Source: Fimbriimonas ginsengisoli Gsoil 348
GTDB lineage: Bacteria > Armatimonadota > Fimbriimonadia > Fimbriimonadales > Fimbriimonadaceae
Assembly: GCF_000724625.1 (NCBI RefSeq)
Contig: NZ_CP007139.1
Span: 434,001-498,000 of the forward strand
Length of the DNA stretch: 64,000 nt
Direction: 5' to 3'
This document shows, one piece after another, positions 1-64,000 of this stretch. The notes beneath the pieces are model-generated. The model did not search any database and was not told the origin of the DNA. It worked only from the letters and a program-made list of their open reading frames with translations. The number at the start of each line of letters is the position of its first letter. Within the stretch, counting starts at the first letter, position 1. The translations under genes and the position numbers were made by a program.

Positions 1-992
1 TGACTCCCGCCGGGTTTTTGGCGCGCGAGCCTCAGGTGGCGGTCTCCGGGCGTAAAGTCTTTGTCGCTTGCGGCAACAAAGACCGGCTGTTCGTCGTTGC
101 CTCCGAGAACGGCGGGCAAAGTTACTCGCCACCCGTAGCCTTGAATACCCCTGGAAGTCTCTCGCTAGGAATGCGTCGGGGGCCTAGGATTGCAGTTGCG
201 AATGGAGTGGTCGTCGTCTCGGCCGTTTATGGAAAGACTGGAGGCGGCCGCGACGGCGAGCTGCTTTCCTGGCGCTCTACCGACTCCGGCCGGACCTGGA
301 GCGGGCCCGCACCGATTAGCGACGTCCCCGGCGCCGCTCGCGAGGGGCTGCATGCCATGGCGGCCTCCGGCGATGGCAAGCTGGCTGCCGCTTGGCTCGA
401 TCTTCGAGAAGGGGGAACCCAGATTTGGGCTTCGACCTCGAACGATGCCGGAGCGACCTGGTCGAAAAACCTTCGGGTCTACCGGTCGCCTGACGGGCAT
501 GTCTGCGAATGCTGCCATCCCTCGTTGGCGTTCGGTCCGAAGGGTGAGCTCTATGTAATGTTCCGCAACTGGCTCGGCGGTTCGCGCGATATGTACCTTT
601 CCACCTCTGTCGACGGCGGGCGAACCTTCGACGCCGCTCAAAAGCTAGGGGCGGGTACATGGCCGCTGAACGCATGCCCGATGGACGGAGGCGCCCTTGC
701 CGTGGAGGCCGACGGGCGCGTTACGACCGCTTGGCGGCGGGATGGCCATGTATTTACCTGTGTCCCCGGTCAGCCCGAAATCGACCTCGGGGAGGGCACT
801 CAGCCGTGGGTCGCGACGACCAAGAGCGGAACCAGCGCCGTGTGGCTTCACCAAGGTGAAGTCCGAACGCTTCAGGGGAATTCCGTTACTTCGCTCGGAA
901 GCGGAGGCGATCCGGTGATCGCCTCCTCGGAGGCGGGCAGCATTGCCGCCTGGGCGGACGAGAACGGGCGGATCTGGTCGCGGCGGCTTTAA
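1..992 (+). CDS. BNR/Asp-box (sialidase-like) propeller protein, 5' end outside window
   Basis: The frame is open from the first complete codon (position 3) to TAA at 990-992, so the true start lies upstream of the window. Three Asp-box motifs (STDSGRTW, SNDAGATW, SVDGGRTF) are visible at roughly regular spacing; this is the signature of BNR/sialidase-type beta-propellers. A CECCHP cluster sits between the second and third box and may bind metal or form disulfides. The protein is probably secreted, but the signal peptide would lie outside the window. Asp boxes also occur in non-glycosidase propellers and I could not identify the catalytic Arg triad, so no enzyme activity is assigned. It converges with the ClC gene; the two stops are 3 bases apart. 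Confidence 0.75.
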   Translation, partial: TPAGFLAREPQVAVSGRKVFVACGNKDRLFVVASENGGQSYSPPVALNTPGSLSLGMRRGPRIAVANGVVVVSAVYGKTGGGRDGELLSWRSTDSGRTWSGPAPISDVPGAAREGLHAMAASGDGKLAAAWLDLREGGTQIWASTSNDAGATWSKNLRVYRSPDGHVCECCHPSLAFGPKGELYVMFRNWLGGSRDMYLSTSVDGGRTFDAAQKLGAGTWPLNACPMDGGALAVEADGRVTTAWRRDGHVFTCVPGQPEIDLGEGTQPWVATTKSGTSAVWLHQGEVRTLQGNSVTSLGSGGDPVIASSEAGSIAAWADENGRIWSRRL

Positions 993-995
993 CAG

Positions 996-2804
996 CTACC
1001 CCTTTCCGTTCGCGAATCCGAATCCGAGGTGCCGCTCGCGCAAGTGCTCCTCCTCGTACCACTTCATCCGGGCACTCATGACGCTGGCCCGGTCGATGTA
1101 CCCGATCATTCGTTCGTGGTCGCTGGAGCTGACGACCGGGAGCTGGCCGACCCCTTTCCGGAGCATCTTAAACACAGCTTCCTGAAGAACGTCGTCTTCC
1201 GTCACCGCGACGAGGTCGGTCGATCCGGCCTCCAGCACGGTAACCGGTTCCTCCTGGGTCCCTTCCGTGGCGTTGAGCATGTCGCCTTGAGTGATGATCC
1301 CCACGAGGCGGTTCGAAGCGTCCACGATCGGCAATGCCCGTCGCTCGGCAAACCAAGCCGCATCGGCAAAGTCCGGTCGCCGCAAGTCCTTCAACAAAAC
1401 GTCGCAGTCGATGGTGGCGAACTCCCTGACCATGATCTCCCCAACCCGGTGGATCTCAAACGGGTCGACCACGTACTCGCGAGTGAGGTGGTGTCCCCGA
1501 CGCGCGACCTTCTCCGTAAGGATCGAGCGCTTCAGAAGGAGAACGGTCACCACTTCCGACGCAATCGTCGCGATGAGCAGAGCCGGCGTGATTCGGATGT
1601 CGTTCGTGAGCTCGAGCGTGAAGACTACCGCCGTAAACGGCGAGCGCATCGTTCCTCCCATCATCGCCGCCATTCCAACCGCAGCCCACAACCCGGGGGT
1701 ACCCACCGGGAGCCATTGCCCGACTAGGGCTCCCATCGTTCCACCCATCATAAGCAGTGGAGCCAAGACGCCGCCCGAGGTTCCGGATCCGAGCGACGCG
1801 CTCCACACGACGGCTTTGCCTACGAGAAGCGTTAGCGCCGCGACTCCGAGGATCTGACCGTTCAATAAGGCGTGGATGGTTCCGTACCCAACGCCGAGTA
1901 CACGCGGATCGATATAGCCGCCAAGGCCGACGAATAAGCCGCCGATCGTTGGCCACCACATCCAGTGGAGCTTGATCTTCGGGAAGAGATCTTCAAACCC
2001 GTAGACCATGTTCGTCAACAGTCCCGAACCGAATCCGGCAAGAAGCCCCAGCACGCAAGCGAGGCCGAGTCCAACCGCGCCCAGCGCGGCATGTGGCGTG
2101 ACCGGAAAGATCGGCCCTTGGCCGAGCAGCGGAACTCGGAGCGCCGAGGCAGCGATGCTGGCAAACGCGACCGGTACCAGGCTGCGGGGCTTCCACTCGA
2201 ATAACAGGAGCTCGACCGCCAAGAGCACGGCCGCCACGGGGGTGCCGAACACCGCGGACATTCCGCCCGCCGCTCCGGCGACGAGGAGCGTTTTCCGCTC
2301 CGCGGAAGAGAGATGAAAGAACTGGGCGCAGAGCGAGCCGCACGCCCCGCCGGTCATGATGATCGGCCCTTCCGCGCCGAATGGGCCGCCCGTCCCAATC
2401 GAAATCGCGGAGGAGAGCGGCTTCAGCACCGCAACCTTCGGCTCGATCTTGCTTCGTCCGATCAGGATCGCCTCCAAGGCTTCCGGAATTCCGTGGCCGC
2501 GGATCTTCTCCGATCCGTACCGCGCCATGAAACCGATCACCAATCCTCCAATGGCGGGAATGACGATGATCCAAGGGCCGAGATGGCTCTGCTGAGGGGT
2601 CGCCTCAGCTATGGAAAGCCGGCCGAAGAAGCAGAGATTCGTAAAGAAGGCGATCAGGCGGAGCAGCACGAAGGCGATCAGCGCGCTCATACACCCGATA
2701 CCGAGCGCAATCAGCGAGATCTTGATAACGCTGCGGTCGGTCGTGAAATCGCCCAGCTCCTCTTCCACCACGGCATGCTTCGATTCGATCGGCTTGTTTT
2801 TCAT
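996..2804 (-). CDS. ClC-family chloride channel / H+-Cl- antiporter with C-terminal CBS pair
   Basis: A 602-residue inner-membrane protein. ClC signatures appear in order: GHGIP (about 103-107), GAEGP (143-147, with the gating glutamate E145) and GSGTSGGVLAP (about 340-349). A gating glutamate is typical of the transporter-type members. The last 140 residues form two CBS domains (GIITQGDML and MIGYIDRASV segments), which in this family regulate gating, often by adenine nucleotides. The ATG at 2804 has a clear GGAGG Shine-Dalgarno sequence 6 nt upstream. The gene diverges from the MarR regulator at 2846 and shares a 41-bp intergenic region containing a palindrome, so MarR control is plausible. 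Confidence 0.92.
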   Translation of the reverse strand: MKNKPIESKHAVVEEELGDFTTDRSVIKISLIALGIGCMSALIAFVLLRLIAFFTNLCFFGRLSIAEATPQQSHLGPWIIVIPAIGGLVIGFMARYGSEKIRGHGIPEALEAILIGRSKIEPKVAVLKPLSSAISIGTGGPFGAEGPIIMTGGACGSLCAQFFHLSSAERKTLLVAGAAGGMSAVFGTPVAAVLLAVELLLFEWKPRSLVPVAFASIAASALRVPLLGQGPIFPVTPHAALGAVGLGLACVLGLLAGFGSGLLTNMVYGFEDLFPKIKLHWMWWPTIGGLFVGLGGYIDPRVLGVGYGTIHALLNGQILGVAALTLLVGKAVVWSASLGSGTSGGVLAPLLMMGGTMGALVGQWLPVGTPGLWAAVGMAAMMGGTMRSPFTAVVFTLELTNDIRITPALLIATIASEVVTVLLLKRSILTEKVARRGHHLTREYVVDPFEIHRVGEIMVREFATIDCDVLLKDLRRPDFADAAWFAERRALPIVDASNRLVGIITQGDMLNATEGTQEEPVTVLEAGSTDLVAVTEDDVLQEAVFKMLRKGVGQLPVVSSSDHERMIGYIDRASVMSARMKWYEEEHLRERHLGFGFANGKG

Positions 2805-2819
2805 CTTTCGCCTCCAAAT

Positions 2820-2838
2820 TATATCCTAATGCGATATA
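2820..2838. promoter_or_regulatory. Palindrome between ClC and MarR genes (candidate MarR operator)
   Basis: TATATC and GATATA form perfect 6-bp arms around a 7-bp spacer. The right arm overlaps a -10-like TATATT (2835-2840), which lies 5 nt upstream of the GTG start of the MarR gene. MarR proteins usually autoregulate and control a divergent gene through such AT-rich dyads; assignment here is by position. Confidence 0.55.
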
Positions 2839-2845
2839 TTAAGTC

Positions 2846-3235
2846 GTGACCCAGATTTCAAAATCCGACTACGAATCGCTGCTCGCCTTCCGGACGGCAC
2901 TCCGGCGCTTTCTCCATTTCACCGAGCAAGGAGCGCGCGCCGTCGGTCTCACACCCCAGCAGCACCAGGTCTTGCTGGCGGTTATGGGGCAACCGGGCCG
3001 GGATTGGGCTTCCGTCGGCGAGATCGCCGAGGCGCTCCAGATCCGCCACCATGCCGCAGTGGGTCTCATCGATCGATGCCAGCAAGCCGGGGTGGTCATG
3101 AGGGAGCACGATCCTACGGACCGACGCACGGTTCGCGTTTCGCTGACCGACCAAGGGAAAGACGTTCTGCAACGCCTGTCGTCGGCCAACCTTGCCGAAC
3201 TCAAGACGCTGACCGACCTCCTAAAGGGGTTTTGA
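2846..3235 (+). CDS. MarR-family transcriptional regulator
   Basis: A 129-residue winged-helix protein. The middle (WASVGEIAEALQIRHHAAVGL, about 52-72) is the recognition region and DPTDRRTVRVSLTDQG (about 90-105) is the wing with the conserved D-x-R dyad typical of MarR. The GTG start at 2846 sits 5 nt after TATATT and no Shine-Dalgarno is seen, so the mRNA is probably leaderless. It is transcribed divergently from the ClC gene, which is its most likely target together with itself. The ligand is unknown. Confidence 0.88.
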   Translation: MTQISKSDYESLLAFRTALRRFLHFTEQGARAVGLTPQQHQVLLAVMGQPGRDWASVGEIAEALQIRHHAAVGLIDRCQQAGVVMREHDPTDRRTVRVSLTDQGKDVLQRLSSANLAELKTLTDLLKGF

Positions 3236-3356
3236 AGTATTCCAACCCCCTCGTCCATCGTCGGGCCTGACGGGGCTGCATACCCTACGAATGTTGGCCA
3301 TCCCTTCCTTATGTAAAAGGGACGGGCGGGTAACCACCTATAATCGGGCTGCACCG

Positions 3357-4577
3357 ATGTCCAGCCCAGAAATCCAGCCAGCCAGCGGCGAAGCAACCAC
3401 CGAAGGCCTGAGCCCGACGGTGAAGGCGCTGGGTCTGGTAAGTCTCCTTACGGACTTCTCCAGTGAGATGGTCTACCCCCTTAACCCGGTGTTTCTCACT
3501 AAAGTGCTGGGAGCGCCGGCCTGGGCGGTGGGCCTGGTCGAAGGAGCTGCCGAGAGCACGGCCAGCATACTGAAGCTCTACTCAGGCCGGCTGTCCGACC
3601 GGGTGGGTAAGCGCAAGCCTCTTACGGTTGCGGGCTACAGCATGGCCGCGGTCGCTAAGCCGATGATCGGCCTCGCCGGTCCATGGGGAGTGATGCTGGC
3701 GGCTCGACTCCTCGATCGGGCCGGTAAAGGCATCCGTTCCGCCCCGCGCGACGCCCTCATCGCAGACACGACCTCGCCGCTCAACCGCGGGCGGGCTTTC
3801 GGATTACACCGCTCGATGGACACCACGGGCGCGGTGCTCGGGCCGCTCATGGGCTACGTCTTCCTCCAACGCTTTCCCGGACAGTTCCGCAGCCTGTACC
3901 TCTTGGCCTTTCTACCCGCCGTTCTTGGCGTGGTCGTGCTCGTAACCGTCGTCCGCGAGCGAGCCAAGACAGGCGAGGCGATTAAGGGATCGGCCGCCTT
4001 TTCCATCTCGGGGTTGAGCCCTAGCTATCGCCGCTACCTCCTCATCATCGGCCTCTTCGCCCTAGGAAACTCGTCCGACGCCTTCATCTTGCTTCGGGCA
4101 CAGACGATGGGTGTCAGAGCCGATCAGATGCTCCTCTTGTATGCCCTCTTCAACGTGGTGGAAGCAACGCTCGGCTACGCAGCGGGCGGCCTTTCCGATA
4201 AAGTAGGCCGCAAACCGCTGATCGTGGCTGGGTGGACCATATTCGCCCTGGTATATCTCGGCTTCGCGCTGGCTTCAAGTCCCGGTATTGCCTGGGCTCT
4301 CTTCGTCGCCTACGGCCTGTACTACACGTTCACGCAAGGAACTCAAAAAGCTTTTGCCGCCGACCTTGCCCACGCTGATCGCCGCGGCGCGGAGCTCGGC
4401 GCATTTCATATGCTGCTGGGACTAGGGGCCTTGCCGGCAAGCCTCATCGCGGGGGCGCTTTTCAGTCGCGTGAGCCCTTCGGCCCCCTTCTTCATGGGCG
4501 CGTTTACCGCCGCTCTGTCGGCCGGCTTGCTCCTTGCCTTCGGCCCGAAGAAAGACGAGCGGCCGGTCCTCGCCTAG
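3357..4577 (+). CDS. MFS transporter (12-TM permease)
   Basis: A roughly 406-residue polytopic membrane protein of the major facilitator superfamily. The loop motif SGRLSDRVGKRKP and the segment LDRAGKGIRSAPRDALIAD are typical of a bacterial MFS subgroup; a second loop motif GGLSDKVGRKP lies in the C-terminal half, consistent with two 6-TM repeats. I place the start at ATG 3357 (MSSPEIQ) rather than at the in-frame ATG 3291, because a perfect TATAAT lies at 3339-3344 between them. Substrate is unknown. It follows the MarR gene in the same direction after 121 bp, so control by that regulator is possible. Confidence 0.85.
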   Translation: MSSPEIQPASGEATTEGLSPTVKALGLVSLLTDFSSEMVYPLNPVFLTKVLGAPAWAVGLVEGAAESTASILKLYSGRLSDRVGKRKPLTVAGYSMAAVAKPMIGLAGPWGVMLAARLLDRAGKGIRSAPRDALIADTTSPLNRGRAFGLHRSMDTTGAVLGPLMGYVFLQRFPGQFRSLYLLAFLPAVLGVVVLVTVVRERAKTGEAIKGSAAFSISGLSPSYRRYLLIIGLFALGNSSDAFILLRAQTMGVRADQMLLLYALFNVVEATLGYAAGGLSDKVGRKPLIVAGWTIFALVYLGFALASSPGIAWALFVAYGLYYTFTQGTQKAFAADLAHADRRGAELGAFHMLLGLGALPASLIAGALFSRVSPSAPFFMGAFTAALSAGLLLAFGPKKDERPVLA

Positions 4578-4613
4578 GGTCCGCGAGGAATTCGCCGCAT
4601 CGCATGAGGTCAA

Positions 4614-4619
4614 TATAAT
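4614..4619 (+). promoter_or_regulatory. -10 element (TATAAT) 6 nt before the dinB-family start
   Basis: A perfect TATAAT ends 6 nt upstream of ATG 4626, leaving no room for a ribosome binding site. This predicts transcription starting at or next to the start codon. No good -35 hexamer is visible. Confidence 0.6.
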
Positions 4620-4625
4620 CGTTGT

Positions 4626-5147
4626 ATGTCCAGCATCGAGAACTATCGGCAGTGGTACGAGCACGAGAAGTGGTGCAACGAGAAGATGCTGGAGATGCTC
4701 GGTTCCGTACCCGAGGGCGTCCGGGAGGACGAACGATTCCAGCGGGCGGTGGTACTCGCGGCCCATCTTGCGGCCTGCCGGGAGAACTGGCTGGACCGTA
4801 TGATCGACGGAGGCGTGAATCAGACCGACTGGTGGCCGGAGAAGGCCGAACTCGCCGACCTCCGCCCCCGCTTCGATGCCATCGAATCACGGTGGACGGA
4901 CTACCTCGCCAACCTAAGCGAACCGGAGCTGGACGTGGACTTTGACTTCCCGGTTTCCTCAGGCGGCGGCTACCGCTGGAATATCGAAGGGCAGATCGTC
5001 CAGCTCGTCGGACACGCATTCTATCATCGCGGGCAGATCGCGCAGCTCGTCGACCAACTCGGCGGTGAGGCGGTCGACACCGACTATCTATACTGGGCTT
5101 TCTCGCAAAAGCCGGATCGTTGGAAGCAGTTGCCTTCCAGTGGTTAG
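4626..5147 (+). CDS. DinB/YfiT-family four-helix bundle protein
   Basis: A 173-residue protein with the DinB metal-site pattern: a histidine in [12 protein letters not shown] (about 46-57) and the C-terminal [12 protein letters not shown] motif. Family members include bacillithiol- and mycothiol-dependent enzymes and many uncharacterised stress proteins, so no reaction is assigned. Its TAG stop (5145-5147) overlaps the stop codon of the convergent copA gene. A second DinB-family gene lies at 47815. Confidence 0.85.
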
Positions 5148-7351
5148 CGAAATCGCCTTAGCCGTAGCGAGTTCAGGATCACCGAGATGCTGCTCAGGGC
5201 CATGGCTCCGGCGGCCCACATCGGATTGAGCTTTCCCGTCATCGCAAGCGGAATCATCACGACGTTGTAACCAAACGCCCACACGAGATTCCAGCGGATG
5301 GTGCTCAGCGTCGCGCGGGCTAGTCGAATTGCGGTGGCGACACCCCGAAGGTCGTTGCCGAGCAATGTGACCCCGGCGGTTTCCATCGCGACGTCGGTTC
5401 CGCCTCCGATAGCGATGCCGAGATCGGCTTGAGCTAGCGCGGGAGCGTCGTTCACCCCGTCGCCAACCATTGCGACCGGGCCGGAGGCCTGGTGCTTTAC
5501 CACGATCGCCGCCTTTTCGGAGGGGAGAACCTGGGCCTCCGCGGTGTCGATGCCAACCTGCTTCGCCACCGCCTCGGCAGTTGCCCGATTGTCCCCGGTG
5601 ACCATAACGGGAAGCAAGCCGAGTTTTCGAAGCTCTCGTATTGCCTTGGCGCTGTGCTCGCCTACCTCATCCGCAACCGCCACGATGCCGGAAACGACCC
5701 CGTCGACCGCGAAGAGCATGGCGGTCTTCCCTTCTCTTTCGAGCTTTTGCATATGCTGCTCGACCTCCGGCTTGATCTCCAGCGCCCAGTCGGTCATGAG
5801 CCGGCGCGTGCCCACGAGCACCGCGTTACCACCGACGATCGCCTCGACGCCGCTGCCTCCGTTCGCTTTGAAACGCTCGACTTTCCCCGGCTCGAACCCT
5901 TTGGCTCGGATGCCGTCCACGATCGCCTTGGCTACGGGGTGCTCCGATGGGACCTCGGCTCCGGCGACCCATGAGGCGAACTTCCCTTCCTCGCTTCCAT
6001 CGAGAACGACAAAATCGGTAAGGCTCGGACGTCCCTTCGTGATGGTCCCGGTCTTATCCAGGAGGACCGTTTTGATGGCGCCGGCGTGCTCCAACGCGGT
6101 TCCGTCCTTGATGAGCACCCCGAGCTCGGCGCCGCGGCCCGTACCGACCATGATCGCGGTGGGCGTCGCGAGGCCAAGCGCGCATGGACAGGCGATGACG
6201 AGCACCGCAACGGCCGGGAGCAACGATGCGTCCCAACTTGCGCCGAGCGCCATTCGGTAGTAAACGAATGTGCCAAATGCGATCAGGATCACGATCGGTA
6301 CGAAGATCGCGGAGACGCGGTCGGCCAGTTTTTGCACCGGCGCTTTCGATCCTTGGGCTCGCTCCACCATTCGCACGATCTGGGCTAGCGCAGTGTCGTT
6401 GCCGACCCGCCGTGCTTCGTAAATGAGTGCCCCATTCGTGTTGACGGTCGCCCCGGTTACGGTATCGCCGACACTTTTCTTAACTGGGACCGGCTCTCCG
6501 GTCAGCATCGATTCATCGACGTACGACTCGCCTTCAACGACCACGCCGTCGACGGCGATCTTCTCTCCCGGGCGGGCGCGAAGACGGTCGCCCACCTTCA
6601 GCGTTTCGATCGGCATCTCCATCTCGTGACCACCCTCGTGGATCACGGTCGCCGTCTTGGGGGCGAGGCCCATGAGCTTTTGGATGGCGCCGGACATTCG
6701 CTTCTTCGATCGCGACTCTAGGTACCGCCCCAAGAGGATGAGCGTGCTGATGACGGCGCCGGTCTCAAAGTAGACGTGCTCGCTCTGGCTCATTCCCCGG
6801 TAGGTGAGGAGCGCGTATGTGCTGTACGCCCAGGCCGCCCCGGCACCCATGGCGATGAGGGTATCCATCGTCGCCGCCCCATGCTTCGCCGCCTTCCAGG
6901 TGATCTGGAAGAATTGACGGCCATTCCAAAAAACGACCGGGGTCGCGAGGGCAAAGAGAAGCCAGTTCGCCCACTCCGGCCTCATGGGCCACGCCATGGA
7001 CAGCGCCACGGCCGGAACGGTGAGGATCACGGCCACGATCAGGTTTAGCCGCTGAGATCGCTGCTGCTCCTCGGACTCCATGGCGAGGTGAGCCGAGTGA
7101 TCCTCGCCGCCGCCATGGTGGTGGTGTTCCGAATCGTTGGCGTGGAGGGGCTTAGCCGAGTACCCGGCCGCGCTTACCGCCTTCGAGAGCGAGTCGGCGT
7201 CGATATCGACGCCGTGGGTTACCGACGCGCGTTCGGTGGCAAAGTTGACGTTCGCCTCCGACACGCCGCGAACCTGGCTCAGCGCATTCTCGACTCGCCT
7301 CACGCACGAGGCGCAGGTCATTCCTTCAATCTTTAGCTCGGTTGTTTTCAT
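5144..7351 (-). CDS. copA: P1B-type ATPase, copper exporter CopA
   Basis: An inner-membrane pump of 735 residues that exports Cu(I) from the cytoplasm. One N-terminal HMA domain carries GMTCASC (10-16), followed by a His-rich linker ([13 protein letters not shown], about 76-88). The catalytic core shows TGEP (284-287), the transmembrane CPC motif (388-390), DKTGT (432-436, phosphorylated Asp), SEHPVAKA, and [13 protein letters not shown] with an HMA domain is the CopA signature. ATG 7351 is chosen because GGAAGG lies 7 nt upstream; the in-frame TTG at 7369 has nothing comparable. It follows csoR by 37 nt, so the two form a csoR-copA operon, with a second operator-like dyad in the gap. Confidence 0.95.
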
Positions 7352-7369
7352 CGTCGTACCTTCCGTCAA

Positions 7370-7385
7370 ATACGGGGTAGGGTAT
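7370..7385 (-). promoter_or_regulatory. Second CsoR-operator-like dyad, upstream of copA
   Basis: ATAC-N8-GTAT with a G tract between the arms (ATACGGGGTAGGGTAT). The arms and spacing match the site in front of csoR. It lies in the csoR-copA gap just upstream of the copA Shine-Dalgarno. Confidence 0.45.
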
Positions 7386-7388
7386 ACG

Positions 7389-7679
7389 TCAGCGGACTAA
7401 GCGTGAGAGGGTGACTTTCAGCTCGTCGAAAAGCTCTTCTTGGCTCATCGACTTAGCCTTGTCGTGCTCGGTCTCACACCCGTGACCGACGATGCAGGAT
7501 CGGACGTGGCTGGTCGCAATTTCGGCTCCGACATGGTCCAGGGCGGATCGGGCGGCATTGAGCTGAGTGAGGATATCGCAGCAGTATTCTCCCTGCTCGA
7601 TCATCTTCCTCAGCCCTCTCACCTGCCCTTCCACCCGAGCTAGCCGACGGTCGATCGCTTTGCGTGATTCCGCGTCCAT
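7389..7679 (-). CDS. csoR: CsoR-type copper-sensing repressor
   Basis: A 96-residue all-helical repressor of the DUF156/CsoR family. The Cys-His-Cys ligand set that defines Cu(I) sensors is present: a cysteine in EYCC (33-34), H58 and C62 (HVRSC). A further HGC lies downstream. Apo-CsoR binds G-tract dyads and releases them on Cu(I) binding. The gene precedes copA, which fits autoregulation of a copper-export operon. A TATAGT (7685-7690, minus strand) lies 5 nt before the ATG and is embedded in a perfect operator palindrome, so repressor binding would block the promoter directly. Confidence 0.93.
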
Positions 7680-7686
7680 GTCCCAC

Positions 7687-7704
7687 TATACCCCTATGGG
7701 TATA
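7687..7704. promoter_or_regulatory. csoR: CsoR operator palindrome
   Basis: TATACCC-CTAT-GGGTATA is a perfect dyad with 7-bp arms, overlapping the -10 of csoR. Composition and geometry match known CsoR-family operators. It also lies 53 bp before the divergent trmO reading frame. Confidence 0.75.
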
Positions 7705-7756
7705 TCGATTTTCTCGCTACTGGCTCGACTGAGCGTAAACTGACCAATGAGATCAA

Positions 7757-8233
7757 ATGGAAGAGCTTCCCATCGAACCCGTCACCGCGGAAGGGCAGAT
7801 TCGTATCGAGCCGATTGGAACGGTACGTTCACGGGTCTCAGATCAGCAGACCGGGGGCTTTGAGCTTGTGGAGTCGGTTATCGAATTGCGTGCCGGCTTC
7901 GAGTCCTGGCTGGAAGGTCTCGTCGACTATTCGCATTTGATCGTCGTGTACTGGTTGAGCGAGCAAACGAAAGCTTTTTCCCAGACTCGTCCTCAGGGGA
8001 ACCCGAACGTACCGATGATAGGCATGTTCGCCTGCCGGTGACCGCAACGCCCCAACCCGGTCGGGTTGGCAACGGTCGAAATTCTTTCGGTTCAGGGCAC
8101 GAAAATCCGCGTTCGAGGACTCGACGCGATCGATGGCTCGCCGGTGATCGATATCAAGCCGTTCACCCCTCCGTACGACGAACCGAAGGGTGAGGTGCGG
8201 GTTCCGGCTTGGGTGGAGCGACTCGCCTACTAG
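7757..8233 (+). pseudogene. trmO: TrmO/UPF0066 tRNA methyltransferase gene interrupted by an in-frame TGA
   Basis: One continuous frame of 159 codons encodes a full-length small TrmO-type protein (N6-methylation of t6A37 in tRNA). N-terminal half: IRIEPIGTVRS and VDYSHLIVVYWL. C-terminal half: RPNPVGLATVEIL (about 98-110), then LDAIDGSPVIDIKPF. The only defect is TGA at 8039-8041 (codon 95), exactly where the family has the variable residue of its R-x-P-x-RPNP motif, often serine. There is no frameshift; both sides are well conserved in the same frame. Readings: recent nonsense mutation, sequencing error, or programmed recoding. Other genes here end in TGA (for example the MarR gene), so the codon is a normal stop in this genome. 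Confidence 0.8.
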
Positions 8234-8242
8234 AGTTCGAAC

Positions 8243-8908
8243 TCACTTTGCGGTGAGAGCCTTCTCTACTGCTTCTGCCACTTCCTTCATTTTTGGCTCA
8301 CCGCGCCATTGGGCGACGATCTGACCGTTCCGGTCGATAAGGAATAACGCGGGCACCGTTCTGACCTTATAAGCGGCCCAAGTTGGCTCCTTCAGGTCGT
8401 CGACCGCGATCGAATAGCTCACCGGCTTCTTCCTAAGAAAAGCCGGCACTTTCTTGGCGTCCTCATCGATGCTTATTCCGAGAACCACGAGTCCGCGATC
8501 CGAGTTCTTTTTATACAATTCATCGAGCGCCGGCATGCTCTTCACGCACGGTTTGCACCATGTCGCCCAGAAGTCTACGAGCATCACTTTTCCCTTGTTT
8601 GCTTCAAGGCTCACGGCCCGTCCGGTCATATCCACTGCTTTTAGCGCAGATGCGGGTCTCGGCAAAACCGGAGGCACGAATGCCTCGGGATCCTTCTTGA
8701 ACTCATCGATCTCCTTAGCGCTGCAGAAGTAGTAGTTGAGGCCCTTGTATCTTGCGCCGGCCGCCGGCTTTTCCTCCTCATGACCGGCGCCGTTCGCTTC
8801 GCATACCGCACAAGTCGCCTTCTTTGGCAAATCGGCCTTAGGGATGGCGACCGGCGAATCTTGATGACCGACGAACAAAGCGGCAAGAGTGAGGCTGGTT
8901 AGTAACAT
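8243..8908 (-). CDS. Secreted TlpA/ResA-like thioredoxin with N-terminal YHS-like metal domain
   Basis: A 221-residue exported thiol-disulfide oxidoreductase. A hydrophobic leader (MLLTSLTLAALFVG) is followed by CAVC (33-36) and GLNYYFCSAKEIDEFKKDP (about 56-74), resembling a YHS heavy-metal domain. A redoxin domain follows with active site WCKPC (117-121) and the late cis-Pro region VRTVPALFLIDRNG. ATG 8908 is chosen because an upstream in-frame ATG (8947) would overlap the preceding gene and lacks a leader. It is the third gene after an ArsR regulator and a damaged beta-barrel gene, which suggests redox control of metal-exposed cysteines in the periplasm. Confidence 0.85.
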   Translation of the reverse strand: MLLTSLTLAALFVGHQDSPVAIPKADLPKKATCAVCEANGAGHEEEKPAAGARYKGLNYYFCSAKEIDEFKKDPEAFVPPVLPRPASALKAVDMTGRAVSLEANKGKVMLVDFWATWCKPCVKSMPALDELYKKNSDRGLVVLGISIDEDAKKVPAFLRKKPVSYSIAVDDLKEPTWAAYKVRTVPALFLIDRNGQIVAQWRGEPKMKEVAEAVEKALTAK

Positions 8909-8918
8909 GGGATTAGTG

Positions 8919-9602
8919 CTAGAAAGAAAAGCCGATACTAATGCCAACGCGCCGCATTTTGATCAGCATGATGCTCACGTTTGTGCTTGGTAGCTTGTAG
9001 GTGAGCAAAAGGTGCGAATTTCGGCCGTCGTTCATTCCCAGCAGATCCCACTGGGAAGCGAGCTGCACGTTGACACCAAATGGGAAAAGGAGTCTTCGCT
9101 CCCATTCGGAATAACTGACCCCAACATAAGGGCCTAGTTTGTAGCGTGGTAGTCCCTTGGCAAACGTGACGAAGTAAGCCTGCTTGTGCGGCGGCGAGAA
9201 AATCCGGTCGCTCGAGGTGCCTAGCGACACCAACGGTGTCCTCTCGGTCTCGGGCGTGACGATCCAGTTCGCTACGGGGTTGAACTCGTGGACGCCAGGA
9301 TTCCACTCGACGCCCGCTTGGAACCTCGGTGTTACTCGGTAAAAAAGATTGGCGCGGTACCGCGGCCGATCTGCATTCGTGTCTACGTAGCGAAGCGTTA
9401 AGTTCCATTTGCTTGCAATGTCCCCCGAACCGAGGAACTTTCCCTCACCGGGTCACCCAGTTCACGTGGGGACGGCGAGGGGGCGATTCGGCGGAAGCTG
9501 ACCCGGATCCTTGAGGCCAGGCGGTCGCTCTTGGGCGAGCGCGGTCATCGATAGCGACGCAATCGCAGCCATGGCAATCAACCGGAAATGATTCCAGATC
9601 AC
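8919..9602 (-). pseudogene. Outer-membrane beta-barrel-like protein gene with two in-frame TGA codons
   Basis: Starting at GTG 9602, which overlaps the ArsR stop as GTGA, the frame encodes a signal peptide (FRLIAMAAIASLSMTALAQ) and then a Pro-rich segment. TGA follows at 9462-9464 and again at 9453-9455, after which the same frame continues for about 177 codons. That part has the alternating pattern of a small outer-membrane barrel (KWNLTLRYVD, YRANLFYRVTPRFQAGVEW, SIGFSF at the C-terminus). Between the two stops another frame reads HVNWVTR without a stop, so two compensating indels are an alternative to two nonsense mutations. The family was not recognised. Confidence 0.65.
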
Positions 9603-9964
9603 GCGCTTACTGTCTCCCGAGAGGGTGACGGCACGGCCGAACAACACCCGCGGCCCGCTCCAAAATGCTGTTCGAGGGTATTGATTGCCGAAGAAACCAC
9701 TTGCACGTACTGCTCTCGTCCACGGCGCTCCGTAACAACGAGACCGGCTTCTCGCAAGACGGCCAAATGCCTTGAGAGACTGCTCGGGGAACAAGGAACG
9801 CGGCAACGTACGGTACATGCCGCAATGCTGTTGGGAGCGCCAGCATCGCACTCGCCAGTCAATGCATCGTAGAGACTTGCGCCTCCGCAGCCTCGCACAC
9901 ATTCGAAGACGGCAAACCGAGTGGGATCCGCCAGAGCTTGAAGCATTCGAAGAACGTCGCTCAC
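9599..9964 (-). CDS. ArsR-family metalloregulator
   Basis: A 121-residue winged-helix repressor. MLQALADPTRFAVFE (N-terminal helix) and the recognition region SPSSLSRHLAVLREAGLVVTERRGREQYV are typical ArsR. The usual ELCVCDL metal box is absent; instead cysteines cluster before the HTH (ECVRGCGG, GECDAG, AACTVRCRVPC) and again in GRGCCS near the C-terminus. GTG 9964 is chosen because TATAGT ends 6 nt upstream and the protein then begins as a standard ArsR. Its TGA overlaps the GTG of the next gene, so it heads a three-gene operon with the barrel and the thioredoxin. The metal cannot be assigned. Confidence 0.85.
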   Translation of the reverse strand: MSDVLRMLQALADPTRFAVFECVRGCGGASLYDALTGECDAGAPNSIAACTVRCRVPCSPSSLSRHLAVLREAGLVVTERRGREQYVQVVSSAINTLEQHFGAGRGCCSAVPSPSRETVSA

Positions 9965-9970
9965 CCCGCG

Positions 9971-9976
9971 ACTATA
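9971..9976 (-). promoter_or_regulatory. -10 element (TATAGT) of the arsR-type operon
   Basis: TATAGT on the minus strand ends 6 nt before GTG 9964. It decides the start codon and predicts a leaderless transcript. Confidence 0.55.
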
Positions 9977-10120
9977 CTTGCTCCCAGGCGCAACTGTTGT
10001 CGCAACGAACAAATTTAGCGAAATTCGGCCGGCCCGCGCGCGTGTCCGACGGGGCAGAACCGTAGTGGATCGGAAACTTCTGCTCCAGCCACCACGGTTC
10101 TTAAAGGGCGACCGATTTGT

Positions 10121-11458
10121 TTACTCGTGGTGTCCGTTCTTCACTAACGTGGCGGTCAGGTTTGTTCCGTCAAGGTCGCCGGCTACTTGCAGCACCGCCC
10201 CATTTTCAAGGTTGGCCAGGTTGACTCCATCGAAACGGGTGTGCTCGTTCGTCACCACATGGACGACGTCGCCCGCGTGCATCTCCATCCCTTCCCATCG
10301 CTGAATGGTCAGGTCGAACGTACCGGCGTGCGAGTCCAGAACGGAGATAGGCCCGGCGACGCCAAGATGATGGCGATGATCTCCTTCGTGGTGTGAAACG
10401 AGATTCACGTGCGAGGCGGTCAACGTATTGTTTGCCGCATTGTAAGTGCCGTGAACCATCACGTCCGAGCCCGCGGCGAGCGCGGCATAAAAGTCGGTTG
10501 ACGACATGGAGACTCCGTCTTGAAGGAACATCGTACCGGCCGGAGTGAAGACGTGAATCTCCGTCGAAGCGGGATGGAATCCTTCCACGTTTTGGGGCGA
10601 AAGGGTAAACGAATCGCCGCCGACGGACAGCACGAGACCGCGCGCGAATACCGGCTCATGATGCTCACTCGAGGCGATCACGATCGCCGTCGCGGTGACG
10701 CTGAACGTTCCCTCGGCGAACGTACCTTCGACCATCACCTCGGCGCCGTTCTGCAGCGTCGGGTTGGGAGAACCGTCCTCATTGGAGAAGACCGTATCCG
10801 CGGTCGTGGAGACGTGCAGCTTGTCGTGCCCATGAACGAGGTCGAAAGTGAGGGTTGGAGCCGTACCGGCAAGGCTTGCCACCGAACCGCGGAAATGCTG
10901 GCGGACATGGGTGCCTTCGCCTAGCTTCGACTCATCGCCCCCTTTAGCGGAAGCAACAACCTGGCCACCGACGATTCTCCAGTTCGAGAGGTCGAAATCG
11001 GCGATGACTCCCTTTCGGCCTTCGCCTCGGGTCGAAACCGTGAAGACTTTGACGCCTCCGGAACTGCCGGCAAAAACGTAACTCGTACCCGTCGACGAAC
11101 CGGTCGGCACGAGAGTTACGTTCTGATCGAGGGTGATTCGAATGGCGCGATCACGTTCGGCCGGCACATTGGCAATCCCCAGCAGAGCGAACTGCTGCTT
11201 GATCGTGCCGGCGAGGGTGACCAGATCGATGGTCTGCCCGGTCGCGTCTTGGTAGACGGTTACAGGGCCGTTCTTACCGATCAAATCAACCTGTTTGACT
11301 GTAATCCAAGCATGCGAATAGTCGCCGGGGGCATCGGTGATGTAGACCGGAACGTTGTCGGTTCCCACTGGCCCGCCGCTGGAAGAAGAGCTTCCTCCAC
11401 ACCCGAAGGCGAATACCAGGCAGCACATCAGAAAGAAAAAGTGGCGAAACGTTTTCAT
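10121..11458 (-). CDS. DUF4382/DUF5666-type lipoprotein
   Basis: A 445-residue predicted lipoprotein: MKTFRHFFFLMCCLVFAFGC with a lipobox ending at C20, then a Gly/Ser linker. Residues about 32-190 match the DUF4382 pattern (VPVYITDAPGDYSHAWITVKQVDLIG, then ITLDQNVTLVPTG). The rest is a series of small beta domains resembling DUF5666 (GSVASLAG..., GLVLSVGGDSFTLS, GPISVLDSHAGTFDLTI) with interspersed His (HEPVFA, HHEGDHRHH). ATG 11458 is chosen because the leader begins there. It lies 49 bp downstream of the RND gene in the same direction and may be the last gene of that efflux operon. Function is unknown; a periplasmic metal-binding role is inferred from the His clusters and context. Confidence 0.8.
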   Translation of the reverse strand: MKTFRHFFFLMCCLVFAFGCGGSSSSSGGPVGTDNVPVYITDAPGDYSHAWITVKQVDLIGKNGPVTVYQDATGQTIDLVTLAGTIKQQFALLGIANVPAERDRAIRITLDQNVTLVPTGSSTGTSYVFAGSSGGVKVFTVSTRGEGRKGVIADFDLSNWRIVGGQVVASAKGGDESKLGEGTHVRQHFRGSVASLAGTAPTLTFDLVHGHDKLHVSTTADTVFSNEDGSPNPTLQNGAEVMVEGTFAEGTFSVTATAIVIASSEHHEPVFARGLVLSVGGDSFTLSPQNVEGFHPASTEIHVFTPAGTMFLQDGVSMSSTDFYAALAAGSDVMVHGTYNAANNTLTASHVNLVSHHEGDHRHHLGVAGPISVLDSHAGTFDLTIQRWEGMEMHAGDVVHVVTNEHTRFDGVNLANLENGAVLQVAGDLDGTNLTATLVKNGHHE

Positions 11459-11507
11459 GGCCTTATCACCATCTTGCTCCGATCGATTCAAAAGCGCAAG
11501 CACGCCC

Positions 11508-14500
11508 TTAAGGCCTCTCTTCTCCCGGATCGGACTCAGTTCGACTGCTTTCGCGTCCGCGAAAAGTCTTGTCGAGCCAGCGGACGAAGTCGTCCACGTA
11601 GGTGTGCATGATCGGAATGTCGAAGAGGCTGAGTATCGTGCCCACGAGCAGCCCGCCCACGACGGCGACCGCCAGCGGCTGATAGGCGTCGAGACCGGTC
11701 TTAGGCGCGATGGCTACGGGCAGCATAACGATCATCGTGATGCCGGAGGTCATCAGGATCGGACGCAGCCTATCCGGGCACGCCCGCAAAATCGCCTCGT
11801 CGCGGGGGACGCCTTGCTCGCGGTACTTCATGATCAGGTCGACCATGAGGACCGCGGTCGTGATGTCCATTCCGGTGAGCACGATGATTCCGAGTACGGA
11901 AACGGTCGAGAAGGCGGCGTGAGCGAGCCACAGCGCGGTGAAGACGCCGGCAAGCTCGAGAGGAAGCGAGGCGATCATCTGCAGAGGCTGTAGGAATCCC
12001 CGGAACTGCACTACGAGGACGAGATACATGAGGGCCAGCGAAAGGCCGAGGCTCTGAACCAATCGGCGCATGCTGTCCATCATTTGGGTCATATCGCCCC
12101 GTACCTCCACCCCGTAGCCGGGTGGAAAATTGACCGCATCTACGCCAAGCTTCGGATTCCCGCCGTAGGCGTTGCTCACGAGGTCCATGACCGTATCCAT
12201 GGATGGCGGGTGCCCGATTCGGTAATAGCCGTTGACTCCCACCACTCGCCGCAGACCGTCGTGCTCGATAGCGGTCGGCGCCGCCGTGCGAACGATCGAC
12301 GCCACCGAATGAAGTGGTATTTGGCGTCCATCGGGAGTCGAGAGATAGAGACCCGCCAAGTCGGCTGCAGTCTTCCGGTCGGCTTCGTCGTACCGCACGA
12401 GAATCGTGTTCTGGCGCTGGTTAGGCAGACGGTAAAACTCGTTGGTTAAGCCTCCGTGCAAGGCGTAATAAGCTTGCTCGGCGATGCTCGCCGGGGAAAG
12501 GCCGACCTCAGCCGCCCGCTGAAGGTCAACCTGGACTCGGTACTCGGGTTGGCCGATCGTCCAAGTCTGGGCCGGTTGGTACATCTCGCCCTTCATTCGA
12601 TCCGCCACGTGGAGAACCTCGTGGCCGAGACGGTCGAGTACCGAAAGCTCGGGGCCGTGGATGTTAATTTGGATCGGGGCTTGCGCCGCCGCCATGACGT
12701 CGGAGCCCATCTCCTTGATCTGCAACCGGCGAATGCCGGGAATAGTCGCCATCGCCTCGCGATGAATTGCATCCATCACTTGCCAGATCGTGCGTCCACG
12801 TTCATCCTTGTCGCCAAAGGTGAGCATCATCGACGCTCCGTTCACCTGCGGCATCTGGTAGCCGGTGAACGAAGGATTCCAACTCTCGAACATGGATTCG
12901 GCGCCGAGTTCGATGCTAGCCTTTTGAAGTTCCGGGTGCTTCAGCATGATCGCCTCCAGCCGCTTCACCGCCGCTTGGGTTCCCTCGAAGGAAGTCCCGG
13001 GTTGCATCTCCAAAAATCCGTTCGCCTGACCGGTGTCCGCCAGCGGCATCATCTCGCTGCCGATGAAGTAATAGAAGGTGAAGCCAATCGCGAGGGTCGC
13101 GAGCACCCTGGTGAGGTTGGCAAACCGATGCTTCAGCGACCATTTGATCGCGCGGGCATACCCTTTCTCCAAGCGATCCAAGCCGCGCTGGACCGGGTCG
13201 AGGAGGAGGTAGAGGAGCGCTAAACCGGGGCGCCGGCGGTCAGAGTCCCTCGCCGACTCCGGTCGCAAGAGGTTCGCGCAAAGCAAGGCCGTCAGCGTGA
13301 ACGACACGAGCATGGAGGCGATGAGACCGAAGATGAGGGGCCACACAAGCTCGACGAACATGAGCCCCACGAGCCCGCCCGAGAAGAGGAGCGGTACGAG
13401 GGCGAGGACGATCATCACCGTCGAGGCGATCACCGCCAACCGGACCTCGGCGATGCCGTCAATGGTCGCTTGCTTAGGGGTTTTGCCCAGACGCAGGTGA
13501 CGCTCGACGGCGTGGATGTCGATGATGCTGTCATCGACCAAACGTCCGATCGAGAGCAGCAGGCCAATAAGGGTGCCGCTGTTGAACGTCATCCCAAACG
13601 GCATCATCATCAGGATCGCCAGGGCGAGCGACGTCGGGAGCGTCACGAGGGCGATAACGGTCCCCCGCCACTCCCCAAGAAAGAGGAGAAGCGCGAGGGC
13701 GGTTAGGCCGATCGCGATGGCCAGCTCGTGCCAAACATTGTCGAAGAGGATGCCGACGAAGTGGGCGTTGTCGTACGCGACCTCGAAGTGGAGTCCGGGA
13801 TTCTCCTGCTCCAGGCGCCGCACGACCGCCATCACCTCCGGCACGACTTGCGCCGAGCTTGCTCCCGGATTCTGGACGACCGACACCTCGACCGAGGGCG
13901 ACACCAAGCCCGACTTTCCCGGCTCGTGACTGAGGTAGTCGTAGCCGCTCCGCCGCTCCCAATACCCGTCGACGACGCGGGCGACGTCTCGGACGTAAAC
14001 GACCTTCTGCGGGACCGCCGCGGGGGTCGGCGGCGCTACGGCCGGGGGTGGAGAGGCTCCTCCCATGCCGCCCATACCGGCCGGAGAACTTCCTGCAGGA
14101 TTTGGCAACGAGGCTCCGCCCTTAGTGGCGACCGGATACTCGAGAACATCGCGAGCGGATCGCGCGCGGGTATCGACGCGGACAATTCCTTCTCCCGATC
14201 CGTTCGTTAGCGTTCCCGCGGAGGCGCTCTGGTTGGCTCGGTCGATGGCGTTTCGCACGTCGAGGACGGAGATGCCGTATCCGGACAGCTTGGCACGGTC
14301 GACGAGCACCTGGAGCTGGCGACGGAAACCGCCGAACGGCACGACCGAATAGACGTCGCGCACTCCTTTCAGCCGCCTCACGACCTCGTTATCCGCGAAT
14401 TCCCGCACCCGCGCTGGGTCCCACCCTTTGGCTGCATCGCCCCGAAGGGAAAGGGAAAGAATGGGCAGATTAAGGGGGTCGATGGGGATTACGAACGACG

Positions 14501-14921
14501 GTTTGAGGTTCGCGCCCGTCGACGGAAGCTGCGCCTGAACCACGTTCATCAGGGCCTGGACGTCCGTCAGAGCCCGTTGCATGTTCGTCCCGTATGGGAA
14601 CTCCAAGGTAACGATGGAGAAACCGTCCTGTGAGTTTGAACGGATGTAGCGCAGCCCCTTGACGTTTACCAGCCCTTCCTCGATCGGCTTCGAGATCTGG
14701 AGCTCCATCTCCTGCGAAGAGAGCCCAGGCATCATCGTAACGACGCCGATCATGGGACTCTCGACATACGGAGCAAACCGGCGCGGAATCATGCTCGTCA
14801 CCGCCAGCCAGGCGGCGAGAACCACCGCCACAAAGAATGCGATCACCGCGTACGGATGCTCGATGGACCACCGGTGAATAAGGTGCAGTGGATTTTCGCG
14901 GGGAGCGGAGGGGCCGCTCAC
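11508..14921 (-). CDS. RND efflux pump, inner-membrane transporter subunit
   Basis: An AcrB/CusA-superfamily protein of 1137 residues. A first TM helix (YAVIAFFVAVVLAAWLAV) is followed by the periplasmic porter domain and RND core segments such as GRLVDDSIIDIHAVERHLRLGK and, in the second repeat, VLGIIVLTGMDITTAVLMVD. The GTG start at 14921 overlaps the stop of the adaptor gene (GTGA), so translation is probably coupled. An insertion rich in Gly, Pro and Ala (about residues 280-315) lies in the first porter half. Operon order is Cys-rich protein, TolC, adaptor, RND, DUF4382 lipoprotein. The cupredoxin domain on the adaptor and nearby copper genes suggest metal efflux, but the sequence alone does not separate metal from drug substrates. 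Confidence 0.92.
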   Translation of the reverse strand: MSGPSAPRENPLHLIHRWSIEHPYAVIAFFVAVVLAAWLAVTSMIPRRFAPYVESPMIGVVTMMPGLSSQEMELQISKPIEEGLVNVKGLRYIRSNSQDGFSIVTLEFPYGTNMQRALTDVQALMNVVQAQLPSTGANLKPSFVIPIDPLNLPILSLSLRGDAAKGWDPARVREFADNEVVRRLKGVRDVYSVVPFGGFRRQLQVLVDRAKLSGYGISVLDVRNAIDRANQSASAGTLTNGSGEGIVRVDTRARSARDVLEYPVATKGGASLPNPAGSSPAGMGGMGGASPPPAVAPPTPAAVPQKVVYVRDVARVVDGYWERRSGYDYLSHEPGKSGLVSPSVEVSVVQNPGASSAQVVPEVMAVVRRLEQENPGLHFEVAYDNAHFVGILFDNVWHELAIAIGLTALALLLFLGEWRGTVIALVTLPTSLALAILMMMPFGMTFNSGTLIGLLLSIGRLVDDSIIDIHAVERHLRLGKTPKQATIDGIAEVRLAVIASTVMIVLALVPLLFSGGLVGLMFVELVWPLIFGLIASMLVSFTLTALLCANLLRPESARDSDRRRPGLALLYLLLDPVQRGLDRLEKGYARAIKWSLKHRFANLTRVLATLAIGFTFYYFIGSEMMPLADTGQANGFLEMQPGTSFEGTQAAVKRLEAIMLKHPELQKASIELGAESMFESWNPSFTGYQMPQVNGASMMLTFGDKDERGRTIWQVMDAIHREAMATIPGIRRLQIKEMGSDVMAAAQAPIQINIHGPELSVLDRLGHEVLHVADRMKGEMYQPAQTWTIGQPEYRVQVDLQRAAEVGLSPASIAEQAYYALHGGLTNEFYRLPNQRQNTILVRYDEADRKTAADLAGLYLSTPDGRQIPLHSVASIVRTAAPTAIEHDGLRRVVGVNGYYRIGHPPSMDTVMDLVSNAYGGNPKLGVDAVNFPPGYGVEVRGDMTQMMDSMRRLVQSLGLSLALMYLVLVVQFRGFLQPLQMIASLPLELAGVFTALWLAHAAFSTVSVLGIIVLTGMDITTAVLMVDLIMKYREQGVPRDEAILRACPDRLRPILMTSGITMIVMLPVAIAPKTGLDAYQPLAVAVVGGLLVGTILSLFDIPIMHTYVDDFVRWLDKTFRGRESSRTESDPGEERP

Positions 14922-17305
14922 TGAACGATCACCTTCCCCTTGAGCATGTTCATCCCACAGGCGTAGTTCAATTCCCCTTTTGCCGTGGCCGGAAGATCGA
15001 TAGTAACCGGCACGTTTAGAGGCAGATCTCGAGTAATTCCGAGCGAGGGAAACACCACTTGCTTCGCGCACGTGTTGTCCGTCTTTCGCACGAACGTGAC
15101 CCGGTGAGGCGTGGGGCCGGTGAGGGTCAGACTGGCCGGATCGAAGCCGCTCTCCGTGATCGAAATTTCGAGAGTCTTCGTGGCAACGTCCGGGCCACCC
15201 ATGCCGGATGCGGTAACCGTCTGGCCACTCGACAACCCGGCGGCTCCCTCCACGACCACCTTGTCCGCGACCGCGAGGCCCGACCGGATCGCCGTCTGAC
15301 CCGCTTGCTCTTCGCCGACGACGACGCTCCTTCGTTCGACCGTGTAGGTTCCCGCTTGACCAGCTACCGGGCGGGCGAGCCACACATAGGTATCCGTTCG
15401 AGATGCCTGAATGGCCCCGCCCGGGGACGGGCCCGCTTGGATCGCCGCTGTTGGAACGGTGATCTGTGACCCCGGGAGACCCACCGGGATCTCCATATTC
15501 ACGAACTGTCCCGGAAGGAACGAGCGATCGCGATTGGGCAATAGCGCCTCCACGATTCCGGTACGGGATACCGGATCGACCGCAGGCGAAATCGATGTCA
15601 CACGCGTGGCAAGTGGACGTTCGCTCCCACCGCGATGCCGAATTGCCACGAGGCTCCCGATCCTCACTCTCGTCAGGTCCGCCTCGGGAACGTTCGCTTG
15701 GACACGGACCGGGCTGATCTGGGCGACGCGTAGAATCGCCTGTCCGGGCGTCACCAGCGTGCCCGGACTGATCAAGCGCTGAGTTACGACTCCGTCGATC
15801 GCCGCCCGAATCTCCGCATAACCCGCTTGCGCCGTAACCCCCTGAAGCCCGGCCCGGGCTTGGCGGACTCCCGCCGCGGCCTGACCGATCTTCTTGTGCG
15901 CGGACGCCGCTTCGGCCTTCGCCGTCTGCACGTGCGCGTGGTGCGCCATGAGCGCGGATTTCGCCTGGTCGACCTTTCGACTCGCCGCTTCGATGCCGGC
16001 CTCCGACTTCCTAAGTTCCGCCTCCGCCGCACGGACTTTGGCTTCGGCGCTACGAACTCCCTCGGTAGCTTGGCGCAAAGCCGCGTCGCTCTTTGAGGCT
16101 TCGGCCCGCTCCTTGTCGTACTCGTCGCGCGAAACGGCGCCTGCCGCGAAGAGCTTCGACTCTCGATCGAGCTCCTGGGACCAGTAACGTCGATCCGCTT
16201 GGGCCGAAGATTGGCGCGCCTGCGCATCCGCCACATCGGCGCGCGCCGCCGTCAAGTTCGCGGCAGCGGCATCCCTTTCCTGCCGGGTGGCCGCCAAGTT
16301 CGCCCGCGTCTCCTCGACCGCGCCTTGGAATTGCCCGAGCTCCGACTCGGCCTGGTGGATCATCGCCTGCGCCTGCCGGTAGTCCGCCTCCGCGACGCCG
16401 ACCCCCTCGCGGGCGCTCTCGACCATCGCGCTTTGCTGGGCGACCTGCGGCGCAAGCTGCGACGTGTCGAGGCGAGCGATGACTTCGCCCCTGTGCACGG
16501 CCGTTCCGGCGTAGGCGGGCATCCAGACGATGACCCCGCTGGTTCGGGCATTTACATCCTGTTCCTCCATTCCGACGGCTTGTCCCGAGTATTTCACGGT
16601 AGCCGAAAACGGCCGAAGCTCCGCGGTGGCGAGCGTAACCGGCGTTACCCCTTCCGGAGGGGGCATGTCCATGCTCATGGTTTGCGCCTCGATCGGGGTC
16701 ATCGATCCGCTCCGTCGGAGGTGGTTCACGGCGTACAAGGCTCCGTAAAGCACGAGCCCAAGCACTACCAGGGCCGCGACAACCTGTCGGGTGGCCAAGC
16801 CTTTGAGCTCAACCCGTTGTCCCGTCTGCCGCATACGAAGGACGACGAACAATACGAGCGCGAGTCCGACGGCCCATGGCCAAAGAGTGAAAACGGAACG
16901 GCCCCCATCGGCGGCAGTCGCGGTCGACTTCCCTGTTTCCATCGGAATGACGGCGGTGCCGCTGCCGAGGGGTCCCGTTACGGCGATTCGGGCTTCATAC
17001 CCGCCTGCCATTGAGAACGACTGGGTTATGCGGTAGTGCCCCGGTGTACCGGAAGGAGCGGCGACTTGCTCTCGTTCTCCCATCGCCATGTTCGGCATTT
17101 GCGCAATGGCCCGAATTTGGGCTCCCTCGACCGGCTTGCCGGAGGCATCCGTGACGAACATGTCCAAGGTCGCCTTGCCGACCGGCAAAACATTCGGATC
17201 CGTCGTGATCTCCACCGTGTAGGGCCCCGCCCGCCCGGTCAGCGAAAGAGCCATCGCCGGCAGGAGAAATACGAATACCAAGAACACCCACCGCACGGTC
17301 GTCAC
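14918..17305 (-). CDS. RND periplasmic adaptor fused to YtkA/FixH-like and cupredoxin-like domains
   Basis: A 795-residue adaptor of unusual architecture. The N-terminus is a leader plus a YtkA/FixH-like domain (PYTVEITTDPNVLPVGKATLD..., about 27-125), then two TM helices (about 138-158 and 172-192). A HlyD/CusB adaptor core follows: MSMDMPPPEG, a barrel/lipoyl half (GVIVWMPAYAGTAVHRGEVI), a long Ala/Glu-rich coiled coil (about 280-490), the second half-motif (AAIDGVVTQRLISPGTLV) and a beta-barrel. The last 90 residues resemble a cupredoxin (ISITESGFDPASLTLTGPTP; NTCAKQVVF; YACGMNMLKGKVIV), with Cys/Met candidates for copper. Its GTG overlaps the TolC stop and its stop overlaps the RND start. 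Confidence 0.9.
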   Translation of the reverse strand: MTTVRWVFLVFVFLLPAMALSLTGRAGPYTVEITTDPNVLPVGKATLDMFVTDASGKPVEGAQIRAIAQMPNMAMGEREQVAAPSGTPGHYRITQSFSMAGGYEARIAVTGPLGSGTAVIPMETGKSTATAADGGRSVFTLWPWAVGLALVLFVVLRMRQTGQRVELKGLATRQVVAALVVLGLVLYGALYAVNHLRRSGSMTPIEAQTMSMDMPPPEGVTPVTLATAELRPFSATVKYSGQAVGMEEQDVNARTSGVIVWMPAYAGTAVHRGEVIARLDTSQLAPQVAQQSAMVESAREGVGVAEADYRQAQAMIHQAESELGQFQGAVEETRANLAATRQERDAAAANLTAARADVADAQARQSSAQADRRYWSQELDRESKLFAAGAVSRDEYDKERAEASKSDAALRQATEGVRSAEAKVRAAEAELRKSEAGIEAASRKVDQAKSALMAHHAHVQTAKAEAASAHKKIGQAAAGVRQARAGLQGVTAQAGYAEIRAAIDGVVTQRLISPGTLVTPGQAILRVAQISPVRVQANVPEADLTRVRIGSLVAIRHRGGSERPLATRVTSISPAVDPVSRTGIVEALLPNRDRSFLPGQFVNMEIPVGLPGSQITVPTAAIQAGPSPGGAIQASRTDTYVWLARPVAGQAGTYTVERRSVVVGEEQAGQTAIRSGLAVADKVVVEGAAGLSSGQTVTASGMGGPDVATKTLEISITESGFDPASLTLTGPTPHRVTFVRKTDNTCAKQVVFPSLGITRDLPLNVPVTIDLPATAKGELNYACGMNMLKGKVIVQ

Positions 17306-18642
17306 TTGACTTCCTCCACGAGTGGCAGGCCAGCCGCGCGAAGCAGGCGGACGTAAGCGATTTGACGTTCGTAGAGCGCCTGGGCAAGGTCTCGCCGGGC
17401 CTGCGTCAGTGCCTGCATCGCGTCCAAAGGCTCGACGAGAATCGCTTTTCCGTTCGCGTAGCGAAGAGCCGCCACCTCGTAAGCAGAGGTGGCCGCTACC
17501 ACCGATGACTTTGCCGAAGCGACGTTAGCGTTCGCAGTGTCGAAATCGATGTACGACTCCCGTACCTCGCGTTGCACCGTGAGCTCGATCTGGCGAACAT
17601 TAGCTCTCTCGCGCTCCCTTATCGACCGAGCCCGGGAGACATCGGCCCGGCGCTGGCCGCCGTCGAACAGCGGGATGCTGATGGTCAGACCAATGCTGGC
17701 GCCCCGGCTCCCCGCCTGATTGGCCGCGTCGGCCATTGCGATTCCGTACACCTGCGGTTTTTGAGACCCCTCCAACGCCCTTACGTCCGCCTCGGATGCG
17801 CGCAGCCTGGCTCTTGCGGCCAAGATCGACCCGCGCCCAGAGAGCGCTTTGGTTAGGTAGCCGGCGAGTTCTCCACGACTTATCTCCCGGTCAAGCGGAT
17901 CCGTAAGAGCGACGGCGGTATCCAGATCAATCCCCATCGCCTCTTTCAGCATGAGCAGCGACTTCTTCCGCTCGCCAAGGGCGGCGGTAAGCGCACGTTG
18001 ACTTTGCGCGAGCTCCGATTCCGATCTCTGCACCGAAGCCTCGATACCTTTGCCTGCTTCGAACTGAGCGCGGGTGGTGCGGACCAGCTCGGAACCCGCT
18101 TCGACGCGAGCCTGGGCGGCGGAAGCCGTTTCCGCAGCCAAAAGCGCTCTCAAGTAGGCATCTACCGCTTTCAGAGATGCTTCGGCCTGAGTCTCCCGCA
18201 GGTCGTATTGGGCCGCGGCGGCGATTTCTTGAACCGATCCGACCTGGGCGTTGAGCAATCCACCCGTGAGTAACGGGATCATCAGCATGACGTTGGCGTC
18301 CAATAACCCTCCCGAGGGCGCCAGCAAAGCATAGGCCGGGTCGACTCGCGGCGCTGAGGGATAGATGGCCCCGTAACTTCCCGCCGTGGCGAAGCCGTTT
18401 AGGGACGCGCTTGGCCGAAGTCGGGATTTTGCCGAACGAATCGCCTCCCGTGCCGCCTCCAGATCCGCCTGAGCGCCCACAACGGCCGGGTTATTCTTCG
18501 CCGCCGCTTCTACGGCCTGCGCCATAGACAAGGGATGGCCAGATTCCGAACGGGTCTGGGCTTGAGCAAAGGAAATGAGAGTGCCGAAAAGGGCCCAAGC
18601 CAGCGGCGTTGCCCATCTCGAATGTACGGTTGTGGTGGAAAT
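17302..18642 (-). CDS. TolC-family outer-membrane efflux channel (start codon non-standard or damaged)
   Basis: The outer-membrane duct of the RND system. Two TolC repeats are seen: LSMAQAVEAAAKNNPAVVGAQADLEAAREAIRSA at the start and ANVASAKSSVVAATSAYEVAALRYANGKAIL near the end. The first standard start codons in frame are TTG 18537 and ATG 18531, but they would cut off an obvious signal peptide (WATPLAWALFGTLISFAQAQ) encoded just upstream in the same frame. That frame opens after a TGA at 18658-18660 and contains no ATG, GTG or TTG before the peptide. An ATT at 18642 has GAGG 6 nt upstream and is the best candidate; an indel beside an out-of-frame ATG near 18625 is the alternative. Its stop overlaps the adaptor start. 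Confidence 0.85.
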   Translation of the reverse strand: MSTTTVHSRWATPLAWALFGTLISFAQAQTRSESGHPLSMAQAVEAAAKNNPAVVGAQADLEAAREAIRSAKSRLRPSASLNGFATAGSYGAIYPSAPRVDPAYALLAPSGGLLDANVMLMIPLLTGGLLNAQVGSVQEIAAAAQYDLRETQAEASLKAVDAYLRALLAAETASAAQARVEAGSELVRTTRAQFEAGKGIEASVQRSESELAQSQRALTAALGERKKSLLMLKEAMGIDLDTAVALTDPLDREISRGELAGYLTKALSGRGSILAARARLRASEADVRALEGSQKPQVYGIAMADAANQAGSRGASIGLTISIPLFDGGQRRADVSRARSIRERERANVRQIELTVQREVRESYIDFDTANANVASAKSSVVAATSAYEVAALRYANGKAILVEPLDAMQALTQARRDLAQALYERQIAYVRLLRAAGLPLVEEVK

Positions 18643-18707
18643 AGCGGACCTCGCGAGTCATCGGAACGTGGGCTCCGCCGCAACGCGGCCGGAGCCTCCG
18701 AGGAGAC

Positions 18708-19178
18708 TCAGCGAGTGGGGGGCGCCCGCCCGGAATGATCCGCCTGAGCGATCCGAGACGGAGGACCCGAATCGGTACCGACGATGCCGGGCTCGTAGGC
18801 GGTCGCCGGAACTTCTTCAAGTGCCGGATGGGGGGCCAGCGCGAGCACGAGGACGCAAGCGACCAGGGGAATCGGATGTGAGGTGGCGGCGGTTGGCGCA
18901 AAGGTGGCGCTCACCCGCGTCTCGCATCTGCACCCCGACGGAACAAGGGAGACCGTTGGTCGACTTGCGGCCTTGCGACAGCAGGAAGGTTTGGCAACCG
19001 GAAGTCGCGCGCCCATCGCGCCATGCGCGCAGCAAGGCATCCCGCAAGTGGCGATCGGCACCGGCGCGCGATTCGGCATGACGCACACCGCCTGCTTGGC
19101 TCCGACCGGCATTGAAGCCAAAATCAGAATCAACAAGCTGAGGAGCCTGAGCGCCAATGCGTTGTAGTTGCGCACCAC
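18708..19178 (-). CDS. Small Cys-rich secreted protein, paralogue 1 (heads the RND operon)
   Basis: A 156-residue protein with a signal peptide/TM leader (ALRLLSLLILILASMPVGA). Nine cysteines follow: C32, C45, C49-C50, C66-C67, C83, C85 and C108. A hydrophobic stretch (IPLVACVLVLALAP) and the tail EPGIVGTDSGPP...GRAPPTR complete it. It is a clear paralogue of the protein at 25739: the core C-x12-C-x3-CC is identically spaced, a CC pair and a CxC pair follow, and the EPGIxGxDSGPP tail is shared. Start at GTG 19178 (a second GTG at 19175) is chosen by that alignment and by GATACT just upstream. Inferred role: periplasmic metal binding or delivery. No named family was recognised. Confidence 0.75.
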   Translation of the reverse strand: MVRNYNALALRLLSLLILILASMPVGAKQAVCVMPNRAPVPIATCGMPCCAHGAMGARLPVAKPSCCRKAASRPTVSLVPSGCRCETRVSATFAPTAATSHPIPLVACVLVLALAPHPALEEVPATAYEPGIVGTDSGPPSRIAQADHSGRAPPTR

Positions 19179-19182
19179 CGTT

Positions 19183-19188
19183 AGTATC
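19183..19188 (-). promoter_or_regulatory. -10-like GATACT of the Cys-rich / TolC / RND operon
   Basis: GATACT ends 4 nt before the first GTG and 7 nt before the second. The stretch ATACTAACGGTGGTGCG is nearly identical to the same position in front of the paralogue at 26197. Confidence 0.45.
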
Positions 19189-19302
19189 TCAGGAAACGTC
19201 GAGAAAAGGCTCGGTGTTCCGGCGGCGCGGGATTCGTGAAGGTAGCTGGGCCGCATGCACGGGCGGGCCCCTTTACAAAACCAGCTTGTGGGCCGAGTTC
19301 GG

Positions 19303-19500
19303 TCAAGGTCTTGCATCGCTGTCCCGCCGGTGGATCCGGTACATGCCCCATCCGTGAAGAAGAATCCCGATGACCATAACGACGATGGAATACACGCCTA
19401 TCGAATCTTTAAGTAAGAATCCCAAGCCGAAACCGATGAACCCAGCGCCGAAAACGGCTGCCTGGTATTCCAATGTGCTTGCCGTCGTTAGCTTCGCCAT
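19303..19500 (-). CDS. Small two-helix membrane protein (65 aa)
   Basis: Begins at ATG 19500 (MAKLTTASTLEYQ), 5 nt after the stop of the 29-residue gene, and has two TM segments: AAVFGAGFIGFGLGFLL and IVVMVIGILLHGWGMY. The tail is basic (RIHRRDSDARP). No family was recognised. Position places it as third gene of the CPD-type P1B ATPase operon, so an accessory role in that pump is the simplest inference. Confidence 0.65.
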   Translation of the reverse strand: MAKLTTASTLEYQAAVFGAGFIGFGLGFLLKDSIGVYSIVVMVIGILLHGWGMYRIHRRDSDARP

Positions 19501-19505
19501 TTCGT

Positions 19506-19595
19506 TTATTGAATCAGTCGAAGGAGCGCAATGACGAGGAGGCCGCCGAGCACAATCCAACAAAGCCAGTACATCGCTTGTTTGTAAATTTCCAT
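19506..19595 (-). CDS. 29-residue single-TM microprotein
   Basis: ATG 19595 to TAA 19506-19508 encodes a 29-residue peptide: MEIYKQAMYW, then the hydrophobic stretch LCWIVLGGLLVIALL and a short RLIQ tail. It begins 6 nt after the ATPase stop and ends 5 nt before the next gene, so it fits tightly between two genes. Tight packing plus a well-formed TM helix argue that it is real. Small single-helix peptides are known as P-type ATPase and oxidase accessory subunits, but similarity is not demonstrated. Confidence 0.5.
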   Translation of the reverse strand: MEIYKQAMYWLCWIVLGGLLVIALLRLIQ

Positions 19596-19601
19596 GAGCG
19601 G

Positions 19602-21686
19602 CTAGGCGTGGATGAACCGCCGCTCGGATGTCCGAAGCATAACGGCATTGACGGCGACAAAGATCGAGGAAAGTGACATCAAGAGCGCGGATACCTCCGG
19701 CCGAAGCGACCAGCCTAGGTTCGAGTAGAAGACTCCCGCCGCGATGGGGATGGCGGCGAGGTTGTAGACGCTGGCCCAGGCCAGGTTCTGCTTCATTTTT
19801 CGCACCGTCGCCTTGCTGAGGATGATGGCGTTGACGGCATCTAACGGGTCCGATTTCATGAGGACGATGTCGGCGGCCTGGATTGCCACGTCCGTTCCAG
19901 CTCCGATCGCGACGCCGATGTTGGCCTGAGCAAGAGCCGGCGCGTCGTTGATGCCGTCGCCTACCATGGCCACGAACCGTCCTTCACCTTGAAGCTCCTT
20001 CACCTTGGCGGCTTTCTCTTCGGGTCGCACAGCGGCGAAGTAACGTGTTATGCCGACCTGCTCGGAGACCGCCTTGGCCGTCGACTCGTTGTCACCGGTC
20101 ATCAGCACTACCTCGACGCCGCGCGACCGCATTTCTTCCACGAACCGCTTCGAGGTGGCTTTCACGGGATCGGCCGCGGCGACGACCCCAAGAACCCGGT
20201 TACCGACCGCGACGAAGATTGTCGTACGTGCCTTGCCCGCAAGCTGCGCTTCGAGTGGCTCAAGGGCCGAAATGTCCAGGCCGGCTTCGGCTAGAAGAGC
20301 CTTCTTACCCACCAGCGCCGTCTCGCCGTTGACCTGCCCACGAAGCCCCGCTCCCGCGACGTTTTCGAATGACACTGCCTCTGGAATCGTCCCACGAGTT
20401 TTCGCCTCCTCCAGGATGGCGATCGCGAGCGGGTGGCTCGATGCCCGCTCGAGGGCGGCGGCCACCAAGACCAACTCATTCGCATCCACGCCGGCCAGCG
20501 GCAAGATCTCGGTAACCCTTGGCTTGCCCTCGGTGAGCGTCCCCGTCTTATCGACGGCCACTACGTCGACCTGCGCAGTCTGCTCCAAGGGCACCGCATC
20601 TTTGATCAGAACGTTGTGCTTCGCCCCCAGGCCGATACCAACCGAAACAGCGGTTGGAGTTGCGAGGCCCAGCGCATCCGGGCATGCGATGACGACTGCA
20701 GAGATGGCAAACGTAAGAGCGGTGATGAAACCGGCGCCTGATCCGTAGCGCCAAGCGAGAAACGTGATCACCCCAGAGCCCACGGCGAGGACGACCAAAT
20801 ACCCTGCGGCCCGGTCGGCAAGTCGCTGCCCCGGCGCCTTCGATTCTTGAGCCGCTTGAACGAGCTTCGTGATCTGAGCCAGAACCGTATCGCCACCGAC
20901 TTTAGTGGCGCGGTAGGTCAAGCTTCCAGAGGTATTCACCGAGCCTCCCACGAGCAAGTCTCCAATGGACTTCTCGACGGGGATGCTCTCCCCTGTCACG
21001 AGCGACTCGTCCACGGAAGACTTCCCGCTGACGACTTCGCCGTCGACCGGCACCTTTTGCCCTGGCTTCACTCGCAGCACATCGCCGACCTGGACCGAAC
21101 TGGTCGGGACCTCATGCTCAGTGTCACCGCGCACCACCAGCGCCATCGGTGGGACTAGGTCGAAGAGGGCGCGAAGGGCGTCGGACGTTCCCCGGCGAGA
21201 CTTCATCTCCATCCAGTGCCCGAAGAGCACGAAAGTGACCAGCATCGCCGCCGCTTCAAAGTACACCTCAGAGCCTGGGATGAGGACGAGATATAAACTC
21301 GCGAGATAGGATGCGAGAACTCCGGTGGCGATCAACACCGACATGTCGAGCTTTCGCTCTCGAATGGCTTCATAAGCTCCCGCGATGAAGATCCAGCCCG
21401 AGTAAAACACTACCGGCGTGGCGAGGACCAGCATCACGATGTGTCGTAAGTGCCCTTCCATGGGCAGCCACATCGGTAGACCCGGCACGTGGCCCGAGAT
21501 GATCAGAAGCGGAATGGAAAGAACGAGCGCCACCAAGAACCGGCGGCGCATATCGACTTCCATCATCTTCGCGGCGGCGGTATCCGAAACGGCCCCGTGG
21601 TGATGCCCGTGTGCGTGCACCATCCCCACGTGCTCGTGAGTCTCGGACCTGCTGCCCTGAGATGACGTCGACCTCATGTTGCACAC
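19602..21686 (-). CDS. P1B-type heavy-metal ATPase with CPD transmembrane motif and His-rich N-terminus
   Basis: A 694-residue inner-membrane cation pump. There is no HMA domain; the N-terminus is His-rich ([15 protein letters not shown], about 17-31), as in CopB-like ATPases. Core motifs: TGES (231-234), CPD (335-337, in [14 protein letters not shown]), DKTGT (379-383), SSHPLA and [10 protein letters not shown]. The metal-binding motif is CPD, where CopA has CPC and CopB has CPH, so specificity cannot be read across. The start may be GTG 21686 or ATG 21677. Two tiny membrane-protein genes follow within a few bases. It sits between the two operons headed by the Cys-rich paralogues. Confidence 0.9.
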
Positions 21687-21821
21687 AGGAAAAGATCGTC
21701 ACGTACCGACACCCGAAACCGGCGTATCCGAAGGATCCAAAGCAGTACACCGTTATCCGAACAGAAACTACGGTGATGCGCTGCAAGAATGAGGCAGAGC
21801 CCCCTAAGTAGTCCACGATCA

Positions 21822-21854
21822 AGAAGGCCGAGGCGCCCGAGGCCCCGGCCTTCT
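21822..21854 (-). terminator. GC-rich hairpin downstream of the Cys-pair / barrel operon
   Basis: AGAAGGCCG and CGGCCTTCT form perfect 9-bp arms around 15 nt. On the minus strand it follows the stop of the barrel gene by about 125 nt and precedes the ATPase gene. There is only a weak T run, so rho-independent termination is probable but not certain. Confidence 0.5.
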
Positions 21855-21978
21855 ATTAGCAAGTAACGCCACTACTTTGCCAGTGTGGACCTCCGGTACC
21901 CCAGGCGATGTACGCCACCGTAACCGCGAGATCTACGTTTCCGAAGGCCATCGGTCTTATCCTCTGAACGGGGTCGGC

Positions 21979-23697
21979 TTACATGCCTCCCATCCCCGGC
22001 ATGGAGTGCTCGCCGGACATTTCGTGCTTCATGCGGCTCGGACGGACGCGAAGGAAGACGCCCAGCGTCACCGGGTTCTTGCCGTAGAAGGGCTCCAGGC
22101 TAGACGGGAACGAGTAGAGGCCCGCATACGCGCCGATGCCGATGTCGAACCCGTTCCGCGACGCCACGTTGTGCACTCCGCCGAAGATGAGCTTATTGAT
22201 GTTGTAGCTGCCGGGTGGCACACCGACCAGCTCGTCTTTGTCGACGTTCTCGTAACGGGCGAAGATCGACGTGGGACCGTGGAAAAGGGTTGCCTCGAGC
22301 AAGTAGGCGTTCGAGTCCTGTCCTGCCTTGATATTTCGTCCGAACGCTCCCGTGACGGACAGGTTGTCGCCGTTGGCCAGGGGGCGGCTGTATATTCCCG
22401 CAAAGGTGATGCGGTGTTGATCGACACCCGGCTCCTTGCTCTCCGGCGAGTTGAGATATCCGTACGCCGCGTTGAACGACAGATCCCGGCTCGGATTATA
22501 GGTGATCCGCGCGGAGGCGGAATTCAGGCTGATCGGGTCGGGCGAGTATCGGTTCTCGTCCGGCTCGTGGCCATTGAAGGCGCTCGCTTCGAGTTGCCAT
22601 TTGTCCGTATTAACGCCCGCCGTCACGACACCCCAAGAGATATGGGTGGCGTCGAACCAGTGGTGCGTAATCGGGGCTTCCGGATTCTCCATCCCGCTCG
22701 GGCGGTGAAGATACATCGGTCCGCCGAAGGCCGGTTCGCCCACCGGCCCACCGTACACAAACCACCGCATGCCGCTCTTAACCGGATGACTGTAGGAGAC
22801 GGTGAGCTCGGAAATCAGGTCATGCGGATGTTGCCGGTCGACCAAGGGCTGGCCGTGGGCGGTCTCGCCGGTCTGGAAGAGGTTCGGATATCCCCGTTGA
22901 CCATTAATAATCGGGTCGGCGGAGACCATGAGGTTCAAGCCGAGCGTCCCGCCGCCGGTCTCCCGACGCGCCATGAGCATCGGCATCGAATTCGAGAAGA
23001 ATTGACTGTCGCCCCGCTTTCCTCCCGCGTCGGTGTAGTTCAGGGTGGCCAGTCCCATTAGCGAGAGGTCGTATCGCCCCTGCTTGTTGAGCGGCTTCAT
23101 GAACATCGGCGAGCTCTCGGGAAGCCAGCTCGTTCCGGAACCCTCGCGAGACATCGACCACGGGCCGAGCTTGCCCATCATGCCGCCCATTTCGTCGCCG
23201 TGCTCCATCCCCGCCATGTGCTGGTGGTCCATCTCCTTGCCTTCGCGCTGCGACCATTCGGCAAGGGTAAGCGGTTTGGCCTCTTTGTACTGCGGATTCT
23301 CCGCGACGTAGCGTCGGAACCCTTCTTCCGAGACGAAGGCGCGTGACCACCGGCTGCAAAACGCGTGGTCGCCCTCGACCTCGAGAAAGACGAGGCCGGG
23401 CAGGTTGCTTGTCCAATTCCCTTTGTCGTCGGACGTGAGCACTAAAGACTGTTTTGGATCATCCGTCGGCGCGCGAACCTCGGCTTTACCCGGGTACTGC
23501 GCCGATAAGTCGCGGGCGCACAGCATGCACCTCACGGGGTACGTCTTAGCGCCGATTTTCACCGTGACAAGCCGAGAGCCGGTCGCCTCGACCGGTATCG
23601 GAATGCCGCAGTGCGCGCAGTTCGGCATCTTCTGAGCCGACGCAACGGCCGCGGCGAGCAAAGCCGCGGCCACTCCTATCCCCTTGATTGTTCTCAT
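21979..23697 (-). CDS. Outer-membrane beta-barrel with N-terminal Cys-pair domain and Met/His-rich linkers
   Basis: A 572-residue exported protein. After a signal peptide (ALLAAAVASAQ) comes a domain with C27-x2-C30, C57-x2-C60 and C114, which aligns with the whole mature protein of the gene immediately upstream. A Met/His-rich linker follows (MDHQHMAGMEHGDEMGGMM, about 156-174), then about 380 residues of beta-barrel with GPWSMSREGSGTSWLPESSP and DRQHPHDLISELTVSYSHP. The end is again Met/His-rich (RMKHEMSGEHSMPGMGGM). I recognise this barrel type as an uncharacterised family often seen with copper-resistance genes. Its ATG overlaps the upstream TAA (TAATG), implying coupled translation. Inferred role: copper handling at the outer membrane. 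Confidence 0.8.
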   Translation of the reverse strand: MRTIKGIGVAAALLAAAVASAQKMPNCAHCGIPIPVEATGSRLVTVKIGAKTYPVRCMLCARDLSAQYPGKAEVRAPTDDPKQSLVLTSDDKGNWTSNLPGLVFLEVEGDHAFCSRWSRAFVSEEGFRRYVAENPQYKEAKPLTLAEWSQREGKEMDHQHMAGMEHGDEMGGMMGKLGPWSMSREGSGTSWLPESSPMFMKPLNKQGRYDLSLMGLATLNYTDAGGKRGDSQFFSNSMPMLMARRETGGGTLGLNLMVSADPIINGQRGYPNLFQTGETAHGQPLVDRQHPHDLISELTVSYSHPVKSGMRWFVYGGPVGEPAFGGPMYLHRPSGMENPEAPITHHWFDATHISWGVVTAGVNTDKWQLEASAFNGHEPDENRYSPDPISLNSASARITYNPSRDLSFNAAYGYLNSPESKEPGVDQHRITFAGIYSRPLANGDNLSVTGAFGRNIKAGQDSNAYLLEATLFHGPTSIFARYENVDKDELVGVPPGSYNINKLIFGGVHNVASRNGFDIGIGAYAGLYSFPSSLEPFYGKNPVTLGVFLRVRPSRMKHEMSGEHSMPGMGGM

Positions 23698-24206
23698 TAG
23701 TTTTTCAGCGCCGCCGCTACCATTTCGGTCAGGGACATAGACTTCGATTTCTCCGCTCCGTTCCCCTTCACGTACTTATCGAATCCTTCTTTGGCGTGGA
23801 AGGCGCGGGAGAGCTTTGCGCACTTATCGTGGCTGTCGAAGTCGTTCAGGAACACTACTCCGCTCTCAGGGACCAGCTTCCCTTCGCTCTCCTTGACCGC
23901 GGCCCACTTGCCCGCCGTCCGCGTTAGCAGCACCGGCTTCCCCTTAGTCTCCGATGGGGCGTAGACGACGAGGTCGCCGTCGTATTTCTTGGAGTCGGCG
24001 ATGGCGCAATAGACGCAGCGGTACTCGATCTTCTTTCTTCCGAATCGTAGAACGACCTCGTTGTCCTGGGTCTTCGTCCCTTGCACCACCTTCATCCCGC
24101 AAAGCGGGCATGGGACCTCGTGTACACGAACCATATTCGCCGGCACGATGGCGGCTCCGGTCATGACGAAGAGTCCAATGGCGAGAATCCTAATTGTTTT
24201 ATTCAT
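23697..24206 (-). CDS. Secreted NosL-like Cys-pair protein
   Basis: A 169-residue protein with signal peptide (IRILAIGLFVMTGAAIVPA). CPLCGM (33-38) resembles the CxxCGM metal site of NosL-type Cu(I) chaperones; a second pair RCVYCA (64, 67) and C129 in SHDKCAKLSRAF follow. The pattern CxxCG-x(25-28)-CxxCA...HxxC-x3-SRAFxxxEGFxxYV is shared with the N-terminal domain of the barrel protein encoded next. ATG 24206 has GGAG 7 nt upstream. Inferred role: periplasmic copper chaperone or reductase partner of the barrel. NosL membership is suggestive only. Confidence 0.7.
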   Translation of the reverse strand: MNKTIRILAIGLFVMTGAAIVPANMVRVHEVPCPLCGMKVVQGTKTQDNEVVLRFGRKKIEYRCVYCAIADSKKYDGDLVVYAPSETKGKPVLLTRTAGKWAAVKESEGKLVPESGVVFLNDFDSHDKCAKLSRAFHAKEGFDKYVKGNGAEKSKSMSLTEMVAAALKN

Positions 24207-24234
24207 TTTGTAACTCCAAGTTTGCTGGGGATCC

Positions 24235-24387
24235 TCACCGGGTTCCCCGCTTCTTCTTTGCCGCGCAGCTTCCACAGCCGCAGTCAGGCTTGCCACCGCC
24301 GATTCCCAGCCCCAGGCTGCGCAACATGTGTCTTCCGATGAAGAAGATGCAGAGCGCCAGGACCGTACCGACGATGACGATTTCCAT
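24235..24387 (-). CDS. 50-residue single-TM protein with DCGCGSC tail (FeoB-associated Cys-rich type)
   Basis: ATG 24387 overlaps the stop of the preceding gene as TGATG, and the frame ends at TGA 24235-24237. The product is one TM helix (MEIVIVGTVLALCIFFIGRH), a Gly-rich hinge and DCGCGSCAAKKKRGTR. This resembles the small FeoB-associated Cys-rich membrane proteins (helix, then CxCxxC, then basic tail), but no feoB is present in the window. Position between secreted Cys-pair proteins suggests transfer of a soft metal at the membrane face. Confidence 0.7.
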   Translation of the reverse strand: MEIVIVGTVLALCIFFIGRHMLRSLGLGIGGGKPDCGCGSCAAKKKRGTR

Positions 24388-25676
24388 CACTTGACCTCGA
24401 ACACGAACGGTAGGGTGACGACCTTGCCGTGGCGCTGGAACTGGGCCCAGGCTTTGTAGATTCCCGGCTTCGGAAATCGGGCGGTGAACCGGACTTCGCC
24501 TTGGCGAATGAGCTTAGCGGCCGCCGCGTCCTCGGCCGGGTGACTGTGGACGAACGCTTGTCCGTCTTGATGGATGATCATGAGGTGGCCGTGGGCGCCG
24601 AGGTACGGTTCCAGATCGTTCACCGGCTGTCCGGTCGCCTCATCGCGGAGATGGAAGCTGACGACTGTGGTCTTGCCGATCGGGATCGGCGTCTCGGTCG
24701 GCTGGAACTCGGCGACGATCCCGTCGACGGCGACCTTTCCTGTCGTGGGGGCCAATTTCTTGCTCCAGTTCCCGCCCGGCCCGGCGACGTGGACGGAGGT
24801 AGAGATCACCTGCGACCCCTTATCTTTGGGGGCGACGTCGGCAAAGACCAGGTAATCGCCTCCCGCAGGAAAAGTCTGGGGCAACCGGAATGAGCCGTCG
24901 GCCTGCTGCTCCGGATGCTCGTGGGCGAACCAACCCAGGTCTTTGCTGACTACGATCAGGTGGATCAGCTTCGTATGCGCCACGTCGAAATCGCGGACGA
25001 TTTGGTCCGTCTTCGTGTCTTTGATTTCTAGATGGAGGTCGATCGGCTGACCGGCGCGCGCGTCCTTCGGAAAGTCAAGCATCTCGACCGAATACGGCTT
25101 CGGCTTGGCGATGCTTCGTCGAGCTTCCGCGTCGTTCACATTAACGCTGAAGGAGGTCCGAAGCGGCTTCTCACCGGGCGGGGTGAGCAAGAGACCGACC
25201 TGGAAAGTTCCCCCGTGGGGGAAGAAGAGCTCTACGCCGTAGTCTCCGGGAACGCCCTCGCTGTGGATTTTTGGCCGAACCACCGGCATCCCGGGCATGC
25301 TTGGCATCGTCACCGTCGCTCTCGGTTGAGCGTTCGGAACTCCCCGCTTTCCTTCGATTGGATCGCTGTGGGTCGTGTCGGAAAGCCGAAACTCAACGTC
25401 GACCTGCTCGCCGGCGAAGAGCCCCTCTTCCGGCACGCGAAGCTCGACGAGATACTTTCCGACTTGCGCCTTGGTGGCCGGCTTCGCCGGCTTGGCCGGG
25501 CGGCAAGCAGAGGCGGCGACCCCACACTTGCACACGGCGCATTTCTTGGCCAAGTCCGATTTGGACTTCACGACGATCTTACGATCGCAGTGAACGCAAA
25601 GAAACGACGACGTTTGGGCGCGAGCGCCGGCTACGGCGAGTACGAGCGCGAAGCTCGATAAAAACGGTTTGAACAA
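24387..25676 (-). CDS. Secreted multi-domain YtkA/FixH-like protein with N-terminal Cys cluster
   Basis: A 429-residue exported protein. The signal peptide (FLSSFALVLAVAGARA) is followed by a Cys cluster resembling a zinc ribbon: C27, C30, C46, C49, C51, C58. Three immunoglobulin-like YtkA/FixH-type domains follow. The first contains MPSMPGMPVVRPK, the second HLIVVSKDLGWFAHEHPE, the third HLMIIHQDGQAFVHSHP; the Met and His motifs are candidate Cu(I)/Cu(II) ligands. The start is TTG 25676 with GGAG 7 nt upstream. Similar proteins are commonly seen next to copper genes, but a biochemical role is not known to me. It is second in its operon. Confidence 0.75.
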   Translation of the reverse strand: MFKPFLSSFALVLAVAGARAQTSSFLCVHCDRKIVVKSKSDLAKKCAVCKCGVAASACRPAKPAKPATKAQVGKYLVELRVPEEGLFAGEQVDVEFRLSDTTHSDPIEGKRGVPNAQPRATVTMPSMPGMPVVRPKIHSEGVPGDYGVELFFPHGGTFQVGLLLTPPGEKPLRTSFSVNVNDAEARRSIAKPKPYSVEMLDFPKDARAGQPIDLHLEIKDTKTDQIVRDFDVAHTKLIHLIVVSKDLGWFAHEHPEQQADGSFRLPQTFPAGGDYLVFADVAPKDKGSQVISTSVHVAGPGGNWSKKLAPTTGKVAVDGIVAEFQPTETPIPIGKTTVVSFHLRDEATGQPVNDLEPYLGAHGHLMIIHQDGQAFVHSHPAEDAAAAKLIRQGEVRFTARFPKPGIYKAWAQFQRHGKVVTLPFVFEVK

Positions 25677-25738
25677 TTAAATACTCCGGTTGCGGTAAGT
25701 CGTGCGTAGACGAAGGCGGAGCGATGAGCTCCGCGGGG

Positions 25739-26197
25739 TTACACACGGGCAACGGGAGGTGCGCGGCCGAGATCCAACGAGAACTCGGACGAAACGGGCG
25801 GACCGGAGTCGATCCCAAAGATGCCGGGTTCGGCGAAGCTTTCCTTCACCGCGAGAATAAATCGCGATCTGGCCGGCGTTGCGACAGGCAAGTGCTCAAG
25901 GGCGACGGCCTCAACGGAAGCTCGGGCGCTGGGCGTGGAAGTCAGCTCACACTGGCAGGAGTCGACCCGGCTCGACATCGCATTGTGATGCGCCGCGGGT
26001 TTGGTCGACTTGCAGCAAGCGCCTTTGGCCTTCGCTTGCGGCTCGCAGCAGGCCATTTTGCAACTTGCCTTCGGCTTTGCAACCGGTGCCGGCATGGCAC
26101 AAGCCATCGTCCCGCTCGCTCGTATCGGCAAAGCGGCCAACACTAAGGCGAGCGAGCAGATAAACCTGACTATCAGAGCCGTCTTCCCTCGCACCAC
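25739..26197 (-). CDS. Small Cys-rich secreted protein, paralogue 2 (heads the Cys-pair / barrel operon)
   Basis: A 152-residue protein with leader VRFICSLALVLAALPIRAS and cysteines C33, C46, C50-C51, C61-C62, C81 and C83. It shares with the protein at 18708 the N-terminus (VVRxxxAL), the identical C-x12-C-x3-CC spacing, a CC pair, a CxC pair and the tail EPGIFGIDSGPP...GRAPP. Unlike paralogue 1 it lacks a long second hydrophobic stretch. The start is GTG 26197 or the adjacent GTG 26194. It is transcribed divergently from the SGNH hydrolase and 62 bp ahead of the YtkA-like gene. Inferred role: periplasmic metal sequestration or delivery. Confidence 0.75.
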   Translation of the reverse strand: MVRGKTALIVRFICSLALVLAALPIRASGTMACAMPAPVAKPKASCKMACCEPQAKAKGACCKSTKPAAHHNAMSSRVDSCQCELTSTPSARASVEAVALEHLPVATPARSRFILAVKESFAEPGIFGIDSGPPVSSEFSLDLGRAPPVARV

Positions 26198-26201
26198 GAT
26201 C

Positions 26202-26207
26202 AGTATT
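26202..26207 (-). promoter_or_regulatory. -10-like AATACT of the Cys-pair / barrel operon
   Basis: AATACT ends 4 nt before the first GTG. The surrounding ATACTGATCGTGGTGCG matches the region in front of the paralogous operon at 19178 in 14 of 17 positions, part of which is coding. Confidence 0.4.
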
Positions 26208-26332
26208 GCTTATAACGAACTTGAGCTCTGGGACGTTCCATCCATCCCGTCCTGTAGGTGGAAGGCCGCAGGCATCGGCGAGGGCGCCGACGCTACGATC
26301 GCGTTCCGCCCTGGAAAGGGTATTCCTTGGGA

Positions 26333-27022
26333 GTGAGCAATACTCGCGCGTTTCTGTTTCTGGTTGCGGGGTTGGCGGCGGTCGCGGCTGGGCAGGCTCC
26401 TCAGAGTGAAAAGCCGGCTCCTTTCGAAAACGAGATCGCGAAGTTTGAGGTCGACGATCTGAAGAACCCGCCGATGAAAGGCGGGATCGTCTTCGTCGGG
26501 AGCTCGAGTATTCGTAAGTGGACCTCCTTGCAGAAGGACTTTCCGGATTGGAACGTGATCAACCGAGGCTTCGGCGGCTCCGCGATCAGCGATTCGGTTC
26601 GGTATGCCCATCGGATCGTCACGCCTTACGAACCTCGTATGATCGTGTTCTTTGCCGGCACCAACGACCTCGCGTCGGGCAAATCTCCCGAGACGGTCTT
26701 CGCCGACTACAAAGCGTTCGTTGCCACCATCCGCACGAAGCTACCGCGTACGCCGATCGCGTACATCTCCATCTCGCCCGCCCCATCCAGGTGGGGAAAT
26801 GTCGAGAATGTGAAGAAGACGAACCGGCTGATTCAAGAATTTTCGACGAAAAAGCGACATCTGATCTTCATCGACATTTTTCCTCTCATGCTGGACAGCC
26901 AAGGCCAGCCTCGACCCGAACTCTTTGTTGAGGATCGACTGCATATGAATCCCGATGGTTATGCCATTTGGACGAAGGCGGTTACTCCAGTTATCGCGTC
27001 TACTCTCAAAGAACGGAATTGA
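26333..27022 (+). CDS. Secreted SGNH/GDSL-type hydrolase
   Basis: A 229-residue esterase/lipase-like enzyme. The GTG start (VSNTRAFLFLVAGLAAVAAGQ) gives a clean signal peptide. SGNH blocks are visible: GSSSIRKW (block I, nucleophile Ser), RGFGGS (block II Gly), AGTNDLA (block III Asn) and DRLHMNPDGY (block V Asp-x2-His). Typical reactions are deacetylation or ester hydrolysis on lipids or carbohydrates; the substrate is unknown. The weak hexamer TATTCC lies 6 nt upstream of the GTG. Confidence 0.88.
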   Translation: MSNTRAFLFLVAGLAAVAAGQAPQSEKPAPFENEIAKFEVDDLKNPPMKGGIVFVGSSSIRKWTSLQKDFPDWNVINRGFGGSAISDSVRYAHRIVTPYEPRMIVFFAGTNDLASGKSPETVFADYKAFVATIRTKLPRTPIAYISISPAPSRWGNVENVKKTNRLIQEFSTKKRHLIFIDIFPLMLDSQGQPRPELFVEDRLHMNPDGYAIWTKAVTPVIASTLKERN

Positions 27023-27044
27023 CCCTCGACGAACTCCGAGGCGA

Positions 27045-29318
27045 TCAGGTGGAAGTAACAACCCGAAGAAACGCCTCCACTACCTCGGGATCGAAGTGGG
27101 TGCCGGAGTTCTGGCGGATGTGCTCGACCACTTGGTCTCTTGGCCATGCCTTTCGATAGGGCCGATCGGAGGAGAGAGCATCCCAGACGTCGGCAACCGC
27201 GAAGATTCGAGCCGCCAAGGGAATCTGAAGACCCTTGAGGCGGCGAGGGTAGCCGGTTCCATCCCACCGTTCGTGATGGCAATACGGAATGTCCAGAGCC
27301 GCTTTCAAATAGGAGATCGGCGCCAGTAGCTCTAGGGCGTAGTCCGCGTGCATTCGCATCAATCGGCCTTCCTCCTCGTCCAGAGGTCCGGGCTTGAGGA
27401 GGATCTTGTCAGGCACTCCCACCTTTCCGATGTCGTGAAGCAACGCTCCTCGGCGGATATGCTGCAAGTCTTCGGAGGGGAGCCTGAGCTCGCGGGCAAC
27501 TCGCATCGTTAGGTCGGTCACCCGGCGACTATGTCCTTCCGTTTCCTTATCCCTCAAGTCTAAAGCGCGCGACCATCCTTCCAACGTTTCGTCATAGGCG
27601 GTGGCAAGGTCGTTTCTCGACCGCTGAAGATCTTCGAAAAGCATCGCATTGTCGATGGCGATGGCGGTTTGAGCCGCCACCGCGTCGATGAAACTGGTGA
27701 GAACCTGGTCCCTACCCTCGGGAGCTCGATGGGCGAGAGTCAGAACCCCCTTGACGACTCCCTTCGAAAGTAGGGGCTGGGCCTGAATCGTTATTCCATC
27801 GAAACCGCTCCCGTCGACTTGCTGTATGGGACCGCGAGCGGACACCGCTCTTTCGGAGATGGCCAATATTTGCCCATCTACCTGGGACCAATCGCCGCAC
27901 GCAAATCTCAATTCCCGTAGATGCGAGTCGTATAGGAAGATGCAAGCCGCATGGACCCACTCCACCGCCCTGACTTCATTAACGACAACCTGGAGGGTCA
28001 AATTGAGGTCAACGGCACCCGATATGGCCACGTCGATTCGTCGCAAGGCGGTTAGTTGAACCAAACGCAAGTTCAACTGCCTCTCCATCTCCTTTCGGGA
28101 CCGAATATCTCTGGCGATGATTGCGATGTTCGTGACGACCCCTTCGCGATTCAGCATAGAAAAGCACGAGCACTCGCATGGAATCGCCTGGCCGCTGAGC
28201 CTGCCCACAAACCGGAGTTCCCCTTTCCATTCACCGCTCTCATAGATCGCCGGCAGAACTTCTTGCTGAACTCGAGAGACGTCCTCCGGATAGAGATCCT
28301 CGAACATGTCGGATCCAAACACCGACGCCGTTTCGTCGATCTCGATAAGTCTTTTGCCGGCGGTGTTCAAGTAGGTAACGGTTCCATCCGGACGAGCGGA
28401 ACCAATGAGATCATGGCTGTGCTCCACGATGGCGGCTAGACGACGGCGGTCGTTCTCGGTGGTCACGTGCCCCGTTACGTCTAACACCGTGCCGGAAAGC
28501 GAGGTCGGTGTGCCGCTTTCGTCGTAACGATAGCTACCTCTGAGTTCGGAAATCCGCTCCTCGCCGATTACTTGCCGGTGCCGATACTGGATGCGGATTG
28601 CGGAACGATCCGCTTTCGCGCGTTCGCACGCGTCGTCGAGGAGGACCAAATCTTCGGCCAAAACCGACGAGCGCAGCCAAGCCCGGTTCGCGGAAGTCGA
28701 AACCGTCCGCTCCCCTACCTCGTCCGGTTCGGTCATTGTCAAGCGGCCGCTAAGAAGATCCAGATCAAATATCTTTTGGCCGGACGCTTTCAGTGCCGTC
28801 GCGAGCTTGGAATCAATGGCTTTCCGGTACACGATTTCGGTTTCAAGGTCGCGCACCTTTTGAGCCAGCTTGTCGGTAAGTAGCCGCCGATGCTCCAAGA
28901 CGAATTTATCGTCTGGGAGTTGAACCGGAGAACTCGGCGGCGTAGCGGTTAGGGCCTCATCGATGAGGCGTAGCAATTCTTCCGGCTTTGCGGGTCTGGT
29001 AATGACTCGGAATGCGCCGCACGCCATCGCAAATAGATGGGCGACCTCTTCTACGTAAGTTGACGTGTAAACGATGACTGGAATTTGGGCTACATCTGAG
29101 ATGCTTCTGAGTTGCCTTAGGAACTCGTAGCCGTCCACCTTCGGCATAAGGATGTCGGTAATGATGAGGTCGGGTCGCCGAGCGATTGCCAGCTCCAACC
29201 CTTCCTCCCCGTCGCAAGCTTCGATAACCGTGTGCGAGCGAGTCTTCAACAGCGTTCTTAGATAGAGGCGATTAATCTCCCTATCGTCGATAATGAGGAC
29301 CTTGCACGATCGTTGCAT
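27045..29318 (-). CDS. Response regulator with PAS, GAF and HD-GYP domains (c-di-GMP phosphodiesterase-like)
   Basis: A 757-residue cytoplasmic signalling protein. An N-terminal receiver (VLIIDDREINRLYLRTLL, phosphoacceptor D55) is followed by a PAS-like region (about 165-290), a PAS domain (EHSHDLIGSARPDGTVTYLN), a GAF domain (TALRRIDVAISGAVDL... to DNAMLFEDL) and a C-terminal HD-GYP domain. The latter has HDIGKVGVPD and HHERWDGTGYP, the residues required for c-di-GMP hydrolysis. It begins directly after the TAG of the small response regulator, in an operon with the histidine kinase at 29705. It probably converts kinase input into lower c-di-GMP. Confidence 0.92.
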   Translation of the reverse strand: MQRSCKVLIIDDREINRLYLRTLLKTRSHTVIEACDGEEGLELAIARRPDLIITDILMPKVDGYEFLRQLRSISDVAQIPVIVYTSTYVEEVAHLFAMACGAFRVITRPAKPEELLRLIDEALTATPPSSPVQLPDDKFVLEHRRLLTDKLAQKVRDLETEIVYRKAIDSKLATALKASGQKIFDLDLLSGRLTMTEPDEVGERTVSTSANRAWLRSSVLAEDLVLLDDACERAKADRSAIRIQYRHRQVIGEERISELRGSYRYDESGTPTSLSGTVLDVTGHVTTENDRRRLAAIVEHSHDLIGSARPDGTVTYLNTAGKRLIEIDETASVFGSDMFEDLYPEDVSRVQQEVLPAIYESGEWKGELRFVGRLSGQAIPCECSCFSMLNREGVVTNIAIIARDIRSRKEMERQLNLRLVQLTALRRIDVAISGAVDLNLTLQVVVNEVRAVEWVHAACIFLYDSHLRELRFACGDWSQVDGQILAISERAVSARGPIQQVDGSGFDGITIQAQPLLSKGVVKGVLTLAHRAPEGRDQVLTSFIDAVAAQTAIAIDNAMLFEDLQRSRNDLATAYDETLEGWSRALDLRDKETEGHSRRVTDLTMRVARELRLPSEDLQHIRRGALLHDIGKVGVPDKILLKPGPLDEEEGRLMRMHADYALELLAPISYLKAALDIPYCHHERWDGTGYPRRLKGLQIPLAARIFAVADVWDALSSDRPYRKAWPRDQVVEHIRQNSGTHFDPEVVEAFLRVVTST

Positions 29319-29711
29319 CTAAAGCTGCTGAGCCACTCGCTCTGGAGACAACATTGTCTCGATGTCTTGGATGAAAGTTTCCGGTTTGATCGGTTTGGCG
29401 ATGTACATATCGAAGCCCGAAGATAGGATCTGCTCCCGATCGCCCACCATTGCGTAAGCCGTGACCGCGACGATCGGAACATCCCTTAGGCGTGCGTCTT
29501 GTTTGAACTGCTTGGCCACCTCATATCCGCTTAATACCGGCATGTGGATGTCGCACAGCACCAGATCCGGAAGCTCCTCGCGAGCTAAATCGATACCTTC
29601 CTGCCCGTCGACGGCCACGCGATATCGATAACCCGCGGAGCGCAAGAGGTAGGTCATAAGCGCCAAGTTCTCCGGGTTGTCTTCGATAACTAATATGTGC
29701 GCTCTTAGCAT
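29319..29711 (-). CDS. Single-domain response regulator (CheY-like)
   Basis: A 130-residue stand-alone receiver with [15 protein letters not shown] (acidic pocket), phosphoacceptor D54 in [16 protein letters not shown] in VAVTAYAM and K in YIAKPIKPE. There is no output domain. The ATG at 29711 overlaps the last codons of the histidine kinase gene, and the TAG at 29319 is followed immediately by the HD-GYP gene. Probable role: phosphotransfer or sink between the kinase and the HD-GYP regulator. Confidence 0.9.
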
Positions 29712-30865
29712 TCTGTGGGCAACCAAACGGTAAAGATGCTCCCTTGCTCCAATTCGCTCTCAACGGTGATGTTTCCACCGGCGAGGGAGGCGAGCTTTCG
29801 ACTCAAATGCAATCCTAGACCAGAGCCTTCCCTTTCCCGGACTCCCCTCCCCCTTACTTGCGAAAACGGTTCGAAAAGACGAAGCTGATTGGCCTCACTA
29901 ATGCCAATTCCAGTATCGGAAATCCGAAACCATATCTGGCCGGCGTCGCTTCCAACGGTCAGCCTTACCGAGCCGGAATCGGTAAATTTGATCGCGTTGT
30001 TGGTGAGGTTGATGAGGATCTGCTGCAACATTCGACGGTCGGTCACGATTTGATCCGGGACGTCGCCGACGGAGTGGAAAAACTCGAGGTGTTTTGCGTC
30101 AGCCATCGGGCGCAGGGTCGTGACAACCTCATCAACGACCGCTTTGATGTCGACCGGCTCGGCGTTGACTTCCACCGTTCCAGACTCGATCTTGGCTAAA
30201 TCGAGTAGATCGTTAATCAACGAAAGAAGGTGATTGGCGCTCCGCTGGACGATCTTTAGCTGAGTTTCCTGGTCTTCGGTCAGGTCGCCCGGCAGTTTCA
30301 TCAGAAGCGTGCCTGAAAAGCCGATGATCGCGTTTAGCGGAGTACGGAGCTCGTGCGACATACTTGCGAGGAACCGGTCCTTTGCCTGGATCGCCCGTTC
30401 CAGCTGCTCATTCTTCTCTTGAAGCGCGACCTCAACCCGCTTTCGATCGGTCACGTCGCGGATGGCCGCGGTGACGAGCACCCCTTCGTCCGTTTCGAGC
30501 GGGCTGAGGCTGATTTCCACCGGGAATTCAATCCCGTCGGCGCGAAGGCCCCACAGATCCAAGCCGGCCCCCATCGGTCGAACGCGCGGCACCCCGAAAT
30601 AGCTCCGCCGATGATGCGGGTGGCGAGTCCGGAACCTCTCCGGTACTAGTGACTCGATCGGCTGGCCCAAGATCTGGTCGCGGGGGTAGCCGAACATCCG
30701 CTCGGTCTGCGAATTCACAAGGACGATAACGCCGTCCGCGTTGACGATCACGATCGCGTCGGGCGCCGACTCGAGCAGACCCCGGAACTTTTTCTCGGCA
30801 TCGATGTTCCCTGGGCGGCTTCCCGCGTCGGAGGGCTCCGTTTCAAATAGATGGCCAAGTTCCAT
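29705..30865 (-). CDS. PAS-domain sensor histidine kinase
   Basis: A roughly 386-residue soluble kinase with no TM segment. A PAS domain ([21 protein letters not shown] through the PAC motif [17 protein letters not shown]) is joined by a coiled coil to HisKA ([20 protein letters not shown], phospho-His) and HATPase_c ([33 protein letters not shown]). ATG 30865 ([10 protein letters not shown]) is preferred over an in-frame TTG 30892 because the TTG has no support. It is first in a kinase / receiver / HD-GYP operon. The stimulus is unknown. Confidence 0.9.
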
Positions 30866-31239
30866 GACTGTGCGAGCGGGATAGCATCGCAATTATCGGA
30901 CTTCGCAGATAAGCGCAGGTGCCCAACATCGCCTTTTGCGGACATTATGACTTGCGTCAATATGAGCATGAATTTAATCACGGCCTAGGCCTAAGACTGT
31001 TAGTGTCGGCGATTTCATCGGTTAAGTCTCTTAAGTACTCTTTATAAGCTGACAAATAAGTACTGTTCACGTTTGGCTTGTCCGTGGAGAGTCGGCTCCT
31101 ACTGATCGATCTTGCTTTAGGCGCAACGACCGAGGAAGAGGCGATGTCATGGGCTCAGAATTGCCCCCCGGAGTCGAACTCCAGGGCCATGCGGGACCTT
31201 CGCCGACGACCGTCGCCGGCCCCCGTATAGAATCGCAGT
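30866..31239. other. Intergenic region between divergent kinase and membrane-protein genes
   Basis: About 370 bp without a convincing gene. It holds the palindrome GGCCTAGGCC (30982-30991), AT-rich sequence near 31010-31065 with AGTACT twice, and TAGAAT (31228-31233), a -10-like hexamer 6 nt before GTG 31240. No RNA gene was recognised. Confidence 0.5.
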
Positions 31240-31710
31240 GTGGTAGCAAGTGCCGAGTCGTGGGAGGGTTTACGAGCTCTATGGATCGGCATCAAGCGCG
31301 TGCTGGCCATGTTTCTCATGGGCATCTTTGGAGCCGTCGTCGGCGGCTTCACTATGGCCGTCGCGACCTTTTACTGCTACGGAATCGGCATGTTTCTGGG
31401 GTTCCCGGTGGGGCTCGTGGGAGGCGTGGCGATGGGGTACCGGATGGCTCCGCGAGACACCGCGATCGTGTTCGTTGGCGCTGCCGCCGCGATTCCCCCT
31501 GTCTTGTGGATGGGAAAGGGCCAGGAATGGGATTCGTTGTCCACCACTTTCTTGGCTCTTACTTCCTATTCGATCGCCGGATTGATCTTGCTGGTGGGAG
31601 TAAAGAAGTTCTTCGACGCCCGTTCACGTTCGTGGCTTGCCAAGTTGCTCTCGATCACCTTCGCGGCGGCGACCTTCGGCTGGTTCCTCTGGCGGATCTA
31701 CCGTCAATAG
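31240..31710 (+). CDS. Hypothetical polytopic membrane protein
   Basis: A 156-residue protein with about four TM segments (VLAMFLMGIFGAVVGGFTMAV, GMFLGFPVGLVGGVAMGY, TAIVFVGAAAAIPPVLW, IAGLILLVGV) and a C-terminal helix before IYRQ. Gly-rich helices suggest a small bundle or glycine-zipper protein. No family was recognised. GTG 31240 follows TAGAAT by 6 nt. The gene lies 37 bp ahead of the dehydrogenase gene in the same direction. Confidence 0.65.
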   Translation: MVASAESWEGLRALWIGIKRVLAMFLMGIFGAVVGGFTMAVATFYCYGIGMFLGFPVGLVGGVAMGYRMAPRDTAIVFVGAAAAIPPVLWMGKGQEWDSLSTTFLALTSYSIAGLILLVGVKKFFDARSRSWLAKLLSITFAAATFGWFLWRIYRQ

Positions 31711-31747
31711 AAGTTAACGCATTAACTCAGCGGGTAACGTCTCGCCT

Positions 31748-32743
31748 ATGGCGAAGAGGCTTGTGTGTCACTCCCCGGGCGAGATCGGGTGGGCCGAGGT
31801 TGCCGACCGCGACCCGCAAGCTGGCGAGGTGCGGGTGCGGCCAAGTTACGGCGTGGAGAAACACGGCACGATGGCGGCCTTCGTCAAAGGATACGCCAAC
31901 GATCGTGGGCGATGGGACAGCGAGGCGCGGGTGCACCGAGCGGATGGGGTGTTGTGGAACTATCCGGTGCCGCTGGGCAACATGCAGTTCGGTCACACCG
32001 AAGTGGGAGAGGCGGTCGCCTGGTGGGGGCCGTTCCAGGACATCGCGGTTATCGGCGAATCTTCTTTGCGCCCGTTAGGCAACGTCGCCTGGCGGAACGC
32101 TGCGATGCAAGATCCGGGCGAATTTGCCTTGGGAGCGCTACGGGACGGGCATCTGCGGATCGGAGACTCCGTAGCCGTCTTCGGGCTCGGAGCAATCGGC
32201 TTGGCAGCCGTCCAACTTGCTCAGGCGGCCGGCGCATCCAAGATCTTCGCACTCGACCCGATACCCAGCCGCCGCGAAGTGGCCAAACGTTACGGGGCGG
32301 TTACGATCGATCCGGCAAGCGGAGACGCCGGGATGGCGTTGCGAGAGATGACCGATATGGACGGCGTCGACGTCGTCATCGACTTCTCGGGCGCGTGGCG
32401 CGCGCTGCAAGCCGGATTTCGGGGTGTTGGGTACGGCGGCATCATCGCTTACGGCGCTTTCCCGGCCCCGTTTCCCGCGGGACTCGATCTTGGCGGAGAA
32501 GCCCATATGAACCGGCCGAAGATCGTTTTCTCCCGAGCCTGCTCGGATCCGAACCCGGACCATCCTCGGTGGAGCGAAGCTCGGATCCGCGAGGAAGTTT
32601 GGGCGTTGATTCAGCGCGGCCTCCTTCGAGGCGACGGAATCGTCGACGAACCGGTACCCTTCGCCGACTTGCCCCGAATCTATCCTGAGATTGCCGCCCG
32701 TCCCGAAGCCCACCTCAAACTTTCCGTGGAATACCCCCGATGA
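31748..32743 (+). CDS. Zn-type medium-chain dehydrogenase (sugar/alcohol dehydrogenase-like)
   Basis: A 331-residue MDR-superfamily protein. The nucleotide-binding motif VAVFGLGAIGLAAVQLA (about 140-156) is clear, followed by the substrate-side LAQAAGASKIFALDP. The usual catalytic zinc-ligand pattern is not obvious; the N-terminal half has FGHTEVGEAVAWWGP in the GHE position, so activity may differ from classic alcohol dehydrogenases. TAACGT lies 7 nt before the ATG. Its stop overlaps the next start (ATGA), a TIM-barrel isomerase, which points to one sugar-catabolic pathway. Confidence 0.82.
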   Translation: MAKRLVCHSPGEIGWAEVADRDPQAGEVRVRPSYGVEKHGTMAAFVKGYANDRGRWDSEARVHRADGVLWNYPVPLGNMQFGHTEVGEAVAWWGPFQDIAVIGESSLRPLGNVAWRNAAMQDPGEFALGALRDGHLRIGDSVAVFGLGAIGLAAVQLAQAAGASKIFALDPIPSRREVAKRYGAVTIDPASGDAGMALREMTDMDGVDVVIDFSGAWRALQAGFRGVGYGGIIAYGAFPAPFPAGLDLGGEAHMNRPKIVFSRACSDPNPDHPRWSEARIREEVWALIQRGLLRGDGIVDEPVPFADLPRIYPEIAARPEAHLKLSVEYPR

Positions 32744-33504
32744 AACAATCGTTCTGCTATCCCTGCTTCCGCCAACCCGACCAGTCGCTGGCCGAGCTCT
32801 TCCGTGAAGCCGCCTCGATTGGCTACGCGGCGACGGAGCTTTGGAGTCCAGACGAGGGGCTGGAGGAGTTCGTCGACACCGCCAGGTCGGCGGGTCTGGC
32901 GGTCGCGTCCTTCACGGGACACGATTCCATCGACCACGGCCTCAACGATCCGGAGCATTGGGAGAGGATCGAGGACGAACTGGTGCGTTCGATCGACCGG
33001 GCGGCCGCGCTCAAGATTCCGGGGATCATCTGCTTTTCCGGCACGCGCCGTCCCGGTCTCTCGGATGCCTATGGGCTCGCGCTCTTCATCAAAGGGGCCC
33101 GCCGCGTCGTTCGCCACGCCGAGGAGCGAGGTGTGAACCTCAACCTCGAGGTCTTGAATTCGCGTGTCGACCATCCGCACTACATGGCGGACACGGTGGA
33201 TTGGGCGATCGCGGCCTGCGAGGCGGTGGCTTCACCCCGGATGCGACTGCTGTTCGACGTCTACCACGTTCAAATCATGGAGGGTGACCTGATCCGCGCC
33301 TTGCGCCGCGCAGCGCCGTACCTCGGCCACGTCCACACCGCCGGCAACCCCGGCCGGCACGAGATGGACGACGATCAGGAGATCAACTACCGAGCCATCG
33401 GCCGAGAGCTCGACCGGCTCGGTTACGATGGCTACGTGGGGCACGAACTGTTCGCCAAAGGCGACCGAATGGCCGCTTTGCGATCGTCGTTCGAAGCCAT
33501 GTAG
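32740..33504 (+). CDS. Sugar phosphate isomerase/epimerase-family TIM-barrel protein
   Basis: A 254-residue xylose-isomerase-like TIM-barrel (hydroxypyruvate isomerase / inosose dehydratase group). Likely metal-site segments: NLNLEVLNSRVDHPHYM, RLLFDVYHVQIMEGD, LGHVHTAGNPGRHEMDDDQEINY and YVGHELFAKGD, giving the Glu-Asp-His-Glu set of the family. It overlaps the dehydrogenase stop by 4 bp. Its TAG lies inside the left arm of a large palindromic element. The substrate is not determined. Confidence 0.85.
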   Translation: MKQSFCYPCFRQPDQSLAELFREAASIGYAATELWSPDEGLEEFVDTARSAGLAVASFTGHDSIDHGLNDPEHWERIEDELVRSIDRAAALKIPGIICFSGTRRPGLSDAYGLALFIKGARRVVRHAEERGVNLNLEVLNSRVDHPHYMADTVDWAIAACEAVASPRMRLLFDVYHVQIMEGDLIRALRRAAPYLGHVHTAGNPGRHEMDDDQEINYRAIGRELDRLGYDGYVGHELFAKGDRMAALRSSFEAM

Positions 33505-33561
33505 CATCGGCTCCCAGCGATGAACGGAGTGGTCCGTTCATCGGCTGGGAGCCGATGCTAC
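33501..33561. repeat. GTAGCATCGGC-type palindromic element (long hairpin, bidirectional terminator)
   Basis: A 61-bp inverted repeat: the left arm 33501-33528 and right arm 33533-33561 pair over 28 bp with a single bulged base and a GTGG loop. The ends are GTAGCATCGG and CCGATGCTAC. The left end contains the TAG stop of the isomerase gene; the convergent adhesin gene ends 10 bp beyond the right end. Related elements lie at 39903 and 58382. Confidence 0.85.
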
Positions 33562-33570
33562 TTTGGGTCG

Positions 33571-35625
33571 CTAGCCCTTGTGGATACCACGGGTTACCGT
33601 GTTGGCGGCGAGGGTGACGGCGCCGATCTTGGTGAGCAGGGTGCCGTCGAGGACGGCGCCGGTGTTCACGGTGATCGAGGCTTCGGCGAGGATGATCCCT
33701 TTGAAGATCGAGTTCACGCCGAGGGTGGCGGATGTGCCAACCGACCAGTAGATGTTCGACGCCTTGGCTCCGCCGGCCAGGACGACCTGGGTGCCGGGCG
33801 AGGTCGTGAGGGTCGAACCCATCTGGAAGATGAAGACCGCGTTCGGATCGCCCTGGGCGTCCAGGGTGACCGCACCGGCCGAGAGCATCGTCGAGGTGGC
33901 GTTCTTATAGAGCCCCGGGGTGAAGGTCAGTCCGGAAAGATCTCCGGGGAGTGCCGCGCCGCCGAGTCGGCCGGCAGCGTCGAGTTGTCCGACCAAGAGG
34001 TCCGTCTTGGCTTGCGCCGCGGCGGCGTCGCCCTTGTGCATCGCACCGTTAACCTTTCCAGGCGGGAATCCGGTGACCGCGGTTCCCGGGCTTACGCCGA
34101 GGTCTCCGTTGATGATCGTCGGACCGGCGTTCGTCACCGTCGAGCCGGCGAGAACCGCATAGGTTGTGGCCGCACCCAGGTTAATTTGGGTTTGGGAGCG
34201 TTGAATACCGGTCGTGAACGTCCACGTCTTCTCAAGAGCGAGTCCGTTGCCGGCCGAATCCTTGGCTCCCGTTTCGATACGGGCAGTGTAGGTGGTGTTC
34301 GGAGCGAGGTCGCCCGTCGGATTGAACGAGGCGATGTGATTCGCCGTGTCGTAGGTTACCGATCCAAGGACGCCATCCACTTTGAAGGTGGCAGTGTTCA
34401 GGGTTGTCGCCTGCATCGCTTCACTGAACGTCGCATTGATGGTCTGGTTCAGGAAGACGTTGGTGGCGAGATTCGCCGGCTTGGTCGAAACAACCGTCGG
34501 CGGGGTCGTATCGCCCGTTGCGGCGGTCTTAAACGACCAAGACACACCGGCAACCATCGCGTTACCCGCGGAGTCTTTAACTCCCCCGGTCACGGTCGCG
34601 GTGTACACGGTATTGGAGAGAAGCGAACTGGTCGGATCTAGGACGGCAACTTTGTTCGCATAGGCGAGGGTCGCAGGCACGAATGTTCCGTTCGGCCTCT
34701 TGAGGAAGAACGTTTGCGGACTGACCGACGAGGGATCCATATTCTCGCTAAACGTCGCCGAGACCTTTTTATTGATGGAAACTCCGGTTGCGGAAGCAAC
34801 TGGGTCCGTCGAGATCAACCGCGGCGCCGTGGTGTCCGGGTTCGTTCCGGTCGTAAACGTCCAAACCTTTTGGACGACTAAGTGGTTATCCGAGAGGTCG
34901 CTCACTCCTGTCGTCACGGTAGCAGTGAAAACCGTGGACGGGGCGAGGGTGGTCGTCGGCTTAAACAACGCGACGTTGTTTAATAAGGAGACCGTTCCGG
35001 CTACCGGGCCGGCTGGCGACTGAAGCTTGAAGGTGGAGGTCGTGATGGAACTGGCGGCCATCGTCTCGCTGAAGACCACTGAGATTTGCTTGTTGACCGC
35101 GACGCCGGTGGCGGCATCCGCAGGGTCGGTCGAGCTGACCGTCGGCGGGGTGGTATCGCCCACGCTACCGGTTGTGAAGCTCCAAGTGTAGTTGGAGGCA
35201 AGGGGAACGCCGCTCTTATCCTTCGCTCCCGTGGTCACGGTCGCCGTGATATGGGTATTCGCGGGCATCGAGCTCAGGAGTTGTAGCGTCGCCGTGTTGT
35301 CAACGTACGAAACCGTTGCCGCAAGGGGGCCTGCGGGCGATGAAACTTTGAACGTCGTTTCGTTGATCGAGGAAGGCGTCATCGGCTCGCTAAATGTCGC
35401 CGTGACTCGCCGTGAGGTCGGCGCCGAGGGATCTCCGTTGGAGGGAGAAGTGGAGGAAATCGTGGGCGCGCCAAGGTTTTCGCCGGTGCTCCCTCCCGTT
35501 GGGCTGCCCGTCGTTATGCCGCTGCCGGCCGTACCGCCGTGGCCTCCGCCGCCGCCACAAGCGCCCACTAGAAGTGCGGCCGCTAGGAGAGTGGCAATAC
35601 CGCCACTTATTGTTCGAATATTCAT
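33571..35625 (-). CDS. Ig-like (Big_5) repeat lipoprotein with C-terminal DUF3494 ice-binding-like domain
   Basis: A 684-residue surface protein. ATG 35625 begins a lipoprotein signal (ATLLAAALLVGAC, then a Gly-rich linker). Four or five Big_5 repeats of about 105 residues follow, each with VSSTxPxxxATGVxxNKxIxxxFSExM and ending WTFTTG. The last 200 residues are a DUF3494 beta-helix (LGAATTYAVLAGSTVTNAG, GLYKNATSTMLSAGAVTLDAQGDPNAVFIFQ, IFKGIILAEASITVNTGAVLDG). DUF3494 includes ice-binding proteins but is also widespread as an adhesin or exopolymer module, so ice binding is not claimed. Confidence 0.88.
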   Translation of the reverse strand: MNIRTISGGIATLLAAALLVGACGGGGGHGGTAGSGITTGSPTGGSTGENLGAPTISSTSPSNGDPSAPTSRRVTATFSEPMTPSSINETTFKVSSPAGPLAATVSYVDNTATLQLLSSMPANTHITATVTTGAKDKSGVPLASNYTWSFTTGSVGDTTPPTVSSTDPADAATGVAVNKQISVVFSETMAASSITTSTFKLQSPAGPVAGTVSLLNNVALFKPTTTLAPSTVFTATVTTGVSDLSDNHLVVQKVWTFTTGTNPDTTAPRLISTDPVASATGVSINKKVSATFSENMDPSSVSPQTFFLKRPNGTFVPATLAYANKVAVLDPTSSLLSNTVYTATVTGGVKDSAGNAMVAGVSWSFKTAATGDTTPPTVVSTKPANLATNVFLNQTINATFSEAMQATTLNTATFKVDGVLGSVTYDTANHIASFNPTGDLAPNTTYTARIETGAKDSAGNGLALEKTWTFTTGIQRSQTQINLGAATTYAVLAGSTVTNAGPTIINGDLGVSPGTAVTGFPPGKVNGAMHKGDAAAAQAKTDLLVGQLDAAGRLGGAALPGDLSGLTFTPGLYKNATSTMLSAGAVTLDAQGDPNAVFIFQMGSTLTTSPGTQVVLAGGAKASNIYWSVGTSATLGVNSIFKGIILAEASITVNTGAVLDGTLLTKIGAVTLAANTVTRGIHKG

Positions 35626-35798
35626 TTGTGCTCCCAGACCCGCAAGGGCCCTGGTTCTTCCCTTCGACACCTCAGCTTTGCTGAAGCGGTTCTCTCAATT
35701 GCAATGTTATGCATGTGCAGAAACTTGCTAGAGAAGGTAGGAACTGTAGGAGTCCCGGAACCGCCCTAATGTTCCCTACGGCCCCGGGTCAATCAGGT

Positions 35799-35804
35799 CA
35801 GAAT
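35799..35804 (+). promoter_or_regulatory. -10-like CAGAAT 6 nt before the VOC-protein start
   Basis: CAGAAT followed by 6 nt and ATG 35811. It supports this start over the upstream in-frame ATGs. Confidence 0.4.
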
Positions 35805-35810
35805 GTCCGC

Positions 35811-36167
35811 ATGAACCTAAACCACCTCAACCTCACGGTCGACGACGCGCTTGAGACGGCGCAGTTCTTGGAGAAGTACTTCGACCTGAAACCCAGGGAG
35901 GGAATCAGGATGTCGAGCCGGTTTGCGATCTTGCACGACGATAACGGGATCGTCCTGACCCTGATCAAGGATTATGAGCCGGGGGAAGTGAAGTACCCGT
36001 CGAGCTTCCACATCGGTTTCATCCAAGAGAGCGAGGAACGGGTCAACGAGATTAACCAGCGTTTGAAGGACGACGGCTTCGACGTTCCGTCGCCCGATCG
36101 AATCCACGGAGCTTGGACGTTCTACTTCAAAGCGCCCGGCGGATTTACGATCGAAGTCTTAGGCTAG
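35811..36167 (+). CDS. VOC-superfamily (glyoxalase/dioxygenase-fold) protein
   Basis: A 118-residue protein with the paired beta-alpha-beta-beta-beta fold: LNHLNLTVDDALETAQFLEKYF at the start, HIGFIQESEERVNEINQRL in the middle and FYFKAPGGFTIEVLG at the end. The H and E positions (NHLNL, FHIGF, TIEVLG) fit the metal ligands of glyoxalase-type enzymes. The reaction is not determined. Confidence 0.85.
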   Translation: MNLNHLNLTVDDALETAQFLEKYFDLKPREGIRMSSRFAILHDDNGIVLTLIKDYEPGEVKYPSSFHIGFIQESEERVNEINQRLKDDGFDVPSPDRIHGAWTFYFKAPGGFTIEVLG

Positions 36168-36179
36168 TGCCTTCCGGAG

Positions 36180-36217
36180 CCCCCTCCTCGTCGATGCATC
36201 GTGCGATGAGGAGGGGG
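36180..36217 (+). terminator. C/G-rich hairpin after the VOC gene
   Basis: CCCCCTCCTC and GAGGAGGGGG form perfect 10-bp arms around an 18-nt loop that itself contains the palindrome CGATGCATCG. It lies 13 bp after the TAG of the VOC gene and before the convergent micro-lipoprotein gene. Confidence 0.55.
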
Positions 36218-36259
36218 TTGGGGGTGGAGAAATCCGGAGGCATCGGCGATGCGCAGACG

Positions 36260-36568
36260 CTACTTCTTGCCGCCGATTTCCATGTCGTCGGTTTGGAGCA
36301 TGGCTCGGTTACCGGCGCCCTTGGGGCCGGCGCCCATCTCTACGGTGACCATCTTACGCTCGCCGGGCGAGATCGAGCCGTCGGGTAGTTTGTCCCCCTT
36401 GTGAAAGACCTTGGTGTGCTTGACCGCGCCGGGTGGGAGATGATCGAGGTCGCCAATTGGGCCCTTCATCACATGCTTTTGAATTTGATCGGGGGAGATG
36501 TCGAATTCGCTCTTCGGACGGCATCCGGCGGCGACGATGGTGAGAACGGCGAGGAGAAGGTACTTCAT
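36260..36568 (-). CDS. Small lipoprotein (102 aa) paired with pseudopilin 1
   Basis: MKYLLLAVLTIVAAGC gives a lipobox with Cys at 16. The remainder is hydrophilic, with SPDQIQKHVMKGPIGDLDHLPPGAVKHTK and a Lys-rich end. Its ATG overlaps the stop of the pseudopilin gene (ATGA), so the two are translationally coupled. No family was recognised. Two other pseudopilin genes in the window are also followed by small lipoprotein genes. Confidence 0.75.
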   Translation of the reverse strand: MKYLLLAVLTIVAAGCRPKSEFDISPDQIQKHVMKGPIGDLDHLPPGAVKHTKVFHKGDKLPDGSISPGERKMVTVEMGAGPKGAGNRAMLQTDDMEIGGKK

Positions 36569-37254
36569 GGTTTTGTCGCGAGGTGAAGGTTGTGGGTAGC
36601 GTCGCCCCAGGTCTTGCCGAACGGCATCGCCGCGGCGTGGCTGTCGAGGAAAAGGTACACACCGAGGTTGCCGGTGTAGCGGATCGGATCGATTTGAGTG
36701 GCGACCGACACGGGGTCGATCTTGCCGGGCAGCCTAGACTCCTCGAAGGGATGCTCGATGAACTGCCACCAAACATAGGTGTCCACCGGGGGGCGGTCGG
36801 GATCCTTGATGTCCGTGCGATCAGTGAGATAGATCGCCTCGGACGGACGTGGAATCGAGGACATCGACCAGTCGTAGGCCAACTGCTCGTTGAATGCGAA
36901 GCTGGTGTAACCCTTATCGGCGAGCCGGTCTTCCGGGCTGTACCAGACGTGGGTGTCTTTTATGTAAGGACCATACAGCTCGCCGAAGCCGTGCCCGCCG
37001 CCGACCATGAAAACGATCATCCCGTACCCCGGCCAAGCCGGTTCGATCGGAAACCGGAAGGGGAGATGGTCGTCGTGATCGGCAAGATAGAGGGCGCTCG
37101 CCTTGCCGATCTGGCTGACGTTTTCCAGGGCGGAAGTGCGCTTGGACGCCCCTTTGGCCGCGGCGAATACCGGAAATAGAATCGCGGCGAGAGTGGCAAT
37201 GATCGCGATGACGACCAACAATTCGATGAGAGTGAAAGCCTTCTTACGCTTCAT
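36565..37254 (-). CDS. Type II/IV pseudopilin-like protein (DUF1559-type), copy 1
   Basis: A 229-residue protein beginning [22 protein letters not shown]: the G/A-F-T-L-I-E prepilin-peptidase site with the +5 Glu and an N-terminal helix. The C-terminal region (YMFNEQ-like FAFNEQLAYDWSMSSIPRPSEAIYLTDRT; later LDSHAAAMPFG) is the H-X9-DG-like domain seen in planctomycete and armatimonad pseudopilins. ATG 37254 is chosen since the leader is then 6 residues. It heads a two-gene operon with the lipoprotein at 36260. Confidence 0.85.
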   Translation of the reverse strand: MKRKKAFTLIELLVVIAIIATLAAILFPVFAAAKGASKRTSALENVSQIGKASALYLADHDDHLPFRFPIEPAWPGYGMIVFMVGGGHGFGELYGPYIKDTHVWYSPEDRLADKGYTSFAFNEQLAYDWSMSSIPRPSEAIYLTDRTDIKDPDRPPVDTYVWWQFIEHPFEESRLPGKIDPVSVATQIDPIRYTGNLGVYLFLDSHAAAMPFGKTWGDATHNLHLATKP

Positions 37255-37328
37255 AAGCAGCGCAAACGGCAATATCGAGAGCCGCTGTTCCGCACCTCAT
37301 TTTTTCCTCATGATCGGGGGAGGGCCGA

Positions 37329-37365
37329 CGGTGTTGCGGTATTACGGTGTTGAGGTGTTAGGGCC
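37329..37365. repeat. Degenerate GGTGTT repeat patch
   Basis: GGTGTTG, CGGTATTA, CGGTGTTG and AGGTGTTA occur consecutively. They look like decayed copies, in opposite orientation, of the AACACCGC array 130 bp downstream. Confidence 0.45.
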
Positions 37366-37417
37366 GGATTTGTGTGGACTGTTTCGTGTGGCTTGTGGAC
37401 TGATGGGACGGATGAGT

Positions 37418-37461
37418 CGAATGGGACAAACGAGACTCATGAGTCCCAGAAGTCCCATTCG
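37418..37461. repeat. Inverted repeat with an internal 12-bp perfect palindrome
   Basis: CGAATGGGAC (37418-37427) and GTCCCATTCG (37452-37461) are perfect 10-bp arms. Between them GACTCATGAGTC (37434-37445) is a perfect palindrome. Flanking GATGGG and CCCATC extend the symmetry imperfectly. Confidence 0.6.
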
Positions 37462-37493
37462 CCCCATCAAACAAGGTAAAGCCTCACACTAAA

Positions 37494-37633
37494 AACACCG
37501 CAACACCGCAACACCGCAACACCGCAACACCGCAACACCGCAACACCGCAACACCGCAACACCGCAACACCGCAACACCGCAACACCGCAACATCGCAAC
37601 ACCGCAACGCCCAACGCCCAACGCCAAACGCCC
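37494..37633. repeat. Tandem repeat array (14 x AACACCGC, then 4 x AACGCCC-like) ending at a start codon
   Basis: Fourteen 8-bp units AACACCGC (37494-37605; the 13th is AACATCGC) are followed by four 7-bp units AACGCCC, AACGCCC, AACGCCA and AACGCCC (37606-37633). The next base is the ATG (37634) of the response regulator gene, so the array occupies the whole upstream leader and promoter-proximal region. Confidence 0.95.
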
Positions 37634-38320
37634 ATGCGCATCCTTCTCGTTGAAGACGATCTTGAGTTGGCGGCGACACTTAAGCAGGTGTTGAAGTCGT
37701 CCGGAGTCGCGGTCGATATCGCCCGCGACGGGCAGACCGGGCTCGAAGAGGCGTTGGCGAACGAGTACAGCTTGATCATCCTCGACCTAATGCTGCCAAA
37801 CCTTAACGGCCTCAAGGTCTGCTCGGCGTTTCGTCAGAGCCGCGGCACCACGCCGATTCTCATGATCACCGCGCGCGATTCGGTTGACGATCGCATCCGG
37901 GGGTTGGAGATCGGCGCCGACGACTACCTTCCGAAACCGTTCGACGTCCGGGAATTCTTGGCGCGGGTTCGCGCGTTAATCCGCAGAGACCGCGTGCTCA
38001 AGACACGGCGGCTCCAAGTCGGAGACCTCAAGATCGACACTCGCCAACGAACCGCCACCGTAAGCGATACGCCAATCCTGCTCACGCGGGTGGAATACGG
38101 CATCCTCGAGACTCTTGCCAGCCAAGTTGGCCGGGTTGTGTTTCGGGAGACGCTGCTCGACCTGGTTTGGCAAGACCGGGAACCGGGCTCGAATAAATTG
38201 GACGTCGCCGTCCGATCGTTGCGGCGCAAGCTCGATTCGGCTGGCTGCAACGGGCTCATCCAAACCATTTACGGCTCCGGCTACATGATCACCGATGACC
38301 AGGAAGGGAACGCGAAATGA
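37634..38320 (+). CDS. OmpR/PhoB-family response regulator
   Basis: A 228-residue two-component regulator. The receiver has MRILLVEDDLELAATL, phosphoacceptor D51 (LIILDLMLPNLNGLKV), ITARDS and KPFDVREF. The C-terminal winged helix shows LTRVEYGILETLASQVGRVVFRETLLDLVW and LDVAVRSLRRKLD. It overlaps the kinase gene by 4 bp (ATGA). There is no Shine-Dalgarno sequence; the start codon directly abuts a tandem repeat array, so promoter or initiation strength may change with repeat number. Confidence 0.93.
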   Translation: MRILLVEDDLELAATLKQVLKSSGVAVDIARDGQTGLEEALANEYSLIILDLMLPNLNGLKVCSAFRQSRGTTPILMITARDSVDDRIRGLEIGADDYLPKPFDVREFLARVRALIRRDRVLKTRRLQVGDLKIDTRQRTATVSDTPILLTRVEYGILETLASQVGRVVFRETLLDLVWQDREPGSNKLDVAVRSLRRKLDSAGCNGLIQTIYGSGYMITDDQEGNAK

Positions 38321-39846
38321 AAACCGTCCGCGCCCGTCTCACCGGATTTACGATCCTGGTGGTCGCCGGCATCCTCGTCCTCATGGGCGCTTTCGTACGC
38401 TTTCGGGTCGAACGAAACCTAATCGGTGAGATCGACCGGCAGCTCCGCTCGGATGCGGGCGCCGTCAGAACCACCCCCACGGATGGCAAGTTCGACTTGC
38501 CGCCTCCCCCCGAGACCCAAGTGCAAGGCAAAGCCGGTATTCCGGCGCCGGGTATCCCGTTCCTCGATGAGGGACCAAGAGGATTTGGGATACCACAAGC
38601 CGCCGGAGCCTTCTCGGCGCACCACGATGTCCCGTTCGGTCAGACGGTGATGGAGGTCCTCCGCTCCAACAAGAGCGAGGTTCGCCTAGAAGCCAATTGG
38701 TCTCCGCCTAGATTGATTCCTGTTTTCGATCGCGGGGAGGCAGAGCAAATCCACCCGATCGAGGACCCGATCGGTTACCAGCGTGCCAAGGCCGGAAGCG
38801 TGGTCTTCAACGAGTATCAAAAAGCAGGCGCGCCGATGCGGTCGTTGACCGCTCCGGTACGCCAAGGATCGGAGGTCGTCGCTTACGTTCAGGCGGTTCG
38901 GCCGTTAACGCCGGTCCGCCACCAACTCGCTGACTTGGACCGGGCACTGGCAACCTCGATTCCCGTTGCCATCCTCTTGGCTGCCATCGGGGGCGCCTTA
39001 CTCGTGGGAAGCGCCATGAGGCCGCTTCGAAGGATGACCGAATCCGCAAAGCGGCTGGAAGAAGATCTTTCGAGCTCTCGGTTGCCAGTGGAAGGGGCAG
39101 ATGAGTTCGCCGAACTTGCCTCGACGATCAACCTTGCATTCGACCGGACCTCGGCGGCCTTTGCCAGCCAATCCAGAGCGTTGGCCCAGCTGGAGAGGTT
39201 CACCGGCGATGCCGGTCACGAGCTGAGGACCCCGCTTGCGTCGATCAAAACCAACGCCTCCTACCTCTTGCACATGGCGGACCTGCCTCAGGAGAATCTT
39301 CCCCCGGTACGAATGATCGATCTCTCGGCGGATCGGATGTCGAAGCTCATCAGCGACTTGCTATTGCTCGCCCGACAGGACGGGGCAAAGGCGGTACTCA
39401 AGCCGACTGAGGTGAATGTAGATCACCTCGTCCGCTCCGTCGTGGAGAATTTGGCCACATCGGAGGAGATTGGCTTCCAGATCTTAGTCCCTTCGAATCT
39501 GACCGTCTGTGCCGATCTGGACGCTGTCGAGCGCGTTCTCGTGAACTTAACTTCGAACGCGGCCGCGTACGCGCGGACGGGGGTGACGATCGCCGCGGAA
39601 GCGTCCGCGGGCTACCTTATCGTCAAGGTCGACGACGACGGTGAAGGGATCGCCCCGGAACATATCGACCGGCTAGCAGAGCGGTTTTTCCGACCCGACG
39701 AGTCCCGCTCGCGGTTGCACGGCGGCGTCGGATTAGGACTCGCGATCGTGAAAAGCCTGACCGAATCGCATGGCGGCGGCCTCCAAATTTCGAGCGAAGT
39801 CGGCAAAGGAACATCGGTTTGCGCTCGATTCCGCCTTGGGGGATAA
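38317..39846 (+). CDS. HAMP-domain sensor histidine kinase
   Basis: A 509-residue membrane kinase. TM1 (TGFTILVVAGILVLMGAFV), a periplasmic sensor region rich in Pro and Gly (about 35-205), TM2 (SIPVAILLAAIGGALLVGSAM), HAMP, HisKA (AGHELRTPLASIKTNASYLL) and HATPase_c (NLTSNAAAYARTG, VDDDGEGI, GVGLGLAIVKSL). It is co-transcribed with the OmpR-type regulator. The sensor domain was not recognised. The gene is followed by a small GATGCTAC-type palindrome. Confidence 0.92.
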   Translation: MKTVRARLTGFTILVVAGILVLMGAFVRFRVERNLIGEIDRQLRSDAGAVRTTPTDGKFDLPPPPETQVQGKAGIPAPGIPFLDEGPRGFGIPQAAGAFSAHHDVPFGQTVMEVLRSNKSEVRLEANWSPPRLIPVFDRGEAEQIHPIEDPIGYQRAKAGSVVFNEYQKAGAPMRSLTAPVRQGSEVVAYVQAVRPLTPVRHQLADLDRALATSIPVAILLAAIGGALLVGSAMRPLRRMTESAKRLEEDLSSSRLPVEGADEFAELASTINLAFDRTSAAFASQSRALAQLERFTGDAGHELRTPLASIKTNASYLLHMADLPQENLPPVRMIDLSADRMSKLISDLLLLARQDGAKAVLKPTEVNVDHLVRSVVENLATSEEIGFQILVPSNLTVCADLDAVERVLVNLTSNAAAYARTGVTIAAEASAGYLIVKVDDDGEGIAPEHIDRLAERFFRPDESRSRLHGGVGLGLAIVKSLTESHGGGLQISSEVGKGTSVCARFRLGG

Positions 39847-39902
39847 GGTCAGGAACGTGATCCAGGATTAACTCCCGCAAGGATTTCGCGGGGAAGCCTG
39901 AT

Positions 39903-39921
39903 CATCGGCTTGGAGCCGATG
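39903..39921. repeat. Short CATCGGCT...AGCCGATG palindrome with GCTAC end
   Basis: CATCGGCT-TGG-AGCCGATG, a perfect 8-bp stem with 3-nt loop, followed by CTAC, which holds the TAG stop (39922-39924) of the DUF1501 gene. Same core as the elements at 33501 and 58382. Lies between convergent genes. Confidence 0.75.
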
Positions 39922-41445
39922 CTACTTTATGAGGTCGTGAACCACGTTTCCGTGGACGTCGGTTAGGCGGAAGTCGCGGCCTTGGTAGCGGTAGGTCAGC
40001 TTGGTGTGGTCGATACCTAGCTGGTTTAGGATCGTGGCTTGCAGATCGTGGACGTGGACGGCGCCCGGGGTGAACTGGTCGACGGAGGGATCGAGGATGG
40101 CTCCGTCTTTATCCACGATGTTGTATCCGAAATCATCGGTCTGGCCGTATACCATTCCCGGCTTTACACCGCCACCGGCCATCCAAACCGTAAAGGCTCG
40201 CGGATGGTGGTCGCGGCCGTAATTCTCGTGCGAAAGCGGGCCTTGGGAGTAGACGGTTCGACCGAACTCTCCGCCCCAAACAACCAGGGTCTCGTCTAGC
40301 AATCCGGTGCGCTTGAGATCTTTAATCAGCGCCGCGCAAGCCTGATCGACGTCCTTAGTCTGGGACGGCAAATCGCCGGTGAGGTTGCTGTGCAGATCCC
40401 AGCCCCGGTGGAAGACCTGGATGAAGCGTACGCCTCTTTGCACCATTCGACGCGCCAGCAGGCAGTTCGCGGCGAACGTCCCGGGCTCGTGGGCTTCTTT
40501 GCCATAAAGGTCAAAGGTTTCCGCGGTTTCCTTACTCAGATCCATGAGGTCCGGAACACTTGCTTGGAGCCGGTAAGCCAGCTCGTACTGGGAAATGCGG
40601 GCGGCGATTTCGGGGTCGCCGAACGCCCCGAGCTCGTGGTGGTTCAGCGCCGCCACATCGTCGAGCATCGCTCGACGGGTTGAGCGGTCCATGCCGTCCG
40701 GGTCTTTCAGATACAAGACCGGATCCCCGGACGAGCGAAGGCTGACCCCCTGGTACTCGCCGGGCAAGAACCCGCTTCCCCACAGGCGCGGATAAACCGC
40801 CTGGTTCGGCTTGTTGCTTGAGACCTTGCTGTGGAGCACCACGTAGGTCGGGAGGTTCTCGTTCATGCTTCCGAGGCCGTAACTCACCCACGAACCCATG
40901 CTGGGTCTACCGGGAAGGGGACTGCCGGTTTGAAGGAACGTCGTCGCCGGATCATGGTTGATCGCCTCGGTCCACATCGACCGAACGACGCAAAGCTCGT
41001 TCACCACACTCGCGGTGTGCGGCAGGAGCTCGCTTACCCACACGCCGTCGGCTTGGTTGTCGTACTTCTTGAACTTGTAAGCGGATGGAGCAATCGGAAA
41101 CCGCGTCTGCCCACTCGTCATCGTGGTGATCCTCTGGCCACGACGGATGTGGTCAGGGAGATCGGTATTGTATAAGTCGTTCAGCTTAGGCTTGTAATCC
41201 CATAAGTCGAGCTGGCTGGGTCCCCCGCTCATGAACAGGTAGATCACCCGCTTCGCCTTGGGGGCGAAGCTCGGCATTCCCGGGAGGCCGTGATGCCCCT
41301 GCTCGCCCATGGCAAGGCTGGCGAGGCTGCCCAAACCTCCAACCGTCAGCAACCGGCTAAGCGCGGCCGTACCGACCCCAAGCGTCGCCCGGCCAAACAA
41401 CTGTCGGCGGGTCATCATCAATTCGGCTTCGCGGAGGGGGTCCAT
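39922..41445 (-). CDS. DUF1501-family secreted protein (Tat signal)
   Basis: A 507-residue protein with the twin-arginine-type leader [24 protein letters not shown]1501 (sulfatase-superfamily fold) hallmarks: [56 protein letters not shown] and [19 protein letters not shown]. In planctomycetes and relatives these genes are regularly paired with DUF1549/DUF1553 genes, as here with the gene at 41545. The substrate is unknown. The gene after it in transcription is separated by a hairpin. Confidence 0.9.
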
Positions 41446-41460
41446 GGGGGAAGGTATTGG

Positions 41461-41488
41461 GGCGTTAGGCGTTAGTCGTTAGGCGTTT
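41461..41488. repeat. Four tandem 7-bp GGCGTTA-type units
   Basis: GGCGTTA, GGCGTTA, GTCGTTA and GGCGTTT. The reverse complement (TAACGCC) matches the core of the 7-bp units at 37606-37633. It lies in the gap between the DUF1501 and DUF1549 genes. Confidence 0.6.
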
Positions 41489-41544
41489 GGACATACGTTG
41501 ACAATCGTTGACGTTGCCTCAGTCTGAGCGGTTATTTCTCATCC

Positions 41545-44463
41545 TCAATGTAGCGTCAAGAACTCATTCGTATTCATCAAGCTCGAACACACAAGCATCC
41601 AGGCCGCCTGTTCGGCGGGCGGCAAGGCGGGGTTTGGCGCGTCGCCAACCGTTAAGAGCTTCTTCGCCGCGGCGGCGTCCCGACTATACAGACGCCGATA
41701 ACGGTTCAGGGCTCGCTCCAATAGACCTTCCTCCAATTTGTCTGGACTCCGACCCAACGTCAGATCGAATGCGGCTTTGAGCCGCCGCCGATCGTTCCCA
41801 GCCATTCGAAGGACGCGAGCCGCCATCGTGCGGCTCGCCTCCAAGAAAGCCGTTTCGTTCAACGTAGCAAGCGCTTGCAGCGGCGTGTTCGTGGTACTCC
41901 GGCGCACGGTGCACGAATCGCGGAGCGGCGCGTCCAGCGTCACCATGACCGGCGGCGGACTCGTACGCTTCCAGTACAGGTACATGCTGCGCCGGTAGAT
42001 CGAACTTCCCTTGTCGCGTACGTAGACGTGGGTTTCGCTGGCCGGGTCGGATGCAGCTTCCCACAGGCCGTCCGGCTGATACGGCTTAAATCCGCGTCCG
42101 CCGGCGGGCTCTTGAAGCAGTCCGCCCGCGACCAGGGCCTTGTCTCGGATGACTTCCGCGTCGAGCCTAAATCGAGGTCCTCGCGAGATCAGTCGGTTCT
42201 CGGGATCCTTGCCAAGCTTCGCCGCTGTGATCTTTGAGCTTTGGCGGAACGCCGCCGAAGTCACGATCAAGCGGTTCAGCTTCTTGACGCTCCAGCCTTC
42301 CTTCACAAACTTGACCGCCAAGGCGTCGAGCAGCGGCTGGTTCAGCGGCCACTCACCCTGGCTCCCGAAATCCTCGACCGTCTTCACGATGGCGGTTCCA
42401 AAATGCTGCTGCCAAACCCGGTTTACGAAAACGCGTGCGACGAGCGGGTTGGATGGGGAGGTCAACCAGCGAGCCAGGCCGAGCCGGTCGTTTCGTCCCC
42501 CTTTCGGCAATTGCCCAAGCGCGGGAGGAAGGTGTCGCTCGACGGGATCTCCCTTCTGGTCGTATTGACCGCGCTTGAGAATAAATGTGGGCCGCGGCTT
42601 CGGCATCTCGCGGGCGATCAACGTCATCGGAATGGACGCCTCGAGGTCTGACCTCTGTTTACGAAGCTTTCGGTAGGCGATCGCGGACGGCGAATCCGGC
42701 CCGGCCTCGAGGAAGGCGGCGCGGAGCTCCGACTCGGTTTTGACGCCAGGTCCCTTTCGCCAGGCCAGCAAGGCGGCTTCCAACCGCTCTTGAGCGGCGT
42801 CGGCAAGGCGGATGTTCAAACCGTCGACCGAGATGCCGTTGACCACCTTGGCGATCAACTCGTTATCCCCGGCTCGGAAATCCGCGGTGACCACATCGGC
42901 GGCCGCATCGAGTCCCCGCCCGATCTTGTGCGAATGGATCAGTTTTCCGTTAAGCCACATTCGAATGCCATCGTCGCTGGACACCCTCAGCGTCACCTTT
43001 CGCGACTGGGGCAGGACGACGATCCCTCGGACGTAGACGGACGCATTATCCTTCCCAATCAGGTTCGGCGAGTCCTTTCCCGGAACGAAGTTGAGTGGCT
43101 TCCAAACCGGCATGGGCTGGCCGGGTTCGCCTGGATTCGCCTTGTCGAACGCTTCGTCGAAATTCGCCGAGGCGTAAACCGGACTGATTTGCCAGTCGCG
43201 CGTCGCCGGAATCGGTTGGCGATGCCCCTCGATCCAGCTCGCGGCGCTCGATAGGTCCACGTCGCGCTCGAGCTGCCGGAGCTTGGTCGACATCGAATCG
43301 AGCTCGGCTTCCTGAACCGGTGTCGATGCGCGAGTTACCGGCGGCGGCAAGGAGATATTGCCATCCAGCGGATCGTCTTGGGTGCTGTTGAAAAAGGCGT
43401 ACAGCCCGTAATAATCCGCCTGGCGGATCGGGTCGTACTTGTGGTCGTGGCACTTGGCGCAGCCGATGGTCATGCCGAGGAATACGGTCGAGGTCGTGTC
43501 GACCCGATCGAACGTGTTTCGAGCGAGAAACTCTTCCGCGATCGCGCCCCCTTCGTTCGAGGTTAGGTTCATCCGCACGTAACCGGTGGCAACGAGCTGC
43601 TCCGTCGTCGGCTTGGGCAGCAGGTCGCCGGCCAACTGCCACTCGGTGAACTTGTCGAACGGAAGGTCGCGGTTGAAGGCCCGAACCACCCAGTCGCGGT
43701 ACGGGAAAACCGACCGCTCGTTATCGAGCTGGAGTCCGTGCGTGTCGCCGTACCGGACGGCGTCCAGCCAGTAGCGCGCCTGATGCTCGCCATATTCCGG
43801 CTTAGCGAGCAACCGGTCGACCAGCCGCTCATACGCCCCCGGCTTTGTATCCCGGCGAAACGCCTCCATTTCCCTTGGAGTTGGCGGCAAGCCGGTCAGC
43901 GTCTGCGCCGCCCGCATCGCCAGCGTATCCTTATCAGCTTCCGGCTCCGGCTTCATCCCCGCTTGGTCGAGCTTTGCCAATACAAATTGGTCGACCAAGT
44001 TCCGGCACCACTTCGGATTGCTCACCGCCGGGATCGCCGGCATCTTGGGGGGCACGAACGACCAATGCTTTTCGTATCGGGCTCCCTGGGAAATCCAGGT
44101 GCGAAGGATCTCGATCTGTTGAGGCGTCAGCGGCTTCATGCCCGAATCGGAGGGCGGCATCCGCATTTCCGGGTCGGGGTTCGAAACCCGCTTGATCATC
44201 CGCGACCGCCCCGGGTCGCCGGGCACGATCGCCGCGCCTTGGCGCAGAACCTTGGTGGCTCCCTCGAACGAGTCGAAGCGCAGCCCCGCCGCCGCCGTCG
44301 CTACATCCGGCCCGTGGCACTTAAAGCAATGCTCGCTCAGGATCGGCTTGACATCCCGCCCGAAGTTGACCTTGTCCCCCGCCGCCTTGGGTGACTGGCC
44401 CCCGACCGAGGCGTAACCCAAGGCGGCCAAAGACAGAACCAAGAATGGCAGGGAGGGTTTCAT
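41545..44463 (-). CDS. DUF1549/DUF1553 (PSD1-type) protein with c-type cytochrome-like domain
   Basis: A 972-residue exported protein. ATG 44463 gives a signal peptide (LPFLVLSLAALGYASVGG). A Planctomycete cytochrome C-like segment follows (VNFGRDVKPILSEHCFKCHGPD, with the CxxCH haem site at about 44-48), then DUF1549 (WVRAFNRDLPFDKFTEWQLAGDLLP, MTIGCAKCHDHKYDPI with a second CxxCH), a PA14-like insert (VTLRVSSDDGIRMWLNGKLIHSH) and DUF1553 (NPLVARVFVNRVWQQHFG, LDAPLRDSCTVRRSTTNTPLQALATLN). It sits upstream of the DUF1501 gene on the same strand, the usual partner. A role in polymer degradation has been suggested for such pairs but is not proven. Confidence 0.92.
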   Translation of the reverse strand: MKPSLPFLVLSLAALGYASVGGQSPKAAGDKVNFGRDVKPILSEHCFKCHGPDVATAAAGLRFDSFEGATKVLRQGAAIVPGDPGRSRMIKRVSNPDPEMRMPPSDSGMKPLTPQQIEILRTWISQGARYEKHWSFVPPKMPAIPAVSNPKWCRNLVDQFVLAKLDQAGMKPEPEADKDTLAMRAAQTLTGLPPTPREMEAFRRDTKPGAYERLVDRLLAKPEYGEHQARYWLDAVRYGDTHGLQLDNERSVFPYRDWVVRAFNRDLPFDKFTEWQLAGDLLPKPTTEQLVATGYVRMNLTSNEGGAIAEEFLARNTFDRVDTTSTVFLGMTIGCAKCHDHKYDPIRQADYYGLYAFFNSTQDDPLDGNISLPPPVTRASTPVQEAELDSMSTKLRQLERDVDLSSAASWIEGHRQPIPATRDWQISPVYASANFDEAFDKANPGEPGQPMPVWKPLNFVPGKDSPNLIGKDNASVYVRGIVVLPQSRKVTLRVSSDDGIRMWLNGKLIHSHKIGRGLDAAADVVTADFRAGDNELIAKVVNGISVDGLNIRLADAAQERLEAALLAWRKGPGVKTESELRAAFLEAGPDSPSAIAYRKLRKQRSDLEASIPMTLIAREMPKPRPTFILKRGQYDQKGDPVERHLPPALGQLPKGGRNDRLGLARWLTSPSNPLVARVFVNRVWQQHFGTAIVKTVEDFGSQGEWPLNQPLLDALAVKFVKEGWSVKKLNRLIVTSAAFRQSSKITAAKLGKDPENRLISRGPRFRLDAEVIRDKALVAGGLLQEPAGGRGFKPYQPDGLWEAASDPASETHVYVRDKGSSIYRRSMYLYWKRTSPPPVMVTLDAPLRDSCTVRRSTTNTPLQALATLNETAFLEASRTMAARVLRMAGNDRRRLKAAFDLTLGRSPDKLEEGLLERALNRYRRLYSRDAAAAKKLLTVGDAPNPALPPAEQAAWMLVCSSLMNTNEFLTLH

Positions 44464-44563
44464 CGAACGGAGTGGCACGGGCATCCGGCCCGCGAGAAGT
44501 CTGAACTTTAACTATACGGCATCCAGGTCCGGCCCTAAATGAACCAAAATACAAAGCCCCCAC

Positions 44564-46300
44564 ATGAATTCACCCGTCAGCCTGCTTAAGCGGTTCTTCG
44601 CTTACTACGCCCCACATCGGCGCTTGTTCGTGCTCGATTTCTCCTGCGCGGTGGTGTCGGGGCTGCTCGAGCTTGCCTTCCCGCTTGCGACCAAATCGTT
44701 CGTAGACCACCTTCTACCGAGCCGGGACTGGGGGCTGATCCTGGCCGCTACCCTGGGCCTCCTCGGGATCTACCTCCTGAACACCGGGCTCCAGTACGTG
44801 GTGAACTATTGGGGTCACGTCCTCGGAATCGGGATCGAGACCGAGATGCGAAGGAAGATCTTCGACCATCTGCAAAAGCTCTCGTTCCGGTTCTACGACA
44901 ACACCAAGACCGGCCACCTAGTCGCCCGGGTTACCAAGGACCTGGAAGAGGTCGGCGAGGTTGCCCACCACGGGCCCGAGGATCTGCTCATCGCCGTCAT
45001 GACGTTCTTGGGCGCGTTCGGCCTTATGGTTTCGCTGAACTGGAAGCTTGCGCTCATCACCGGTCTCGTCGTCCCGCCGATGACCTGGATCTCGGCCCGG
45101 TACGGCAGCGCGATGACACGAAATATGCGGGAGCTTTTCGGGCGGGTCGGAGAGTTCAACGCTCGCATCGAGGAGAACGTCGGAGGAATCCGCGTCGTGC
45201 AGTCGTTCGCCAACGAAGAGCACGAGAAGGCGCTCTTCGCGCGTGACAACCACTTGTATCGAGGCACCAAGCTCGACGCTTACCGGCTGATGTCGAAGAG
45301 CTTTACGCTCAGTTACATGACGATGCGGGTCGTGCAGCTCTTCGTCATGGTCGCGGGCTCTTATTTCGTCCTGCACGGCGAATTGTCCCAGGGTGGCTTC
45401 GTCGGCTTCCTCATGCTCGTGTCCGTGTTCTTCCGGCCCGTCGAAAAGATCAATGCCGTCCTCGAAACTTATCCAAAAGGGATCGCGGGCTTTAAGCGCT
45501 ATACCGAGTTGCTCGATACGGTTCCGGACATCGCGGACGCACCCAACGCGATCGATGCCGGCCACTTACGGGGCCTGATCCAGTACGAGCGGGTCGGGTT
45601 CGGCTACGAGTCGCACAAGCGGGTCTTGGACGGGATCGATCTCTCCATCAAACCCGGCGAAACCGTGGCGTTCGTCGGCCCCAGCGGCGCGGGAAAGACG
45701 ACGATCTGTTCTCTGCTTCCCCGCTTCTATGAGATGCAGGAAGGACGGATCACGATCGACGGAATCGACATTCGCGCGATGACGCTGGCATCGTTGAGAA
45801 GAAATATCGGCATTGTCCAGCAAGACGTCTTCCTATTCGGCGGCACCATCCGCGACAACATCGCCTACGGTCGCCTCGAGGCGACCGAGGACGAAATTTG
45901 GGAATCGGCTCGGCTCGCGCGACTCGAAGAGATGATCTCGCGCCTTCCCAACGGGTTGGACACCGTCGTCGGCGAGCGGGGAGTGAAGCTTTCGGGGGGC
46001 CAGAAGCAGCGGCTTGCCATCGCCCGCATGTTCCTCAAGAATCCGCCCATCTTGATCCTCGACGAGGCGACCTCGGCGCTCGACACGGAGACCGAACAAG
46101 CGATCCAAGCGTCGCTCGCGGAACTGGCGGTCGGTCGCACCACGCTGGTCATCGCCCACCGCCTCGCGACGATCCAAAACGCGGATCGGATCATCGTGGT
46201 GGACGAAACCGGGATCGCCGAGCAGGGGCGGCACCAAGACCTGGTTTCCGCAAACGGGCCATACAGCCGGCTTCATCGCGCCCAGTACCGGCCAGATTAG
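44564..46300 (+). CDS. ABC exporter, fused permease and ATPase
   Basis: A 578-residue half-transporter. The N-terminal 6-TM exporter domain (about 1-320) includes GHLVARVTKDLEEV and GIRVVQSFANEEHE. The ATPase has Walker A GPSGAGKTT, Q-loop IVQQDVFLF, signature LSGGQKQR, Walker B ILILDEATSALD and H-loop IAHRLAT. MsbA/LmrA-like; the substrate is unknown. There is no partner half-transporter nearby, so it probably works as a homodimer. Confidence 0.95.
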   Translation: MNSPVSLLKRFFAYYAPHRRLFVLDFSCAVVSGLLELAFPLATKSFVDHLLPSRDWGLILAATLGLLGIYLLNTGLQYVVNYWGHVLGIGIETEMRRKIFDHLQKLSFRFYDNTKTGHLVARVTKDLEEVGEVAHHGPEDLLIAVMTFLGAFGLMVSLNWKLALITGLVVPPMTWISARYGSAMTRNMRELFGRVGEFNARIEENVGGIRVVQSFANEEHEKALFARDNHLYRGTKLDAYRLMSKSFTLSYMTMRVVQLFVMVAGSYFVLHGELSQGGFVGFLMLVSVFFRPVEKINAVLETYPKGIAGFKRYTELLDTVPDIADAPNAIDAGHLRGLIQYERVGFGYESHKRVLDGIDLSIKPGETVAFVGPSGAGKTTICSLLPRFYEMQEGRITIDGIDIRAMTLASLRRNIGIVQQDVFLFGGTIRDNIAYGRLEATEDEIWESARLARLEEMISRLPNGLDTVVGERGVKLSGGQKQRLAIARMFLKNPPILILDEATSALDTETEQAIQASLAELAVGRTTLVIAHRLATIQNADRIIVVDETGIAEQGRHQDLVSANGPYSRLHRAQYRPD

Positions 46301-46410
46301 CGGGAGGGGGTTCAGTCAGTTTCCCGGTTCGCCCCCGCATTCTACGGGTTCGAGGGCTCGAGATATTGTCAGGCTGATGTCGCCACTTTCAGGGCTCGGA
46401 GCGTTGTCGG

Positions 46411-46525
46411 CCTCCAGCCCAGGGTTCCGCTTCGCTGCACCCTGGGCTGGAGGATTTCGCGCCTTCAGCGCTGGCTCAGGATCAGGGGCAGGCTGCCCCT
46501 GATACCCACGGGCGGGCCGCCCGTG
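46411..46525. repeat. Cluster of three hairpins after the ABC exporter
   Basis: First: CCTCCAGCCCAGGGT (46411-46425) pairs with ACCCTGGGCTGGAGG (46439-46453), 15 perfect bp. Second: TCAGGGGCA (46482-46490) with TGCCCCTGA (46494-46502). Third: CACGGGCGG (46507-46515) with CCGCCCGTG (46517-46525), followed by CTAC, which holds the TAG of the lipoprotein gene. Probable bidirectional terminator region. Positions 46301-46410 hold nothing else recognised. Confidence 0.8.
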
Positions 46526-46729
46526 CTACTTTGCCTTCGAACCGATGATCGCGTTGGGGTTGGCGGCCGGGTTGATGGACGCGTTGGCCATCCCGGCTCC
46601 CTTCTTGCCTCCGGGCGCCGCATCGGGAGCCTTGGTGACATCGCTGCTTGGCATATCGGCCGAATTACCGCCAGAACAGCCTGCGAGCGCCGCCGCCGCG
46701 ATTGCGGCAAGTACAAGCCGCCCGATCAA
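46526..46729 (-). CDS. Micro-lipoprotein (67 aa) paired with pseudopilin 2
   Basis: TTG 46729 overlaps the TGA of the pseudopilin gene (TTGA). [18 protein letters not shown] gives a lipobox with Cys at 18. The mature part is short and disordered-looking, rich in Gly, Ala, Asn, Pro and Lys ([20 protein letters not shown]). The TTG start is chosen because stop/start overlaps recur in this genome and because the lipobox is then at standard distance. No family was recognised. Confidence 0.65.
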
Positions 46730-47586
46730 TGGGCTCCCCACAGATACTTCTGCTGGTAGTCGGCGGTGTACTTCAGGTCTTCCGGCTTGGAGGTCGGCGT
46801 CCATGTGGTTCCCGCTGCAAGCGCGCCGGGCGACATCGCTTTCACATGCCCGTCGATCCATGCCACGACCGCCTGGTTAGCGGTGCGAAGCGAGTTCGCG
46901 CCGGTGTCGCGACCGGCGATATTCGTCTTGATCGACTGGAAGCTATCCACCCCCCAGTTGTTCACACACGCTTGCGGAATGTCGTAGCAGTTGGGCGCTT
47001 CGACAGTGAAGTTCAGGAGGGGACCATCGCTCTTGTAGTCGAACTGGAATCCGAGGAACTGGTCCCCCAAGTCGGTCTCGGGGTTCGTCCATTTTCCGGA
47101 AATCATAACCGTCTCCGCCGGGCGATCGAGCGAGGTCATGCTGATCGGAGTCTGCCTGACGCCGTCCCAAGGAGAGAGCCAAACATAGTTGTATCCGTAC
47201 GATGGATAGAGGATCTGAGTTAGCGTCACATTGTTCGCAAAATTAGGCGTCGACGGTCCCTGGGGATCGACGAAAATCGCGCCCGCTTTGATATACGGCA
47301 GGACCAACCAGTTCCACGGCGCGGCGTATCCATTGCCGAAGTTCAGCGGGAAGTCGCCGGGAGAGTCGGCCGGGTTCCATGCGGTCGCCGGAGGGGCCAT
47401 GTCGTCGACATCCCCCGCGTACATGATGACGGCAAGACTCTGCTGCTTTAGGTTCGAAAGCGAGGTCGTTTTCTTCGCGGCGGCTTTGGCCTGGGCAAAA
47501 ACCGGGAAGAGAATAGCGGCGAGGATCGCAATGATGGCGATGACGACAAGAAGCTCGATGAGCGTAAAACCGCGTCGGTTTGGCAT
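46726..47586 (-). CDS. Type II/IV pseudopilin-like protein (DUF1559-type), copy 2
   Basis: A 286-residue protein with [22 protein letters not shown]...[15 protein letters not shown] at the N-terminus: a prepilin-peptidase site with E at +5. Downstream [31 protein letters not shown] and the late [19 protein letters not shown] are typical of the H-X9-DG domain. ATG 47586 has GGAGG about 8 nt upstream. It is coupled to the micro-lipoprotein gene. Confidence 0.88.
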
Positions 47587-47651
47587 AAAGAATTCCTCCG
47601 AAAAATGGCCTCCGCAGACGCGGCGCCCTGAACGATCGTGACTACTGGGAA

Positions 47652-47674
47652 CGTCTACCGCACGGGCGTAGACG
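47652..47674. repeat. Hairpin upstream of pseudopilin 2
   Basis: CGTCTAC and GTAGACG are perfect 7-bp arms around CGCACGGGC, about 65 bp ahead of the pseudopilin start. Regulatory or 5' UTR structure; function unknown. Confidence 0.4.
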
Positions 47675-47802
47675 ATCCTCAACTACCTGTACATCACAGT
47701 AGGATTACTTAGTTCCACACACACTATCAAACTGGCCATTTTTCTGTTGCTTCGCAACGGCAGGGCTCCTTCCCGGAAGGCACGCGATCATGGAGCAAAG
47801 GG

Positions 47803-47808
47803 CACAAT
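47803..47808 (+). promoter_or_regulatory. -10-like CACAAT 6 nt before the second dinB-family start
   Basis: CACAAT, 6 nt, ATG 47815. It supports this ATG over the in-frame GTG at 47809. Confidence 0.45.
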
Positions 47809-47814
47809 GTGGAA

Positions 47815-48342
47815 ATGCGTGATATCGATTTGCTTCGTCTCGAAGCCGATGCAGCTTTCGTCGATTTGCTAGCCAGCCTCGAAGGGATCTCCGAGGAACA
47901 AGCTTGGGGGCAGGCCAAGCTGCTGCCGGACGAATACATGCACTCCGAAGGCTCGATCTACAGCGTCGTGCTCCACATCGCGGCGGGGAAATTCATCTAC
48001 GGAAGCGTGGGGTATCGGAACATGGAAGTGCGCTGGCGCGACTGCGTGGCGCGCTTCGAAAGCTTCTGGCCCGACTGGAAAGCGGCCAAGGAGTATCTCA
48101 ACGAGGGCCAAGCCTACTGGCTTCAATCCTGGGGGGCGGAAACGGACCTCGAGCGAATGGTGCCGATCCACCAGGGGAGGCAGATGCCAAGCTGGCAGGC
48201 GATCTGGACGGTGATCCACCACGACGCCTACCACGCCGGGCAGATTCAATACCTCCGAGCGACCGTCCCGCCTTCCAAGGTTCCGCCTCCAGAAGAAGGA
48301 GATCTCTGGCGTCAGTACTGCGGGCCATCCCCCAGTTGGTGA
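47815..48342 (+). CDS. DinB/YfiT-family protein, second copy
   Basis: A 175-residue four-helix bundle protein: SVVLHIAAGKFIYGS carries the first metal His and IHHDAYHAGQIQYLRA the HxxxYHxGQ motif. The overall pattern matches the DinB fold of the protein at 4626, but the two are not close copies. Function as a thiol-dependent enzyme or stress protein is only a family-level inference. Confidence 0.82.
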   Translation: MRDIDLLRLEADAAFVDLLASLEGISEEQAWGQAKLLPDEYMHSEGSIYSVVLHIAAGKFIYGSVGYRNMEVRWRDCVARFESFWPDWKAAKEYLNEGQAYWLQSWGAETDLERMVPIHQGRQMPSWQAIWTVIHHDAYHAGQIQYLRATVPPSKVPPPEEGDLWRQYCGPSPSW

Positions 48343-48468
48343 CGACTTAAAATCCTCAAAGGATGGCCGTTCGTGAACGCCTTTCCCGATAGCTTAACGG
48401 AAAGGCAATACCCAGGCTCGAAACTTGACTTGGCCGGGCTCGGTCCGCGGCGCACGGAACCAATCAAC

Positions 48469-49416
48469 ATGCTGGCAACTCTTCTCTTTTCCCTGTCCCT
48501 CGTCGGATCACAGACGGCGCCTTCGCTCACTCCAGGCAAGACCTACGACATGCCAAAGCCGGGCCGCTTCGACGTGGTGACCTACGATCGTAAATTCCAC
48601 CGGGTCCTCGCCGCCCACTCCGCCGCCGGCACGCTCGCCGTACTCGACACCCAGTCCGGCAAGGTCGACGAGATCGAGACCGGACCGATCAACGGCGTCG
48701 CGGTTTCGAATAAGGCGAACAAGATCTTCGTGGGCGGCGGAAATAACAAACTGGTCGTCCTCGATCGGGAGACGCTGAAAGTGCTCTCGACGATCGACCT
48801 CGGCGGTCCGGCCGACGTGATCGCCGTCGACTCCAAGCGCGGCCAGGTCTACGTCTCTCACGATGACGGTACCGAGGATTGGGTCTTTGACGCGGAAACG
48901 CTGAAGCCGCTCGGAACGGTGACGATCGAAGAGGCTCCCGAATTCCTGGAATACGACACCGCGACCGATAAGATCTACCAGAACATCAAATCGACCGACC
49001 ACGTCCAAGTCATCGATCCGGAAGCCAAGAAAGTCGTCGCCACCTGGCCGACCGCGCCGATGAAATCCCCGCACGGCCTGGTTCTGGACCGGCGTGCCGG
49101 ACGCGCCTACTCCGCCGGGAAAAACGGCAAGATGGTCGTGTTCGAGATCGCATCGGGCAAGATCGTTGCCACCCTCGACATCGCTCCAGGAACCGACCAG
49201 ATCGCCATCGACGCACGCTTCGGCCGGGTCTATTCACCGGGCACGGATAAGATGACGATCATCGACACGACCGGCGCCGAGCCCAAGGTCATCGGCGACG
49301 TCCCGATGCCTCACGGGGTCCGAAGCCTCGCCGTCGACACCGGCACCCACGACGTCTGGGTCGTCTACGGCGACGACAAATCCTCTCACATCGCCCAATT
49401 CAAGGCCGCTCAGTAA
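48469..49416 (+). CDS. Secreted YVTN/YncE-type beta-propeller protein
   Basis: A 315-residue protein with signal peptide (MLATLLFSLSLVGSQ) and seven-bladed propeller repeats: GTLAVLDTQSGKVDEIETG, NKLVVLDRETLKVLSTIDLG, DWVFDAETLKPLGTVTIE, DHVQVIDPEAKKVVATWP, GKMVVFEIASGKIVATLDIA. ATG 48469 is chosen for the signal peptide; upstream in-frame codons do not encode one. It converges with the larger YVTN-phosphoesterase gene. The ligand is unknown. Confidence 0.85.
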   Translation: MLATLLFSLSLVGSQTAPSLTPGKTYDMPKPGRFDVVTYDRKFHRVLAAHSAAGTLAVLDTQSGKVDEIETGPINGVAVSNKANKIFVGGGNNKLVVLDRETLKVLSTIDLGGPADVIAVDSKRGQVYVSHDDGTEDWVFDAETLKPLGTVTIEEAPEFLEYDTATDKIYQNIKSTDHVQVIDPEAKKVVATWPTAPMKSPHGLVLDRRAGRAYSAGKNGKMVVFEIASGKIVATLDIAPGTDQIAIDARFGRVYSPGTDKMTIIDTTGAEPKVIGDVPMPHGVRSLAVDTGTHDVWVVYGDDKSSHIAQFKAAQ

Positions 49417-49423
49417 GCGCGCC

Positions 49424-51853
49424 TCACCTGGCGTGATGAGTCCCAGGATAAGGTTGCCCCGGGCGGTACCCGTCCCAAAGCAGGCGGTTGAGCTGGTCGA
49501 AGTCGGCACGGTCGATGTCGGAAAAGTCGAGCTTGCTCGATCGCCTTGCCAAAGCGGTCCGCGAGGGGTTGCGCTCATCGACCGACACACGCGGCGGCTC
49601 GACGGTGAAGGGTGAGAAGTTCGGGGACACAGTAAAGGCGGCGTGCATCGGCGTCGCTTTTGCGTCGTACTCCGTCATCGGCGGCAGGCCCAACATCAGC
49701 TCCATCGTGCGCAGCATGGACGCGGTGCTGTACATCGTGTGGTCGACCGCGCCACGGCGAACATAGGGGGAGACCACATAGCCGACCGTTCGGTGGGAGT
49801 CGACGTGATCGGGGCCGTCCTGCGCGTCGTCTTGAATGATGAAGATCGCGGTGTTTTTCCAGAACGGCGAATGGCTGACCGCGTCGATCAGTTGCCCGAT
49901 CGCCCAATCGTTGTTGGCGATCATCGCGTACGGACTGTATTGGCCGGCCGAAAACCCGTGGGTGTGATCCTCCGGGAGGGCCATCACCATCAGCGCGGGC
50001 CACTTCCCTGTCCTCTCCGCCACGTGCATCTCATTCAGAAAATCTGCGACCTTTTCGGTATCCCGGCCATCGCGGGCGAAGATCTTTTCGAAGGTGGCGC
50101 TAAAGCCGAACTTCTCCGGATCTCGCTTCAGCTCCGGATCCTCGGCCGAGCCGTGATCCTCCTGCATCGAGACGTACTCCCCATACACTCGCGCAAACAA
50201 CCCCTTCTTTCGAGCGAGGGTCCAGAGGTACTCCCCCGGGGATGAGGTGAGGCGGGTGTCGCTTCGAACCTCTCCCTTCCGGGAGTAGTTGAGCATCCAC
50301 TGCTTCTCCGCGTAGTCGTTGGCGTACGCGGCATCGGTCCATTGGTGGCCGGTCTGCGACACGTCTCCGTTGGTGTAAAGATTGTCGAAGAGAGTGAACG
50401 TATTGGCGATCTTGTGGCCGTTCGGAGTTACGTTTTCGCCGAAGATCGTCAGATGCGGATCGCCATTCCCCTTGGCTAGGTCGCCTAAGACCTGGTCGTA
50501 GGTCCGGTTCTCGCGGATGACGTAGATGACGTGCTTGATCTTGGAGAAAGCACCCTGTTCAATCTTTTTTCGTTCACGAGCGGTGGCGGCCGCGGCGGCT
50601 CCGGCGGGGGAATTCTCGAAGACCTGGCGCGAATACTCAGCCAACTTCTTGTCGCCCGGAACATCGACGATGGCCAGCCGGCCCGCCATCTGGTTGCCGA
50701 TATAACGAAAAAGATCCTTGTAATCCTGGCCTCGGACACCAGGTCCCTCGAGGTCGACTCCGGGGCCGGCATTGGGACCGTAAAATCCCTTCGCCGTTGC
50801 CACCAGGAGCCTCTTTCCATTTGGGGTGACAGCGACCGCGGTGGGATACCTCTCGGTGGGAATGAATCCGGTCAGCCGGGTGGCGCCTCGGCGGGAGATG
50901 TCGAGAACCGCTACGCAATTGTCGCCCGCGTTCGCCACGTAAGCGCGCTTGCCGTCCGGTGCGAGAGCGATCGCAACGGGAGTAGCGCCCAGCTTATTGG
51001 TCGGATCGACCCCGGTTCGCACCGTCTCCTTGACCCGGCCGCTTTCGACCACGGAGACGGTGTTCGAGCCCGCGTTCGTCACGAAGAGGCGACCGTCTGC
51101 GGCGTAGGCAAGGCCAGTGGGGTGAGACTGTACGGCGATCTTCTGCTTTACCGCCAGCGATTGGGCATCCAGGATCCAAACACTTCGGTCGCCCCAGTTG
51201 CTCACCGCCAAATCGTTTCCATCGGGCGAAAGCACGGCCGCGTAGGGGCGGTAACCGACGGTGACCGACGGTCCGGCGACACCGGCGGGCGTCATCAACA
51301 TGACCTCGTCCGTTTGGATGTTAATGGTGTAGATACCGTGAGGTCCGGCGAGGAGAGCCGAAACAAATTGGTCCTTTCCGGCAATGCGGCTCGGCAGAGA
51401 AATGCCGTCCATCCGCTCTAACCGCCACCCGGCGAGTCGAACTTGGTGGATCGCTTCGCGCTTCGAAGCATTTTCCACGCTGCCACCCGAAACGAGGATC
51501 GAGTCGCCTACCTTGGTTAAACCCATCCAGCTTCGATCGAAATCTTGGGTCTGAGTAACGACCCCTCGCTCGATATCGACCAGATTCAACGAGTGGTCGT
51601 GGAAGCCGCACGTATTAACGAGCGCCTTCCTCCCTCCATCGACAAAAAGGATGTTTGCCGGCATATCGCCGGGCAAGTTGACGGTTCGACCGGCGGGAGT
51701 TAATCGCCAGCCGTTAAACAGGGTGTAGCGCGCGTGCTTGGAATCCCATCCCGGATGGATAGGCGGGGCGAAATTCCTAACGAGGCGAAGAGGAGCGGCA
51801 ACCGCGAGGACTCCACCCGTCAAAAGTAGACCGTAGACAAACGCGCGCTTCAT
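49424..51853 (-). CDS. YVTN beta-propeller fused to a phosphoesterase (alkaline-phosphatase superfamily)
   Basis: An 809-residue exported protein. A leader (RAFVYGLLLTGGVLAVAAP) is followed by a YVTN/YncE-type propeller (about 80-370; NDLAVSNWGDRSVWILDAQSLAVKQ, GKRAYVANAGDNCVAVLDISR) and then the acid-phosphatase/phospholipase C-like domain beginning IKHVIYVIRENRTYDQVLGDL (about 435-455). Further conserved segments are MVMALPEDHTHGF and FIIQDDAQDGPDHVDSHRTVGYVVSPY, which supply Asp/His metal ligands. This fusion is known in several phyla. It may act on phosphodiesters or cell-surface polymers; the substrate is unassigned. Confidence 0.9.
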   Translation of the reverse strand: MKRAFVYGLLLTGGVLAVAAPLRLVRNFAPPIHPGWDSKHARYTLFNGWRLTPAGRTVNLPGDMPANILFVDGGRKALVNTCGFHDHSLNLVDIERGVVTQTQDFDRSWMGLTKVGDSILVSGGSVENASKREAIHQVRLAGWRLERMDGISLPSRIAGKDQFVSALLAGPHGIYTINIQTDEVMLMTPAGVAGPSVTVGYRPYAAVLSPDGNDLAVSNWGDRSVWILDAQSLAVKQKIAVQSHPTGLAYAADGRLFVTNAGSNTVSVVESGRVKETVRTGVDPTNKLGATPVAIALAPDGKRAYVANAGDNCVAVLDISRRGATRLTGFIPTERYPTAVAVTPNGKRLLVATAKGFYGPNAGPGVDLEGPGVRGQDYKDLFRYIGNQMAGRLAIVDVPGDKKLAEYSRQVFENSPAGAAAAATARERKKIEQGAFSKIKHVIYVIRENRTYDQVLGDLAKGNGDPHLTIFGENVTPNGHKIANTFTLFDNLYTNGDVSQTGHQWTDAAYANDYAEKQWMLNYSRKGEVRSDTRLTSSPGEYLWTLARKKGLFARVYGEYVSMQEDHGSAEDPELKRDPEKFGFSATFEKIFARDGRDTEKVADFLNEMHVAERTGKWPALMVMALPEDHTHGFSAGQYSPYAMIANNDWAIGQLIDAVSHSPFWKNTAIFIIQDDAQDGPDHVDSHRTVGYVVSPYVRRGAVDHTMYSTASMLRTMELMLGLPPMTEYDAKATPMHAAFTVSPNFSPFTVEPPRVSVDERNPSRTALARRSSKLDFSDIDRADFDQLNRLLWDGYRPGQPYPGTHHAR

Positions 51854-51873
51854 GGTGTGACCTGAGACGCAGC

Positions 51874-52014
51874 TTACTTCCCAGATCCCTTGGCAGGAAC
51901 CATCACATACTGCGGCGCCGGCGCATTTCCGCTATCATTAACCTGCTTTTCCTTGCCGCAGGCGACAAGCACAACGCTTAAACATACGAGGGCGAGAACT
52001 AATTTGAGTTTCAT
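51874..52014 (-). CDS. Micro-lipoprotein (46 aa) downstream of pseudopilin 3
   Basis: ATG 52014 to TAA 51874-51876. MKLKLVLALVCLSVVLVAC gives a lipobox with Cys at 19; the mature part is 28 residues (GKEKQVNDSGNAPAPQYV..., ending KGSGK). It begins 81 bp after the stop of the third pseudopilin gene on the same strand. The clean lipoprotein signal and the parallel with the other two pseudopilin loci support it. Confidence 0.65.
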   Translation of the reverse strand: MKLKLVLALVCLSVVLVACGKEKQVNDSGNAPAPQYVMVPAKGSGK

Positions 52015-52095
52015 GGGTGTTGGCGGTGCAGGGGTGCCAGCCAGCGGTTGACCGCAGGGAAACCCCGCGGTCGACCGCCAACTGCCAACTGAGGA

Positions 52096-53052
52096 TCAGG
52101 GCTGATAATCCGGGCGGAACAGCGGTACATGACACTGAGAGTCAATGTAAACGAGGTTCTGAGCCGGAACGCCGGTTGCCCGATAGGTCGGAGATGTGAC
52201 GAACGGATCGTCCTTGGCGCCGCCGGTTCCCGTGGGCCGCGATTTTGCGTGGCCGTCGGTGTACACCCAGTTTTCGGTCTTGCCAAACGCCCACACCGTG
52301 CCGTAGTCGATGTTTCCAAAGCCAGACTGGGTCCCGTTGGCGAAACCGGGGGAGTTGTGGTTGTCCATGTTGTTACAGCTTTCCCCTCCGCCGAAGTTGG
52401 GTCCGCTACCGCTGAAGGTGCAGGCCGCGTTCGGATCCGGACAGATGAGGAACGGGTTGGTGTAGGTGTAGCCGTTGTAGGCGGTCTTGCCGAAGCCGGG
52501 CCACCATGCCGGGGTGGTCGCCGGGGAGACGACGGCGGTCGTGCTGTAGCCGGTCATGAGACCGTTCATGCTGTAGGTGATCTTAATCGGCGCCTTGAGC
52601 TGGTTCCCCGCGCTATAGTCCCAATCGCCACCGGTGGGAGGCGAGGCGACCGATGTACCGGGCATCTGCCACATCTGGTCGCTCTTGACGTAAGCCAGCA
52701 CCTCGGTGGGAGGCGTTTGATAGCCGGAGTGGACCCGCTTCTGACAGCCACCGTTGTCGGTCGCTACCGCAGACTTATTCCAGTCGGCAGGAACGTACAC
52801 TCGGGAGTTGAAGTTCCACAGACCTCCGCAATCGCGGCCCGCCTGTAGCGGGAAGAGGTCATCGTTGTCGGTCCCGTAGATCATCGTAGCGGTGGCGATC
52901 TGCTTGGTATTGGAGAGGTCGGCCGTCTTCTTCGCCGCGACCTTCGCCTGGGCGAAGACGGGGAAAAGGATGGCGGCGAGGATCGCAATGATGGCGATCA
53001 CTACGAGGAGTTCGATCAGTGTAAATGCTCGGGAATGCTTGGAAAGGGACAT
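52096..53052 (-). CDS. Type II/IV pseudopilin-like protein (DUF1559-type), copy 3
   Basis: A 318-residue protein beginning [25 protein letters not shown]...[15 protein letters not shown]. The prepilin cleavage site and +5 Glu are present. Downstream DLSNTKQIATATMIYGTDNDDLFPLQ is the usual helix-to-globular transition; the end has NWVYTDGHAKSRPTG (the xDGH motif). ATG 53052 has GGAGG 7 nt upstream. A terminator hairpin separates it from the upstream regulator. Confidence 0.88.
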   Translation of the reverse strand: MSLSKHSRAFTLIELLVVIAIIAILAAILFPVFAQAKVAAKKTADLSNTKQIATATMIYGTDNDDLFPLQAGRDCGGLWNFNSRVYVPADWNKSAVATDNGGCQKRVHSGYQTPPTEVLAYVKSDQMWQMPGTSVASPPTGGDWDYSAGNQLKAPIKITYSMNGLMTGYSTTAVVSPATTPAWWPGFGKTAYNGYTYTNPFLICPDPNAACTFSGSGPNFGGGESCNNMDNHNSPGFANGTQSGFGNIDYGTVWAFGKTENWVYTDGHAKSRPTGTGGAKDDPFVTSPTYRATGVPAQNLVYIDSQCHVPLFRPDYQP

Positions 53053-53077
53053 ATAAAGAACCTCCGTTGGTCTTTTT

Positions 53078-53106
53078 GCAAATAAAACTACTCGGCGATG
53101 CCGAGT
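53078..53106 (-). terminator. Rho-independent terminator of the GntR/LacI-type regulator
   Basis: On the minus strand ACTCGGC-ATC-GCCGAGT (7-bp stem, 3-nt loop) is followed by the T-rich AGTTTTATTT. It lies about 70 bp after the regulator stop and ahead of pseudopilin 3. Confidence 0.7.
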
Positions 53107-53176
53107 CCTGCGGTTCGATGAGATGCGAGCGGCTTCGATCGCATCGGACGGTGAACGGGAAGCCTTGGCGTCGACA

Positions 53177-54334
53177 TTAGAGTTCAACGCCTCCGGCGCC
53201 AGGATCAAAGAGGAACGCGCGCCGGCTCGGCTCGAAAGGGTTTGGATCGAACGGAACCGGCTCAAAGCTGGCAGGAATTTCGTCTCGGGTGAGCGGAAGC
53301 TTCTCTCCGGCCATCGCGCGACACAGCTTGGCCGCCGCGAGCCGGCCGACCGCCCTGGCGTCTTGCCGAATGAGGTGGGTCCGAACGCTGGGAAAGGAAA
53401 GACTCGGCCAATCGCAAAAAGATACGATTTCGAATCGCTCTCGAACGTCGGGAGGAAGAAGATGGCAAACCTCGAGAAGAACCCCGAGGTAATGCTCGTT
53501 GACGCAAAACGCCGCCGTGATCGGCTCAGGCCCCGATGTTAGGCGGAATAGCGCATCCTCGAATAGCCGAAGCTCAACGAAGAAGTCGGCGCTGTCCCTC
53601 GCCTCGATAAAGCGGGAGAGGCTAGTTGGGTCTTCAACCCCGATTCCGGTCATCACGTCGTGGTAGGCCCGGTAACGGTCGCTAAGCGACGACATCTCCA
53701 TGGCAAAAAGGCCGAAGTAAGCGATGCGCCGATGGCCCGCTCCCGTCAGATACTCCATGCCTGCTTTTGCGGCTTCGTAGTTGCCGGTGGCGACGGAAGG
53801 AAGCTTCGCGCTCGTGGGCTCGCGGTCGAGACACACCACCGGGCACACGGATTCGTTGATCTCCTCCAACCGTCGCGAAACTCGCGGATGGCCCGTTGGA
53901 AGGATCAGAATTCCGTCCACCTCTCCCACCGCTTTCGTCAGCATTTCCGCTTCCAGCACCGGATCGTTGTCGGTGGCATAAAGAACGAGCTGCCGATCGT
54001 CGCCTGCCGCCTCACGAATCCCCGCGAGCAACTTGATTTCGAGGAATCCTTCGTTCGTAGGCAAAAACAAGCCGATCTTGCCCCGCTCGGGCGTAGGTGC
54101 CTCGAGCTTAGCGACAAACGTTCCGACCCTCTCGACCCGGGTAATCAGGCCGGACGACGAGAGCTCTTGGAGAGCTCGGTGAACGGTCATTTTGGAAGCG
54201 CCAAATTCGGCGATCAGTTGTGCTTCGGTGGGCAATTTGCTTCCGGGAGCATATGCGCCGGAATTGATTCCCTCCTCAAGTCGGTCAAAAATATCTCTCC
54301 AACCAACCTTACCCTGACCACTGGTACGCGCCAT
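53177..54334 (-). CDS. GntR-type HTH / LacI-type ligand-binding transcriptional regulator
   Basis: A 385-residue regulator with a GntR winged helix (IFDRLEEGINSGAYAPGSKLP, QLIAEFGASKMTVHRALQELSSSGLI, about 14-66) joined to a LacI/PBP1-type sugar-binding domain (KIGLFLPTNEGFLEIKLLAGI, LILPTGHPRVSRRLEEI, PVVCLDREPT, AGMEYLTGAGHRRIAYFG, IVSFCDWPSLSF). This AraR-like layout usually gives sugar-responsive repression. The ATG lies between two CCACTGGTA/TACCAGTGG half-sites, suggesting autoregulation. The target regulon is unknown; no sugar operon is adjacent. Confidence 0.9.
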   Translation of the reverse strand: MARTSGQGKVGWRDIFDRLEEGINSGAYAPGSKLPTEAQLIAEFGASKMTVHRALQELSSSGLITRVERVGTFVAKLEAPTPERGKIGLFLPTNEGFLEIKLLAGIREAAGDDRQLVLYATDNDPVLEAEMLTKAVGEVDGILILPTGHPRVSRRLEEINESVCPVVCLDREPTSAKLPSVATGNYEAAKAGMEYLTGAGHRRIAYFGLFAMEMSSLSDRYRAYHDVMTGIGVEDPTSLSRFIEARDSADFFVELRLFEDALFRLTSGPEPITAAFCVNEHYLGVLLEVCHLLPPDVRERFEIVSFCDWPSLSFPSVRTHLIRQDARAVGRLAAAKLCRAMAGEKLPLTRDEIPASFEPVPFDPNPFEPSRRAFLFDPGAGGVEL

Positions 54335-54357
54335 TGGTCATAAGTGTATACCAGTGG
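54318..54357. promoter_or_regulatory. Inverted repeat around the regulator start (candidate operator)
   Basis: CCACTGGTA (54318-54326) and TACCAGTGG (54349-54357) are perfect 9-bp arms with a 22-bp spacer that contains the start codon and GTATAC. One arm lies inside the coding sequence. Confidence 0.5.
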
Positions 54358-54724
54358 TTTAGGGCAAGCCAAGCCGCTTTTACATTCCAGGTAATTAATG
54401 CAGGAAAAGATCTCTGGGAGGTCTCGCTTACTATTCCCAGCAGCCGGTGGCGCGGGCTCTCGGGACGGCTCCAAAAACCTGATAACGACGGCGCGAAGCG
54501 GCCGGATTTTTGGAAGCCCTTACGAGTGTCGGCGATGAAGCTGAGAGTTGAGGCTTCGGATGCGTTAAGGGGACGCCCGAATCGAATGCCAATCGGTCTG
54601 CCGTGCTTGAAGATGTTCGGGCAGAACGAATCTATTCCTCAACCTATTCGACTTTACATAGCTAGCTCAACAAGACCGGCAAGAGAAGCGTAAGGCCCGA
54701 AATCTTGGGCGACATAATTCGCGG
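54358..54724. other. Intergenic region upstream of thrC
   Basis: About 370 bp between the divergent regulator and thrC. I see no gene and no convincing riboswitch or T-box. CATAAT at 54713-54718 lies 6 nt before the thrC ATG and is a likely -10 for a leaderless thrC transcript. Confidence 0.5.
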
Positions 54725-55774
54725 ATGGCATGGCGCGGCTTGATCGAACGTTACGGCGACCGACTCGATATCTCCCACGCCGTGCCGCCGGTGACGCTTT
54801 ACGAGGGGAATACCCCCTTGATTCCCGCCCCAAGGCTTGCCGCTGAAATCGCACCCGGGGCCGAGTTGCACCTGAAGTACGAAGGGCTCAATCCGAGCGG
54901 GTCGTTTAAAGACCGGGGGATGACGACGGCGATCACCCAGGCCGTCTCCGAGGGAGCCCGCGCGGTTATCTGCGCATCCACCGGAAATACCGCCGCCAGC
55001 GCCGCCGCCTACGCGGCAAGGGCGGGCCTCAAGTGCGCCGTTCTGATCCCGGAAGGAAAGGTAGCTTTGGGCAAGCTCGCGGGCGCGATCGCCTACGGCG
55101 CGGATGTGATCGCGATCGAAGGATCGTTCGACGACGCGTTGCGGATGGTACGGGAGATCGCGGAAACAATGCCGATCGCCCTGGTCAACTCCGTAAATCC
55201 GGCTCGTTTGGAGGGACAGAAAACCGCCGCCTGGGAGATTACCGACCATCTTGGCGGCGTCCCCGACTGGCTATGCCTGCCGGTCGGCAACGCCGGCAAC
55301 ATCACCGCCTATTGGATCGGTTTTTGCCAGAACGGCGGCCCTAAGATGCCGCGCGTCTTGGGAGCGCAGGCGGCCGGCTCGGCTCCGATCGTCATGGGCC
55401 ATCCAATTGAGAATCCCGACACGATCGCGACCGCGATCCGGATCGGCAACCCAGCCAGGTGGAAGCAGGCGGAAGAGGTTCTCCGGGCCTCTCACGGCAT
55501 GATCCTCGCCGTGAGCGACGAGGAGATCTTGGAGGCGCAACGCCTGGTGGCTACCTTGGAGGGGGTCTATTGCGAACCCTCGTCGGCGGCCGGGCTCGCG
55601 GGACTGCGGAGAGCCGTTCGGGAAGGAACGCTCGATCCCAACGGGCTTCAGATCGCCGCCGTGCTTACCGGACACGGAATGAAAGATCCGGACACGACGA
55701 TCAGGTGGCATCGATCAGAGCCTCCGATCGCGTCCACCACCGACGCGCTTCGTCAGCGGCTGGAGCGGAAATGA
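54725..55774 (+). CDS. thrC: Threonine synthase
   Basis: A 349-residue PLP enzyme converting O-phosphohomoserine to threonine. The fold-type II signature is LKYEGLNPSGSFKDRGM with PLP lysine K62; CASTGNTAASAAAYAARAGL binds the phosphate of PLP; LPVGNAGNITAYWIGF is the Gly-rich PLP phosphate loop. The length matches the short bacterial class. The ATG follows CATAAT by 6 nt. The stop overlaps the thrB start (ATGA), forming a thrC-thrB operon. Confidence 0.95.
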   Translation: MAWRGLIERYGDRLDISHAVPPVTLYEGNTPLIPAPRLAAEIAPGAELHLKYEGLNPSGSFKDRGMTTAITQAVSEGARAVICASTGNTAASAAAYAARAGLKCAVLIPEGKVALGKLAGAIAYGADVIAIEGSFDDALRMVREIAETMPIALVNSVNPARLEGQKTAAWEITDHLGGVPDWLCLPVGNAGNITAYWIGFCQNGGPKMPRVLGAQAAGSAPIVMGHPIENPDTIATAIRIGNPARWKQAEEVLRASHGMILAVSDEEILEAQRLVATLEGVYCEPSSAAGLAGLRRAVREGTLDPNGLQIAAVLTGHGMKDPDTTIRWHRSEPPIASTTDALRQRLERK

Positions 55775-56697
55775 TACGTATCCGGGTTCCGGCAACGACG
55801 GCCAATCTTGGTCCTGGCTTCGACTGCATGGGGCTTGCCCTCGACCTCTGGAATTCGTTCGAGTTCTATCCCCGAGCATCCGGCTTTGTGGTCGAATCGC
55901 ACGGAGAGGGAGAAGGCCAGCTTCCGTCCGACGCGACCAATCTGATCGTCACCACGATGCTGCAGGAGATCGATCTCCTTGGAGCGGAGCGCCCGGCCGG
56001 CGCCCGCATCGTTTGCCATAACACCATTCCCGCCGCTAGCGGCCTCGGTTCCAGTTCGACGGCGACCCTCGCGGGACTGCTTTTTGCCAGCGCATGGGCG
56101 CGGCACTTGGCGGGTACCGACCCGGCGGAAATCGACCGGGCGGCGATCCTCGAGCGCGCGGTCGAGGTGGAGGGGCACGGAGACAACGTAGCCCCCGCGT
56201 TGCTCGGAGGCTTCGTCATCGTTATGCCCGATTCCTCCGGCGTCCTCACGCAGAGGATCCCGCACGTGCCGATCAAGGCGGTGGTTTGCGTGCCGGAGTT
56301 CGCCTACCTCACCTCGGAGGCACGCGCGGCACTACCGGGCTCCTATCAGAAAGCGGATGCGATTTTCAACATCGGTCGGGCGTTGCTGGTGGCAGAGGCG
56401 CTCCGCACCGGCGACGACGAGATGCTCGCCCGCGCCATGAATGACCGGATTCACGAGCCGTACCGCCTACCGGCGATCCCGGGAGCGAGCACTGCTCGCG
56501 AGCGCGCCATCGAGGCCGGGGCTATCTCCGTCCCGCTCAGCGGGGCCGGTCCTGGCCTCATCGCATTTGCCCGCCAAGGCTACGACCGGATCGGCCGCGC
56601 GATGAATACCGCTTTTCGCGAGGCGGGGCTCCAATCCCGATACTGGATACTGGATGCGACCGACCAAGGAGTTCATATTGGACGGCTTCCCGTTTAA
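55771..56697 (+). CDS. thrB: Homoserine kinase
   Basis: A 308-residue GHMP kinase that phosphorylates homoserine, supplying the ThrC substrate. MIRIRVPATTANLGPGFDCMGLALD is the N-terminal substrate region, PAASGLGSSSTATLAG (about 87-102) the ATP-binding GHMP motif and VPLSGAGPGLIAF the C-terminal motif 3. The start is set by the ATGA overlap with thrC; the frame is open upstream but inside thrC. Confidence 0.95.
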   Translation: MIRIRVPATTANLGPGFDCMGLALDLWNSFEFYPRASGFVVESHGEGEGQLPSDATNLIVTTMLQEIDLLGAERPAGARIVCHNTIPAASGLGSSSTATLAGLLFASAWARHLAGTDPAEIDRAAILERAVEVEGHGDNVAPALLGGFVIVMPDSSGVLTQRIPHVPIKAVVCVPEFAYLTSEARAALPGSYQKADAIFNIGRALLVAEALRTGDDEMLARAMNDRIHEPYRLPAIPGASTARERAIEAGAISVPLSGAGPGLIAFARQGYDRIGRAMNTAFREAGLQSRYWILDATDQGVHIGRLPV

Positions 56698-56772
56698 TCG
56701 CGAAAGTTCGTGCCGGATCGGACCCCCTATCCGTTGCTTTCTCGGACCTCGTCGCGCGATCATGAGTTGCGC

Positions 56773-57069
56773 ATGGCCAAACTTTCGCCGTTCAAATTAG
56801 GGTTTGTCATCTTTTGGCGGCTCGCCCTCTTTGCGGGCGTTATTTTCTTGGTCTACTTCGGATGCCGTCCTAGGCCGGTTGTTCCGGAATTCCACCAGTA
56901 CGTCGGCGATCCGCGAACCGGATGCTTCTATCCCGCGGAGACGAAGAAGCTGAGCGATCTGCCGGCAAATGACGAGGAAGGCCCGCAGAGCCACTGGGAC
57001 GAGTTCGCTAGCCTGGACCAAGCCAAGAAGGCGGGCTACCATGCCTGCGCTGTTCCGCCTCACGGGTAA
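56773..57069 (+). CDS. Hypothetical single-TM protein with a YHACAVP tail
   Basis: A 98-residue protein: one TM helix (LGFVIFWRLALFAGVIFLVYFGC), then YVGDPRTGCFYPAETKKLSDL and FASLDQAKKAGYHACAVP. The layout resembles the small Ada/thermonuclease-associated domain (YxGNxxxxxxH..C ... FxSxxEAxxxGYxPC), but one His/Cys pair is altered (GCFYPA). It is located between thrB and the E2 gene. Function is not known. Confidence 0.6.
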   Translation: MAKLSPFKLGFVIFWRLALFAGVIFLVYFGCRPRPVVPEFHQYVGDPRTGCFYPAETKKLSDLPANDEEGPQSHWDEFASLDQAKKAGYHACAVPPHG

Positions 57070-57129
57070 GCTCTTGGCGCTTCCGACGAACCACAATCGG
57101 CTCGCGGCAGATAAGGAAGGACCGATCGA

Positions 57130-58374
57130 ATGACCGAAGTGATCATGCCCAAAATGGGAGACGGGATGGAGGAGGGAACCCTCCTCGAGTGGCTCAAGAA
57201 GGAGGGCGACAAGGTCAAGACCGGAGAGGTCATCGGGACGATCCAAACGGATAAGGCGACTCTCGAACTTGAGGCGCCAGGCACCGGAAGCCTCGCCGGA
57301 TTCCTGCTGAAAGGTGGCGAGACGGTTCCCGTCGGTGTGCCGATCGCGGCCATTCTCAAGGAAGGCGAATCGCTACCCGCTGGTTGGGGTGGAAAAGATG
57401 CGATGCCCGCCGCGTCCGCAGCCGCCGAAGTTCCGGTCCCTAACGGCGCCGTGCCCGCTGCCGAAGCCGCGCCAGCGGTCAACCAGGCCGCCCCCGCTCC
57501 GGCGCCGGCCGCCGATGCGGGCCGAGTGAAAGCTTCGCCGTTGGCCCGCAAGATCGCCCAGGAGAAGGGGCTCGATCTTGGCCAGATTCAGGGCTCGGGA
57601 CCCGGCGGACGAATCGTTGAGAAAGACGTGCGGGGAGCAACGCCCGCGGCCCCTGCTGCCGCTGCCGCCCCTCAGCCGGTGGCCGCGAGCGAGGAGGACG
57701 TCGTCGTACCGTTGCCCCGGCTTCGACAGATCACTGCGAAGCGCACCTTGGAAAGCAAGACCCAGGTTCCTCACTTTTACGTCACCGTCGAGGTGGATGT
57801 GGAGCGAATCATGGAGCTGCGCGAAATGTTCGAGCGAGACGGCAGCGGCAAGATCTCGATCAACGACTTCGTGGTAAAAGCTTCGGCCCTTGCCTTGCGC
57901 GACATGCCGATCGTGAACTCCGTCTTTCAGGGCGATAAGCTGCTTCAAAAGGGCGGCGTCCACGTCGGAATCGCCGTGGCCCTAGAGGACGGGCTTACCG
58001 TCCCGGTCATCAAGAATGTGGACGCGCTCTCGCTTCGTCAGATCAGTGCTCGCGCCAAGGAGCTTGCCAAGAAGGCTCGCGACAACAAGCTGGGCATGGA
58101 CGAATTGCAAGGCTCGACCTTCGCGATCTCCAACATGGGAATGCTCGACGTCGATAACTTCATCGCCATCATCAACCAGCCGAACGCCGCTATCGTCGCG
58201 ATCGCCTCGGTTCGAAAGAAGGTGGTCGTGGGTGAAAACGACGAGATCGAGATCCGAAGCCGAATGAACATCACCGGTTCGTTCGACCACCGCGTGGTGG
58301 ACGGCGCGGTTGGAGCGAAGTTCATCAACCTGATGAAGGATTACCTCCAGAACCCGACCCGCTTGATGTCGTAG
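57130..58374 (+). CDS. 2-oxo acid dehydrogenase E2 (dihydrolipoamide acyltransferase)
   Basis: A 414-residue E2 subunit with one lipoyl domain (lipoyl lysine K42 in TDKATLELEAPG), an Ala/Pro linker, a peripheral subunit-binding domain (VKASPLARKIAQEKGLDLGQIQGSGPGGRIVEKDV) and a catalytic domain ending GSFDHRVVDGAVGAKFI, with the active-site His and Asp. The closest type is pyruvate dehydrogenase E2, but acyl specificity is not certain. AAGGAAGG lies about 9 nt before the ATG. No E1 or E3 gene is in the window. Confidence 0.93.
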   Translation: MTEVIMPKMGDGMEEGTLLEWLKKEGDKVKTGEVIGTIQTDKATLELEAPGTGSLAGFLLKGGETVPVGVPIAAILKEGESLPAGWGGKDAMPAASAAAEVPVPNGAVPAAEAAPAVNQAAPAPAPAADAGRVKASPLARKIAQEKGLDLGQIQGSGPGGRIVEKDVRGATPAAPAAAAAPQPVAASEEDVVVPLPRLRQITAKRTLESKTQVPHFYVTVEVDVERIMELREMFERDGSGKISINDFVVKASALALRDMPIVNSVFQGDKLLQKGGVHVGIAVALEDGLTVPVIKNVDALSLRQISARAKELAKKARDNKLGMDELQGSTFAISNMGMLDVDNFIAIINQPNAAIVAIASVRKKVVVGENDEIEIRSRMNITGSFDHRVVDGAVGAKFINLMKDYLQNPTRLMS

Positions 58375-58381
58375 CGACGCA

Positions 58382-58438
58382 GCATCGGCTTTCAGCCGGG
58401 TTACGAAACCGGGAGGCTTATCGGTTGGGAGCCGATGC
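58382..58438. repeat. GCATCGGCT...AGCCGATGC palindromic element
   Basis: GCATCGGCT (58382-58390) and AGCCGATGC (58430-58438) are perfect 9-bp ends, followed by TAC. The interior contains GGTT-ACG-AACC. It starts 8 bp after the E2 stop and shares its ends with the elements at 33501 and 39903. Probable terminator. Confidence 0.75.
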
Positions 58439-58446
58439 TACGGCCT

Positions 58447-58505
58447 GTACAGTCTTGTAAAGCCTCGGACTGTACTGGTTTCTGACCTCCAACCAGTCGT
58501 ACAAT
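58447..58505 (+). promoter_or_regulatory. MocR promoter with two nested inverted repeats
   Basis: GTACAGTC (58447-58454) and GACTGTAC (58468-58475) are perfect 8-bp arms; ACTGGTT (58474-58480) and AACCAGT (58491-58497) are perfect 7-bp arms overlapping them. TACAAT (58500-58505) follows and lies 6 nt before ATG 58512. Likely autoregulatory operator. Confidence 0.55.
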
Positions 58506-58511
58506 GCGGCC

Positions 58512-59951
58512 ATGGCGATGGTGGTGGACTCTCTACGGCTTTACGAGCGGTTGGCGGCGACGGTTCGCGGCCAGATCGAAACACGCACCTTCCGCCCCGG
58601 CGATCGGCTGCCGAGTGTGCGTGAGCTCAGCCGCTCCAGCGGGGTCAGTGTCAGCACCGTGCTGGACGCCTATCGCCTTCTGGAAGACCAGGGCCTGATT
58701 CGCCCTCGGCCGCAGTCGGGCTACTACGTGCGGGCTACCTTCTCCCCCCGAGCCGCGGAGCCCTCCCGCTCGGCGCCACTGGCCATGACGGTCGATTTCG
58801 ACCGAAGCGAGCTGCAAGAAGCAATGCTGCGCGCAATGGGGCGCGAGGACGTCGTCCAGCTCGGGTTCGCGCTGCCCGACCCAGACCTTCTGCCGCACGA
58901 ACGGCTGGCCCGGCTAACGTCTCGGGTCGCTCGGGAGCACCCGGAGGCGAGCTACGGTTACGGCCCGGTCTCCGGACACCGAGCCTTACGCGAGCAGATC
59001 GCACAGCGAACGTTCGTCGCAGGAGCGGCGGTGTCTCCGGACGAAATGGTAATTACCAGCGGTTGCCAAGAAGCGCTTTCGCTTGCGCTTCAGAGCGCGG
59101 TCCCTCGAGGCGGCGTGGTGGCCGTGGAGTCACCTTGCCACGCGGGGATTCTGCAGGCGATTTATCAGTCGGGCCTGCGCAGCCTCGAAATCGCGACCAG
59201 CACTCGGGATGGCATCTGCATCGAAGCATTGGAAGAAGCGGCATTAAACGGGATCGCCGCGGGCGATCCCATTCTCGGCTGTGTCGTCAGCCCAAACTTC
59301 CAGAACCCCCTTGGGTTTCTAATGTCGGACGCAGATAAGCAGCGCCTGGTCGACCTCTCCCGCCGATACGGCATGACCCTCATCGAGGACGACATCTACG
59401 GGGACCTGGGATACGAGGTCGAGCGTCCCCGCGTCCTTCGATCGTTCGAGGGGGGTGAGGACGTGCTCCTCTGCTCTTCATTTTCGAAGACATTGGCGCC
59501 CGGATACCGGATCGGATGGTGCATCGCCGGAAGAAGGCACGCCGACCTGCGGCGGCTGAAGTACGGGTTAAACGTGAGCGCTCCTTCCTTGCCCCAACTC
59601 GTGATCGCGGAATTCTTATCGAACGGAGGGTATGACCAGTACCTGCGAAGAGCCCGAAAGGCGTACGCGGCAAGCGTACACCGCATGGGCGATGCGATCG
59701 CCCGCGTCTTCCCCGCCGGCACCCGAATGACTCAGCCGCAGGGGAGTTTCGTGCTGTGGGTCGAGCTTCCGTCGGGTGCGGATGCCACTCGTCTGTATGG
59801 GGAAGCGCTCTCGAGGGGAATCCTCCTCGCCCCGGGCCGGCTCTTTAGCGCCCAAGACGGGTATGGCTCATGTGTGCGCCTCACCGCCAGCCAGTGGTCG
59901 AGCAAGGTAGACGAAGCGGTGACCGCGCTCGGAAAAATGCTCCGCGGGTAA
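58512..59951 (+). CDS. MocR/PdxR-type regulator (GntR HTH plus aminotransferase domain)
   Basis: A 479-residue fusion. The N-terminal GntR winged helix is RLYERLAATVRGQIETRTFRPGDRLPSVRELSRSSGVSVSTVLDAY (about 8-55); the rest is a fold-type I aminotransferase with ISGCQEALSLAL-like TSGCQEALSLAL, VSPNFQNPLGF, LIEDDIYGDL and the PLP lysine in SSFSKTLAPGYRIGW. MocR proteins use PLP as a sensor, often for vitamin B6 or amino acid metabolism. Two nested dyads precede the gene. It is followed without a gap by the 2TM-domain gene. Confidence 0.93.
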   Translation: MAMVVDSLRLYERLAATVRGQIETRTFRPGDRLPSVRELSRSSGVSVSTVLDAYRLLEDQGLIRPRPQSGYYVRATFSPRAAEPSRSAPLAMTVDFDRSELQEAMLRAMGREDVVQLGFALPDPDLLPHERLARLTSRVAREHPEASYGYGPVSGHRALREQIAQRTFVAGAAVSPDEMVITSGCQEALSLALQSAVPRGGVVAVESPCHAGILQAIYQSGLRSLEIATSTRDGICIEALEEAALNGIAAGDPILGCVVSPNFQNPLGFLMSDADKQRLVDLSRRYGMTLIEDDIYGDLGYEVERPRVLRSFEGGEDVLLCSSFSKTLAPGYRIGWCIAGRRHADLRRLKYGLNVSAPSLPQLVIAEFLSNGGYDQYLRRARKAYAASVHRMGDAIARVFPAGTRMTQPQGSFVLWVELPSGADATRLYGEALSRGILLAPGRLFSAQDGYGSCVRLTASQWSSKVDEAVTALGKMLRG

Positions 59952-60608
59952 ATGGGCAACGAGGATTTCTCGCTCACGTACAATAAGAATGTGAGGGGCG
60001 AGGGTAGCTACACCGACTCCGAAGCCGAGCAGATCCTCCGGCTAGCGGCGAACCATTCGACGGGGGCCATCGACAAGTCGCGCCTACTGCAAATGGCAGA
60101 CGAGCTCGGCCTGTCCCACGAGGCGGTCCAACTTGCCGAACAGCAAGTAATTGCCGAGCGAACCGCCATTGCGGAACGGACGGAATTCGACGTTCAGCAT
60201 CGCAAGGCGTTCTTCAGCCACCTCACCAGCTATCTGGTCTCGTGCGGGGGCATGGTTCTCTTCAACCTCGTCACCGACCATCACATCACCTGGGCGATTT
60301 GGCCCATCATCGGGTGGGGGATCGGTATCGCGTTCCATATCCACGAAACCTTTGCCAAGGGCAGCGAAGACTACGAGGAAGAGTTTCAAAAGTGGAGAAC
60401 CAAGCGAGGACTATCACGCACGACGGGAAGCGTCACTCCCGCCCACCAAGCCTTGGAACAACCACTCGAAAACATCCTCCTTCGCGACAACCTTACTAAG
60501 ATCGAGGCGATTAAGCGCCTCCGCGAAGAAACCGGCTCGACCCTCAAAGACGCAAAAGACGCGGTTGAGATGTACGAACGGATCCATCCGGGATCCATCC
60601 GCAGCTAG
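59952..60608 (+). CDS. 2TM-domain protein with an L7/L12-like C-terminal segment
   Basis: A 218-residue protein. The N-terminus (SYTDSEAEQILRLAANHS...LLQMADELGLSHEAVQLAEQQV) resembles the predicted SHOCT/DUF1707-like helix pair; a 2TM domain follows (FFSHLTSYLVSCGGMVLFNLV, WAIWPIIGWGIGIAFHI). The C-terminal LTKIEAIKRLREETGSTLKDAKDAVEMYE matches the ribosomal L7/L12 C-terminal helix pattern (KIxVIKxVRExTGLGLKEAKDxVE). The ATG follows the MocR TAA directly. No function is known. Confidence 0.7.
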   Translation: MGNEDFSLTYNKNVRGEGSYTDSEAEQILRLAANHSTGAIDKSRLLQMADELGLSHEAVQLAEQQVIAERTAIAERTEFDVQHRKAFFSHLTSYLVSCGGMVLFNLVTDHHITWAIWPIIGWGIGIAFHIHETFAKGSEDYEEEFQKWRTKRGLSRTTGSVTPAHQALEQPLENILLRDNLTKIEAIKRLREETGSTLKDAKDAVEMYERIHPGSIRS

Positions 60609-60719
60609 CACCCGGACCTTTGGCGCATTCCGCGCCACTTCGCGCATCCCCGGCTATCCCTAGCCCCGTGTAACTAGCGGCGCTCCTACCGGCTCGACCG
60701 GCGGACGCCACTGGACCAT

Positions 60720-61316
60720 ATGCGGAAGTGGAGTTCTCTCTTTGTCGGGGCCGTGGCAGCGGCCACTGCCTCGTACCAACCGTTTCGGCCGGCGATAGTC
60801 GTCGGCGATTCGATGAGACCGGCGCTCAGCCCGTTCCAGCTCTTGTGGGTGAACACCCGGTTTGGACCGGTGGAGCGGGGTGACGTGGTCGTGATCAACC
60901 AAAACGGTGAGGAGATCGTCAAGCGAGTCGCCGCTCTGGAAGGAGATCGAGTCACCCGGTATTGGGAGCAAGGCGAATGGATCTTGCCGAGCGTGCCCGA
61001 GGCGGAGAGCTTTTTCCGGCGCGCCGGAATCCCGCACCGAACCACGACCATTCCGCACGGAACGGTGTTCGTACTGGGAGATAACCGGACTGTCTCGGTC
61101 GATTCGCGCGTTTTCGGACCGGTGCCGATCGCATCCATCCGCGGAAAAGTCGAGGGGGCCACGAAGGAGATCGGCCAGCCGGGCATCGATCGGGGGCTCG
61201 TAGCAAGTGCGGAGGGGAGATCGGAACGTACCCCCGGTCGCGAAGCGTATCCGATGGGGACGCTTCATGCCGCCGCCAACGATTTACGAACTTTTCCGCC
61301 CACTGGAAACTTCTAG
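60720..61316 (+). CDS. lepB: Signal peptidase I (first tandem copy)
   Basis: A 198-residue membrane serine protease that removes signal peptides. The N-terminal hydrophobic segment (SLFVGAVAAATASYQ) is weak. Box B GDSM gives nucleophile S31, box D VKRVAALEGDRV gives general-base K68, and box E GDNRTVSVDSRVFGPV is intact. The C-terminus ends with a low-similarity tail (RSERTPGREAYPMGTL). Followed 65 bp later by a second signal peptidase gene. Confidence 0.9.
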   Translation: MRKWSSLFVGAVAAATASYQPFRPAIVVGDSMRPALSPFQLLWVNTRFGPVERGDVVVINQNGEEIVKRVAALEGDRVTRYWEQGEWILPSVPEAESFFRRAGIPHRTTTIPHGTVFVLGDNRTVSVDSRVFGPVPIASIRGKVEGATKEIGQPGIDRGLVASAEGRSERTPGREAYPMGTLHAAANDLRTFPPTGNF

Positions 61317-61381
61317 ATAGATAGGGTACGTGGTAATAACGCTGACCTGTTTTGGCAGGTCGAAAGGAAGAAGCAAGCGTC

Positions 61382-61906
61382 ATGCGCAAAAGAAGTATTC
61401 TCGCCCTCTGCGGGCTCGGGGCTCTCGCCCTTTTAAAGTGTCAACCCATCCAGCCAGTCGTGGTGATGGGCCGCTCCATGCAGCCCACTCTGCAGCCTTA
61501 CCAGGTCGTTTGGTCGACGCGCGACTTCAAGAAGCTGGAGCGCGGCGACCTCGTGGTTTTCGATCACGAGGGAGAAACGATGGTAAAACGAGTCGCGGGA
61601 CTGCCTGGCGACCGAGTCGATCAATACCTGATCGCAGGAGACTGGATGGTTCCCGATTACCCAGTTTGGAACCGCTTCGCGGCGAAAAATGGCTACCCAA
61701 AGAGAACGACGATCGTTCCCGAAGGGTCCGTGTATGTCGTCGGCGACAGCATTGAAAAATCGATAGACTCCCGCTCTTACGGTCCGATCAAGATCTCGTC
61801 GATCGGAGCCAAGTTGCTCTATCAAGAGTCCGAATCCCCGAAGTTGCCCAGCCTCCGATTGTCGCGAAATCTAACCGTGCAACGAAACGAGCCGGCTGGC
61901 GCTTGA
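61382..61906 (+). CDS. Signal peptidase I-like protein (second tandem copy, divergent motifs)
   Basis: A 174-residue paralogue of the preceding gene. Nucleophile S32 and base K69 (MVKRVAGLPGDRV) are present, but box B is GRSM instead of GDSM and box E is GDSIEKSIDSRSYGPI instead of GDNxxxSxDSR. ATG 61382 is chosen because the upstream in-frame ATG (61352) lacks support. A small hairpin (GACCTG-TTTTGG-CAGGTC) lies just upstream at about 61345-61362. It is probably active, perhaps with altered specificity; this is inference from the motif changes. Confidence 0.85.
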   Translation: MRKRSILALCGLGALALLKCQPIQPVVVMGRSMQPTLQPYQVVWSTRDFKKLERGDLVVFDHEGETMVKRVAGLPGDRVDQYLIAGDWMVPDYPVWNRFAAKNGYPKRTTIVPEGSVYVVGDSIEKSIDSRSYGPIKISSIGAKLLYQESESPKLPSLRLSRNLTVQRNEPAGA

Positions 61907-61915
61907 ACGCCAGAG

Positions 61916-61966
61916 CCCCTCAGAGGGGAACCCGTATTGATAGAGTTACTCACCCTATCAATACGG
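61916..61966. terminator. Two hairpins after the second signal peptidase
   Basis: CCCCT-CAG-AGGGG (61916-61928) and CCGTATTGATAG (61932-61943) paired with CTATCAATACGG (61955-61966), 12 perfect bp. They lie between convergent genes; CGTGCTAC follows and contains the TAG of the minus-strand gene. Confidence 0.65.
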
Positions 61967-61979
61967 CGAGAAACTCGTG

Positions 61980-62876
61980 CTACTCCAACAGGGGACGTAG
62001 TACCTCTTCAATAAAAACGTTCGGCCCCTCGACCCCCACTCCTTCCTCGCCGATCTCGACCTCCAGCCGTTCCCAACGGTCGCCGAGCACCCAGTAGACA
62101 TAAGGGGAAATCGAACCCGGTCCATCCCTGAACATGCCGCGAGTCGCGTGAATGAGCGGGCCTAGGGCTCCGAGGGCAGACGCCTTGGTAAGCGAAACCG
62201 AGAGACTCTGGTGCCTCGCCGGTACCGCGACAAGGCGTCCATACGGCGGCTCGATCCCGAGAAACTTCGTTAATACCAAGGCGATGCTGGCAACAAAGTA
62301 GTCGTCGCTGCTGAGAGAAACTATTTCGGCCTCGTCCGACACCTGGAATTCTCTTCGCTCTACGCCCGACGTAAGCATCACGTTCGTAAAGCCGATATCG
62401 AATAGCTCTTCGAGCGGCACGCCATAGCCGGCCGCGCGCTCCGGGCTCACCGTCAAGATCTTGTCGGGAAGATCCACCGCCAAACACGTGATAAACCCGG
62501 GCGCGACTTGCTTGGTGACGAGCATCGACGGATCGACGCTCTCCGCCGCGAAGAGGCGAACCCGCAGAATCGGGCGCACCTCCTCGAAGCTTGCCGGCAC
62601 CTCGGCCTCGCTGTGCGCGCCGCGGATTCGGTCCAGAAACGGCTCGATTTCCGAGTCCCAGTCGTCCATCGGCATCTGATTACAGATCTGGGCCAGATTG
62701 ACGATCCCATAAACCTTTCCGGAGGTGTCTCCAAGTTCCTTCCAAGACCCGGTTTCGAGGTCAAGTTCGTAGCGAACGGATGCGTTTTTCAGGGCTCGCT
62801 CCAACCGCTCGACGAAAATGGCGAAACGCTCGGGCGAAAAGAAGGATGCCCACTCCGGGACTGGCGAGTCCGACAT
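61980..62876 (-). CDS. Hypothetical cytoplasmic protein (298 aa)
   Basis: A soluble protein of 298 residues without signal or TM segment. Features: FAIFVERLERALKNASVRYELD, then VYGIVNLAQICNQMPMDDWDSEIEPFLDRI, LRVRLFAAESV, ILTVSPERAAGYGVPLEELFDIGFTNV, and a C-terminal IGEEGVGVEGPNVFIEEVLRPLLE. The NLAQ-containing segment and overall size recall DUF1444/YtpQ-like proteins, but I am not confident in that. It is divergent from rdgB with about 50 bp between starts. Confidence 0.6.
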   Translation of the reverse strand: MSDSPVPEWASFFSPERFAIFVERLERALKNASVRYELDLETGSWKELGDTSGKVYGIVNLAQICNQMPMDDWDSEIEPFLDRIRGAHSEAEVPASFEEVRPILRVRLFAAESVDPSMLVTKQVAPGFITCLAVDLPDKILTVSPERAAGYGVPLEELFDIGFTNVMLTSGVERREFQVSDEAEIVSLSSDDYFVASIALVLTKFLGIEPPYGRLVAVPARHQSLSVSLTKASALGALGPLIHATRGMFRDGPGSISPYVYWVLGDRWERLEVEIGEEGVGVEGPNVFIEEVLRPLLE

Positions 62877-62926
62877 TCTCCAAGCGTACCGCCGCTAACA
62901 GCGACCGGGTAGCCTCGCTGGCGCAC

Positions 62927-63541
62927 ATGCCTGGTCCAACGAAAACGCTGGTGATCGCCACCCACAACCGGAAAAAGGCCGGTGAGATGGTGACCATCCT
63001 CTCCCGCCGGTTCCCGCAGCTTGAATTACTAACCCTTGCCGATTTTGAAGGCGCTCCCGAGCCGGAAGAAACCGGCTCCACTTACCCGGAGAACGCCGCA
63101 ATCAAATCCGAGAGTGCGGCGGCGTTTACGGGCGAGTGGTCGTTGGCCGACGACGCTGGGCTGGAGATCGACCGCCTCGATGGCGCGCCCGGGCTATACA
63201 GCAAGCGCTTCGGCGGCGAGGATCTGCCGTTTCCCGAAAAGATGGCCAAGATCTTGTCCCTTTTGGCCGGCGAGGGGAGCCGCCGGGCTCGGTTTCGATG
63301 CTGCGTCGCCCTGACGTCGCCAACTGGCGAAACGAAGATTTTCGAAGCGACCTGTGAAGGAGCGATTGCCCAAGCTCCAAGCGGAGGCGGCGGATTCGGT
63401 TACGACCCGATCTTTCTGCCCGACGACGCCGACGGACGAACAATGGCCGATCTAACCGCCGATGAAAAGCATCGCATCAGCCACCGCGGAAAGGTGCTGG
63501 CGATGGTGGGCGACTACCTCGAAGCGGACGGTACCCTCTAA
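62927..63541 (+). CDS. rdgB: Non-canonical purine NTP pyrophosphatase RdgB/HAM1
   Basis: A 204-residue house-cleaning enzyme that hydrolyses dITP/XTP to the monophosphate. Signatures: VIATHNRKKAGEM (substrate loop), SLADDAGLEIDRLDGAPGLYSKRF (catalytic Asp region; ADDAGLE where ADDSGLE is usual), GGGFGYDPIFLP and KHRISHRGKVLA. ATG 62927 is chosen because the family motif begins 7 residues later. surE begins 2 nt after the stop. Confidence 0.95.
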   Translation: MPGPTKTLVIATHNRKKAGEMVTILSRRFPQLELLTLADFEGAPEPEETGSTYPENAAIKSESAAAFTGEWSLADDAGLEIDRLDGAPGLYSKRFGGEDLPFPEKMAKILSLLAGEGSRRARFRCCVALTSPTGETKIFEATCEGAIAQAPSGGGGFGYDPIFLPDDADGRTMADLTADEKHRISHRGKVLAMVGDYLEADGTL

Positions 63542-63543
63542 CC

Positions 63544-64000
63544 GTGCGCATCTTGGTGACCAACGACGACGGGATCAGGGCTCCCGGAATCCGAATTCTG
63601 ACCGATGTCGCCAAGCGGTTCGGACTGGTAAAGGTGGTGGCGCCGGATCGCGAACGATCGGCATGCGGACACTCGATGACGATGCGCGACCCGTTGCGCG
63701 TAACCGAGTTCGAATGGGACGGCTGCGAAGCGTTCGAGGTGTCGGGAGTGCCGACGGACTGCGTCAATGTCGGTCTCTCCTTTGGCTGGCCGGACGGCTG
63801 CGATCTCATCCTCAGCGGCGTCAATAATGGCCCAAACCTCGGATTCGACGTCACGTATAGCGGTACGGTTGCAGCGGCAATGGAAGGGACCATCTTGGGG
63901 GTGCCGAGCATCGCCGTCAGCATGGCCTCCCTCGTGACTGGCGCTCCGATCCACTACGACACGGGTCTCGCTTGGCTGGAAGAAAACCTGGAGCGCCTGA
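63544..64000 (+). CDS. surE: 5'/3'-nucleotidase SurE, 3' end outside window
   Basis: GTG 63544 opens a frame that is still open at the window end (152 complete codons). ILVTNDDGIRAPGI has the metal-binding DD pair; VVAPDRERSACGHSMT, VSGVPTDCV and LSGVNNGPNLGFDVTYSGTVAAAMEG are the other SurE motifs. The enzyme dephosphorylates nucleoside monophosphates in the cytoplasm. It follows rdgB by 2 nt, so the two nucleotide-sanitising genes are co-transcribed. Confidence 0.93.
   Translation, partial: MRILVTNDDGIRAPGIRILTDVAKRFGLVKVVAPDRERSACGHSMTMRDPLRVTEFEWDGCEAFEVSGVPTDCVNVGLSFGWPDGCDLILSGVNNGPNLGFDVTYSGTVAAAMEGTILGVPSIAVSMASLVTGAPIHYDTGLAWLEENLERL

Follow-up and report, generated by a model that had tools for sequence, protein, structure and literature searches.

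A predicted NosL/MerB-fold domain, free and tethered to a porin-like barrel, in a copper-export gene block of Fimbriimonas ginsengisoli

The window, the 64,000-nucleotide stretch of the Fimbriimonas ginsengisoli Gsoil 348 genome analysed here, carries two adjacent reverse-strand genes for versions of one cysteine-rich domain, one as a free protein (P0001) and one tethered to a predicted barrel (P0002). Both genes sit in a copper-export gene block and their neighbours are copper genes, with the following features.

11508..14930 (-), RND permease, start uncertain, scoring below the CusA/CzcA cut-off
14918..17305 (-), efflux adaptor with an N-terminal YtkA domain and a C-terminal cupredoxin domain
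17302..18531 (-), outer-membrane efflux protein of the OEP/TolC type
19602..21686 (-), copper-type P1B ATPase, TIGR01511 over the cut-off, with CPD replacing CPC
21979..23697 (-), fusion protein P0002, 572 aa: signal-like N-terminus, tethered NosL/MerB-like domain, His/Met-rich linker and porin-like barrel
22039..23100 (-), porin-like barrel of P0002, residues ~200-553, with His 290, 292, 331, 345, 346 and 352 conserved across phyla
23101..23247 (-), His/Met-rich linker of P0002, residues ~151-199, its sequence beginning MDHQHMAGMEHGDEMGGMMG
23248..23631 (-), tethered domain of P0002, residues ~23-150, with C27/C30/C57/C60/C114 and a CARD motif
23697..24206 (-), free domain P0001, 169 aa: hydrophobic signal-like N-terminus, NosL/MerB-like fold, C33/C36/C64/C67/C129
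24236..24387 (-), Cys-rich membrane peptide, 50 aa, FeoB-associated-like, below the Pfam cut-off
24387..25676 (-), YtkA-like protein, 429 aa, with an N-terminal CxxC; a conserved upstream gene of the block in relatives
25739..26197 (-), Cys-rich protein, 152 aa, also upstream in many relatives

The P1B ATPase encodes its CPD motif as TGC CCG GAT, while the other matched ATPases with a readable motif at these loci have CPC; its YNxxxxP and MxxSS motifs are retained. Elsewhere in the window, a thioredoxin-like protein is encoded at 8243-8947 (-), preceded by a YHS match below the cut-off, and an Acido-Lenti-1 RNA lies at 46418-46472 (+), with 37.2 bits against a gathering score of 37.

Direct reading of both proteins upheld the initial annotation in its details: the five cysteines of each stand where it had placed them (C33, C36, C64, C67 and C129 in P0001; C27, C30, C57, C60 and C114 in P0002), with no further cysteine in either protein; CxxCG, CxxCA and HxxC-x3-SRAFxxxEGFxxYV are common to the two; and the genes overlap at TAATG, sharing one base at position 23697. 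P0001 aligns pairwise to residues 23-150 of P0002 with 33% identity (58.5 bits, E 7e-15), and profile-profile comparison of the free with the tethered domain gives 99.6% probability at E 2e-24, results that together rule out chance resemblance. Searched at E <= 1, the genome (a single contig of 5.23 Mb) holds these two copies of the domain only. That they are the same domain, as had been claimed, is thus correct as a statement of homology, but the tree separates free and tethered copies into two clades with support of 100/100 each, that is, into two ancient subfamilies. The fused copy of the window falls in the tethered clade, beside 20 other copies; with the two copies in two old clades, recent tandem duplication in this genome is ruled out.

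Searching 291 Armatimonadota genomes (part of the phylum, not all of it) with the tethered profile returned 44 carriers, 40 of which have both forms. The remaining four comprise one genome with the tethered form only, at a contig end (L088), and three with divergent free-type copies only; genomes showing a single form, which the initial annotation had proposed to look for, are 4 of 44, next to the 40 with both. All 41 pairs found on the same contig lie on one strand with at most 77 bases between the genes, which overlap often, the larger overlap sizes hinging on start codon choice. No match to the domain was obtained among plasmids, among viral contigs, with the tethered profile in 247 genomes sampled from the phylum of locus L007, or with the free profile in 299 genomes sampled from the phylum of L004 and 150 from that of L008. 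These non-Armatimonadota sets are samples to which either the free or the tethered profile was applied, and within that scope the empty searches speak against a mobile or widespread domain. Free/tethered pairing in some 40 genomes is what would be expected of partners, and suggests that the free copy may hand metal over to the tethered one.

The nature of the tether varies. In all of the other paired loci that were examined, a His/Met-rich protein of ~500 residues that, judged by its sequence, is apparently helical bears the tethered domain at its C-terminus, and the gene that follows encodes a protein mostly of 215-260 residues that appears barrel-like, usually ending in phenylalanine as outer-membrane barrels do. 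The protein at L059:7617-9185 (-), in its residues 1-340, and its relatives are conserved, apparently helical and His/Met-rich, and have zero Pfam/NCBIfam matches. The window genome alone among the 291 carries the domain on a barrel, at the N-terminus of the barrel protein, and a search with one relative's sequence found no helical tether in it. The side-by-side arrangement of free and tethered copies noted at the outset is accordingly conserved in relatives, but its barrel fusion is not, the tether there being the helical protein. Most relatives manage without a barrel fusion, and delivery to this particular channel is therefore not the conserved function.

The barrel that had been assigned to P0002 was modelled as a porin-like barrel, matching solved porins with Z ~23 over ~300 residues and thus falling within the general porin fold; this assignment and the conserved free/tethered pairing are both supported. 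Its six conserved histidines are present in at least 94% of 19 aligned sequences. The closest barrel among the searched genome contigs is in a Fimbriimonadaceae MAG, and homologues in other phyla occur on plasmids of Pontibacter and Sphingobium, with P-type metal ATPases nearby. Orthologues elsewhere have other leaders, some of them rich in His and Met, others consisting of YtkA domains or of a Cys-rich region in doubled form, and the barrels at L039-L048, L078, L115 and L116 form a single porin-like family with interchangeable periplasmic leaders. P0002, and orthologues with it, have the CopB/PcoB trait of a (modelled) outer-membrane barrel with a His/Met-rich N-terminal leader, and P0002 gives no match to Pfam CopB up to E 1.

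On the evidence of its predicted structure, the P0001 domain is a NosL/MerB-fold module. The closest fold match of the free-copy model is MerB (VIA Z 11.7 over 117 residues, rmsd 3.0), followed by NosL (Z ~6, VIA ranks 9-13), and Foldseek aligns the model to a MerB mutant at E 1.6e-4. Built on a two-row alignment, this model has a mean pLDDT of 71.7, with most blocks from residue 50 onward at ~80-91 and a weak block at 121-130. The fusion model was built on an alignment of nine rows, in one of which the second half of the free protein is misplaced, and its N-terminal domain is for this reason weaker than its barrel. The order of strands and helices in that domain is the same as in the free copy, and this together with homology to the free copy assigns the tethered copy to the NosL/MerB-like fold. 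Different folds for the two copies, the outcome that would have told against the initial annotation, were thus not seen, the models being of one fold family. Its interpretation is supported in part, namely by the shared fold family, the conserved cysteines, the metal context and the channel-borne copy; the NosL/MerB fold, and the different protein that serves as tether in relatives, it had not recognised.

Sequence libraries give neither P0001 nor P0002 an outright name, their Pfam, NCBIfam and PDB sequence matches all being sub-threshold. The Pfam family most often matched, below its cut-off, is MerB (PF03243), which 9 of 17 members touch in the free form and 3 of 21 in the tethered form; P0001 itself reaches 16.5 bits, below the curated threshold of 27. 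Four matches resulted when 121 Armatimonadota genomes were searched with PF03243, three to the present domain and one to a thioredoxin-MerB protein whose MerB score exceeds the cut-off. Its cysteines repeat the CxxC...CxxC layout, and it aligns to the domain at E 2e-7. This last protein, at L111 (G253), joins thioredoxin and a MerB-like domain in one chain and bridges MerB and the P0001/P0002 domain. The NosL model (PF05573) matches neither P0001 nor P0002, finds nothing above cut-off in their genome, and is touched by one of the 17 free members (E 0.006). Profile alignment places C64, C67 and C129 of P0001 onto Cys96, Asp99 and Cys159 of MerB and onto C102, S105 and C165 of MerB2. The catalytic triad of MerB is thus incomplete, both of its cysteines being matched and C67 occupying the position of Asp99.

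The cysteines are conserved in the homologues, where their lack would have told against the initial annotation: in the 46 free copies a single cell is missing (C64 in 45 of 46, the others in 46 of 46), and in the tethered copies all five are present in 43 of 43. Invariant in the tethered form specifically are M24, H29, R62, D63, H111 and W117. The first four cysteines are laid out as a CPxCG knuckle, a beta hairpin and a CxxC at a helix start, and sequence and secondary structure both fit a TRASH-like treble clef, with its knuckle CxxC and helix-start CxxC. From this layout we infer that the four CxxC cysteines may form one metal site, which all five thiols may share; the set combines the treble-clef-like CxxC + CxxC with the second thiol ligand of MerB. 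In the protein at L087:7354-8076 (+), which has a free-type domain, the C-terminal part after it contains a CPVT...FCCPEC stretch resembling YHS/TRASH by eye. The NosL/MerB fold has been derived from duplicated TRASH-like treble clefs (PMC4999995), and the present domain may inform this proposed descent of NosL and MerB, because the four cysteines of the finger seem to be kept within the larger fold.

As the best of the explanations considered, we tentatively read the pair as a periplasmic metal-thiolate module that relays Cu(I) to the outer membrane, and put the chance of this at slightly below even. The P1B ATPase would pump Cu(I) into the periplasm, where the free protein would take it up and dock on its tethered relative; from the tethered copy the ion would pass along the His/Met-rich linker to the conserved channel-loop histidines, and so leave the cell. 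The tether would be the porin-like barrel in the window genome, and in relatives the helical His/Met-rich protein together with the small barrel-like one. A hand-over of metal is suggested by the conserved pairing, the conserved thiols and two precedents, NosL being a Cu(I) chaperone (PMC6530538) and copper efflux requiring the His-containing N-terminal region of PcoB (PMC12509749). Cu(I) as the metal, the direction of transfer, docking of free on tethered copy, and efflux over storage or uptake are what we infer from these observations. Copper is favoured by the P1B ATPase above its copper-subfamily cut-off, by the cupredoxin/YtkA adaptor, by the metal ATPases near barrel homologues on plasmids, and by a D99S variant of MerB that binds Cu(II) (PMC8261052). 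Counting against copper, MerB2, in which Ser is the native residue 99, fails to bind Cu(II) (PMC8261052); the score of the RND permease below the CusA/CzcA cut-off likewise speaks against copper efflux.

CxxC + CxxC fits a structural zinc site equally well, which weighs against a site for transported metal and gives rise to the main rival: zinc held by the two motifs would make the domain an adaptor, the copies binding each other and bringing periplasmic parts to the barrel without metal transfer. The knuckle, hairpin and helix-start CxxC match a treble clef, and the reported descent of the fold from TRASH-like treble clefs (PMC4999995) agrees with this, but structural zinc alone would not need the fifth cysteine, conserved in both forms at the position of MerB C159, the gene context is one of copper handling, and we regard the adaptor as unlikely. 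Rather improbable to us is simple sequestration, in which both copies would soak up metal in the periplasm, the tethered one from an anchored position, without directed hand-over. Five invariant thiols, His/Met-rich linkers and the Cys-rich leaders on barrel orthologues do look like binding capacity, yet the fact that two subfamilies are kept side by side in 40 genomes suggests distinct roles, and M24, H29, R62, D63, H111 and W117, invariant in the tethered form specifically, would be superfluous in a simple sink.

Redox work by the CxxC pairs, for example keeping the thiols of periplasmic copper sites reduced, would accord with the two motifs per domain and with the fusion of a related domain to thioredoxin in another Armatimonadota genome; the fold, however, is NosL/MerB-like and not thioredoxin-like, and the motifs are in a treble-clef arrangement, making a thiol-disulfide protein very improbable. 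An organomercurial lyase or mercury resistance protein has in its favour the MerB fold match and the conservation of both mercury-binding cysteine positions. Against it stand the signal-like N-termini and copper neighbours, and we hold it to be improbable in the extreme because by profile alignment a cysteine takes the place of catalytic Asp99 and because the genome has no MerA over the cut-off, its two flavoprotein homologues scoring below.

Returning to the copper relay, its fullest form, in which a NosL/MerB-fold domain with a complete four-cysteine treble-clef site works as a free/tethered pair passing copper to an outer-membrane channel, is a doubtful proposition taken as a whole. If true, such a domain would be the intermediate to be expected from the published proposal that MerB arose from a TRASH-like finger. 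Copper exit from the periplasm via outer-membrane proteins such as PcoB has been described as unclear (PMC12509749), and with a conserved soluble/tethered pair that is in one case fused straight to a channel, hand-over from chaperone to channel becomes testable.

Among known systems, PcoB and CopB resemble P0002 in having an outer-membrane barrel, a His/Met-rich N-terminal leader and copper genes nearby, but the P0002 model resembles general porins such as OmpF/OmpK36 whereas the PcoB barrel has 12 strands (PMC9210255), and P0002 differs further in its lack of a Pfam CopB match and in having a folded Cys domain as leader. The TRASH/YHS treble clefs, the proposed ancestor of NosL and MerB (PMC4999995), share the layout of knuckle and helix-start cysteines; here, in contrast, the four cysteines lie within a complete domain of NosL/MerB size, the second half of which adds another conserved Cys. 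NosL (PF05573) is alike in fold (Z ~6) and in being periplasmic, and the CPLCGM motif here resembles the CXXCXM of clade II NosL (PMC6530538), but the present domain has no visible lipobox and adds another CxxC as well as one more conserved Cys. MerB (PF03243) shares the fold (Z 11.7), both of the cysteine positions that bind mercury and the C-terminal helix region; the present domain departs from MerB by its Cys at the Asp99 position, its extra N-terminal CxxC, its sub-cut-off Pfam score and its setting in a copper gene block.
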